Below, one piece after another: positions 1 through 35,676 of a DNA stretch of 35,676 nucleotides. How positions within the stretch are numbered: position 1 is the stretch's first letter; each line of letters begins with the position of its first letter. The translations under genes were made by a program, and so were the position numbers. Under the pieces are notes generated by a model, which saw only the letters and a list, made by a program, of their open reading frames with translations, had not been told where the DNA came from and did not search any database. This stretch comes from a virus, in the IMG/VR virus record IMGVR_UViG_3300033052_000009, positions 1 to 35,676 of that record. One strand, given 5' to 3'.

Positions 1-2600
1 GTGCCGACCGCGATCGAGTTATAGGACACCGACAGGTCGAAATAGCCGCCGCCGGTCACCGTGTTGGCGATCGTCACCGTGCCCTTGTCGGGATCGCCGT
101 TCGTGTTCTCGACGCTGACCTTGCCCGCCAGCGCTTCATATCCGGTTACCGAGTAGGACACCGCATTGTCGGTGCGGATATCGGTGCCGCCGCGCGTCAC
201 CGCCGGGATCAGGTCGGCGGGCAACTGGTCCGCCTTCACGGCGCCCGCCGCGGTGCGGTAGAGCGTGAAGGTCGGCGGCGGGACGACGACGATCTGCGCG
301 TTCGCGGTCAGGTCGACCAGCGCATTGCCCCACGTCGACCCGTTCCAGCGCCTGAGCTCGCCCGTCGTCGGATTGAACCAGAGGTCGCCCAGGGCCTCGG
401 CGGTCGGTGCGCTGGTGCCCGTGAACGTCGTCACCTTGCCGTCCGCCGTCGCCTGTGCGCCCGCCGCGGCGGTCAGCGCGTCGCCAATCTTCGTATCCTG
501 GACCGCGATCCACGCCGATCCCGACCAGCGGTACTGCTTGTTGCCGTCGTCGGTGTCGAACCACAGGTCGCCGATTCCTTCGGCCGTCGGCGCGCTCGCC
601 TCATAGAAGCTCTGGACCTTGCCGTCGGCGGTCGCCTGCGCATCGAGGGCGAGCAGCCGCGCCGCCTCGGTTGCCTCGAGCGCGGCATCGATCTGGTCGC
701 GCACCGGCTGCGTCGGCGTCGGGGTCCAGACCATCGTCAGCAGATTGCCGCCGACCATGATCCGGTTGCCGCCGACCGACAGGTGCGTGTCTTCGCGCCG
801 GATCCAGTATCGGCCGTTGGTGTCCTGCCAGATGTCGCCCGCCGAGCTCTCCGCCGCGGTCGGCGCCGCGGCCTGCACCCACACCTTGCCGCGATCGAGC
901 GGCGGCGTCAGGATCGACCAGAAGGCGTTCGACGTCTCGGGCCAGGCGGGCGGCGGATTGCCGCTCCCCGCGATCGGATTGATATATTCCCACGTCGACC
1001 CGTCGGGCCAACGCATCGTCATCCCCTGGCTATAGGTCGCGGCATTGTCATATTCGACCGTGCGCGCGCCCTGGTCGAGCATCGCCGCCCAGCGCAAATT
1101 GTCGCGCTCCTCGCTCGTCTGCTTCAGCGCCGGCGTCGGCGGCGGCGTCGCGGTGCGGCCGAGCGCGAAATCATGCTTGTCGGGCGTCTCGCCCATCAGC
1201 GTCAGCGTCACGACCATGCGCGCCGGATCGAACGATCGCTGGATGATGATCGCGTCGGTATCGAGCCCGAGCTCGGGCAGGTCGATGTGCAGGCATTCGC
1301 CCGGGCGATATTTGCGCAGCCGCGGCAGGCACGGCAGCACGATCGGCTGCAGCTCGCGGCTGTCGAGCAGCTTGTACGCGGCGAGCTGCGCCGCCTGGTC
1401 GCCGTCCTTCACCAGGTTGAACGGCCATTCGACCTGCTTCAGCTCGCCGTCTTCGGTGACATAATCGTCGATCTTGACCGGCGCGTCGTCCGGGATCAGC
1501 TGCCAGTCGTGCGCCGGCGAGATATATTTGGGGATGATCGAGTTGAGCCGGTCGCGCCAGCTCGCCATCGCGGTGACGCTGTAAGCCTCGTCGGCGATGT
1601 CGGCGTCGGTGATCGTGTCGAGCGCCACCGCCGGCGCCGAATAGCGCCAGCCGATCCGGCCCGACGCGAAGATCGCCCGCCCGCCGCCTGCCGCGCAGAT
1701 CTCCTGCAAATTCTCCCAGCGGTTGCCCGGCTCGAACACCGGGCCGAAAATCGTCCAGCCGTTCGCGTCGCAGACATTGGCCCACGCGGCGACCCCGACC
1801 CAGTCGATTCCCGTCGCCGGCATCCCGATGCCGATGACCCGCTTGCCGTTCTGGTACCGCCCGAAGGCATAGGTGCCGGCGTGCAGCGCGGGATTCTGTG
1901 TCCACTCATAGGTGGTTTCGACGCCGATCCGGTGCGAGCCCGATCCGCCCGGGAAGGTGCTGTCCTTCCGCGGATCATAGGCTAGCACCCACTTGCCGTA
2001 GGCCGCGAGGCGCGGGACGCCCGACGCATAGACCTTGCCGTCCTTGTCGAACTTAAGGTTCCACGCGATGGCCGCCTGCCCCGACAGCTTCGACGACGCG
2101 CCCCAGCCGGGCGCTCCGGAAAAGTTCGGCGTCAGCGCGGTCGCTTCTGGGCACGCCCCCAGCTGTGTGTCGGTGTAGAGGAAACCGCTGTAGAAGGATC
2201 CGACGACGCCCATCTCGACCCGGGGCGAGATGCTGTGGATCGGCCCGCCGTGCGAATAGACTGTGACCAGTAGGCGGTATGGGTTCGGCACTTTCTTCAG
2301 CGTCGCGCCATAGGCGACGTCGTGACGGATAACGCCCGCAAAAAGGCCTTCGCCCATCATGTAGGGCGAAGGAGCGTCGATGGCGATCAGGACGTTTGTG
2401 ACCGATCCGCGCGCAGGAGGTGGCTTGTAGAGCGCCTGTGCGCCAAGGCTCGCCGCCCCGGCAGCAATGCCCGCCGCGCTGGCAATCGTCCCCATCGTCG
2501 CGGCGAAGGCGGCTGTCCCTATGCCGGCAGTCGCAATCGTCCCAGCGACAATTGCGACCGCACCCGCGATCGTGCCGATGACCTTCAGCGCCTTAGACAC
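1..2600 (-). CDS. Central tail tip protein, J/GTA gp15-like (3' end missing)
   Basis: An open frame runs from a GTG at 2600 to the left window edge without a stop, at least 866 codons. The N-terminus is a stretch of Gly/Ala-rich hydrophobic helices (residues about 5-55, rich in GTIA, AGIAAGAAS). A long middle part contains aromatic and charged segments typical of baseplate hub or tip proteins, and the C-terminal part carries tandem ATADGKV..SAPTAE..GDLWF modules. By position (last of the tail genes, after tape measure and distal tail genes) and size it should be the receptor-proximal tail tip protein. The GTG overlaps the stop of the upstream gene by 8 bases. Family assignment rests on context and on repeat modules common in J-like proteins; the C-terminus cannot be judged. 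Confidence 0.8.
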   Translation of the reverse strand, partial: MSKALKVIGTIAGAVAIVAGTIATAGIGTAAFAATMGTIASAAGIAAGAASLGAQALYKPPPARGSVTNVLIAIDAPSPYMMGEGLFAGVIRHDVAYGATLKKVPNPYRLLVTVYSHGGPIHSISPRVEMGVVGSFYSGFLYTDTQLGACPEATALTPNFSGAPGWGASSKLSGQAAIAWNLKFDKDGKVYASGVPRLAAYGKWVLAYDPRKDSTFPGGSGSHRIGVETTYEWTQNPALHAGTYAFGRYQNGKRVIGIGMPATGIDWVGVAAWANVCDANGWTIFGPVFEPGNRWENLQEICAAGGGRAIFASGRIGWRYSAPAVALDTITDADIADEAYSVTAMASWRDRLNSIIPKYISPAHDWQLIPDDAPVKIDDYVTEDGELKQVEWPFNLVKDGDQAAQLAAYKLLDSRELQPIVLPCLPRLRKYRPGECLHIDLPELGLDTDAIIIQRSFDPARMVVTLTLMGETPDKHDFALGRTATPPPTPALKQTSEERDNLRWAAMLDQGARTVEYDNAATYSQGMTMRWPDGSTWEYINPIAGSGNPPPAWPETSNAFWSILTPPLDRGKVWVQAAAPTAAESSAGDIWQDTNGRYWIRREDTHLSVGGNRIMVGGNLLTMVWTPTPTQPVRDQIDAALEATEAARLLALDAQATADGKVQSFYEASAPTAEGIGDLWFDTDDGNKQYRWSGSAWIAVQDTKIGDALTAAAGAQATADGKVTTFTGTSAPTAEALGDLWFNPTTGELRRWNGSTWGNALVDLTANAQIVVVPPPTFTLYRTAAGAVKADQLPADLIPAVTRGGTDIRTDNAVSYSVTGYEALAGKVSVENTNGDPDKGTVTIANTVTGGGYFDLSVSYNSIAVG
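328..640 (-). repeat. Two tandem tail-tip modules inside the J-like gene
   Basis: Bases 640-508 and 459-328 encode two copies of one module: AQATADGKV, a short linker, SAPTAE..GDLWF, then a Y/RRW.GS.W ending. A third, diverged AAPTAAESSAGDIWQDTNG segment lies upstream at about 800-870. Such modules are common in phage tip and fibre proteins and probably form small beta domains that multiply by duplication. Confidence 0.7.
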
Positions 2601-3015
2601 GCCACGCCCCCGAAATCTTGTCGAACGACAGATCGAGCACGATCATCGCGGGCGCGTCATCGCGCCATCCGATCAGCTTGTGCGCGCCGGCGCACAGAAA
2701 AATCGCGCCGATGCCATCCTCGCTATCAAGCACTGCGATATCGCCCGGCAGCATTTCCGCAGGCGCGATCCGCAGCAGCCCCGGCTGTGCGTCGAGCATG
2801 TCCGAAACATTTGCCCAGCCGCGCTCCTTCAGCGCACGCCTGGCGGCGATCAGCGACCGGAGGCGGGGGAGCGATGGCGGCTTGTGCCCCATCTTGACCA
2901 GATGGCTGCGCACCAGGTGGACGCACGTCACCGCATCGCGCCAACTGAACTCGCGCTTGCCATATTTCTGCATTGCTGCGTTGATTGCGGCCGCACGCCT
3001 TACCAGCTCAGGCAT
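2593..3015 (-). CDS. Tail protein, DUF6950 / degenerate NlpC-P60-like
   Basis: A 140-residue protein starting MPELVRRAA. The segment FSWRDAVTCVHLV (about residues 23-35) has a Cys in the place of the NlpC/P60 nucleophile motif, and LPGDIAVLD followed by GIGAIFLCAGAHKLIGW resembles the later P60 strands. In gene transfer agents and related phages the gene just before the tip protein encodes a tail-associated cell wall peptidase, so this may be its divergent counterpart. An obvious catalytic His is not certain, so activity is doubtful. It overlaps the upstream stop by 8 bases. The longer frame upstream is a low-complexity Arg/Ala-rich extension and was not used. Confidence 0.6.
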   Translation of the reverse strand: MPELVRRAAAINAAMQKYGKREFSWRDAVTCVHLVRSHLVKMGHKPPSLPRLRSLIAARRALKERGWANVSDMLDAQPGLLRIAPAEMLPGDIAVLDSEDGIGAIFLCAGAHKLIGWRDDAPAMIVLDLSFDKISGAWRV

Positions 3016-3646
3016 AGCTGCCGCCGATCGTGACGCGGCCGTAATAGCCGCCACCTTCGACGCCGGCGCCATAGCCCCAGCCATTGCTGTAATAGTTCGC
3101 GGTCGTCGACGGCGGCGCCTCGACGCCCCAGGCGACGGGGCGGCCGAGCCCGGTCGCATTGTCGTGTCCGGTTTCGCCCGGCCAGATCGACTTGTGGAAC
3201 GATGCCGACAGGCTGTTGCCGATGTTGCGTTCGAACAGGCGCTCGGCCGTCGAGACGATCGTCATCGCCAGCTCGCGCGAATCGCGCCCCGCCGACAGGC
3301 TGGTCTGGTCGATCTGCCCGTCAAAAAGAAGGTCCGGATCGCCGTCGAGATCGCCCGTTTCGCGGTCGTATTCGGCGAGCCAGAGCCGGACGCGGCTCCT
3401 CTGGAAGCCGGGCTGCGACAGGTCTGCCGCCGCCGCGGTGTTCGCGGGAAACATCACCATGTCGAGAGCAGGAACCTCTGCGTCGATGCCCTCATTCAGT
3501 TGATCGATGCTTGCGATGGTACCGAAGGTCGTATCTTTCGAAGTGAAGGTTTCGGCATCCCAATCGATGAAGCCGCCATCGGTCAGACGCAGCGTCGTGT
3601 CGGGAAGCTCGATCTTGCAGAGGCCAATCAAACCGATCTGGTTCAT
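3008..3646 (-). CDS. Distal tail protein, DUF2163/GTA gp13-like
   Basis: A 212-residue protein starting MNQIGLIGLCKIELPD, with an ATGA overlap with the preceding gene. It contains segments such as GGFIDWDAETFTSKD and LFDGQIDQTSLSAGRDSRELAMTIVSTAERLFER, the pattern of phage hub proteins in which a beta-rich domain is followed by a statement-like 'G.I......' strand pair. It lies between the distal tail gene and the peptidase-like gene, the place of gp13 in gene transfer agents. Its likely job is in the baseplate or hub. Assignment is by pattern and order. Confidence 0.6.
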   Translation of the reverse strand: MNQIGLIGLCKIELPDTTLRLTDGGFIDWDAETFTSKDTTFGTIASIDQLNEGIDAEVPALDMVMFPANTAAAADLSQPGFQRSRVRLWLAEYDRETGDLDGDPDLLFDGQIDQTSLSAGRDSRELAMTIVSTAERLFERNIGNSLSASFHKSIWPGETGHDNATGLGRPVAWGVEAPPSTTANYYSNGWGYGAGVEGGGYYGRVTIGGSYA

Positions 3647-4233
3647 GCGGCTTCTTCCAAGGTGAAGGCGATGCCATCGACGAAATCGCCGAGTTGCATC
3701 CCCCACGACACCTCTTCGACAAAGCCCTCGACCATCGGGGTTTCAACGAGGATCGTGGCACCGTCGAGAAAGGGCGCACGGATCGGGGTTTCGATGCTCA
3801 GCGTTGCCTTGCCCGCGCCGTTGACAGCGACACTGCCCACGGTCTGGTGCAGGTAATGGGCGCCTGCGGCATCGATCAGCGTGATCCAAAATCCTTCGTC
3901 GAAGATGTAGCCGGGTGTGCACCCCTTCACCGGCAGCGATGTGCCAGATGGGTTGTTGCCGTCGATCAAAGGGGTGCCGGGATCGCCTTGCACGACACCG
4001 AGAAGGGGAACCTCCATACGCAGACCGGCACGCTGCGCGCGCACGAGCCGCGAGGTGAAAGCCCTCGCATCGTCGGCGCGCATGATCGGGTAGGAAAAGT
4101 CGAACGCCCAGCGACTGCCCGGACGATAGATGGTCTGTACCGCGGCGCCGGTCGAGGGTCGGGCATGAATGTCGAATGATACCACGCGCGGCGAGCAGCC
4201 ATTGGGGGCGGGGAGCGACGGGAAGGTGATCAT
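3643..4233 (-). CDS. Distal tail protein of unknown family
   Basis: A 196-residue protein starting MITFPSLPAPNGCSP; its ATG overlaps the tape measure stop by one base (TGATG). The N-terminal part has SFDIHARPSTGAAV, then a beta-rich body with KGCTPGYIFDEGFWITLIDAAG. The place directly after the tape measure gene is that of the distal tail protein (Dit or GTA gp12 position), which forms the ring at the tail end. No motif names the family with certainty. A longer upstream reading in this frame is antisense-like and overlaps the tape measure gene, so it was rejected. Confidence 0.65.
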   Translation of the reverse strand: MITFPSLPAPNGCSPRVVSFDIHARPSTGAAVQTIYRPGSRWAFDFSYPIMRADDARAFTSRLVRAQRAGLRMEVPLLGVVQGDPGTPLIDGNNPSGTSLPVKGCTPGYIFDEGFWITLIDAAGAHYLHQTVGSVAVNGAGKATLSIETPIRAPFLDGATILVETPMVEGFVEEVSWGMQLGDFVDGIAFTLEEAA

Positions 4234-6254
4234 CAGCCGTAAAGCCGTCGGCTCGATTGACGGCCAAGACGCGAGGTCGTGACCTTCGCGCTGCCATCCA
4301 TGATTGTCGGGGCGGCGCGCACGATCCGGCCGTCCACCACGGCCTCGAAGTATGGAGTCGGCCTGATCTCTACAAGACTGCCTCCACTGCCGAGGGCGCC
4401 GTTTGGAATGACCCTGCCACTGTGGGCGGGGACAACCAATTCCGGGCCTTTTTCTCCGACGAGATAGGGACGCCCCGCAGAGATTGGGCCTCCGCGAGCG
4501 CGGGGCTGTGGCTTGTTGATACTGTCGGCAACTTTCTTGCCGAATACGCCGACGCTGCCGAGCTGGATACCAAGACCAACCACAGCCGTCAGGATATCTA
4601 GGAAACCGCCGCCTCGGATCGCACCGGACAGCTGATTGATAGACGACAGAACGTCCTGCGCGAGGTCGTTGAACGTCTGCACGATCTGGACCTTTGAGCC
4701 CTGAGCCTGTTCCGCCAGACGATCGGTAAAGCGATCCCAACTGGCATTTGCCGCGTCGAGCGCATCGTCGAGCGTGGTGCCAACGCCAAGCGCCACGATT
4801 TCCTGATTGTTCGCGATCAGGTCGGCGAACCCGTTGAACTCTCGGCGAAGCGCCTCGATGGCCTTGGCGTAGTCCTCGGTCGAAAGCTGTCCCTTTTTCA
4901 TAGCTTGGGTCAGAATCGACAATTCTTCCTGATATCGCCGGAGTTCTGCCTGATCGGGGAATAGGCGGTCGAGAATCGACTGGGCCTCACTGCGCAGCGC
5001 CGCCAACTCGGGAGACATCTTCTTGAGAGTTTCGAGAAGACGGGGGGACGATTCTGACGCCATGCGATCGATCAGGACGCTAACCTCGCGCGTCGGCGCA
5101 ACCATGTCGTTCGCGGCCTGCGCCATCTTGATGAAGCCCGCGCCTTGTCCGGGCGTGAAGCGAGACCAGTCCAATCCGCCGAAGGGTGAGGAGCCAATAG
5201 CATTAGCGCCGCCACCGCCGCCGCGACCGCCCTTTGGATAGCCGGGACGAAATCCTCGTGTAAATTTTCCATTGACGCGAGCATCGCCTGGTTGGCCGGG
5301 CAGCCAAATTCCTCGCCCGCCAACAGAGGGCCGCACGACGGCGATTCCAATGTCCGTTCCGGTCCCGACGTTCCCCTGATTGGCACGTTGAATGCGAATG
5401 TTCTCTGAGAGGGCCTCTCCTCGTCCGGGGCCAGACTGATCGACGAACTTCGCCACAGCGTTCGCGGCCTTGAGCGCTGCTTCAGCGAGCCGCAGCAACT
5501 TATCAGCAAGATCGGTGATCAGTTTTGCATTTTGTCCAGCGAAACCGGCAATTTTTGCTTCGAGGACCTGCTTCATCGCGGATAGCTTGTCTGCAGCGTC
5601 GTCGGCGTTCTGGATAACATCATCGCTCAGAACGATGCCCAATTTGTGCGCCGCATCGCGCAGATTGTTGACGCCAGCGGCGCCACCTTCAAGCAGCGGC
5701 GCGAGCTTCTGTCCCGACTTGCCAAACAGGTCGACGAGGATCGCCGCGCGCTCCGCGGGGCTCTCGATCTTTTGCAATCCGTCGGCGATCAGCGGGATAA
5801 CATCGCCAGCGTCGCGCACGTTCCCATTGGCATCACGGACGCTAACGCCGAGTTTGTCGAAGGCGGCCTGGATCGATTTTGATCCCTGCGCAGCATCGCC
5901 GAGGCGTCGGCTCAGCTGAGACAAAGCCTGATCCATTTCGCCTGTTTCGATGCCTGCTTGCGACGCAGCGTATCGATATTCCTGCAGCGATTTTGCGGAA
6001 ACACCGGCCTGCGCCGCCACCTCGCCCAGCGATGACGCATATTCCAGACCTCGTTTCGCCAAGTCGGCCAACTGCCCAACGGCCAGCGCGCCAAACATGC
6101 CGACAAACGCCGCCTTTATAGCCGTACCAGCTTTGGAGATGTGGCGCTCCATGCCGGTGACTTCGCGCTTTGCCTTGCCGACATTCTTCTCGAAAGCTGC
6201 CGTCTCAAGGCCCAAATGGACCGACAGACGGGCAATCACATCACCTAGCGCCAA
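4233..6254 (-). CDS. Tail tape measure protein
   Basis: A 673-residue protein. The start is a TTG at 6254 preceded by AGGAGG five bases upstream, which decides the start. The N-terminus ALGDVIARLSVHLGLETAAFEKNV is typical of alphaproteobacterial tape measures. It is followed by a long helical region (KQVLEAKIAGFAGQNAKL and similar heptad-like segments), a hydrophobic helix near residue 50-65 (AAFVGMFGALAVG), a Gly-rich linker near residue 340-355, and a C-terminal part ending in beta-like segments (GRPYLVGEKGPELVVPA), a signature often seen at tape measure C-termini. It sets tail length and passes through the tube. The upstream neighbour is the chaperone pair, as expected. Confidence 0.92.
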   Translation of the reverse strand: MALGDVIARLSVHLGLETAAFEKNVGKAKREVTGMERHISKAGTAIKAAFVGMFGALAVGQLADLAKRGLEYASSLGEVAAQAGVSAKSLQEYRYAASQAGIETGEMDQALSQLSRRLGDAAQGSKSIQAAFDKLGVSVRDANGNVRDAGDVIPLIADGLQKIESPAERAAILVDLFGKSGQKLAPLLEGGAAGVNNLRDAAHKLGIVLSDDVIQNADDAADKLSAMKQVLEAKIAGFAGQNAKLITDLADKLLRLAEAALKAANAVAKFVDQSGPGRGEALSENIRIQRANQGNVGTGTDIGIAVVRPSVGGRGIWLPGQPGDARVNGKFTRGFRPGYPKGGRGGGGGANAIGSSPFGGLDWSRFTPGQGAGFIKMAQAANDMVAPTREVSVLIDRMASESSPRLLETLKKMSPELAALRSEAQSILDRLFPDQAELRRYQEELSILTQAMKKGQLSTEDYAKAIEALRREFNGFADLIANNQEIVALGVGTTLDDALDAANASWDRFTDRLAEQAQGSKVQIVQTFNDLAQDVLSSINQLSGAIRGGGFLDILTAVVGLGIQLGSVGVFGKKVADSINKPQPRARGGPISAGRPYLVGEKGPELVVPAHSGRVIPNGALGSGGSLVEIRPTPYFEAVVDGRIVRAAPTIMDGSAKVTTSRLGRQSSRRLYG

Positions 6255-6299
6255 ATGCGCCTCCTATGGTAAGTCCCCACGATCAAGGGAGAATTCGAC

Positions 6300-6521
6300 A
6301 TGCTCGCGAAGGCCATTGGCGCAGTCACATATCTTGCTCTGGCTATTGCCTGCCTGATGCTGGTGATCGCGCTTCTGATCGAAATGCAGGTCTATTCCGT
6401 GCCGATATGGCCGGGCTACGTGATGGATTTAGGCCTCGACAACGCCAAGCCCTTAAGGATCGCGATGATTTTCTTGGGCATCGCCGGAGCCCTGTTTATC
6501 GGCCTCAGGCTTCGCCGCTGA
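6300..6521 (+). CDS. Small two-helix membrane protein, antisense to the late operon
   Basis: A 73-residue protein with two strong hydrophobic segments: residues 5-27 (AIGAVTYLALAIACLMLVIA and following) and about 53-69 (IAMIFLGIAGALFIGL), with a positive RLRR tail. AAGGGAG lies eight bases before the ATG. The gene is on the strand opposite to all surrounding tail genes, sits in the gap between the tape measure and the chaperone, and its last 69 bases overlap the chaperone T-part in antisense. A separately transcribed moron, for example a superinfection-exclusion protein, is likely; a displaced holin is possible. Function is not known. Confidence 0.65.
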   Translation: MLAKAIGAVTYLALAIACLMLVIALLIEMQVYSVPIWPGYVMDLGLDNAKPLRIAMIFLGIAGALFIGLRLRR

Positions 6522-7135
6522 CCTGGACCTCCGCTCCATTCGCTCAAGCATCGCGACCAAGCGAACGGAACCGGCATCGCGCTTTTCTTCGAGAGTTGGA
6601 GGCGGCTTCAGCATCTCCGACAGCGGCTTGAGCTTTTCGGTTCTGGCAAATGCTGCTGCGTACCATCCGGCACTGATTGCGGCTTCCTCGGCTGCTTTCA
6701 TTCGGGCGGTGACGAAAAGCTTGAAATGGCGCGGGGTGGCACGAAGGAAGTCCTCCGGTTCTAGGCCGGCCTCGCACCATTGCGACCAGAGTTGGTCCCA
6801 CGTTGGCGGGGGGCCTTTCCCGGCTTCTTATCCCCCTCGTCGTCTGAATAGGCGAGCTTGGCAGCGGCCTCTAGCCCAAGTTCGACAGCCTTGCCGTCAG
6901 CGAGGAACAGCTTGCCTGCCATTTCCATGTCGACGTCAGGATGGTGGCGGCGAAGCGCGCCGAAAAGAAGCGCACGCAATGCGCCGACAAAGCCCTGCTG
7001 CGCGTCCGTCGTGAGATGCGCCAATGGCTTGCCATATGCGGTCTCGGCGGAGACCAAACCCTCGAAGTCGAGAACGAGAGTATATTCCCCGCCGCTTATC
7101 GAGACGGAAACCTCGCCCTTTAATGGGCTGACCAT
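6453..7135 (-). CDS. Tail assembly chaperone, frameshifted G-T fusion product
   Basis: If ribosomes slip back one base at GGGAAAG (6821-6815), translation leaves the G-like frame after Gly106-Lys107 and continues as GPPPTWDQLWSQW, then EAGLEPEDF, to the TAA at 6453-6455, giving about 227 residues. The second frame has a TAA immediately upstream of the slip site and no good start before its conserved DQLWSQW segment, so it can be read only through the shift. This is the lambda gpG/gpGT arrangement in the right place, between tube and tape measure. The product helps to assemble the tape measure with tube subunits and is absent from the virion. Confidence 0.75.
6761..7135 (-). CDS. Tail assembly chaperone, G-like unshifted product
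   Basis: A 124-residue protein starting MVSPLKGEVSVSIS, overlapping the tail tube stop by one base. The beta-rich start (GEYTLVLDFEGLVSAE) and the helical part (HLTTDAQQGFVGALRALLFGALRRHHPDVDMEMAG) match the short chaperones of alphaproteobacterial phages and gene transfer agents. After the slip site it reads a basic, low-complexity tail (APRQRGTNSGRNGARPA), the usual look of an unshifted ending. It should be made in excess over the fused form. Confidence 0.8.
   Translation of the reverse strand: MVSPLKGEVSVSISGGEYTLVLDFEGLVSAETAYGKPLAHLTTDAQQGFVGALRALLFGALRRHHPDVDMEMAGKLFLADGKAVELGLEAAAKLAYSDDEGDKKPGKAPRQRGTNSGRNGARPA
6815..6821 (-). promoter_or_regulatory. Programmed -1 frameshift site GGGAAAG
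   Basis: In the G frame the codons read CCG GGA AAG GCC, so the heptamer is in the X XXY YYZ register and allows both tRNAs to re-pair at GGG AAA. It is identical to the lambda G-T slippery sequence. A run of six C follows at once (6813-6808). The permitted window is set by the TAA of the -1 frame just upstream and the TAG of the zero frame at 6761-6763. Confidence 0.75.
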
Positions 7136-7581
7136 CAGGCGGCCGCCTTGGTCACCGCGCCCGACAGCTTGACCGTCAGCACAGCCTCCATCTTGTCGCC
7201 AGCCGTGACGGTGCCGCGGTTATAGCCGGCGAAGGTCGCAAGGCACGTGTAAGTCTTCGCTGCCACGCCCTGCAGGGGGACGGTGAAGCGGACCAGGCGC
7301 CGACCGCGAGCGGTTTCCCAATCGTCGATCATCTCGTCGGTGTCTGAACCCGGACGGAAGTTGAGCGTGATCGCGGCATTCCCGCCGTCGGCCAAGCCGT
7401 CAAGATATTCCTTGAAGCGATCATCAGACTTGAGATGCGTCGACTCCACCTGATCGACTTCGACCTGCGGAAGATCGAAACTGACCACCTGAACCAGTTC
7501 GACAAGATTGCCTTCGGTTTCGTCAGTCGAAAGCTCGAAGGCGCCGCCCCAACCGATCGAGGCTTCCTGTGTTTCTGCCAT
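7135..7581 (-). CDS. Major tail tube protein
   Basis: A 148-residue protein starting MAETQEASIGWGGAFELS, with AAGGA eight bases before the ATG. The beta-rich sequence with ENDD-type loops, FDLPQVEVDQVESTHL and GNAAITLNFRPG, and the Gly-rich 'TFAGYNRGTVTAGDK' ending fit the gpV/GTA gp9 tail tube family. The motif VEVDQVESTHLKSD (about residues 39-52) is widespread in these proteins. It lies between the tail terminator and the chaperones. It should polymerise as hexamer rings around the tape measure. Confidence 0.85.
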   Translation of the reverse strand: MAETQEASIGWGGAFELSTDETEGNLVELVQVVSFDLPQVEVDQVESTHLKSDDRFKEYLDGLADGGNAAITLNFRPGSDTDEMIDDWETARGRRLVRFTVPLQGVAAKTYTCLATFAGYNRGTVTAGDKMEAVLTVKLSGAVTKAAA

Positions 7582-7601
7582 TTGGATTTCCTTCTTTGGA
7601 C

Positions 7602-8003
7602 CTATGCGGGCGTGTGTTCGGGCAGCAGGTCCAGGCTCGCCCGTGAAATGGTTCCGGATGCGGTTTCTTCGGTAAGGTCTCGCGGCCCCTCGGCTTTCGT
7701 GCGGCCGAATTTGATGCCGCCATGCGTGCCGGGATTGGCGACTGCTAGAATGATCTTTTCACCGATATCGCGAGCCTTGGCGAAGTCATCGGCGATAACG
7801 TCGATCTGAACTCGCGACTGGCGGGCTCCATCGTATCCCTTCAGATGCTCTGGTCGCGGATCGCTGATCACCTGATAATAGGCGTAGGGCCTCGTCGCGG
7901 TCTGCGGCACCTTGTTGACCGGATAGAACCGAGTCCCAATCTCGGCAGATACCGAGGCGTCGGCGGCGATGCGGCCCCGAAGCGCGATCGCAAAGTCGGC
8001 CAT
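7602..8003 (-). CDS. Tail terminator/completion protein, DUF3168
   Basis: A 133-residue protein starting MADFAIALRGRIAAD. The N-terminal helix and the following YPVNKVPQTATRPYAYYQVIS, then GARQSRVQIDVIADDFAKARDIGEKI, are the hallmarks of DUF3168, the gp17-like tail completion family that caps the tube and joins it to the head. Its place directly before the tail tube gene agrees. Confidence 0.85.
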   Translation of the reverse strand: MADFAIALRGRIAADASVSAEIGTRFYPVNKVPQTATRPYAYYQVISDPRPEHLKGYDGARQSRVQIDVIADDFAKARDIGEKIILAVANPGTHGGIKFGRTKAEGPRDLTEETASGTISRASLDLLPEHTPA

Positions 8004-8006
8004 CTA

Positions 8007-8417
8007 TTAGACGGTGACGCCGCTGTCTTGGATCTGCACGTCGAGCACGCTCGTCGACGTCGCGAGGCCGAGAAGCACCGCCCGCTCGCCGCTGCCGACA
8101 TCCGCGCGCGGGCAGATGGCACCGGGAGTATCGCTGACCCAATAATCGGTACCAGCGGTGAGGATGGCGCCGAATGCCAGCGGTCCTTCGGTATGCACCG
8201 TTATAGGCTGACCATCGCCTGCTCCGTTCAGGGCAATGCCCTTGGGAATCCGAAGCGCCGCGGTCGCGTGATTGCTGTCGCAAAGCACGAACTTGCCGGT
8301 CGCCGGGTCTTTAGCGAGAACCTGCCCCGCCGTGATGGTGGCGCCTGCAATGCCGGGAATGGATTTTGCGCCGGCGCCGGGGATCACCGACGCGGCCGTC
8401 ACAGTCAAATTCGCCAT
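8007..8417 (-). CDS. Putative virion decoration protein
   Basis: A 136-residue protein starting MANLTVTAASVIPGAG. It looks all-beta, rich in Gly, Ala and Thr, with GATITAGQVLAKDPATGKFVLCDSN and a long run of short strands to the end. Similar beta proteins serve as capsid decoration or stabilising proteins; here the gene lies unusually between the neck gene and the tail terminator. No catalytic motif is seen. AAAGG lies about nine bases before the ATG. It is a structural protein by context; the exact role is unknown. Confidence 0.5.
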   Translation of the reverse strand: MANLTVTAASVIPGAGAKSIPGIAGATITAGQVLAKDPATGKFVLCDSNHATAALRIPKGIALNGAGDGQPITVHTEGPLAFGAILTAGTDYWVSDTPGAICPRADVGSGERAVLLGLATSTSVLDVQIQDSGVTV

Positions 8418-8418
8418 G

Positions 8419-8904
8419 TTATCTGCCTTTCGCTGCTTTACGGGCGATGCGTGCCCGCGCCTTACCGATCTGGACGGTCAATTCTGCTCTCACATCGTTG
8501 ATGATGTTTTCGGCCTCCACGTCGATCGCGGGGCGGATGTAGCTGTTCGCTGCCATCTTAGTGGTACCGAACTCCTGCCATCCAGCATTGGCGCGTGCGC
8601 GCTTCCCAGCAGGGGCCGGGCCGGTGCGAACCTCGACGCCGTTTCGCGCACTGAACCGGGCACTTCCTCGCGACCTGGTGGCCTTCACACGTTCCGTCTT
8701 GATCGTCTCGTTCAGGTGGCGACCGTCGCCGTCGCGATCTTGCGGATCGATTGGCGCAAGGCTTTTTTCCCGATCCTCTAGGCGCTTCATCGCCCCTTCG
8801 GCTGTTCGCCAAAGGACATTTCGGGCCGTGGCTTTGGGCAATTCTTCGACGAGAGCGCGCTCCAATTCCTTGAAGCCCTCAACGCGAAATGTCGCCTTCG
8901 CCAT
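8419..8904 (-). CDS. Neck protein, HK97 gp10-like
   Basis: A 161-residue protein starting MAKATFRVEGFKELERALVE. The opening pattern (F.V.G..EL...L..LP...ARN..) and the mid-segment AGWQEFGTTKMAANSYIRPAID are characteristic of HK97 gp10/minor tail proteins that form the head-proximal tail joining ring. The TT.....P.IRPA motif is present. The stop-start overlap with the adaptor gene upstream (8904) supports cotranslation. Confidence 0.88.
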   Translation of the reverse strand: MAKATFRVEGFKELERALVEELPKATARNVLWRTAEGAMKRLEDREKSLAPIDPQDRDGDGRHLNETIKTERVKATRSRGSARFSARNGVEVRTGPAPAGKRARANAGWQEFGTTKMAANSYIRPAIDVEAENIINDVRAELTVQIGKARARIARKAAKGR

Positions 8905-9254
8905 TACAGCGCCCGCGTGGCGGTGAATTCAATCTCGCGTCGTCCGATCGGTGAGATACCAACGACGTCCCAATTCTCGCCATCCATGACGATGCGGTCT
9001 CTGATGGCTACTTGCTTCGTCGTCTCGCAAGCATGGCAGTTAAAATTTGCCGACTGCGATCCATCTTCGCGACCCGCTTCCCGCCGCTCGGTGCCATTGC
9101 CATAATAGACTTTGGCCTTTTGGGGGTTGCCGAGCGCCGCCCACGCCTGAACTTCCTCGCCAGAATCCGCCTGTGTGGCGGTGTAGCGCTGAAATATAAC
9201 GCGGCGATCGCGCTTTCCTGCCGGGGTCACACCATCACCGATCGATAGGGCCAC
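8904..9254 (-). CDS. Head-tail adaptor (SPP1 gp16 / HK97 gp7 type)
   Basis: A 116-residue protein with a GTG start at 9254, inside the end of the connector gene. The pattern AGKRDRRVIFQRYTATQADSGEEVQAWAALG (a 'L..r......d..G......W' adaptor opening), then IRDRIVMDGENWDVVGISPIGRREIEFTATR, is that of the phage head-tail joining family. It forms a ring between connector and neck. Confidence 0.88.
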   Translation of the reverse strand: MALSIGDGVTPAGKRDRRVIFQRYTATQADSGEEVQAWAALGNPQKAKVYYGNGTERREAGREDGSQSANFNCHACETTKQVAIRDRIVMDGENWDVVGISPIGRREIEFTATRAL

Positions 9255-10000
9255 GCCAGCATTTCGGCGGCCGGCGGCGCGCTGGGGTTGGCCTCATCGC
9301 GGGCGAGGAACAGATGCCCGATCATCAGTAGCTGCGCCGAGATCAGGTCAGCCGGAACATCTCCGTCATATCCCGCCGTGATCGACGCCTCGATGCCGTA
9401 CCGGGCATAGGGAAAGGATGAGACCGGATAGATGCGGCCGCCAACCACGGCATAATCCGCATCTTCGATCGCCTGCTCGGCAAGGTCGCTGTCGAGATAG
9501 GTCAGGCTTTCTACGACAGGATCAGGTCCGTAGTTGATCCATACCGGCGCCGAGCAGCTTTCGAAGCGCTGAGTCACGGTCCGACGGGTCATCAGTTTGC
9601 CGGTGAACGCCTCGACCCACCCCTGCGCGGCGTCGATATATTGCTGGATCAGCGCATCGCGGTCGTCGTCCTCATATTCGAGATGCTGCTTCGCGATTGT
9701 CAGGTCGATGCACCTCCGTCCCGAATCGATGATCGGGATACGGATTTCCTGTTCGATGACATCTCCACTCGCCATCGTTGCGCGCGCGGTGATGATGGTG
9801 GTTTCGCCAGCCAATCCGCCTGAGAGAACCCAGCGGACAGAGGCGTTGTCCTCAATATTCGACAAGTCACCGATCGTTGCGGTCCCAGCCGTGACGATGA
9901 GCGTTGCGCTGCCAGATATCGTGTCCCCTGTTTGGGGAGTCCAGCTATAGGCAAGTTCCTCGTTCGGGTCTTTCGCCTGAAGGGCGACGGGTGTCATCAT
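9227..10000 (-). CDS. Head-tail connector gp6-like, with an extra N-terminal beta domain
   Basis: A 257-residue protein starting MMTPVALQAKDPNEELAYSW. Residues from about 95 on (DLTIAKQHLEYEDDDRD, LIQQYIDAAQGWVEAFTG, then ASITAGYDGDVPADLISAQLLMIGHLF) are the gp6-like connector that binds the portal. Residues 1-92 are a separate beta domain with KDPNEELAYSWTPQTGDTI and IITARATMASGDVIEQEI, which in related phages is encoded by its own gene and called a fibre-tail or Ig-like adaptor. Here both are in one frame without a stop. The 3' end overlaps the next gene by 28 bases. Confidence 0.8.
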   Translation of the reverse strand: MMTPVALQAKDPNEELAYSWTPQTGDTISGSATLIVTAGTATIGDLSNIEDNASVRWVLSGGLAGETTIITARATMASGDVIEQEIRIPIIDSGRRCIDLTIAKQHLEYEDDDRDALIQQYIDAAQGWVEAFTGKLMTRRTVTQRFESCSAPVWINYGPDPVVESLTYLDSDLAEQAIEDADYAVVGGRIYPVSSFPYARYGIEASITAGYDGDVPADLISAQLLMIGHLFLARDEANPSAPPAAEMLAWPYRSVMV

Positions 10001-10809
10001 GCGGCGCGCCTTCCGTTGATCGTATATGCATGGCGTTGACCAGAGCGCATTGTGGCGCGGCGGCGAGGCGGAACAGGGGGAACTTCATAATCAGCCGGGA
10101 ACAACTGCAAGGCCGCATCCGTCTCGCTGGCCAACCCCACCGCGCCGATCAGACGCGCGCCGAGCCCGAACGCGGTATCATTCTCGTTCGCCGCCTGCGT
10201 CGCGCGGATCGAGACGCGAGCCAACGCCAAGGCGGTGTCGCTCTCCGCAGCGAGCCCGACGCCGCGGATCTGCACCCCCGGCAGCGAAAGCGCGGTATCG
10301 GCCTCCACCGCCATCCCGACCGCACGGCGCTGCACTCCAGAAAGCGCGAAGGCCGTATCATTCTCGTCGGCCCGGCCGACTGCGCCCGCCTGCCCGGTGC
10401 TGAGCGACAGCGCCGTGTCCGTTTCATCCGCACGGCCGACAGCGCGGATCAGCTTGGCGCCGAGGCCAAGGGCTGTGTCGGCCTCAACGCTGACGCCGAC
10501 CGCGCGGATTTGCAGGCCGGACAGGGCAAGCGCAGTATCCGTCTCATTCGCTCGCCCGGCGGGTGACGCGCGCCCGAGAGCAAAAGCGCTATCCGCTTCG
10601 TCCGCCCGGCCCGTCGCCCTGATCTGAACGCGGGAAAGCGCGAGGGCCGTGTCGCTTTCGGATGCCAGCCCGACTGCCCGGATTTGCTTGCCGGCTAAAG
10701 CGAATGCGGTGTCAGTTTCGGTGGCGAGGCCGACGGGTGCGGACGCACCCCCCGCTACCGCCCCATCATCACCCAGCGGTGCGCCGCCGAGAGGATAGAA
10801 GCCAAGCAT
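9997..10809 (-). CDS. Virion protein made of about eleven 20-residue ETDTA repeats
   Basis: A 270-residue protein. After a short head (MLGFYPLGGAPLGDDGAV), residues about 25-235 are tandem repeats of roughly VG.A.ETDTAL.L....IRA. The acidic E.DTA core is nearly constant, while the L..G.QIRA spacer varies; two units (RASPA and AGAVGRA) depart from the rule. A short C-terminal part ends RHAYTINGRRAA. Such repeats occur in phage virion proteins and suggest an elongated beta fibre or solenoid. Placement just before the connector genes suggests a head or neck fibre. Role is inferred; no other domain is seen. Confidence 0.75.
   Translation of the reverse strand: MLGFYPLGGAPLGDDGAVAGGASAPVGLATETDTAFALAGKQIRAVGLASESDTALALSRVQIRATGRADEADSAFALGRASPAGRANETDTALALSGLQIRAVGVSVEADTALGLGAKLIRAVGRADETDTALSLSTGQAGAVGRADENDTAFALSGVQRRAVGMAVEADTALSLPGVQIRGVGLAAESDTALALARVSIRATQAANENDTAFGLGARLIGAVGLASETDAALQLFPADYEVPPVPPRRRATMRSGQRHAYTINGRRAA
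10110..10735 (-). repeat. 60-base tandem repeat array coding ETDTA units
   Basis: About eleven units of 57-60 bases in frame within the repeat protein gene. The part coding E-x-D-T-A is the most conserved (GA.ACCGCC... class), with silent and coding changes elsewhere, so the array is old but still alignable. Unit number may vary between relatives through recombination. Confidence 0.8.
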
Positions 10810-10810
10810 G

Positions 10811-10882
10811 TCAGACCATCACGATCAGCGCGAAAGCGAACATCAACGCGACCTGCTGGACACGGATCGCGCGCATCGTCAC
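10811..10882 (-). CDS. Tiny 23-residue membrane peptide
   Basis: A GTG start overlaps the stop of the preceding gene (GTGA), and the stop is one base before the ATG of the repeat protein. The product reads VTMRAIRVQQVALMFAFALI and VMV: a short basic head and one hydrophobic helix. The exact fit between two genes suggests that it is translated; it may also serve only as a coupling link. No function is known. Confidence 0.45.
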   Translation of the reverse strand: MTMRAIRVQQVALMFAFALIVMV

Positions 10883-11244
10883 AACGTGGCCGCCAGCCGG
10901 AACAGGTCGTCGGCCTGTTCTTCGGTCCAGCCCATGCCGCTGATCGCGGTTTGCAGTGTCGGGTTGCCGCGCTCGATAGCCAGCGCATATTCCCACTCTT
11001 CGACGGTCTCTTCGTCGAGCGTGGCGATATAGGCATCAACCGCCGCCTTGAGCCCGAGATGACGCAGCGCCTTGCGCATTTGCAGCGGGGTCACGCTCTC
11101 GGGAACAGGCGGCTTCGCGTCTGGATGTTCGGCCCGGAATGCAGCAGCGACCGTCTCCTGATCCTCACCATCTTTCAATTCGCGCCGCGCTCCATCATCC
11201 GCGACCAGTATCTGAGTCCCTTCGGGGGTAAATTCGATCCTCAT
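10879..11244 (-). CDS. Tail/fibre-associated protein of unknown function
   Basis: A 121-residue acidic protein starting MRIEFTPEGTQILVADDG. The C-terminal half, VTPLQMRKALRHLGLKAAVDAYIATLDEE, then WEYALAIERGNPTLQTAI, is a helical pattern often found in small phage proteins beside fibre genes (it resembles the C-terminal part of XkdW-like and fibre-accessory proteins). It could be a fibre chaperone. Function is not established. Confidence 0.55.
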   Translation of the reverse strand: MRIEFTPEGTQILVADDGARRELKDGEDQETVAAAFRAEHPDAKPPVPESVTPLQMRKALRHLGLKAAVDAYIATLDEETVEEWEYALAIERGNPTLQTAISGMGWTEEQADDLFRLAATL

Positions 11245-11245
11245 G

Positions 11246-12130
11246 TCAGGTCACCTTGAAAGTCAGACAGGGCGCCTGATCGCCCAAATAGGACGGCTCC
11301 CCGCCAATCGCCGAGTACATCTCGCTTGCGGTGTCGGTGAACGTCGGAGCGGCCCCGCCGAATGTTGCATTCGCAAGCATCCCCGCCCCGAAACCGCCAC
11401 CCCGGAGCAAGGCACCAGCGGCTATTGCCTTCAGTATGACGTTTGCCGATGGGTCGCATCGTCCGAAGCGATAGGTGCTGTTGTTGGCCCAGAACGCCGC
11501 GTAATACATGCCCGCTTCGAGTTTGAGGGCAAGACCGGTAATGTCGATGTCGGTGCTGGGTGTTACGGTAGTCAGGTCTCCGCTGTCGTAAACCGGCGCG
11601 CCGAGCGGGTAGCCCTTCGGCCCAACGGCATAAATGAGGATGCGCGTCTTGTGTCCGGTCGTCGCGCCTGTGCCCATGTAGAAATGCAGGCTCTTGATCG
11701 AGACGCGGCGCAGGATGGGCCACGGAACGAGTTGCATCTGATCCGCTGCGGGAGCGTCGGCGGCGTTCGTCTGGAGCCAGCCAGACGGCCCGTACATCAT
11801 CCCCGAGCGATATGTGGTCTGCAATCCCGGCAACTGATCGAAATCGCGCGCATTCGGCGTCACGAACACCTTCGCCGAGCCGGTCAGGCTCAGCAGCGAT
11901 CCCGTGGACGATGCGATCAGGTTACGCGTCAGCGTCGTGCCGCTGGCGGTATAGGTGCCGTACCCGACTTCCCACGCGCTGCCGTCCTCGATCACATAGG
12001 AATAGCTCGCACCATCTACCGCGCTGGCGGCGCTGAACGACTGAAACCCCGTCTCGGCACTGCCAAGCGTGATCGTGCCGGTGCCGGTCGTCGATGTGGC
12101 GACCTTTACGCGGTTGAGGAGGCCGGGCAT
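11246..12130 (-). CDS. Fibre-like virion protein
   Basis: A 294-residue protein starting [18 protein letters not shown]. The N-terminal module ([18 protein letters not shown], then [20 protein letters not shown], then [20 protein letters not shown]) is a very common anchor domain of phage fibres and appendages. The remainder is beta-rich ([20 protein letters not shown] and [19 protein letters not shown]) and resembles receptor- or matrix-binding domains. The gene is within the head module rather than after the tip protein, so it may form a head or neck appendage. It overlaps the previous stop by one base. Confidence 0.7.
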
Positions 12131-12591
12131 CAGCTGGCCCGGTAGAAGACGCCGCCCGTCATCTGGATATCTGCGCCGGACGGGGTCTGCGCGAAATCGA
12201 ACATGGTCAGCGGGATGATGTTCGCATCGGTGCCGCCGGTCGTGTCGGCGTCATAGCAGACGGCGATCTTGCTGATCGCGTTGCCCGATGCCGCGGCCCA
12301 CGTCACCGTGGGCAGCGACACCTCGTACCGATCGTTGGTGTCGTCGGGCGCGGGCAGCGACGCGAGGTCGCTATCGGTCAGCGTCTTGCGGCCCATCGTG
12401 GTCTGCTCGTTTGTCGCGCCCGCGACGAGCGCAGTCAGCGTGTCGACATCGATCAGCGTCGAATCCGCTTCAAGCCCGCTCGTCTCGATCGGCACGAGGA
12501 TCAGAGCGCTGTTCGCGGGGTCGTTCGACTTAACGCGGTTGTAGAGCTCGACGACGCGGCCCTTAGCGATGTTGAAGACGATATTGGCCAT
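12130..12591 (-). CDS. Structural protein of unknown role
   Basis: A 153-residue protein starting [20 protein letters not shown]. It looks mixed alpha/beta with [37 protein letters not shown] and a final [15 protein letters not shown]. This type lies beside fibre-like genes in several alphaproteobacterial phages. A hairpin at 12618-12641 precedes it. It is likely to be in the virion, perhaps at the base of an appendage; this rests on context only. Confidence 0.55.
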
Positions 12592-12617
12592 TTGTGTCGG
12601 TCCTTCCGCTATAATGC

Positions 12618-12641
12618 GCGGCCGACCCGAAAGCCGGCCGC
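12618..12641. repeat. Inverted repeat GCGGCCG...CGGCCGC
   Basis: Seven perfectly paired bases enclose ten bases in the 56-base gap between two virion genes. No T run follows on either strand, so it is unlikely to be a full intrinsic terminator; it may tune mRNA stability or partial read-through. Confidence 0.5.
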
Positions 12642-12647
12642 GGTCGA

Positions 12648-13013
12648 TCAGTCGACGAGGATGTGGAAGGTGCCGACCTTGGTCGCGCCGCCTTGGGCGA
12701 TGACGATCTTAACGCGGTCGTTCGCCAGTGCGATGGGAGCCTGCACGGCGGTGCCGCCAGCCGCATAGAGCGATGCAACACCGGCCTGCGAATGGGTCGG
12801 CGCGCGCGGCGCAACGACGGCCGAAGCGTTCACGTCCGATTGCGTCCAAAGGTTCACGCCGGTGGCCTCGCCGGTGATCGTGAAGTCGACGCCGTTGGCG
12901 TAGTCGGTCTTCACATATTCGATCTGGTGGATCTTGCCGTTGATGCCGCGCGGGCTGTAGGCGGTGGCGGTGCCGTCTGCGGCGGTCGTGACGGTTACGG
13001 TAAAGCGACGCAT
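12648..13013 (-). CDS. Structural protein of unknown role
   Basis: A 121-residue protein starting MRRFTVTVTTAADGTATAYS, with AAGGAG seven bases before the ATG. It is beta-rich with NGKIHQIEYVKTDYANGVDFTIT and ends VKIVIAQGGATKVGTFHILVD. Proteins with this opening are found near capsid genes of many tailed phages. It is likely to be a virion or head-associated protein. Confidence 0.6.
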   Translation of the reverse strand: MRRFTVTVTTAADGTATAYSPRGINGKIHQIEYVKTDYANGVDFTITGEATGVNLWTQSDVNASAVVAPRAPTHSQAGVASLYAAGGTAVQAPIALANDRVKIVIAQGGATKVGTFHILVD

Positions 13014-13052
13014 GATATTTCTCCTTGAGTTGGCGCGAACGCCTGGGATGGA

Positions 13053-13280
13053 CTATTCGCCCTTGGTGGCCTTCGCGGCCTTGGCCTTGTTTGCCGGAGC
13101 GGCGGGTTCGGCTTTGTTTTCGGTGGTCTCTTCGGCCTTCTTCTCAGGCTTCACTTCCCCGAGGATTTCGACCGCGCCGTAGCTGGCGAGACGTTCGGCA
13201 TCGGCCTTTTCATATTCAGCTTCGCTGCCGACCGGACGGTTGAGCAGCGGGCGCAGCAATTTGACCCTGAACATGGTCAT
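13053..13280 (-). CDS. Small head-region protein with Ala/Lys-rich tail
   Basis: A 75-residue protein starting MTMFRVKLLRPLLNRPVG; AGGAG eight bases before the ATG fixes this start over a longer one at 13310. A compact N-terminal part (EYEKADAERLASYGAVEIL) is followed by a Lys/Ala/Glu-rich C-terminus like flexible tails. The first part resembles small phage proteins that follow the capsid gene. No function is known. Confidence 0.6.
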   Translation of the reverse strand: MTMFRVKLLRPLLNRPVGSEAEYEKADAERLASYGAVEILGEVKPEKKAEETTENKAEPAAPANKAKAAKATKGE

Positions 13281-13392
13281 GGCTGTTCTCCTGATTATTG
13301 GGTGGGCCACTGCGTATTGAGCGCCAAGCAGAGCAAGGCGAAGCGCACCGCAGCAGAGCGCTTAGGGTCAGGTTTGACGTGCATGGAACTCC

Positions 13393-14109
13393 TTACGCGG
13401 AAGGGTTCCACCTCCCGCCTTTGCGGATGTTGTCTCCAGCCCAAAGCGGCTGAAGGTTGGTGAGCGCCCATGCCTCGCGAAACTGCGGATCTTCGGGCGT
13501 CTCAAACTCGAATGAACAGAGCGGGCGGATATGATCGATGTGCCATTCGCCGCGGTTGTCCCAGCTCATGCCGGGGAGGAATTGGGCTTCGAGATGGGCC
13601 ATTAGGTCGGCTAGTTGGTAACCGACCAGCGCCTCCCATTTTCGACCACGCTTCCCTCCATTTAGCACGCGTCGAACTGCCGCTCGCATTCTGAAATTGA
13701 TAGCGTAGGCCGGATCGCTGTGGCGCTTTTCCTTATACCAGCGCGTGTGGTAATCCCGCGATCCGGGCACGCCTTTTTTTGCTAAAGCGACGCGCCTTGC
13801 CCGATCCCGAGGTGCCTCCGCCTTACAAGGGTCGCAATATTTGCCATGCGCGACGAGCTTGGTATAAATTGAACCACAGCGCTTGCAGCTATCAGCGATT
13901 CCTTTCACCGGAGCAACACCACGCTTGCGCCGCTGCACCTCGGCGGCATCGCGCCATCGCTTCAACTGCCTTTCAGTTTTGCAGGCAACGCACACCACGC
14001 GCGGCGAGTATCTGAACTCAACAGTAGCACCGCAGCCGTTGTAGCATGTCCCCGTCTTCAAAGGAGGCGGTTGAGGGCTTCGCCTTTTCGGCTTATCAGG
14101 CTTCAGCAT
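13393..14109 (-). CDS. Free-standing HNH homing-type endonuclease
   Basis: A 238-residue basic protein; ATG at 14109 is chosen because GAGGA stands about seven bases upstream. N-terminal zinc-binding CxxxC / CxxC pairs (CYNGC, CVAC, CKRC, CDPC; about residues 22-95) precede an HNH core WHIDHIRPLCSFE and a closing ALTNLQPLWAGDNIRKG. The pattern is that of free-standing homing endonucleases of tailed phages. It sits between the capsid gene and a small head gene, in the same direction, with 83 bases on each side. Neighbouring genes are intact, so no intron is implied. The nuclease probably spreads itself between phages. Confidence 0.85.
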   Translation of the reverse strand: MLKPDKPKRRSPQPPPLKTGTCYNGCGATVEFRYSPRVVCVACKTERQLKRWRDAAEVQRRKRGVAPVKGIADSCKRCGSIYTKLVAHGKYCDPCKAEAPRDRARRVALAKKGVPGSRDYHTRWYKEKRHSDPAYAINFRMRAAVRRVLNGGKRGRKWEALVGYQLADLMAHLEAQFLPGMSWDNRGEWHIDHIRPLCSFEFETPEDPQFREAWALTNLQPLWAGDNIRKGGRWNPSA

Positions 14110-14192
14110 CACGATCCTCACGCGATCGGGGTGTAGAGGCCCGGTTGGATTGCCGTCCTTCCGGGCCTCGCTTATTCTAGCAGATCAGCAGC

Positions 14193-15416
14193 TTATTGGT
14201 AGCCCAGATCAGCATAAATGAATGCTTCAGGCCGATACACGGCGAGCGCCAGACGCTCTTCACAGAGCACGGTTACTAAGTTTTTCGTGAAGTCGTCGTT
14301 GACGTAGCCGGTCTCGACGCGGGCATCCCAGCGATCGAAGACCTGCGCGCCAAGCTGGAACGCGCCGACAAGCGCCTTGTCGACCGAGATCGCCTGCGTC
14401 GCGACCACCGGCAGACCCCACAGCGACGGCTTAGCGGTACCCTGCGGGTTGCCGATGATGTAACGGCCCTGGCTATCCTTGGTCAGCTCGATGCGCGCCC
14501 AGTCGGTCGGATGCAGCACGATGCCGGAAGCCGGATATTCGGCGAGCGCCGCCTGCAGCATCATCAGGCGGATCGTGTCGATCGGCGTTTCCATGTCGGG
14601 CGTCAGCGGTGCCGAATAGGCGGTAGCCTGCGTGATGATGCCGTTCAGGTTCTGGCCGGTGCCGTCGCCGTTGAGAAGCTGGTTCTCTTCGACGTAGGCG
14701 AGGCCATAGAGCAGGCGCTGGTCGATGATCGATCGAAGCTGCGAAATATCCGACAGAACCTGCCGGCTGGCCTTCGTCCAGTGCGCGATGACCTTCGCCG
14801 TGGTCGAGACGAGATCGAACTTCAGGTCCGACTCCGGCTTCGCTGCGGCTTCGGCAACCGGCGCCGCACTGTTCGTGAAGCCGGTCTCCTTGACATACTC
14901 CAGCGTGTTGCCGTCCATCCGGCCCTGCGTCAGCAGGTCACGAATGGTCATGCGGCGCTGAGCGAGCGGCAGAATACCGGGGAGGCGCGTCTGGTTGATC
15001 GCGTCACCCACCGAGCCGGCCGAGTCCGTCGTCGCCGAGGTCAGCGTCGTCTTGACGTACAGGCTTTCCTCGAAGCCGGCGCTCGCCTTGCCGTTGCGGC
15101 TGAAGCCATCCGAGGCGAAGGCCTTGAAGCCATCGCTGTCGGTGAACTGCTCGCCCATCGATTTGGTCGGCTGCTCCTTGGCCTGCTTGACCGAAAGAGC
15201 GAACTTCTGCTCCATCTCGTCGACGCGCGCCTTGCTCTCATTGACGACCTTGAGGGCGTCGTCGATGATTTCCTTCACGCTGTCGCTCAGGGCTTCTTTC
15301 TTTTCAGCCTTGCCGAGCGCGTCGGTGGCGAGCGCTTTCACCTCGTCGATGCGCTTGTCGAAGTCAGCGCGGGCTTCGGCCGCCAGTTCGGCGGTCGTCT
15401 TGGTTTCTGCGGTCAT
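14193..15416 (-). CDS. Major capsid protein, HK97 fold, with scaffold-like N-terminus
   Basis: A 407-residue protein starting MTAETKTTAELAAEARADF; AAGGA lies about eight bases upstream. Residues 1-110 are charged coiled coil (KRIDEVKALATDALGKAEKK), the delta/scaffold region removed by the protease. The rest has typical HK97 landmarks: ILPLAQRRMTIRDLLTQGRM, TAKVIAHWTKASRQVLSD, GIVLHPTDWARIEL and GRYIIGNPQGTAKPSLWGLP. It follows portal and protease in the standard order. It builds the icosahedral shell. Confidence 0.95.
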   Translation of the reverse strand: MTAETKTTAELAAEARADFDKRIDEVKALATDALGKAEKKEALSDSVKEIIDDALKVVNESKARVDEMEQKFALSVKQAKEQPTKSMGEQFTDSDGFKAFASDGFSRNGKASAGFEESLYVKTTLTSATTDSAGSVGDAINQTRLPGILPLAQRRMTIRDLLTQGRMDGNTLEYVKETGFTNSAAPVAEAAAKPESDLKFDLVSTTAKVIAHWTKASRQVLSDISQLRSIIDQRLLYGLAYVEENQLLNGDGTGQNLNGIITQATAYSAPLTPDMETPIDTIRLMMLQAALAEYPASGIVLHPTDWARIELTKDSQGRYIIGNPQGTAKPSLWGLPVVATQAISVDKALVGAFQLGAQVFDRWDARVETGYVNDDFTKNLVTVLCEERLALAVYRPEAFIYADLGYQ

Positions 15417-15441
15417 GTCGATAATTCCTTGTTTTGGCGCC

Positions 15442-16143
15442 TCAATCGGGATCGCCGGTGTTGTCGATGATTGGAGCGTTCCGGATCGCAGCCCAGAACT
15501 CCTCCATTGGGTCGGCGGCTTCGTCGCGGACCCCGCGATCATCGTTCAGCAGAGCGTTCGCCATGCGCTCGGCTTCAGAATTGGAGACGCCGAAACCTTC
15601 CTTCAGCATGGTCTCCAACTCGCGCCGCTGGGGCCGGACCCCGGTCATCCAGCGGGCAAAGGCATCGGTCGACTTCACGCCGGTGACGGTCGCGCGTCGA
15701 TTGGCCGGAAAGTTGACCGGCGAAATTTCCCAGAGCTCGAGCTTTTCGAGCATCGTGACGCCTGGACGTTTGGCGTCCGATTTCTTCTCCACGGTCTCGT
15801 AACCGATCGAGAGGCCGCGCACCGACTTGCGCTTGAGCGCGCGATATACGCGCGCGCCGACCGGGTCTTCGAGATCAACCTGGCCCTTGACCCAAAGGCC
15901 TTTCCCGTCCTCAGCGAGGTCCGTCCAGCTGCCAATCGGGACGTCGTGCGCATTGTGCCCCCAGAGCATAAGAGGCATCGTCCCGGCGCGCTTGTGACGA
16001 ACAAGCGATTCCGCGAACGCCCCCGGCATGACGATATCGCCATAGCTGTCCGGTTCGCCCCCGAACGTGCTGCCATATCCCTCGATCGTTCCGGCGTCGT
16101 CGGTGGCCTTGATTTCGAGGCCGAAATCCTTGTGAAGCATCAA
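15442..16143 (-). CDS. Prohead protease, HK97 family (peptidase U35/S78)
   Basis: A 233-residue protein starting MMLHKDFGLEIK. Landmarks: IEGYGSTFGGEPDSYGDIVMPGAF cut here as GYGSTFGG and DIVMPGAF (residues 22-43), His63 in LMLWGHN, Ser112 in VRGLSIGY and ELWEISPVNFPAN (about 135-147). His and Ser are the expected catalytic pair. It removes the capsid delta region during prohead maturation. It overlaps the portal stop by four bases. Confidence 0.95.
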   Translation of the reverse strand: MMLHKDFGLEIKATDDAGTIEGYGSTFGGEPDSYGDIVMPGAFAESLVRHKRAGTMPLMLWGHNAHDVPIGSWTDLAEDGKGLWVKGQVDLEDPVGARVYRALKRKSVRGLSIGYETVEKKSDAKRPGVTMLEKLELWEISPVNFPANRRATVTGVKSTDAFARWMTGVRPQRRELETMLKEGFGVSNSEAERMANALLNDDRGVRDEAADPMEEFWAAIRNAPIIDNTGDPD

Positions 16144-17429
16144 ACTACCTCCTGACCCGCCTGTGTGATCGGGACGTTCTGCATTTGCATCCGGGGAACG
16201 TCGCCGCCCTCGACAGGCGGCAGGTTCTCAAGGGCGCGGATTTCGTTGATCGTCATCGTGCCGATCCGGCTCATGCGTTCGTAGAAGTCGGCTCGACCAG
16301 CGCTGTCGCCGCGCAAGAGGCCTTCGAGGTTGAACTCGACCGTGATGCCCTCGGCGCGATCTGCGGGGGTGAGCAGTTGCTTCATCACCGATTGCTCGAT
16401 GCGCTTGAGGCGCCGGCGAAGGGTGAACTTCTGGAAACCGAGGACATCGACCTCTTTTCCTGTCCCCCAATTCGAAGCCTTGTCGCCATATCCGACCATC
16501 GCCGGGGGCACGCCGAACAAGCGGCAGATTTCCTCGCCGCTGAACTTGCGGCTATCGAGCATCTGCGCATCTTCCGGCGTGATATTCAGCTGCTGCCACT
16601 TCATCCCGCGATCGAGAAGAAGTGGGCGCCCTGAATTCATTGCGCCCTGGAAGCGCTCGGCGAGATAGGTGTCGAACTCCGACCGCTGCTCCTTCGTTAG
16701 CGACACCGAGGATTCAGTAGACAGAACCCCGCTTGGACGCATCCCGTTCGCAAACGTCGTCCGCGCGGCGCCCTCGGCCGCAGTGGCGCCGGAGAATACG
16801 GGGCGGCAGGCGGTCAGCGTGGAGACTCCACCCATCGCATCTCCAAGGGGTCCGCGGATATGCAGCACGTTCTCGACCGGCTCGACATATTGCGTCCCGT
16901 CGTCGAACCACGAATATTCGAGCATCCCATTGCCGGCGCGGCGAATCGTCATGAGGTCGGGACGCACCGGGGTTAGAGAATAAACGCTGCCCGACGTGCG
17001 GCGCTCGATCCGTGCATAGGCATTGCCCTGCAGCTCAATTCCTGCAGCTTGGAACTCCCAGAAGTCCAGCGCGGTCTGGTCGAAATTTGGGCTGTCGTGC
17101 AGAACGAAATAAAGCGGGTGATCACGGGCAATCGTGCGAACACCATTTACCGTGCGATAAACCATGAGGGGTAGCGAGCCGATGGTCCCGGCAATGAGGT
17201 TGACGCACGCCCATGTTGCCGCGAGGCCGACCGGGTTATTGAGCGCCATTCCATCGCTGTACGATTGCAGCGTGACGCGGTTCGTCGTGAAATTGTCGAG
17301 CTCGGTTCGCCACGGCGCCGCGCGCGGAGTGAACGACTGAACACGGTCGGCCTTGGCTTCCATGTCGGCTTCGGCTGCGGAAACCCCGTTGGCATATTCG
17401 ACGGCAATAGTCCGCTTGTGCGTCGTCAC
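16140..17429 (-). CDS. Portal protein, HK97 family
   Basis: A 429-residue protein with a GTG start overlapping the terminase stop (GTGA). Landmarks: GLAATWACVNLIAGTIGSLP, HPLYFVLHDSPN, WEFQAAGIELQGNAYARI, and the stem/clip segment FSGEEICRLFGVPPAMVGYGD, followed by KRIEQSVMKQLL. These identify the dodecameric DNA-entry channel of HK97-type heads. Length is normal. Confidence 0.95.
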   Translation of the reverse strand: MTTHKRTIAVEYANGVSAAEADMEAKADRVQSFTPRAAPWRTELDNFTTNRVTLQSYSDGMALNNPVGLAATWACVNLIAGTIGSLPLMVYRTVNGVRTIARDHPLYFVLHDSPNFDQTALDFWEFQAAGIELQGNAYARIERRTSGSVYSLTPVRPDLMTIRRAGNGMLEYSWFDDGTQYVEPVENVLHIRGPLGDAMGGVSTLTACRPVFSGATAAEGAARTTFANGMRPSGVLSTESSVSLTKEQRSEFDTYLAERFQGAMNSGRPLLLDRGMKWQQLNITPEDAQMLDSRKFSGEEICRLFGVPPAMVGYGDKASNWGTGKEVDVLGFQKFTLRRRLKRIEQSVMKQLLTPADRAEGITVEFNLEGLLRGDSAGRADFYERMSRIGTMTINEIRALENLPPVEGGDVPRMQMQNVPITQAGQEVV

Positions 17430-19051
17430 GCCGCGTAACTCGCGATCCAGTCGTCGATGGGCATGGCGCTCTCGGTCATCATCGCCTCCACCCCTTCCGC
17501 CATTGCCAACGCAACCAGTCCGTCGATGCGACCCGTGGCTTTCGACTTGTCCAATTTCCGGTTTCCGGCAGGGTCAGGGACCGCCACCGCGTTCTTCGCG
17601 CACATGGCCAAGGGCATGTTGCCGCCGTGGCGTATAATCCCGTTCAACAGGTCGGCTTCGAGCGCATCGAGCGCGGGCGACATCGAGACATAGCCCTGCC
17701 CGAATGGCTCCAGTGGTAGTTCGACGCCCTGACGCTCAAGCGCGCCCTTCATGCGATCCATGCGCCAACGGTCGAAACCGATGCGGGCGATGCTCAATCC
17801 CGAGCAGATTTCCCCGATGTCCCGGGCCACGAAATCATAATCGATGACCTTACCCGGCGTCGTGCGAACGAGGCCTTGCTTTACCCAAACGTCATAAGGC
17901 TCGCGGTCTCGCTTAGATGCTTCTGCGACACTATCTTGCGGCATCCAGAAATAGGCGCGGACGTTCAGCTTCCCGTTGCGGCGGTTGGTCAGGACAAGGC
18001 TGGTAAGGTCGGTCGTGGCTGAAAGATCGAGGCCGCCATATACTGAGCCTTCAAATTCTTCCGGCGGTTCGTTTCCTTGCTTCCAGACTGAAGCTGACAC
18101 AAAAGCGGCTACCATGTTGACGCGCTGGTTTAGGTAGAGAACTCGGAATGCCGATTCCGTCGATGGCATTCGCATGGCCTTTTCGGCCTTGTCCGCGATG
18201 TCTGCCTTCGATCTGAATAGGCCCATGGCTGGATTCGCCGCGGCCCATGCGGCTTCTTCGTCGAGTTCGCAATCTTCGGGCGCCCGATAAACATGGCAAA
18301 CAATGGACGGGTCTTGCGACCGCTCGGCATCGTCGATCATGATGCTCAGCATATCCGCGTCGGTCGGCGCCTGGGTCGAGATGACGATCAGAAGCGGGTT
18401 GTCGTATGCGCCCTGCGACGTGATGATCGCATCGACGAAATCATCTTGCGGCCCTTTGACCTGGCCCATCTCGTCGAGGATGGCGACGATCGGCGAACCG
18501 CCGTGGGCTGTCTTTCCTTCCGCCGCCAGCGCCTCATATTCCACGTTCATCAAAAGCCCGACCAGTTTCTTAGAGCTCGGCACTGGCTTGATGATCGGTC
18601 GAAGGGTGGGGCTTAGCGCCACCATCTTTGACGCGTAGTTATAAACTTCGGCCGCCTGTTTGCGCGATCGCGCGCCCGAGCTGATGCGGCTGTTCTGCTT
18701 CGCCTCAGGGCCGGCGATGTGGACGATGGCAATCGTTGCGATCGTTGCCGTCTTCGAATTTTTGCGGGCCATTGAAAGGATGGCCGTGCGCGTGGCGACG
18801 TCGTTGTCGTACACGGCTCGGTAGAAATCTTCCTGAAAGTCCGCGAGCCTGATTGGCTTCCCGACCAACTCGCCTTCTGGAACGACGCAGTGCCGCTCGA
18901 CAAAACGCATGTTCTTTTCGGCGCGCGTCAGTTCGCTATTCTTAAGGTGCCGCCATTCCCGGCGTTCGGGGATCGGGCCGCAGACAATTGGGTCAGTGTG
19001 CGGTCGGTCGGGCGATGAGGTCGTCGTCTTCGTCAGAGCCTGTGGCTGCAT
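17426..19051 (-). CDS. terL: Terminase large subunit (TerL)
   Basis: A 541-residue protein; ATG at 19051 is preferred because AAGGA and GGAG precede it, although an ATG at 19090 is also open. The ATPase carries a variant Walker A in ILSMARKNSKTA (about 91-102) and Walker B in VAILDEMG (189-196). The nuclease part has Asp in GGLDLSATTDLTSL, FDRWRM and GRIDGLVALAMA. It belongs to the Terminase_1 (HK97-like) group. It pumps and cuts phage DNA at the portal. Its start overlaps the small subunit gene by about 59 bases. Confidence 0.95.
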   Translation of the reverse strand: MQPQALTKTTTSSPDRPHTDPIVCGPIPERREWRHLKNSELTRAEKNMRFVERHCVVPEGELVGKPIRLADFQEDFYRAVYDNDVATRTAILSMARKNSKTATIATIAIVHIAGPEAKQNSRISSGARSRKQAAEVYNYASKMVALSPTLRPIIKPVPSSKKLVGLLMNVEYEALAAEGKTAHGGSPIVAILDEMGQVKGPQDDFVDAIITSQGAYDNPLLIVISTQAPTDADMLSIMIDDAERSQDPSIVCHVYRAPEDCELDEEAAWAAANPAMGLFRSKADIADKAEKAMRMPSTESAFRVLYLNQRVNMVAAFVSASVWKQGNEPPEEFEGSVYGGLDLSATTDLTSLVLTNRRNGKLNVRAYFWMPQDSVAEASKRDREPYDVWVKQGLVRTTPGKVIDYDFVARDIGEICSGLSIARIGFDRWRMDRMKGALERQGVELPLEPFGQGYVSMSPALDALEADLLNGIIRHGGNMPLAMCAKNAVAVPDPAGNRKLDKSKATGRIDGLVALAMAEGVEAMMTESAMPIDDWIASYAA

Positions 19052-19472
19052 TCTCCGCTTCCTTGGCCTGATTGCGTCGGCGGCCTGCATCTCGCGCCTC
19101 GCCGTCTTTCGCGCGGCTGTGAATGCCGAGTGTCTGCCGGTATTTCATCACGCGGGCGTGTAGATCGGAAACGATCCGCAGCCTGGGGTTCGCGGCGAGA
19201 TTGCCGCCGGTCGTCGTGATCACCGCGTCTTCTCCGGCGAGCTTCACTTCCTCTTGGGTCAGTCGCCGCATTGCGATCGTCAGCAGCGCGGCCAATTCCA
19301 AGTCGTGCGCCGTCCATTCGACCTTTGCCTTTTCGGCAGTGATCGAAAGCCAGAAGGGCTGATCCGCCTCGGTCAATTCGATATGCGCGGGCGGGAACAA
19401 CTCCCGGGCCGATGCTTGCATGGCAGCAACCTGTCCAGTGATGCTGTCGATACGCTGGCGTCGATCGGTCAT
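18993..19472 (-). CDS. terS: Terminase small subunit, P27-like
   Basis: A 159-residue protein starting MTDRRQRIDSITGQVAAMQ. The core has WTAHDLELAALLTIAMRRLTQEEV and NPRLRIVSDLHARVMKYRQTLGI, a pattern of P27-type small terminases, and ends in a charged tail. Its place immediately before TerL supports this. It should recognise the packaging site. Confidence 0.8.
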   Translation of the reverse strand: MTDRRQRIDSITGQVAAMQASARELFPPAHIELTEADQPFWLSITAEKAKVEWTAHDLELAALLTIAMRRLTQEEVKLAGEDAVITTTGGNLAANPRLRIVSDLHARVMKYRQTLGIHSRAKDGEARDAGRRRNQAKEAENAATGSDEDDDLIARPTAH

Positions 19473-19575
19473 TGGCGGCCTTTCGCGCGCGGGCGAGAAA
19501 CTGAGTTAGCGATATTTTTGTGGCTCGGCGCGGTGTCCAAGGGAGAAAGCCGGGAAGTTTCGACGCCCCCCGCCC

Positions 19576-19701
19576 CTATGAGCGTAGATAGGCTGCGATT
19601 GAGAGGGCCATTGATGCGATGCTGATCGCTATGGCCAGTCGTCCGTCATCTACCCATGCAGGAAGCTCGGTGCTCATGGCACGGCGGATAGCATCACCCA
19701 T
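19576..19701 (-). CDS. Small 41-residue membrane protein
   Basis: MGDAIRRAMSTELPAWVDD is followed by one hydrophobic helix (LAIAISIASMALSIAAYL). The ATG overlaps the HNH stop by eight bases, the pattern of the other genes here. A start at the internal ATG (19677) is possible. A further 100 bases to the terminase gene show no gene. Function unknown. Confidence 0.5.
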   Translation of the reverse strand: MGDAIRRAMSTELPAWVDDGRLAIAISIASMALSIAAYLRS

Positions 19702-19978
19702 TCAACCATTCCTCTGTCGTCGGGCCCTTGGCCTTCCGGTTGAAGTGCTCGGCCGTCACGATGTCATCGCAGGACTTGCACAGGTTCTCGGTGTTCTCGT
19801 CGACATCCTCGCCACCATGAGCGAGGGGGATGATATGGTTGACGATCGTGGCGAGCCTGACCTTACCGACCTTCAGGCAATGCTCGCACAGTCCCTTGGA
19901 TCGAGCGAGGCGGCGCTTGCGTATGGCAACGCCTTTGCTTCCTCGTATTCGCTTGCCTTCGGATGAGAGCCTGCCCAT
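19694..19978 (-). CDS. HNH endonuclease beside terminase
   Basis: A 94-residue protein starting MGRLSSEGKRIRGSKGV. It has CEHC (about 31-34), NHIIPLAHGGEDVDENTENL and CKSCDD, i.e. the H-N-H core with two zinc-binding Cys pairs. Small HNH proteins next to terminase genes of HK97-type phages help the terminase in cutting concatemers. This is the likely role here; a homing nuclease is less likely given the size and place. Confidence 0.88.
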   Translation of the reverse strand: MGRLSSEGKRIRGSKGVAIRKRRLARSKGLCEHCLKVGKVRLATIVNHIIPLAHGGEDVDENTENLCKSCDDIVTAEHFNRKAKGPTTEEWLNG

Positions 19979-20026
19979 TGCCCTTGTGCTCCGGTCGTGG
20001 CAGTCAGTCCGAAAGGGGAGATGACT

Positions 20027-20347
20027 ATGCGATATCTGATTGCCGCTGTTGCCTGCTTCGCACTGGCCGGATGTGCTTCGACCGATAAGGTTCTATCGAA
20101 GGAAGCTACCGAGATATTCTATTCCAAGGACTCAGCGAACACCGTGGCCTTCTGCTTGGCCAACAAGAACAACACGCCGGCGCTGGATCGTGATGACGGC
20201 TCGAAGGTCGTTCTCATCAAGAACGGCTATGGTGGCGTGTCGATGGCCTTCACCATCTATCCGAATGAGGGCGGCAGCAAGATCGAGCTACGCAAGCAAT
20301 TCGGAACCATCGGCGGCATCTGGAAACAGTGCGTTGGCCTGAAATAA
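20027..20347 (+). CDS. Small lipoprotein, antisense within the late region
   Basis: A 106-residue protein, MRYLIAAVACFALAGCASTD: a signal peptide with lipobox LAGC, lipidated Cys16. ATG at 20027 is chosen because AAAGGGGAG ends six bases before it. The mature part is about 90 residues (NTVAFCLANKNNTPALDRDD, GYGGVSMAFTIYPNEGGSK) with two further Cys that may form a disulfide. It lies on the strand opposite to the late genes, just upstream of the HNH gene. Prophage lipoproteins of this kind often block superinfection or change the cell surface; that role is inferred. Confidence 0.75.
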   Translation: MRYLIAAVACFALAGCASTDKVLSKEATEIFYSKDSANTVAFCLANKNNTPALDRDDGSKVVLIKNGYGGVSMAFTIYPNEGGSKIELRKQFGTIGGIWKQCVGLK

Positions 20348-20348
20348 A

Positions 20349-20421
20349 CCCGCCGTCGCATCAGTGCCGAACCGCTTAGGCCAGTGGCTGCTTAGAGTGC
20401 GTCGGTATAACGGACGGCGGG
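20349..20421. repeat. Long inverted repeat closing a 73-base stem-loop
   Basis: CCCGCCGTC (20349-20357) pairs perfectly with GACGGCGGG (20413-20421) and encloses 55 bases. A second perfect repeat, ACCGGC-TG-GCCGGT, follows at 20423-20436. The structure begins directly after the lipoprotein stop. No T run follows. It may end or protect the lipoprotein transcript, or be a small RNA. It does not fold as a tRNA by eye. Confidence 0.45.
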
Positions 20422-20569
20422 AACCGGCTGGCCGGTATGTCTATATCTGAATTGCGCTGCACATCGCCGAAAGCGGGGCTTTCTGCGGGTATTGGCGAGG
20501 GCGCCGAAGCGTATCCAACTTAGCTCGCCTTTGCTGCTCTAGCAGCGATGCCATGAGGCTGGGAATCTA

Positions 20570-20588
20570 TTGGCACATCTAGTGCCAA
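20570..20588. terminator. Hairpin TTGGCAC-N5-GTGCCAA downstream of the NusG-like operon
   Basis: A perfect seven-base stem with a five-base loop lies 24 bases after the stop of the leftward 57-residue gene. There is no strong T run. It could be a weak terminator for leftward early transcripts or an operator. The rest of 20422-20611 shows no gene that can be supported. Confidence 0.35.
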
Positions 20589-20611
20589 AATGCAAGAGCC
20601 TTGTTGCCCCT

Positions 20612-20785
20612 CTATCTTTTAACCACCACATCATGCGGCAGAACTTCCCACCGCGAAACATAGAGATGCTTGCGACCATCGCACATTGCGCAAGGAACCT
20701 TCCGAACATTCTTGACGCCTTGGGTCATGTATCCATCGCCCAAGCATCGTCGGCATTCGATCTTAACCGGTATTTCGTGCGCCAT
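20612..20785 (-). CDS. 57-residue zinc-ribbon protein, DnaJ-like Cys motifs
   Basis: MAHEIPVKIECRRCLGDGYM opens the protein; the second zinc knuckle is CAMCDGRKHL (residues 32-41). CRRCLGDG and CAMCDG are the CxxCxGxG pattern of DnaJ zinc domains. GAGGG lies about eight bases before the ATG, which is 23 bases after the NusG-like stop. Similar small zinc proteins are common in phages; the partner is unknown. Confidence 0.65.
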   Translation of the reverse strand: MAHEIPVKIECRRCLGDGYMTQGVKNVRKVPCAMCDGRKHLYVSRWEVLPHDVVVKR

Positions 20786-20808
20786 TAATCGCCCTCGCTA
20801 AAGCAGCT

Positions 20809-21354
20809 TCAAGCCGCCATCCACTGCGCCACTTCGCCTTCCTCCAGCAGCAACATCGACTTGACCTTGATCGGCATAGAGAACCCCGGAAACAGCACCA
20901 TGGTATAGCGCCCCTTCCCTGTCTTGACGATACCGGTCAGGCCAGCAAAGCCGCCTTCGGTGATGCGTACCTTTTCGCCGCGCTTGAACGTGCGCGCCGC
21001 CTTCTCGGGTAGGTTTCGCCTTTCGATCTTGCGCAAGTTATCTAGCGCGCGATCCGATATCAGGGGGACGCGGCCGCAATAACGGAAGATCGAGAACGGG
21101 GGATGCGGTGAGACCTGGCGCAGGGATTCCATCATCAACCCGTTAAGCGACGATGCTCGGGCGAATGCATAGCTCGGCAACACAGGGACGATCATTTCCC
21201 GGCGTTCGTTCGAGCGAGGCCGGCGCTTCGATATCGCCTTGGTCGGGGTCCATACGTCAAAGCCTGCCTTCTTCAGGCTCTCCGTGACGAGCATGGTCCG
21301 CGGTCCCGCCATTCGGAGGATGCACCATTGGTCTTCGGTCATGCCCTTGCCCAT
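20809..21354 (-). CDS. Phage NusG paralogue, probable antiterminator
   Basis: A 181-residue protein. Residues 8-110 resemble the NusG NGN domain: QWCILRMAGPRTMLVTESLK then GFDVWTP, and VPVLPSYAFARA in place of the NusG 'LFPGYVF' strand. Residues about 122-150 are a KOW motif: RTFKRGEKVRITEGGFAGLTGIV. Host NusG and RfaH-type proteins with this architecture bind RNA polymerase and suppress pausing or termination. The gene is the last large gene before the late operon on the same strand, the place of a Q-type regulator. GAGGAG is about eleven bases before the ATG; an inner ATG at 21342 is possible. Confidence 0.85.
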   Translation of the reverse strand: MGKGMTEDQWCILRMAGPRTMLVTESLKKAGFDVWTPTKAISKRRPRSNERREMIVPVLPSYAFARASSLNGLMMESLRQVSPHPPFSIFRYCGRVPLISDRALDNLRKIERRNLPEKAARTFKRGEKVRITEGGFAGLTGIVKTGKGRYTMVLFPGFSMPIKVKSMLLLEEGEVAQWMAA

Positions 21355-21359
21355 GTTTG

Positions 21360-21548
21360 TTAAATCTCCTCGGTGATTTGGACGAATTTTCCCCAGCTCA
21401 TCGCCACCTGATCAGCCCAGTACCAACGGTCTGGAATCAAGCCTTGAGAGCGGAGCCGGTAGTTGCAGAGAATAAGCGGGCGGAGGATGGCGACGAAAAG
21501 AACCGACTGCATCGCCCGTGCCATTGCCTCTATGAGTTTGTTGGTCAC
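21360..21548 (-). CDS. Small hypothetical protein
   Basis: A 62-residue protein with a GTG start in a GTGA overlap with the preceding gene. It has a weakly hydrophobic helix (MQSVLFVAILRPLILCNYRL) and an aromatic end (DRWYWADQVAMSWGKFVQ). It stands directly before the NusG-like gene. Not recognised. Confidence 0.6.
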   Translation of the reverse strand: MTNKLIEAMARAMQSVLFVAILRPLILCNYRLRSQGLIPDRWYWADQVAMSWGKFVQITEEI

Positions 21549-21931
21549 AGGCGAGCCAAGCGTTCGACTTGGTTGCGGATGCGGTATGCCGCCGTGTCCA
21601 GATTGGCCATGCGGTCGCGAAGCTGGGCCATCTCATGCGGAGGCTCGGCGACCTTGTTGGCACAGGCCCCGGCGCCTGCTAGCGGCTGCGGTCCAAGAAT
21701 GCGATCGATATGGCGGGCCAGAATATCCGCGATGTCGTTGAGGTTGCCGTGAATATCGCCGGCACGCCCGATAATGTCAGCTAGCGCCGGAGAGCCGGCC
21801 AGGTCTGGCATTTCGTCCAAAAGCACTCCGGCGCCGTTCGGGGCGTAGCGCGTCTGTGCGGCCACGTCTGCCGCGAAGCGTTGCTGTGCGATGTCGCTGG
21901 AGGCGGCGCTCGTCTGTCGTTCATATTCCAT
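21545..21931 (-). CDS. Hypothetical helical protein
   Basis: A 128-residue protein starting MEYERQTSAASSDIAQQRF, with AAGGAGAA before the ATG. It is predicted helical by eye, with LADIIGRAGDIHGNLNDIADILARHIDRIL and a final coiled-coil-like QLRDRMANLDTAAYRIRNQ. It resembles small accessory phage proteins; no function can be given. Confidence 0.65.
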   Translation of the reverse strand: MEYERQTSAASSDIAQQRFAADVAAQTRYAPNGAGVLLDEMPDLAGSPALADIIGRAGDIHGNLNDIADILARHIDRILGPQPLAGAGACANKVAEPPHEMAQLRDRMANLDTAAYRIRNQVERLARL

Positions 21932-21932
21932 C

Positions 21933-22109
21933 TCAATTCTCCTTCTCAATCCTCAGTTCGATGATGTCGAATGGCTCCCCGCGGTCCTGCCAGTTGAGCT
22001 GCTTTGCGGAGTACGTGTGCTTGCTGACCTCTCCGTTTCTGAAGATGACGCGGAGTTGTTTCTCTCCGGTGCGAGGGGGCTTCCATTGGGTGGGGTGCCA
22101 TTTAGTCAT
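21933..22109 (-). CDS. 58-residue hypothetical protein
   Basis: MTKWHPTQWKPPRTGEKQLR begins a compact, codon-rich small protein with VIFRNGEVSKHTYSAKQLNW and ending FDIIELRIEKEN. The stop is one base before the next ATG, and the start has an ATGA overlap with the frame upstream. There is no ribosome binding site of its own, so it may depend on coupling to upstream translation or be leaderless. Not recognised. Confidence 0.6.
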   Translation of the reverse strand: MTKWHPTQWKPPRTGEKQLRVIFRNGEVSKHTYSAKQLNWQDRGEPFDIIELRIEKEN

Positions 22110-22597
22110 GACACAGTACGTCCACCCGTTAGGGCCACATCAGAGGGTTTCCCTGCTGACGTGAAACGGATTAACCCACTGGCGCGCTCTGTTGTGTTTA
22201 CCGTGCACCGCTTCGGGCGGTCAGTCCGGGCCCCCACCGTTGGACAGTGCCAGCTTGGCGTCGTCCGCGCGTGGTCCGCAAGGTGACCCAATAAATTGGG
22301 CCGTGGCGTTTTAAGCACGTATATCCCCATTGGCATCCAGCGAGCCGCAGGGAGGGGCGGGTGACACCCCCACAACATCGGTCGGTTTGAGTGCTGACCA
22401 GGCACTTTGGGGATTTCGCTTTGACCGGACTCAACTCGGTGGCGATAGCGGCGTCCCAAGGCGGCTTTTTCAGTCACCCCCTCGGATAAAGCGCCAATTC
22501 GCATAACCGGGTTGTACTTATCCGCAAAATCGATTAATACCGATCCCACGGGGCGCGTCACGGGGTGAGTGGCGCGCTCTTTTTTATGTCCGTTCAT
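22106..22597 (-). CDS. Doubtful 163-residue frame in a structured region
   Basis: An open frame starts MNGHKKERATHPVTRPVGSV and ends in an ATGA overlap with the next gene, which argues for translation. Against it: no clear ribosome binding site, codon use less GC3-rich than the neighbours, an amino acid mix in the second half (HPPLPAARWMPMG, TTPSWHCPTVGARTD) that looks non-coding, and several hairpins in the DNA. It may be a decayed gene or a chance frame over an origin or regulatory region. Confidence 0.3.
   Translation of the reverse strand: MNGHKKERATHPVTRPVGSVLIDFADKYNPVMRIGALSEGVTEKAALGRRYRHRVESGQSEIPKVPGQHSNRPMLWGCHPPLPAARWMPMGIYVLKTPRPNLLGHLADHARTTPSWHCPTVGARTDRPKRCTVNTTERASGLIRFTSAGKPSDVALTGGRTVS
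22287..22300. repeat. Palindrome CCCAAT-AA-ATTGGG
   Basis: A perfect six-base inverted repeat with a two-base loop inside the structured interval after the replication gene. No T run. Could be a protein binding site or part of an RNA fold. Confidence 0.4.
22390..22406. repeat. Inverted repeat AGTGC-N7-GCACT
   Basis: Perfect five-base arms around TGACCAG. It lies in the same structured interval. Function unknown; it may be part of an origin, an operator or an RNA hairpin. Confidence 0.35.
22518..22526 (+). promoter_or_regulatory. Near-consensus DnaA box TTATCCGCA
   Basis: One mismatch to TTATCCACA. It lies in a locally AT-rich patch (22490-22545 and 22600-22690) next to the phage replication gene. 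A second look-alike, TTATCGATA, follows at about 22678. This is weak evidence for a replication origin here. Confidence 0.35.
22553..22585 (+). terminator. Possible intrinsic terminator, plus strand
   Basis: GCGCG-TCAC pairs with GTGA and, after a four-base bulge, CGCGC; the hairpin is followed by TCTTTTTT. The T run is right for a plus-strand terminator, but no plus-strand gene lies nearby to be ended, except for read-through from the lipoprotein far to the left. The bulge lowers confidence. Confidence 0.3.
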
Positions 22598-22651
22598 AGC
22601 CCCGTAAGTGGCTTGAACGCTAATGACTTTTCTCCCTCAAAACGGCGAAAC

Positions 22652-22670
22652 TGATTCAATTTTTGAATCA
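22652..22670. repeat. Inverted repeat TGATTCA-ATTTT-TGAATCA with two GANTC sites
   Basis: Perfect seven-base arms, each with one GANTC (GATTC at 22653, GAATC at 22665), 24 bases after the replication gene stop. GANTC is the CcrM methylation and GcrA binding sequence in Alphaproteobacteria. Confidence 0.5.
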
Positions 22671-22693
22671 ATCCCACTTATCGATAAAAGCGA

Positions 22694-23290
22694 TTACCCA
22701 GCCCTCCTGACAGCCCCAAGCAAGGGGATGACATTCGGGTTGAGCTGGCGTCGGATTTCCTCGGCTTCGGCCGTGCGGCCCATGCGGTCGTAGAGAGCAG
22801 CGGTGCGCTGCATCTGCTCGCGGGCGTCGTAATGCTCCCTGATCTCGGGGGCCGCGTTACCGGAAGGCCGGCGGCTATTGCGGACCCAATTGCGCCATGT
22901 CGCGAACCAGTCGAGCTTGATGCCCTTCTGTCCGGGCTGCGAGCGCCAATAGTCGGCGAACTGGGCAAACTCGGCGTCTATCTCGTCATCGTACCAGCGA
23001 CGCTGTTTGCGGGCGAAGTCGCGCCACTCGGCGGGGATCTGGAAATCATTGGCGAGGCGGACACCTCGAGCGCCTTCCTTCACCGCGCGCTTGGGAAGCA
23101 TCCCATGGGCGTCCAGAGCGGCGGCGATGCGTTCGACATGCCGCACCTCGATCATGGCGAAGTCGGCATAGACGGCGGGGTTAAATTTCGCCCCCATCTG
23201 GCGCATGGCCGCGAGGCAATGAAAAACATGCGGGGGACGCACGCTCGCCTCTTTGGCTATCAAGGCCAAGGTGGGGTCAAAGGGCGTCAT
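22694..23290 (-). CDS. Phage replication protein (replisome organiser type)
   Basis: A 198-residue protein starting MTPFDPTLALIAKEASVRPP. The N-terminal half looks like a winged-helix domain (HVFHCLAAMRQMGAKFNPAV). Residues about 78-140 carry the segment LANDFQIPAEWRDFARKQR, then FADYWRSQPGQKGIKLDW, then ATWRNWVRNS, a pattern very common in phage replication initiators and helicase loaders. The gene ends the overlapping early leftward operon. It should recruit host replication proteins to the phage origin. Confidence 0.75.
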   Translation of the reverse strand: MTPFDPTLALIAKEASVRPPHVFHCLAAMRQMGAKFNPAVYADFAMIEVRHVERIAAALDAHGMLPKRAVKEGARGVRLANDFQIPAEWRDFARKQRRWYDDEIDAEFAQFADYWRSQPGQKGIKLDWFATWRNWVRNSRRPSGNAAPEIREHYDAREQMQRTAALYDRMGRTAEAEEIRRQLNPNVIPLLGAVRRAG

Positions 23291-23595
23291 TGCAGCAGTT
23301 CCGCGAACAGCGGGAGCCGGATCACGACAAGCGATTTGCCCCCGTCCTCGCGCATGACCATGAAGTCTGCGCCCTCAAGAGCTTGCTCGATCCACTCGGG
23401 AAGGTTCTTGCGGCGCTTAGCCTCACCGGACAGGGTGATTTTCGGATCGAAGCCCGCGGTGACGCGAATGTCGTTCTTGGCGAACACAGTAGCGCCAGAA
23501 AGCGGGACGCGCTTGGCGTCCAGCCCATAGGCTTTAAGGTCATTGACCAGCTCGCGCTCAAAGCGCGCACCTTTATCCCGAGACATCTTACCCAT
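23287..23595 (-). CDS. Holliday-junction-resolvase-like PDDEXK nuclease
   Basis: A 102-residue protein starting MGKMSRDKGARFERELVNDL. The opening KGARFERELVNDLKAYGLDA and RVPLSG resemble archaeal Hjc-type resolvases; the later GEAKRRKNLPEWIEQAL supplies the E.K part of a PD-(D/E)XK site (Asp in ITAGFDPKI is the likely partner). It overlaps the DnaA-like gene by eight bases. Probable role: recombination intermediate cleavage or phage DNA processing. Confidence 0.75.
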   Translation of the reverse strand: MGKMSRDKGARFERELVNDLKAYGLDAKRVPLSGATVFAKNDIRVTAGFDPKITLSGEAKRRKNLPEWIEQALEGADFMVMREDGGKSLVVIRLPLFAELLQ

Positions 23596-23848
23596 AGATT
23601 TCGAGCATCCTGAGACCATTGGAGACGGTGGAGTGGTCGCGGTTGAATGTGCGCCCGATCGATGCCAGCGAACCGCCACGTTCCCGCAGCTCCTTCATGG
23701 CTCGCCAGCGCGCGATGCAGACGGGTCGGACGCGAGAAGGGCCGATCAGGTCGGCGGCGCGAAAACCATGCTGACGCGCGACTTGTGCGACGACCTCAAG
23801 ACCGGTGCGAGCGACGTACGGCGGCGGGGTGTACCAGGCGGGGATCAT
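23588..23848 (-). CDS. DnaA domain IV-like DNA-binding protein
   Basis: An 86-residue protein starting MIPAWYTPPPYVARTG. Residues 38-83 match DnaA domain IV: RVRPVCIARWRAMKELRERG, then SLASIGRTFNRDHSTVSNGL. The RDHSTV motif corresponds to the DnaA signature (G)GRDHTTV, which reads the DnaA box. The ATPase and other DnaA domains are absent. It starts in an ATGA overlap with the GcrA-like gene. It could compete with host DnaA at its boxes or recruit proteins to the phage origin; both are inference. Confidence 0.82.
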   Translation of the reverse strand: MIPAWYTPPPYVARTGLEVVAQVARQHGFRAADLIGPSRVRPVCIARWRAMKELRERGGSLASIGRTFNRDHSTVSNGLRMLEIYG

Positions 23849-23991
23849 ACGCGCCCCCGATAGACAATGCCCGCGATAGAGTTGCGTGAGCGGTCGCCAA
23901 GCTTGCGGGATATCTGGGTGAACGTCAGCCCGCGCGCGCGCATGGCGCGAACGGCGTCAAGCTCGTCGTCGGTCCATCGCCTCATCGCCAT
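23845..23991 (-). CDS. GcrA-like small helix-turn-helix protein
   Basis: A 48-residue protein, MAMRRWTDDELDAVRAMRAR then GLTFTQISRKLGDRSRNSIA and GIVYRGRV. It matches the GcrA N-terminal DNA-binding domain in order: W-T-D-E, a helix, G-L-(x)-Q-I-(x)-L-G, and R-N-(S)-I-(x)-G. Full GcrA is about 170 residues with a sigma-70-binding C-terminal part, which is missing here. GcrA recognises methylated GANTC sites. Start chosen at 23991, overlapping the previous stop by ten bases; a longer reading to 24030 is less likely. Confidence 0.75.
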   Translation of the reverse strand: MAMRRWTDDELDAVRAMRARGLTFTQISRKLGDRSRNSIAGIVYRGRV

Positions 23992-24299
23992 CCCAGCGAC
24001 CTCCGATAGAAGTCGGGATGCACGCCGCACTCTTTCGAGCGGGCCGCAATGAAGGCGTCGATCCTCTTTGCCAGCGTGCCGGTATCGACCAGAGCGCAGT
24101 CGGGAGAGTATAGGCCAGCGTCAGCGTCCTTTGCCGTGCCGATCCGACGCGATCCCTTCTTGCGGTCACGCTCGATCCGGCTAATGTCACGCTCGTTGAT
24201 GTTCGGGCAGATGGTTGCCTGCGCCCATTGCAGCACCTTGTCGGGGGCCATGTAGGATAGCGCCTTGCGGATGCGCCAGTCGTCGCCGGTCGGGATCAT
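23982..24299 (-). CDS. Hypothetical early protein
   Basis: A 105-residue protein starting MIPTGDDWRIRKALSYMAPD in an ATGA overlap with the methyltransferase gene. It contains ATICPNINERDISRIERDRKK, which has the look of a short helix-turn-helix, then LAKRIDAFIAARSKECGVHP. It may be a further DNA-binding protein. Not recognised. Confidence 0.6.
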   Translation of the reverse strand: MIPTGDDWRIRKALSYMAPDKVLQWAQATICPNINERDISRIERDRKKGSRRIGTAKDADAGLYSPDCALVDTGTLAKRIDAFIAARSKECGVHPDFYRRSLGWR

Positions 24300-25036
24300 G
24301 CCGCCTCTCCGTCCAAAAAGAGGTCTTTCTGACGCTGAGCGTCCTCGATGCGCTTGCAGGCGATGTCGAAGTATTTGGCCTCGCGTTCGATGCCGATGAA
24401 ATCGCGGGCCATCTGGACCGCCGCAACGCCAGTGGTGCCACTACCCATGAAAGGGTCCAGCACGGACTCGCCTTCGGCCGTGAAGTCGCCGATGATTTCA
24501 GCCATAAGGCGGCGCGGCTTCTCGGTCGGGTGGACGCCGTGCCGCTCTGGGCCATTCACAAGGTGGGTGTAAACGCCGCGCTTGCCCCCAGCATTCCAGC
24601 GGGCGTGGCTTGCACCAGCCCAAGCGGCGACGAAGTTCTCCGCGCCAGCGCCGGGGCCTTGCCCATTTAGCTGCGGCATGGAATCCGGTTTCACCCAAAC
24701 GCAGGCGCGCTTATATTTCATGGGGCTGGCGTTGATAGCTTGCGCCCAAGGCCACACTCCCTCTGGGGTGCAAAAGGCTAGAAACCAGCCATCGCACTGG
24801 TCGCCCATCGCCACCACCCGCTCGCGGATTGCATCGATCGAGTCGAAGTCGACCGCAGGACTCGCAGGGCGCCCGTCATTTCGGCGAGCCGTGTTCTTTC
24901 CGTCCAGTGCCTTGTGCGTGATAGCCTCATATGGCGGGTCAGTGATGAGATGCGCAAACCGGCCAAGCGTCGGCACGATTTCGAGCGCATCCCCGCAATA
25001 CAGGGTGGCGCGGCCTATGGTGACGGGCTGGGTCAT
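24296..25036 (-). CDS. DNA methyltransferase (N6-adenine or N4-cytosine), orphan
   Basis: A 246-residue protein starting MTQPVTIGRATLYCGDALEI. Motif IV DPPY is at 33-36 and motif I DPFMGSGTTG at 194-203, so the order is IV then I (beta group, as in CcrM). HPTEKP (about 172-177) is the usual P-loop-adjacent motif X-side marker of N6/N4 enzymes. The CcrM C-terminal non-catalytic domain is lacking, so the target sequence cannot be read. No restriction gene is next to it. Probable roles: protection from host restriction, or marking of DNA for regulators encoded in the same operon. Confidence 0.93.
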   Translation of the reverse strand: MTQPVTIGRATLYCGDALEIVPTLGRFAHLITDPPYEAITHKALDGKNTARRNDGRPASPAVDFDSIDAIRERVVAMGDQCDGWFLAFCTPEGVWPWAQAINASPMKYKRACVWVKPDSMPQLNGQGPGAGAENFVAAWAGASHARWNAGGKRGVYTHLVNGPERHGVHPTEKPRRLMAEIIGDFTAEGESVLDPFMGSGTTGVAAVQMARDFIGIEREAKYFDIACKRIEDAQRQKDLFLDGEAA

Positions 25037-25173
25037 GTTCTCAACGCCTCCGGTATCTCCCTGCCCATGTCGCGGCAGATTTGACGGGCCTTTTCGACGG
25101 GGTCGGGCGTGGGGCGCTTGGTGTAGCGGACGTGCTCGACGACTACGGGCTTGCGCTTGAAGGGCCAAATCAC
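25033..25173 (-). CDS. 46-residue hypothetical protein
   Basis: The GTG at 25173 is chosen: GGGAGG lies about eight bases upstream and it overlaps the previous stop (GTGA). Product begins VIWPFKRKPVVVEHVRYTKR, basic, and ends REIPEALRT in an ATGA overlap with the methyltransferase. Not recognised. Confidence 0.6.
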   Translation of the reverse strand: MIWPFKRKPVVVEHVRYTKRPTPDPVEKARQICRDMGREIPEALRT

Positions 25174-25388
25174 TGTTTGACCTCCCAATATCCGGGCTTT
25201 ACAACTTTCCGGTTCCACCAAGGCCCAACCGTCGCGGTGGGCACCCAGCGCACGGTGCGGATTTTCATGTCGTCTCGCGAAACGCCGCAGTCAGGGCAGC
25301 AATCGACATCAACGAAGAACGTCTTGCCTCGCCACGCATGAAATGCTCGTCCGCACCCGCATAGCGCGCGCTTTTCCCAGCCGCTCAT
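25170..25388 (-). CDS. Small zinc-ribbon protein
   Basis: A 72-residue protein starting MSGWEKRALCGCGRAFHAWR. CGCG (about 10-13) and CCPDC (about 30-34) form a likely four-Cys zinc site. It overlaps both neighbours by four bases. The aromatic, basic C-terminus (WVPTATVGPWWNRKV) may bind nucleic acid. Function unknown. Confidence 0.65.
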   Translation of the reverse strand: MSGWEKRALCGCGRAFHAWRGKTFFVDVDCCPDCGVSRDDMKIRTVRWVPTATVGPWWNRKVVKPGYWEVKQ

Positions 25389-25681
25389 GCGTCACCACGG
25401 AGAATGCGGGCCATCTTCTTTCCGACGTGCGCGGAGTTTTCAGTGACGCAAGCCAGAGCACGGTCGATGCGGTCGTTCTTGTCTGCTAGAGCATCGACGC
25501 AGCGGGTGTGGGCGGCGTGAAGGTCGCGCGATTGCTCTATGGCGGCAGATGCATCGACTAACGGCTTGTTTCGCTCGTTTAGCGCGTCCGCCACCTTCGC
25601 CACCGTGAGCCACGACATGCCAAGGGCTCCGACGATACCGCCCCCTATGGCGGATACGGTGATGAGGATAAGGTCGTTCAT
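25385..25681 (-). CDS. Membrane-anchored coiled-coil protein
   Basis: A 98-residue protein: MNDLILITVSAIGGGIVGAL begins with a transmembrane helix (about 4-24), followed by a helical, charged region (ADALNERNKPLVDASAAIEQ...). ATGA overlap with the gene upstream. The shape recalls small phage membrane proteins such as exclusion or lysis accessory factors, but its early-operon place does not favour lysis. Confidence 0.6.
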   Translation of the reverse strand: MNDLILITVSAIGGGIVGALGMSWLTVAKVADALNERNKPLVDASAAIEQSRDLHAAHTRCVDALADKNDRIDRALACVTENSAHVGKKMARILRGDA

Positions 25682-26142
25682 GCTGCAATCTCCACGATGA
25701 GCGCCGCAAGCTCGCGTTGAAGGTCGCGAAGGTCGGGCAGATAGCCGAGCCGTTCGGTATGCACCTCGGCAACGCCACCGGGCGACGTGGGGGCGCGGGC
25801 TTCTGCGATCTTGAGGTTAACGCGAGCTATCAGGGGCAGGATGTCGCCGTCACGGCCGTGCAGCGGAACGATGTGACTGCCGAAACGCTCAGCGATCGGA
25901 TTCAGAACATGCCCGCCAAAGACCAGCCCAAGGCGGTCTCGGTAAATGCTCGACAAGTCAGCTTTCTTGTTCGCCGCGTTGCTGATTGTACCGAGTGAAA
26001 CGTCAATTGCCTCGGCCATCTCGGCCAGCGTAACGCCGTACTCCTGCTGGATATTCAGGATGACGCGGGCGACAGCGGCACGGGTGCGCGTTGTTTCCTC
26101 GACGCTGTTAACGCGCAATACGTTGAACGGCTTAGTCGCCAT
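25678..26142 (-). CDS. XRE-type helix-turn-helix regulator
   Basis: A 154-residue protein starting MATKPFNVLRVNSVEETTRT; GGAGGT five to seven bases before ATG 26142 fixes the start. Residues about 28-75 form an XRE-like HTH: QEYGVTLAEMAEAIDVSLGT then ISNAANKKADLSS. The rest (PLIARVNLKIAEARA, LQRELAALIVEIAA) is helical. It overlaps the previous gene by eleven bases. It may control early or lysogeny genes. Different in family from the CI-type repressor. Confidence 0.7.
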   Translation of the reverse strand: MATKPFNVLRVNSVEETTRTRAAVARVILNIQQEYGVTLAEMAEAIDVSLGTISNAANKKADLSSIYRDRLGLVFGGHVLNPIAERFGSHIVPLHGRDGDILPLIARVNLKIAEARAPTSPGGVAEVHTERLGYLPDLRDLQRELAALIVEIAA

Positions 26143-26404
26143 AACGACCTCCATGGAAGGGACGAACAGGGATGAACTGGAAGAGGTCGACACGACCGTC
26201 GATCTCGGTTTCGATGAGGATGCGCGCGCTCGGCTTGTTGGCGAGATCGTCGCGGAGATTGTCTCGGGCCTCGGCGTCGATACGGCGATGATGCCCGGGA
26301 ACTATGTTACCTTCGGGAGAGACGGCCGTGGACGTGGCAATCTCCCCCGAAGGATGCGCGCGAGGATAGCGACCAGCGCGCGGGTTGGTTTTGCGGACGA
26401 TCAT
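26132..26404 (-). CDS. 90-residue hypothetical protein
   Basis: Starts MIVRKTNPRAGRYPRAHPSG, ends DLFQFIPVRPFHGGRYGD. ATGA overlap with the winged-helix gene. Basic N-terminal part, mixed C-terminal part (RILIETEIDGRVDLF). Not recognised. Confidence 0.55.
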   Translation of the reverse strand: MIVRKTNPRAGRYPRAHPSGEIATSTAVSPEGNIVPGHHRRIDAEARDNLRDDLANKPSARILIETEIDGRVDLFQFIPVRPFHGGRYGD

Positions 26405-26841
26405 GCGGGGACGCTTTCTTCGGCCAGCATCAGCCCCGACCCTCGCAAGGTGAGCAGTGCCACGGGAGTTCCCGCCAGTTTGGAGCGCACCCTAGCCACC
26501 AACACCCGCAGCGAGTTGCTGTCTGCTTCCGAGCCGATGCGCTCCATTAGGACGTCGCGGCTCACAAGCGATCCGCGCGAGGCAGCCAAGGTGTGCAAAA
26601 TCGTCAACTCTGCGGGCGTGAAATGAACACGCGTCCCCTCGAACGACGCGCTTCGGTTTCGAGGATCGATGCGCCAGCCGCCGATCTCAACAACCGGATC
26701 AGGCGTCAGGTTCGCGCCGCAGTTGTGACAGAAGTGCCCCCCACGAGGTTGACCGCCCCCCTTCACGATCAGGCTGCCGTGGATTGGCGGGTGGGATGCG
26801 ATTGCATCCAATTGCGGACCTTTGCCTCGGTTTCTGGCCAC
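26401..26841 (-). CDS. OmpR-type winged-helix protein without receiver
   Basis: Up to 146 residues from GTG 26841, or 122 from GTG 26766, which stands two bases after the Cro-like stop. After an N-terminal segment with HFCHNCGANL, residues about 53-140 are an OmpR/PhoB winged helix: GGWRIDPRNRSASFEGTRVH, then FTPAELTILHTLAAS, RDVLMERIG and SLRVLVARVRSKL. There is no phosphorylation receiver. The arrangement resembles the DNA-binding half of CtrA-like regulators, though this fold is widespread. Likely a transcription regulator of the phage or host. Confidence 0.75.
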   Translation of the reverse strand: MARNRGKGPQLDAIASHPPIHGSLIVKGGGQPRGGHFCHNCGANLTPDPVVEIGGWRIDPRNRSASFEGTRVHFTPAELTILHTLAASRGSLVSRDVLMERIGSEADSNSLRVLVARVRSKLAGTPVALLTLRGSGLMLAEESVPA

Positions 26842-26981
26842 AATCGCCTAGGCCTCTTGCCGCCCTCTCCCTTAAGCTGCGGGACGAGATTCTTGTCATT
26901 CAGCGCCAAAACGCCAAACTGACTTTCGCTAAGCTCATGTTCTGCGATAAAGGCCGCAATGTCGGTGAGAAGGTCTGTCAT
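26769..26981 (-). CDS. Cro-like small DNA-binding protein
   Basis: A 70-residue protein starting MTDLLTDIAAFIAEHELSES. It has the look of a single HTH: SQFGVLALNDKNLVPQLKGE, then PRRLWPETEAKVRNWM. It is the first gene of the leftward operon, 15 bases from the operator GGGGGAAATATCCCCC, facing away from the repressor. That is the position of a Cro or anti-repressor. Sequence family is not certain. Confidence 0.65.
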   Translation of the reverse strand: MTDLLTDIAAFIAEHELSESQFGVLALNDKNLVPQLKGEGGKRPRRLWPETEAKVRNWMQSHPTRQSTAA

Positions 26982-26995
26982 AGCAACGACCTTAT

Positions 26996-27080
26996 GGGGG
27001 AAATATCCCCCGTCGTCAATATGTGTTGGGGGATATTTCGTGAGTCGCATGGCCCCGAGCGGGCATGCGATATATCCCCC
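26996..27080. promoter_or_regulatory. Divergent control region: leftward early promoter, repressor promoter, three operators
   Basis: Operator copies: GGGGGAAATATCCCCC at 26996-27011; a half-degenerate GGGGGATATTTCG from 27028; and GCGATATATCCCCC at 27067-27080. On the minus strand TTGACG (27019-27014) with 17 bases to CCATAA could be the leftward promoter; the first operator fills the spacer. The third copy ends directly at the repressor ATG (27081). A GAGTC (GANTC) lies at 27042-27046. Confidence 0.75.
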
Positions 27081-27695
27081 ATGCGAGATATTCAGGCTAT
27101 CCGTGACGCCATTGAGCGTGAAATGAAGGAAAAGGGCTTTAGCAGGCGAAGTCTTTCCAGCGCAGCAGGCATGTCCGAAAGCGCCGTGCGCGACTTGCTC
27201 ACCCGAACTGATAACCCCGGCATAGGCACCTTGCGCAAAATTGCTGAAGCCCTGACAATGCCGGTTGATGAGCTGACCGGCACAGCCCTAATGGTCCCTG
27301 TGCTGGGAAAAATCGGAGCGGGAGGGCAAGTTTTGTTTTCCGTCGATCCCGATATTGAACTACACGATCTAGATGAGATGCCTTACGTTCCGAGGCCTCC
27401 ATTGACTCGCGGACGCCTGATGGCGCTGGAAGTCGTGGGCGCTTCAATGTTGCCTAAGTATGAGGACGGAGACGTGGTTTACGTCCGTCGCGATCACGAC
27501 GGCATATTGCCCACTTACCTTAATCGGTATTGCGCAGTGCGAACATCGGACGGGGGAACCTTCCTTAAAATCCTCGCCCCTGGTAGCCAGTCCGGACGCT
27601 ACACTCTGCGATCGCTTAATGCGCCCGATATGGAGAATGTTGAGGTTGTGTGGGCTGCGCCGGTGAGTTTCGTAAGGCCAAGAGACGCGGATTAG
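27081..27695 (+). CDS. Self-cleaving CI/LexA-type phage repressor (S24 peptidase)
   Basis: A 204-residue protein, MRDIQAIRDAIEREMKEKGF onward. Residues 5-65 are an HTH_3 domain (SRRSLSSAAGMSESAVRDLL and TLRKIAEALTM). Cleavage site GAGG at 79-82 (Ala80-Gly81), nucleophile Ser122 in VVGASMLPKYEDGD, general base Lys163 in FLKIL. Length is normal for CI-like proteins. ATG 27081 directly follows an operator and has no ribosome binding site; translation of a leaderless mRNA is possible. It should hold the lysogenic state and be inactivated after RecA activation. Confidence 0.92.
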   Translation: MRDIQAIRDAIEREMKEKGFSRRSLSSAAGMSESAVRDLLTRTDNPGIGTLRKIAEALTMPVDELTGTALMVPVLGKIGAGGQVLFSVDPDIELHDLDEMPYVPRPPLTRGRLMALEVVGASMLPKYEDGDVVYVRRDHDGILPTYLNRYCAVRTSDGGTFLKILAPGSQSGRYTLRSLNAPDMENVEVVWAAPVSFVRPRDAD

Positions 27696-27703
27696 GGGGG
27701 CAT

Positions 27704-28309
27704 ATGAGGTGGATTGCGTTAGGGGCGGCGGTTGCTGCGCTGGTTGTTTCTCCCGCCACCTTATCGGCGCCCAGAGCAGCCAAGGACGAGGTAACCAAAA
27801 TCAGTGAAGAGGCAGGATGGGGCCTTTGGCTGGATCATACAACAGATGATGGTTGTTACATCGCAAAGGCCACCCCGGCGATGACCTTGCGCATTCAACA
27901 CGATCCGACCACATCCAAGATTTTCGTGATGATCTTTAACTACCGGTGGAAATCGTTAGAAGAGGACAAGCGATACCCCCTCACCTTCACGTTCGATAAA
28001 AACCCGGCTTGGGACGTCAGCGCAACGGCGCTCAACATTGGCGGCGCGCCGGGGCTAATGTTTACCGTGGCCGATACTGAATTCATCGACGAGGTATCAT
28101 CCTCCCACTTCGTGACCTTCGTAACCGGCGAGAAGCTGGTGGGATCATTTGATCTCAGCGGCTCCTCTCGAGCATTGACCCGCCTTGGGACATGCATGAG
28201 CGAAATGGACAAGGCAAAAGATCCATTCTCAAGCGGTAGCACGAAAATCCCGCCGCCAGTCGTCATCCCAGTGAAGCCACAGCCCAAGGATGATCCCTTT
28301 GGGACATAA
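27704..28309 (+). CDS. Secreted protein downstream of the repressor
   Basis: A 201-residue protein starting MRWIALGAAVAALVVSPATL with a signal peptide ending near SAPRA. ATG 27704 follows the repressor stop by eight bases, with GGGGGG before it. The mature part has a lone pair of Cys (GCYIAKATP and LGTCMSEM), suggesting a disulfide, beta segments (TLRIQHDPTTSKIFVMIFNY) and a Pro-rich end. Cotranscription with the repressor suggests expression in the lysogen: an immunity or surface-changing moron. Function unknown. Confidence 0.75.
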   Translation: MRWIALGAAVAALVVSPATLSAPRAAKDEVTKISEEAGWGLWLDHTTDDGCYIAKATPAMTLRIQHDPTTSKIFVMIFNYRWKSLEEDKRYPLTFTFDKNPAWDVSATALNIGGAPGLMFTVADTEFIDEVSSSHFVTFVTGEKLVGSFDLSGSSRALTRLGTCMSEMDKAKDPFSSGSTKIPPPVVIPVKPQPKDDPFGT

Positions 28310-28343
28310 AATAGTGGCGCTAAAACAGTGACATGTAGTCTTA

Positions 28344-28396
28344 TTGGGGGAAATATCCCCAAATGATTTGACAAAGGGGGAAATCTCCCCCACAAC
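28344..28396 (+). promoter_or_regulatory. Rightward early promoter with two repressor operators
   Basis: Operators TTGGGGGAAATATCCCCAA (28344-28362) and GGGGGAAATCTCCCCC (28376-28391). A perfect -35 TTGACA lies between them at 28368-28373, with 17 bases to CACAAC (28391-28396) as a weak -10; the second operator fills the spacer exactly as in the leftward promoter. This strongly suggests repression by the CI-type protein. Confidence 0.8.
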
Positions 28397-28422
28397 TGCT
28401 TCACCAACCAGTGAGGCAGACC

Positions 28423-28779
28423 ATGACCAGCACCGAAATTCAGAGTGGCATCCCTAGCGCAGCAGAGTTCTGCGAAGCTATCGAAGGCCTCCTCCATAAG
28501 CTTCGCTTTCCCGAGCAGGTGCCGAGCGTAGACCGCGCCCACGCCATCAATAGAGCTATCGACCTGCTGGAGCGGGTGGAAGCCGCTGGAGACACGCCCA
28601 GCACTTACAAGATTTTCACTGACGGGATGGAGGCCGCCGCCCAAATTTGCGGCACGCTCGCCGAGACGACCTATGACGACAGCGACGGTTTCGCTGCAGC
28701 TACAGGCTGCGAGGCTGCCATCATGTCGGTGGTTCGCCAACAGCGTGCGGAGCAGCGTCGTATCGGCGGTCCAGCATGA
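28423..28779 (+). CDS. First gene of the rightward early operon, hypothetical
   Basis: A 118-residue acidic, helical protein, MTSTEIQSGIPSAAEFCEAI onward (a GTG at 28411 is also open). Segments INRAIDLLERVEAAGD and GFAAATGCEAAIMSVVRQQ are helical. It begins about 27 bases after the early promoter. Not recognised; might be an early regulator or antihost protein. Confidence 0.6.
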   Translation: MTSTEIQSGIPSAAEFCEAIEGLLHKLRFPEQVPSVDRAHAINRAIDLLERVEAAGDTPSTYKIFTDGMEAAAQICGTLAETTYDDSDGFAAATGCEAAIMSVVRQQRAEQRRIGGPA

Positions 28780-29045
28780 ACGCCCCTGCCCGCATCGCCG
28801 CCGCCCAGCTCGCCGCAGAGATCGGCAAGCCGCAGAACGCATCGCTTATCGAGCGCCAGCTTGTTCAGGACGGTCGCCTGTCGCGCATCCTCTCGGGCTA
28901 TCCGCTCTATAGCCGCCCGCGTTCCGATGATCCGTGCCCCTGCTGCGAAGGTCGCGGCACCGTCCCCCCTGCTGGCAATCGCCCTTACTTCGACCGTGAG
29001 GAAGTCCTCTGTGTCGAGTGCGATGGGACGGGGGAAAGCGCATGA
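28776..29045 (+). CDS. Zinc-ribbon protein with DnaJ-type motifs
   Basis: An 89-residue protein starting MNAPARIAAAQLAAEIGKPQ. CPCCEGRGT (about 53-61) and CVECDGTG (about 78-85) are two CxxCxGxG zinc knuckles. ATGA overlaps on both sides. Same class as the protein at 20612 but unlike it in sequence elsewhere. Confidence 0.7.
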   Translation: MNAPARIAAAQLAAEIGKPQNASLIERQLVQDGRLSRILSGYPLYSRPRSDDPCPCCEGRGTVPPAGNRPYFDREEVLCVECDGTGESA

Positions 29046-29422
29046 GCCGCGAATATCCTCGCGAGTGGTTCAAGGCCTCCAAATGGGGAGACGAGCCCTA
29101 CGCCAAGACCTTCGACCGCGAGACCGAGCATCGCTTGTTCTGGAATGATGGCCGACGTCAGCTCGCCCAGAGCAAGGCCACCAACTATTATCGCTGGTAC
29201 CCGACGCGCGAAGAAGCGCAAGCCGTTATCGACGAGCGCAAAGCCAACGAGGCCGAGCGCATCCGCATGAACCGCATTCGTGAGGCCGCGCCTGAATTGC
29301 TGGCCGCAGCCGAACGGGCGCTCAACTTCATCACCAACACCGAAGGCGAGATGGGCGAGGCGCTTGAGAGCGGTGACATGCTTCGCGCTGCCATCGCCAA
29401 GGCTCGCGGAGAGGCCGCATGA
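29042..29422 (+). CDS. Hypothetical early protein
   Basis: A 126-residue protein starting MSREYPREWFKASKWGDEPY. The C-terminal part (REAAPELLAAAERALNFITN, then LESGDMLRAAIAKARGEAA) is a helical ending often seen in small phage proteins. The ATG overlaps the previous stop, so it is preferred to an earlier start at 29018. Confidence 0.6.
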   Translation: MSREYPREWFKASKWGDEPYAKTFDRETEHRLFWNDGRRQLAQSKATNYYRWYPTREEAQAVIDERKANEAERIRMNRIREAAPELLAAAERALNFITNTEGEMGEALESGDMLRAAIAKARGEAA

Positions 29423-29598
29423 TCCCCTCGCTTTCACCCATCGCCACCCGCTGCACCCCTGTCGATAGCGACCTCATCCGCACCATGACGGAAGCGGAAT
29501 GGCGGGCGTTTGTCGCTGGGAAATATCCCGACTTCGATGGGGACGCGGACGACTTCACCAGCGGGCCGCCCCATCCCGCCCTTGCACCGGAGAGCTAA
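29419..29598 (+). CDS. 59-residue hypothetical protein
   Basis: MIPSLSPIATRCTPVDSDLI onward, ending PHPALAPES. ATGA overlap with the gene before. Acidic centre (FDGDADDFTSG). Not recognised. Confidence 0.5.
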   Translation: MIPSLSPIATRCTPVDSDLIRTMTEAEWRAFVAGKYPDFDGDADDFTSGPPHPALAPES

Positions 29599-29600
29599 CA

Positions 29601-29732
29601 GTGACCCGCCGCATCCGCAACACCCGCCCGATCCAGATCATCCAGTCCACCCCCCAAGCTGAGCAAGCATGGTTCTGGGTATCTGCTGTGTGTCTCTTTG
29701 CTGCTGCCTTTGGTGCGGCGCTGATATTCTGA
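29601..29732 (+). CDS. 43-residue single-helix membrane protein
   Basis: GTG start two bases after the previous stop. VTRRIRNTRPIQIIQSTPQA is a basic head, followed by a transmembrane helix (FWVSAVCLFAAAFGAALIF) to the end. It could be a small phage membrane peptide of unknown role. Confidence 0.5.
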   Translation: MTRRIRNTRPIQIIQSTPQAEQAWFWVSAVCLFAAAFGAALIF

Positions 29733-29738
29733 AAGGAA

Positions 29739-30347
29739 ATGAACGTGACCGCTAGGAAGGAAACCGGCATCACAAATATTCGCGGGAAGGAGTACCAGAC
29801 GGTAGCCCTCCGCGTGACGAAATTTCGCGCTGACAAAGAGGAGTGGTCGCTGACAACCGAGATTGTCAGCCGCGATGCCGATTGTGTCGTGATGAAAGCC
29901 ATCATCGCCAACGAACAGGGGCGCATCCTCGCCACCGGCCATGCCGAAGAATATCGCTCTTCGTCACAAGTCAACAAGACCAGTGCCCTTGAAAACGCCG
30001 AGACGAGCGCCATCGGTCGCGCACTAGCGGCGGCTGGATATGGCGGCACCGAGTTTGCCAGCGCGAACGAGGTGCAGAACGCCATCCACCAGCAGGAAAA
30101 TCCGCAGGAAGGCGGGATGCCTGACGCTGAATACAATCGGCTGACCGGCATGATGAGGTCCGCCGGAGTGCCAGAGGGCAAGCTGCTCAACGAATACAGC
30201 GTTTCAAGCCTGCGCGCGCTCAATCAGGACCAGTACGGCGAAATTATCGGCCGTCTGACCAAGGTGATCGAGGCGAAAGCCAAGGCGACGACCAACGAAA
30301 AGGCCGGCGGCTTCGAGGGGGTCGAAGATGTCGAACTCGCAGCCTGA
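29739..30347 (+). CDS. Putative single-strand annealing protein (ERF/Rad52-like)
   Basis: A 202-residue protein starting MNVTARKETGITNIRGKEYQ (a GTG at 29745 fits the ribosome binding site better). The middle, beta strands followed by SSQVNKTSALENAETSAIGR and ALAAAGYGGTEFASANEV, resembles the helix of ERF/Rad52 annealing proteins in which '..A...A...AL..lG' packs on the sheet. Followed by an acidic C-terminal part ending EGVEDVELA. The gene lies with nuclease genes in a recombination block. Family membership is not proven. Confidence 0.5.
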   Translation: MNVTARKETGITNIRGKEYQTVALRVTKFRADKEEWSLTTEIVSRDADCVVMKAIIANEQGRILATGHAEEYRSSSQVNKTSALENAETSAIGRALAAAGYGGTEFASANEVQNAIHQQENPQEGGMPDAEYNRLTGMMRSAGVPEGKLLNEYSVSSLRALNQDQYGEIIGRLTKVIEAKAKATTNEKAGGFEGVEDVELAA

Positions 30348-31014
30348 CCACGGCCACAACAACCCGCCCGCCGATGCAACCTTCGGGATGCATATCGACG
30401 ACCTCTTTTCGATGCTCTCCAATACCCTCGCAGGGGGTACGGTGGACAGCGACGAGAAAGAGGCTGCCATCGACGCCCTGATGGACGACTTTCGCAAGGC
30501 GTCCAAGGATGCCGATAAGGCCCGCGCCGCCGAGAAAAAGCCCCATGACGATGCTGGCAAGGCTGTGCAGGCCAAGTGGAAGCCCGTCATCGACAAGGCT
30601 GATCGCGGCGTCACCGAATGCAAGGCGGCGCTCACCCCCTATCGCATCGAAAAGCAGCGCTCCGCCGACGAGGCAGCCCGAAAGGCCCGGGAGGAAGCCG
30701 AAGCGAAACAGGCTGCGGCGCAAGCGGCCCTGAAACAATCCGATGACCTCGAAAGCCGATTCCAGGCTGAGCAGGAGTTGGAGCAGGCCAAGAAGCTGAC
30801 GGCGGTCGCGAACAAGATCGATCGCTCGGCAACGGGTCTCCGCACGTCGTGGGAGGCCGAGCTGACCGACAAGACCGCGGCGCTCCGGCACTACCTCAAA
30901 ACGCAACCGGGCGAGTTTGAAGCCCTTATCCAGACCCTTGCAGACCGTGACGCGCGCGGCGCTCGCCCGCCTGTTCCCGGTGTCCTCTACCACGAACGAA
31001 AGAAAGCGGCATGA
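30328..31014 (+). CDS. Coiled-coil protein next to the annealing protein
   Basis: A 228-residue protein starting MSNSQPDHGHNNPPADATFG. Residues about 50-175 are helical and charged (ARAAEKKPHDDAGKAVQAKW, AARKAREEAEAKQAAAQAAL), ending in a small domain (LRTSWEAELTDKTAALRHYL and PPVPGVLYHERKKAA). Such proteins often pair with phage annealing proteins. It overlaps the previous gene by 20 bases. Role unknown. Confidence 0.6.
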   Translation: MSNSQPDHGHNNPPADATFGMHIDDLFSMLSNTLAGGTVDSDEKEAAIDALMDDFRKASKDADKARAAEKKPHDDAGKAVQAKWKPVIDKADRGVTECKAALTPYRIEKQRSADEAARKAREEAEAKQAAAQAALKQSDDLESRFQAEQELEQAKKLTAVANKIDRSATGLRTSWEAELTDKTAALRHYLKTQPGEFEALIQTLADRDARGARPPVPGVLYHERKKAA

Positions 31015-31220
31015 CCTACGCCCTGCCCCTCTCCACCCGTCGCCGCCTCGCAGCCGACAAGCGCCGCCGCTATTGGGCTAACCCCGCCGAACGGTTGAAG
31101 CGCATCAACGAGGCCCGCAAGCAACGCGGAGCGCCCATGATCGCCAGCCTGGACGAGATGGGCGATCCCAAGGCTGGCCGGCGCAATGCCGCTCGTGACG
31201 AGGCCGGGAGGTTCGCCTAG
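31011..31220 (+). CDS. 69-residue basic protein
   Basis: MTYALPLSTRRRLAADKRRR onward, Arg-rich, ending RNAARDEAGRFA. ATGA overlap before it, and its TAG shares one base with the GTG of the next gene. Probably binds nucleic acid; not recognised. Confidence 0.55.
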   Translation: MTYALPLSTRRRLAADKRRRYWANPAERLKRINEARKQRGAPMIASLDEMGDPKAGRRNAARDEAGRFA

Positions 31221-31549
31221 TGCGCCGCGAAACCTTCCCCTACCGTCGCGCCGTCAAGCCGACCGCCGCGCAGCAACGCTACCACGATTGGGTAGCGAGG
31301 CAGCCGTGCGTCGTGACGGGCCGCTATGGCGTGACCAAGCATCACGTGACCGCGAGCCGCGACGGGGGAAGGTTCACGCGGTCGCACTGGATCGTCGTGC
31401 CGCTGGTTCAGGAACTCCACCAGCATGACCACGGCAAGGCGTCGGTCGAGCGGCTGAACCACGGCGGCTTCTTTGAAGAGCATGGCGTCGATCTGGAAAT
31501 TGCCGCCCTGCACACCCTCGTCCGCTATCTGGAGACTGAACGGCCATGA
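31220..31549 (+). CDS. HNH-type nuclease, Ref/DUF968-like
   Basis: A 109-residue protein with GTG start. CVVTG (about 30-34), KHHVTASRDGG and a later VPLVQELHQHDHG are in the order of the Cys/His-rich HNH core of P1 Ref (RecA-dependent nuclease) and related recombination nucleases. Some zinc ligands are not clear. Likely a recombination or DNA-processing enzyme. Confidence 0.6.
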   Translation: MRRETFPYRRAVKPTAAQQRYHDWVARQPCVVTGRYGVTKHHVTASRDGGRFTRSHWIVVPLVQELHQHDHGKASVERLNHGGFFEEHGVDLEIAALHTLVRYLETERP

Positions 31550-31977
31550 CCGATCGCGCCCCTCTCTATTTCGAGGCCCGCCTTGGGATGCTGAAACCTG
31601 CCAACCGGGCAGCCGAAGAGGCCATGCGCGAGATCACCGGCACGGTTCGCGCGACCCTGACCGGCGGCAAGGCCAACCAGCGTCGCCGCTCGCTCTATTG
31701 GGTACTCGTCTCCATCGTCACGCCGATCCTGAACGACATGCACGGCATGACGCTAACGGAGGACGATACCCACGATATCATGCGGACCAAGCTCGGCATG
31801 TTCGACGAGGTGACGCTCCCCTCTGGCGAGACGCATCGCAAGCTCTGGTCCACCAGCAACCGCGCGATGAACGAGGCGGATCGGGCCGACTATCTGAACA
31901 AGTGCATTGAAATTTGGGGGAAGTGGACCGGCATCGATCCGCTGACCCTTCGCGACGAGGCGCAACGCGCCGCCTAG
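31546..31977 (+). CDS. NinB-like recombination protein (tentative)
   Basis: A 143-residue protein starting MTDRAPLYFEARLGMLKPAN. KANQRRRSLYWVLVSIVTPI (about 49-68) resembles the 'R...QN..yW..l' signature of NinB, and size and place (next to annealing and HNH genes) agree. The end EIWGKWTGIDPLTLRDEAQ is also like phage recombination helpers. Not certain. Confidence 0.45.
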   Translation: MTDRAPLYFEARLGMLKPANRAAEEAMREITGTVRATLTGGKANQRRRSLYWVLVSIVTPILNDMHGMTLTEDDTHDIMRTKLGMFDEVTLPSGETHRKLWSTSNRAMNEADRADYLNKCIEIWGKWTGIDPLTLRDEAQRAA

Positions 31978-32022
31978 ATCACCACCGCAGCGAGCAGCGA
32001 AATCCCGGTCCAGTGCTCGCGA

Positions 32023-32028
32023 TATAAT
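32023..32028 (+). promoter_or_regulatory. Consensus -10 TATAAT before the RNA methyltransferase gene
   Basis: A perfect TATAAT stands 20 bases before ATG 32049, in a 71-base gap within an otherwise overlapping operon. No good -35 is seen, so an activator or extended -10 would be needed. It suggests separate expression of the next gene. Confidence 0.45.
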
Positions 32029-32048
32029 GGACTGGGGAAAGGGATAGA

Positions 32049-32516
32049 ATGATGAGAGGTTTCGCAGCAATCGGCCTTCACCGGCCCAAGGATAAGCACA
32101 ACGTCGGCGGTGTCATTCGTGCGGCGGGATGCTATGGGGCCGTTAGCCTTGCAATCAGCGGCGACCGCATCAACGCTGGCTGGATTAAGTCGCCGGCCAA
32201 CACGCTCGCTGGGCAGCGCCATATGCCTGTTTTCCGTGGCGAGTTGCGAGACCTAATTCCTTACGCCGCGGTTCCGGTTGCAGTCGATCTCGTTGACGAC
32301 GCAATCCCTCTGCCAGATTTCCAGCATCCTGAAAGCGCCTTCTACATTTTCGGCCCCGAGGATGGAACACTCGGCGCGCCAATTCTCGACTGGTGCCCGC
32401 GCCGAGTGATGGTGCCGACCCGCTTTTGCATGAACCTCGCGGCGACTGTCAATGTCGTCCTATATGACCGACTTGCCAAGCAAATGGCACGCGGATCGCA
32501 AAGGATCGCAGCATGA
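32049..32516 (+). CDS. SPOUT RNA methyltransferase, TrmH/SpoU family
   Basis: A 155-residue protein, MMRGFAAIGLHRPKDKHNVG onward. Motif 1 KDKHNVGGVIRAAGCYG (N and R for catalysis), motif 2 FYIFGPEDGTLG and motif 3 PTRFCMNLAATVNVVLYDRL match SPOUT enzymes that methylate tRNA or rRNA ribose. All three knot motifs are present, and length equals the minimal catalytic domain (TrmL-like). A phage-borne RNA methyltransferase is unusual; target unknown. Confidence 0.85.
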   Translation: MMRGFAAIGLHRPKDKHNVGGVIRAAGCYGAVSLAISGDRINAGWIKSPANTLAGQRHMPVFRGELRDLIPYAAVPVAVDLVDDAIPLPDFQHPESAFYIFGPEDGTLGAPILDWCPRRVMVPTRFCMNLAATVNVVLYDRLAKQMARGSQRIAA

Positions 32517-32553
32517 CCCGCCTTCTCTACGCCCTTGGTGGGAGGTACGTGTT

Positions 32554-33204
32554 GTGAGCGCCCCTCGCTTGATCGACACCAAGCCTCGTCCTGCTGTCGG
32601 CTATCTGAACGCGGGCGCGAATATCTCGCCCTGTGGCAAGTACCGCTATCGCCTGTGGCGAGAATGGCGGCTCCACCCTCTGCCCGCGCAATGGGACATG
32701 TGGACCGAGGACGACGGAAGCCCAGTTGTTGACGGCGCCGGCAAGCAGCTTGGCGAGCCGCATACGTGCCTCTTTGTCATGCTAAACCCTTCGACTGCCG
32801 ATGGCGAGATGGACGACCCGACAATTCGCCGGTGCGTCGGCTTCGCGAAGTCGTGGGGCTACGACCGGATGGAGGTCGTCAACCTGTTCGCTTATCGTGC
32901 GACGAAGCCAATCGAGCTTCTGGCGCTTGGCCACGATGACGACCCCGTTGGGCCGCTCAACATCAATGCGATCCGCACAGCGATGGATCAGCAGGTCAAC
33001 CGCATCGTCTGCGCGTGGGGCGCCAACGGCTCGCACCTCGGGCAGGATGAAACGGTTCTTGGCTGGATCGAGGACTATGCCGAACTATGCGAGCAGGAAA
33101 TCGAGATTGTCGCGCTGGGGCTGACCGCCGAGGGGCATCCGCGTCACCCGCTGTATCTCCCGGCTGACGCAGCGCCCTTCCCCTTCTCGGGAGCGAAGCC
33201 ATGA
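32554..33204 (+). CDS. DUF1643 family protein
   Basis: A 216-residue protein with GTG 32554, preceded by GGGAGG. Landmarks: LFVMLNPSTADGEMDDPTIR, RCVGFAKSWGYDRMEVVNLF, AYRATKP, and later VCAWGANG, ALGLTAEGHPRHPLYLP. These are the DUF1643 signature; its function is unknown. Such proteins occur in phages and bacteria. It overlaps the next small gene by four bases. Confidence 0.9.
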   Translation: MSAPRLIDTKPRPAVGYLNAGANISPCGKYRYRLWREWRLHPLPAQWDMWTEDDGSPVVDGAGKQLGEPHTCLFVMLNPSTADGEMDDPTIRRCVGFAKSWGYDRMEVVNLFAYRATKPIELLALGHDDDPVGPLNINAIRTAMDQQVNRIVCAWGANGSHLGQDETVLGWIEDYAELCEQEIEIVALGLTAEGHPRHPLYLPADAAPFPFSGAKP

Positions 33205-33350
33205 CCCACTCCATCTTCCGCGCCACCCGCTCCTCCTCCTACGAGACCCAATGGCAGCAGGAACGCCGTAGGGGCCCGATCCTCCCGATGCTCCCGGATC
33301 AAAAGCCCTTCTTCTCAAGGATCATGGGACTTGTGGGGAGGGGGCGGTGA
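33201..33350 (+). CDS. 49-residue basic protein
   Basis: MTHSIFRATRSSSYETQWQQ onward, ending SRIMGLVGRGR. ATGA overlap before and GTGA overlap after, which supports translation. Basic, no motif; unknown. Confidence 0.55.
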   Translation: MTHSIFRATRSSSYETQWQQERRRGPILPMLPDQKPFFSRIMGLVGRGR

Positions 33351-33646
33351 CGGCGGAGCGACTCCTGAAAGCGCCGGAAGCTGCTGCCCATCTGGCGGTC
33401 TGCACGCGCACGCTTAGGAAGCTGCGGCAAGATGGCGTTATCGACTATGTCTTGATCGGTGGCGCAATCCGCTACAGCGTAGCCGACCTTGACCGATTTA
33501 TCAACGAAAGGCGGACGCGATGCGTCTATATCAAAGGACCGGCTCGCCGTACTGGTGGCTCGACACAACCGTCGGGGGTAACCGATATCGCGGCAGTACG
33601 GGCGAGACGGGAAAGCGAGAAGCGAAAAAGGCGGCTGACCGCATAG
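33347..33646 (+). CDS. Excisionase-like HTH protein
   Basis: A 99-residue protein with GTG start after GGGGAGGGGG. Residues 4-55 are a MerR/HTH_17-type domain: RLLKAPEAAAHLAVCTRTLR, then KLRQDGVIDYVLIGGAIRYS and VADLDRFINE. It lies before the integrase, as excisionases do. Its last 127 bases overlap the integrase start in another frame; that Arg-rich part may be dispensable. Confidence 0.75.
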   Translation: MTAERLLKAPEAAAHLAVCTRTLRKLRQDGVIDYVLIGGAIRYSVADLDRFINERRTRCVYIKGPARRTGGSTQPSGVTDIAAVRARRESEKRKRRLTA

Positions 33647-34629
33647 TCGATCAGCTGGAACAGGACCTCAGACGTGCCGGCGAAGTCTGGACGATCAGCC
33701 AGGCACTCGGCAAATGGTACACCGAACATGCCGAAATGAAGCGCAGCGGCGATGCGATATGGTCGAACATCAGCAACATCGAACGCTGTCTCGATTGCTC
33801 GACCACTGTGGACATGCTCACCTCTGCCATGCTGATGGACTTTCGCGCGAAACGCCGCGGCGAACTGGCACACCGAAGCGCCAAGACAGACGAGGCGAAA
33901 GAGCGCGCTGCGAAGCTGCCGCCTCGCTATGTGCAGGCACCGACCATCAATCGGGATCTGGCCTATCTGCAAGCGGCCCTGCGCCACGCCAAGCTGATGC
34001 ACCTACAGCCGGTGGCTGATATCCCCTGGTCGAAGATCAAGTACCCCGAGAACGAACCTCGCAACCGATTTGCCTCGCACGACGAGTTCGAGGCGATGCA
34101 GTCAATCGACGACTCCGATCTGGCAGATATCATCCTTGCGGCTACCGCCACCGGCCTGAGGCGCGGCAACATGCGCTGGACGTGGCGTCAGGTCGATTTG
34201 CGCGGCAAGACCGTAACGATCGCTCGAACCAAGGGGCGAATGCCTATCATCGTCCGCCTGTCCGCTCCTGTCGTCGAAATGCTCAAGCGTCGACGATCTG
34301 CCGCCGCCAAGGGAGCGGAAGTGCCGTCGCCAGATGCCGAGGTGTTCGACTGGACGAACTTCCGCCGCCGCTGGGAGAGGTTGCGCAAATCGCTCGGCAT
34401 GGCGGATTTTCACTGGCACGATCTTCGCCACACCTTCGGGACTTGGGCTCGAAAAGCTGGCGTCGATCTGCCCACGCTGAAAGAGGCGATGGCGCATCGG
34501 GACATCAAAACGACCATGCGTTACGCCCAAGTCGAAGCCGACGAGATTGCGACCACTTTCGACAAAGTTGGGGACAGAATGGCACAATCTGCGGCACATT
34601 CGGAGGAAAAGTCGTGGCTAGCCAGCTAG
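33520..34629 (+). CDS. int: Tyrosine recombinase, phage integrase
   Basis: A 369-residue protein, MRLYQRTGSPYWWLDTTVGG onward. An N-terminal arm-binding part, a SAM-like core-binding domain (about 55-165), and a catalytic domain with Arg214 (ATGLRRGNM), His300-x-x-Arg303 (HWHDLRHTFG), His326 (AMAHRD) and Tyr335 (TMRYAQ). All catalytic residues are present, so it should be active. It ends 17 bases from the tRNA-Arg junction. Confidence 0.95.
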   Translation: MRLYQRTGSPYWWLDTTVGGNRYRGSTGETGKREAKKAADRIVDQLEQDLRRAGEVWTISQALGKWYTEHAEMKRSGDAIWSNISNIERCLDCSTTVDMLTSAMLMDFRAKRRGELAHRSAKTDEAKERAAKLPPRYVQAPTINRDLAYLQAALRHAKLMHLQPVADIPWSKIKYPENEPRNRFASHDEFEAMQSIDDSDLADIILAATATGLRRGNMRWTWRQVDLRGKTVTIARTKGRMPIIVRLSAPVVEMLKRRRSAAAKGAEVPSPDAEVFDWTNFRRRWERLRKSLGMADFHWHDLRHTFGTWARKAGVDLPTLKEAMAHRDIKTTMRYAQVEADEIATTFDKVGDRMAQSAAHSEEKSWLAS

Positions 34630-34646
34630 TTAGCCATGCCCGAACA

Positions 34647-34689
34647 CAGATTAGGAATCTGATGCTCTATCCTGCTGAGCTACGGGCGC
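34647..34689 (-). tRNA. tRNA-Arg(CCU), 5' 43 bases only; right prophage junction
   Basis: GCGCCCG, TA, D-stem GCTC..GAGC, then anticodon arm TCAGA-TTCCTAA-TCTG, in order from 34689. Anticodon CCT gives Arg. The next base breaks the last anticodon-stem pair and no T-arm or CGGGCGC acceptor strand follows; instead there is phage DNA. So the gene is cut by the prophage near base 43. The missing part should lie at the left end. Confidence 0.88.
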
Positions 34690-34736
34690 GCCGGGGTCCG
34701 TCTAGCGGTGTCGGGCGGCCAGCGTCAATCGGCGGA

Positions 34737-35207
34737 TCAATTTGCCGCTTCGGGCGGAACGAAGGGGACAAGCAGCGGTATTGCCGCGATACCGTCGTCG
34801 CGAAGCGCCTGCGCCTCTTCGGGAGAGGCTTGGCCGTGGATCAGATCCTCGGCCGCGCGGCCTTCGTGCATCGCGCGCGCAGCGTCGGCGAACTCGCGGC
34901 CGACCCAGCGCGACCGGGGCAGCATCTCGGCCTGTTTCGCGGCAAGGTCGGCCAGCAGCTTACGGACGATTTCCGGTCCAGGGCCGCTGTCGTCGGCGAC
35001 CGGTGCCGGCGCCCGCGCGCCGCTCGTCATCTGGTTCGACTTCGCACCGACGCGCGGCGCCATCACCGCCTTGCGGACATCGGCGTCGCCGCAGACAGGG
35101 CACGCGATCAGGCCGCGTTCCTGCTGGTCGGCAAAGCTCTCGCTGCTCGCAAACCACGCCTCGAAGCGGTGATCGCCCGCGGAACAGCAAAGGTCGAAGA
35201 CGATCAT
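34737..35207 (-). CDS. DUF1178 family protein (chromosomal)
   Basis: A 156-residue protein starting MIVFDLCCSAGDHRFEAWFA. Landmarks: Cys pairs in LCCSAGH-like and ACPVCGDADVRKAVMAP, a variable middle, then RWVGREFADAARAMHEGRAA. Typical DUF1178, found near grx in Alphaproteobacteria; function unknown, perhaps zinc binding. Its stop is 47 bases before the tRNA 5' end. Confidence 0.9.
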   Translation of the reverse strand: MIVFDLCCSAGDHRFEAWFASSESFADQQERGLIACPVCGDADVRKAVMAPRVGAKSNQMTSGARAPAPVADDSGPGPEIVRKLLADLAAKQAEMLPRSRWVGREFADAARAMHEGRAAEDLIHGQASPEEAQALRDDGIAAIPLLVPFVPPEAAN

Positions 35208-35209
35208 TC

Positions 35210-35470
35210 TCACCCCGTACCCAGCAACGCGTCGAGTTCGCCCTTCGCTTCCAGTTCCGCAAGATCGTCGCTGCCGCCGATATGCTTTCCGTCGATGAAG
35301 ATCTGCGGGACGGTCCGGCGACCATGCGCGCGATCGACCATCGCTTCGAAGCCGGCGCGGTCCATCGTCACGTCGATTTCCTGAAAACCGGCGCCCTTGC
35401 GATCGAGCAACGCCTTCGCGCGCGAGCAGAATCCACAAAAGGCCTTCGTATAGATTTCGATCTTCGCCAT
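35210..35470 (-). CDS. grxC: Glutaredoxin, class I (GrxC-like)
   Basis: An 86-residue protein starting MAKIEIYTKAFCGFCSRAKA. Active site CGFC (12-15) instead of the usual CPYC; TVPQIFIDGKHIGG (about 53-66) binds glutathione. Reduces protein disulfides with glutathione in the cytosol. Next to comF on the same strand, as in many alphaproteobacteria. Confidence 0.95.
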   Translation of the reverse strand: MAKIEIYTKAFCGFCSRAKALLDRKGAGFQEIDVTMDRAGFEAMVDRAHGRRTVPQIFIDGKHIGGSDDLAELEAKGELDALLGTG

Positions 35471-35482
35471 TCGGCTATCCTG

Positions 35483-35676
35483 TCATTTCTTCGCCACCAT
35501 ATCGGAATCAACGTCCGCAAAGTCAAATATGTTGCCGGTCGTCAGCGCATCGGGAACGACCCGCGCCCAGGTCAGCGCCGAAACCTGCGCCGCCCCGCTG
35601 CGTTTGAGCGCCTTCGCCGCCGACCGGAGCGTCGCGCCGCTGGCATGGACATCGTCGATCAGGACAAGATGGCGCC
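35483..35676 (-). CDS. comF: ComF-family phosphoribosyltransferase (5' part missing)
   Basis: Only the last 64 residues or so are in the window. HLVLIDDVHASGATLRSAAK is the PRPP-binding signature of type I phosphoribosyltransferases; the tail reads GAAQVSALTWARVVPDAL. ComF proteins are linked to DNA uptake. It is a normal chromosomal gene. Confidence 0.88.
   Translation of the reverse strand, partial: RHLVLIDDVHASGATLRSAAKALKRSGAAQVSALTWARVVPDALTTGNIFDFADVDSDMVAKK

What the first reader, a model, noticed from the sequence alone, without database searches (positions are those of the whole stretch)
23588..26841. One phage operon encodes short look-alikes of the alphaproteobacterial cell-cycle regulators
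The leftward early operon contains a protein that matches only DnaA domain IV, one that matches only the GcrA DNA-binding domain, a DNA methyltransferase with the CcrM motif order, and an OmpR-type winged helix without receiver (the half that CtrA uses for DNA binding). In Caulobacter and relatives DnaA, GcrA, CtrA and CcrM form one circuit that times replication and division. Four separate parts in one operon of overlapping genes suggests a module that takes over, or reads, the host cell cycle, for instance by competing for DnaA boxes and methylated GANTC sites. The DnaA and GcrA matches are visible in sequence; the CtrA and CcrM links are weaker because those folds are common. The joint function is inference.
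Basis: partly seen in the sequence, partly recalled or inferred. Interest (0 to 1): 0.85.

Follow-up and report, generated by a model that had tools for sequence, protein, structure and literature searches.

The report
Phage replication genes resembling cell-cycle regulators
A bacterial virus carries two tiny DNA-binding proteins that resemble the DNA-gripping ends of the host's DnaA and GcrA cell-cycle proteins, but relatives place the DnaA-like one among ordinary phage replication genes, so this is probably a phage replication block and not a four-part takeover of the host cell cycle.

Summary
The four genes are real, but they do not form a four-part cell-cycle module. The 86-aa protein (23588-23848) is a genuine DnaA domain IV by Pfam, PDB sequence and fold, with the DNA-reading RDH motif intact and no AAA+ domain. 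The 48-aa protein (23845-23991) is closest to the GcrA DNA-binding domain but sits just under Pfam's cut-off, and it lacks GcrA's sigma-binding domain. The methyltransferase is beta-class like CcrM but not CcrM: it lacks about 100 C-terminal residues, and relatives occur in Gordonia phages. The winged helix is generic OmpR type; CtrA ranks only 20th of its matches, and the helix is missing from the equivalent gene of the closest relative. In ten sphingomonad-type prophage loci, nine place the DnaA-IV gene beside a resolvase-type nuclease and/or a phage replication initiator. A GcrA-like partner occurs in two, plus one weak case. All four parts together occur only in the window. In 50 records carrying related methyltransferases, DnaA-IV occurs in 15, GcrA in 6, both in none. 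Best reading: phage early operon whose DnaA-IV (and perhaps the GcrA-like protein) are DNA-binding helpers of phage replication. Host competition by the small pair is not excluded.

The parts
27072..27695 (+). XRE/S24 (cI/LexA-like) repressor facing the operon; promoter-operator repeats lie at about 27009-27081
   Evidence: LexA/XRE models, match begins near 27096 in the longer frame; inverted repeat I3; ATG read
26769..26982 (-). Small first gene of the leftward operon in the Cro position (HTH assignment is by eye; no family match)
26401..26841 (-). OmpR-type winged helix without receiver, with an N-terminal leader; not CtrA-specific
   Evidence: only the leader is shared with L157
25678..26193 (-). 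XRE-like HTH protein (longest frame; the real start is probably further in)
   Evidence: PF20432 26.3 bits
24296..25036 (-). Beta-class N6/N4 DNA methyltransferase, 246 aa, no CcrM C-terminal domain
23982..24299 (-). 105-aa protein of unknown family between the MTase and the GcrA-like gene
   Evidence: no match
23845..23991 (-). 48-aa GcrA-DBD/Myb-like helix-turn-helix protein without linker or sigma-interacting domain
23588..23848 (-). 86-aa protein consisting of a DnaA domain IV only
23287..23595 (-). Hjc/PDDEXK-type Holliday-junction resolvase
   Evidence: phrog_244 E 2.6e-16; Hjc
22694..23290 (-). Replication initiation / primosomal protein; only the C-terminal part of the family profiles is matched
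   Evidence: phrog_3992 E 1.2e-12, phrog_1408
20809..21354 (-). NusG/KOW-like protein further down the same strand (possible antiterminator)
   Evidence: KOW, weak

Best explanation
This is the leftward early operon of a temperate phage, probably in a sphingomonad, read after the S24-type repressor releases its operators. The methyltransferase probably modifies phage DNA (inference). The DnaA-domain-IV protein is a DNA-binding helper in the phage replication and recombination block. It has no AAA+ domain and so cannot unwind an origin by itself. The likeliest role is to mark or occupy a DnaA-box-like site and bring in the phage initiator RepO and the host helicase, with the Hjc-type enzyme resolving the products. 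The 48-aa GcrA/Myb-like protein is a second small DNA-binding helper encoded next to it. Family assignment and gene order are shown; adaptor function, target DNA and partner contacts are inferred.
For: Window order GcrA-like, DnaA-IV, Hjc, RepO. L157/L162: GcrA-like, DnaA-IV, RusA, one gene, RepO; L158/L163: HTH, DnaA-IV, then RepO; L159 and L160: RusA, DnaA-IV, RepO; L164 and L165: DnaA-IV followed by RepO or a RepO-like gene; L170 and L171: DnaA-IV next to a gene that reads as a VRR-NUC-type nuclease. PHROG annotation of 31 neighbours gives replication initiation O-like, RusA, DnaD-like helicase loader and MazG families. R70, D71 and H72 are invariant in 15 phage copies. Third-position divergence shows the dnaA-IV gene is a selected coding gene. 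A PHROG already named 'DnaA-like replication initiation protein' matches.
Against: No DnaA-box cluster in the window: 11 sites with at most one mismatch against 16.6 expected, one exact site against 0.64 expected. No iterons found. RepO contact is untested. L161 carries DnaA-IV without recognised replication neighbours. Several neighbour labels rest on profiles built from few sequences.
Confidence: 0.6

Rival explanations
1. The small proteins are decoys: DnaA-IV occupies host DnaA boxes and the GcrA-like DBD occupies GcrA sites, blocking host initiation or GcrA-dependent transcription, because each has the DNA-binding half and lacks the active half (AAA+ or sigma-interacting domain).
For: Truncation of both proteins to the DNA-binding half; DNA-reading residues kept; no box cluster on the phage itself; the pair recurs in a diverged prophage.
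Against: DnaA-IV usually travels without a GcrA-like gene and sits inside the replication block; the GcrA-like recognition helix is only partly like host GcrA (K and H of 'GKxHR' are I and Y).
Confidence: 0.22
2. All four genes form one mimic of the DnaA-GcrA-CcrM-CtrA circuit that takes over the host cell cycle.
For: Co-location in one operon; phage GcrA homologues and phage GANTC methyltransferases are published (PMC3556154, PMC5537653).
Against: CtrA and CcrM assignments fail; no relative has all four; DnaA-IV and GcrA were never found together in 50 MTase-bearing records; the winged helix is absent from the equivalent gene of L157.
Confidence: 0.05
3. The small HTH proteins are local transcription regulators of the phage operon, unrelated to replication.
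For: Small phage HTH proteins are often regulators; the GcrA-like protein also resembles Myb/SANT, Tc3 and paired domains.
Against: Does not explain the repeated DnaA-IV/RusA/RepO order.
Confidence: 0.13

Closest known systems
Phage DnaA-like small proteins (PHROG 27829; 'DnaA C-terminal' of Synechococcus phage Ssp-JY42)
   Same: Domain IV only, small gene in the phage early region
   Different: This copy sits beside a GcrA-DBD-like gene; sequence identity is low (about 30-48%, 66-68% to the closest relative)
GcrA homologue of Caulobacter phage phiCbK (gp222; Gill 2012, PMC3556154)
   Same: Phage-borne protein of the GcrA family in an alphaproteobacterial phage
   Different: The window copy is 48 aa, DBD only, with no sigma-interacting domain; family score just below cut-off
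Phage GANTC methyltransferases of Sinorhizobium and Paracoccus (Decewicz 2017, PMC5537653)
   Same: Methyltransferase gene upstream of the phage replication genes
   Different: Those have an NPPY/F/W motif; this one has DPPY; its specificity is unknown
CtrA
   Same: OmpR-type winged helix
   Different: No receiver; other OmpR-family regulators match better; the domain is not conserved at this locus

Membership tests
DnaA | Domain IV DNA-binding fold | tested here: met
   PF08299 44 bits; fold matches 3pvp, 1j1v, 1l8q
DnaA | DNA-reading residues (R399, D433, H434, T435 of E. coli; residue roles from own knowledge) | tested here: met
   By alignment to 1j1v they are R39, D71, H72, S73; RDH invariant in 15 phage copies
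DnaA | AAA+ ATPase domain and domain I | tested here: not met
   Protein is 86 aa, domain IV only
GcrA | N-terminal DNA-binding domain, residues 1-45 | tested here: inconclusive
   25.5 bits against cut-off 26.9; 5yiu is top PDB match by sequence and fold; Myb scores equally for the L157 homologue
GcrA | C-terminal sigma-interacting domain, residues 108-173 (PMC7403470) | tested here: not met
   Gene ends after 48 codons, overlapping the dnaA-IV start; same layout in L157
GcrA | Binding to m6A-GANTC promoters | not testable with these tools
   Needs EMSA on methylated and unmethylated DNA
CcrM | Beta-class motif order (DPPY before the SAM-binding motif) | tested here: met
   N6_N4_Mtase; DPPY and DPFMGSGTT read in sequence
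CcrM | C-terminal domain of about 100 residues and equivalog score | tested here: not met
   Only CcrM 188-259 of 366 aligned; 68 bits against 830
CcrM | GANTC specificity | not testable with these tools
   Unrelated phage enzymes can have it (PMC5537653), so it is not excluded
CtrA | Receiver domain plus CtrA-like winged helix | tested here: not met
   No receiver; CtrA ranks 20th of 28 NCBIfam models
Phage DnaA-like replication proteins | Small DnaA-IV gene next to resolvase or replication initiator | tested here: met
   Window and eight of nine further sphingomonad-type loci

The most novel reading that the evidence does not exclude
The overlapping 48-aa GcrA-DBD and 86-aa DnaA-IV genes encode a pair of dominant-negative decoys that together hold the sphingomonad host out of chromosome initiation and GcrA-driven transcription while the phage replicates.
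Probability: 0.1. Interest if true: 0.75.

Novelty: new member of a known kind. Interest (0 to 1): 0.35.

Why it matters
Phage DnaA-IV proteins appear repeatedly beside replication initiators and resolvases, yet I found no functional study of them in the held library. The window and L157 give a testable case in which such a protein is coupled to a GcrA-like DNA-binding domain. If either is a decoy, it would be a minimal tool for stopping alphaproteobacterial replication. The correction also matters: gene co-location in a phage operon can look like a regulatory circuit when two of four parts are generic.

Tried and rejected
CtrA origin of the wHTH: rejected. CcrM orthology of the MTase: rejected; relatives in Gordonia phages. 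DnaA-box cluster or iterons as a phage origin: not found. GANTC depletion as a sign of a GcrA-specific phage: rejected, because prophages without a GcrA-like gene are depleted as much (L159, L160) and sphingomonad host segments also are, to 0.43. GcrA match reading past the stop: rejected, that frame lies inside the dnaA-IV gene. Direct scans of viral contigs with single small proteins found nothing; the six-row alignment was too diverse to scan; megablast against phages found nothing. Alignment A1 contains one DnaA row typed partly from memory; no conclusion rests on it. The same holds for the C. crescentus GcrA row in A5, which agrees with the 5yiu sequence shown.

Full report
WHAT IS THERE. 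The window is an IMG/VR virus record of 35,676 bases with a head-tail temperate phage layout: capsid, terminase and tail genes leftward, an integrase at 33520-34629, and a glutaredoxin at 35210-35470 that is probably host flank. The glutaredoxin is closest to a Sphingobium genome among four alphaproteobacterial genomes tried (64% identity), so a sphingomonad host is likely but not proven. A repressor gene on the + strand (ATG near 27072) faces a leftward operon of overlapping genes.

THE FOUR PARTS. (1) 23588-23848: DnaA domain IV, nothing else. Pfam 44 bits, DnaA-DBD chains best in PDB, AlphaFold model pLDDT 86 whose top nine fold matches are DnaA. By the 1j1v alignment, the residues I know from the literature to read the DnaA box (E. 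coli R399, D433, H434, T435) are R39, D71, H72 and S73; R70-D71-H72 is invariant in 15 phage copies. (2) 23845-23991: 48 aa, closest to the GcrA DBD by sequence and fold but 1.4 bits under Pfam's cut-off. It shares 43% with some sphingomonad GcrA DBDs in the alignment, and the genome search found host GcrA DBDs at up to 46% identity. The fold is a generic three-helix HTH: Tc3 transposase, paired and SANT domains follow closely. It has no sigma-interacting domain, which in GcrA spans residues 108-173 (PMC7403470). (3) 24296-25036: beta-class methyltransferase; best PDB match DpnA, with CcrM aligned only around the SAM-binding end. It fails the CcrM equivalog (68 bits against 830). Relatives occur in Rhizobium, Sinorhizobium, Sulfitobacter, Gordonia, Mycobacterium and cyanobacterial phages. 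(4) 26401-26841: OmpR-type winged helix without receiver; RstA, TctD and MtrA match better than CtrA.

ARE THEY A SET? Among 50 virus records carrying relatives of the methyltransferase, DnaA-IV is present in 15, GcrA in 6, both in none. As a background I used 33 records carrying relatives of the window's terminase: DnaA-IV 0 of 33 over the cut-off, GcrA 1 of 33. So DnaA-IV does travel with this methyltransferase more often than background (Fisher p = 1.9e-4 by record). The records are related, and at 50% MTase identity only three clusters carry DnaA-IV, so the p-value overstates the case. GcrA does not differ (p = 0.15). Many of these records are fragments, so absence is weak evidence.

RELATIVES OF THE SMALL PAIR. 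A survey of 398 Sphingomonadales genomes found five small DnaA-IV genes (three further matches were full-length DnaA). A family search added two, and viral contigs added two more plus duplicates of two known ones. In L157 (the same prophage as L162) the GcrA-like gene again lies directly upstream of DnaA-IV: DnaA-IV is 68% and the GcrA-like protein 44% identical to the window, with codon third positions most diverged. L158 has a weak GcrA-like HTH upstream (PF07750 16.8 bits). The other loci have no clear GcrA-like neighbour, though L160 has a Myb-like one. L157 also shows that the winged helix is not part of a conserved set: its gene at that place keeps a similar 23-residue leader but has no winged helix.

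WHAT SURROUNDS DnaA-IV. Window: Hjc-type resolvase then RepO. L157: RusA, one gene, RepO. L158: RepO. L159 and L160: RusA, DnaA-IV, RepO. L164 and L165: RepO or RepO-like. L170 and L171: a nuclease that reads as VRR-NUC type (by eye, not by a family search). L161: none recognised. PHROG annotation of 31 neighbours gives replication initiation O-like, RusA, DnaD-like loader and MazG families; the MazG-like hits come from the separate MTase-linked group. Outside Alphaproteobacteria, similar proteins occur in Synechococcus phages and uncultured phages; in EBPR podovirus 2 a methylase, the DnaA-IV gene and a following gene keep a similar order.

HOW IT PROBABLY WORKS. Shown: fold, domain truncation, gene order, conservation of the DNA-reading motif. 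Inferred: DnaA-IV marks or occupies a DnaA-box-like site and helps RepO start phage replication. Against this, I found no box cluster or iteron array in the window, which keeps the decoy reading alive. RepO here matches only the C-terminal part of the initiator profiles, so a separate DNA-binding partner would be useful to it, but this is conjecture; L159 and L160 have longer initiators as well as DnaA-IV.

KNOWN OR NEW. Phage GcrA homologues (phiCbK gp222, PMC3556154) and phage methyltransferases with GANTC specificity placed upstream of replication genes (PMC5537653) are published, and GcrA and CcrM analogues in phages have been discussed together (PMC9437464). Small phage DnaA-IV proteins already have a PHROG and database annotations. 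What is less familiar is the adjacent pair of DBD-only GcrA-like and DnaA-IV genes. I rate the finding a new member of a known kind, interest 0.35.

Noticed in passing
window 20809-21354 (-): NusG/KOW-like protein downstream on the operon strand, with a 39% homologue in L002; possibly a phage antiterminator.
   Followed up: no
window, whole; L157-L163, L170, L171: GANTC is about four-fold depleted in the window (48 against 187 expected) and 2.5- to 10-fold in other sphingomonad prophages, against 0.43 of expectation in sphingomonad host segments.
   Followed up: partly
window about 22651-22669: A perfect AT-rich palindrome TGATTCAAAAATTGAATCA holding two GANTC sites lies in the long gap after RepO.
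   Followed up: no
window 22110-22690: Roughly 580 bases between RepO and the next short gene (21933-22109) without a convincing gene; a candidate place for an origin or a regulatory RNA.
   Followed up: partly
window 26401-26841; L157 12020-12226: Equivalent genes of two prophages share a leader but carry different C-terminal domains (winged helix against none), suggesting domain swapping at this site.
   Followed up: partly
L020-L075 group: A separate group of phages carries DnaA-IV close upstream of the same methyltransferase family, with MazG-like neighbours.
   Followed up: no
L074 (G048:C1:7637-8002): A methyltransferase-bearing phage record with GcrA matches to both the DNA-binding and the C-terminal domain.
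   Followed up: no
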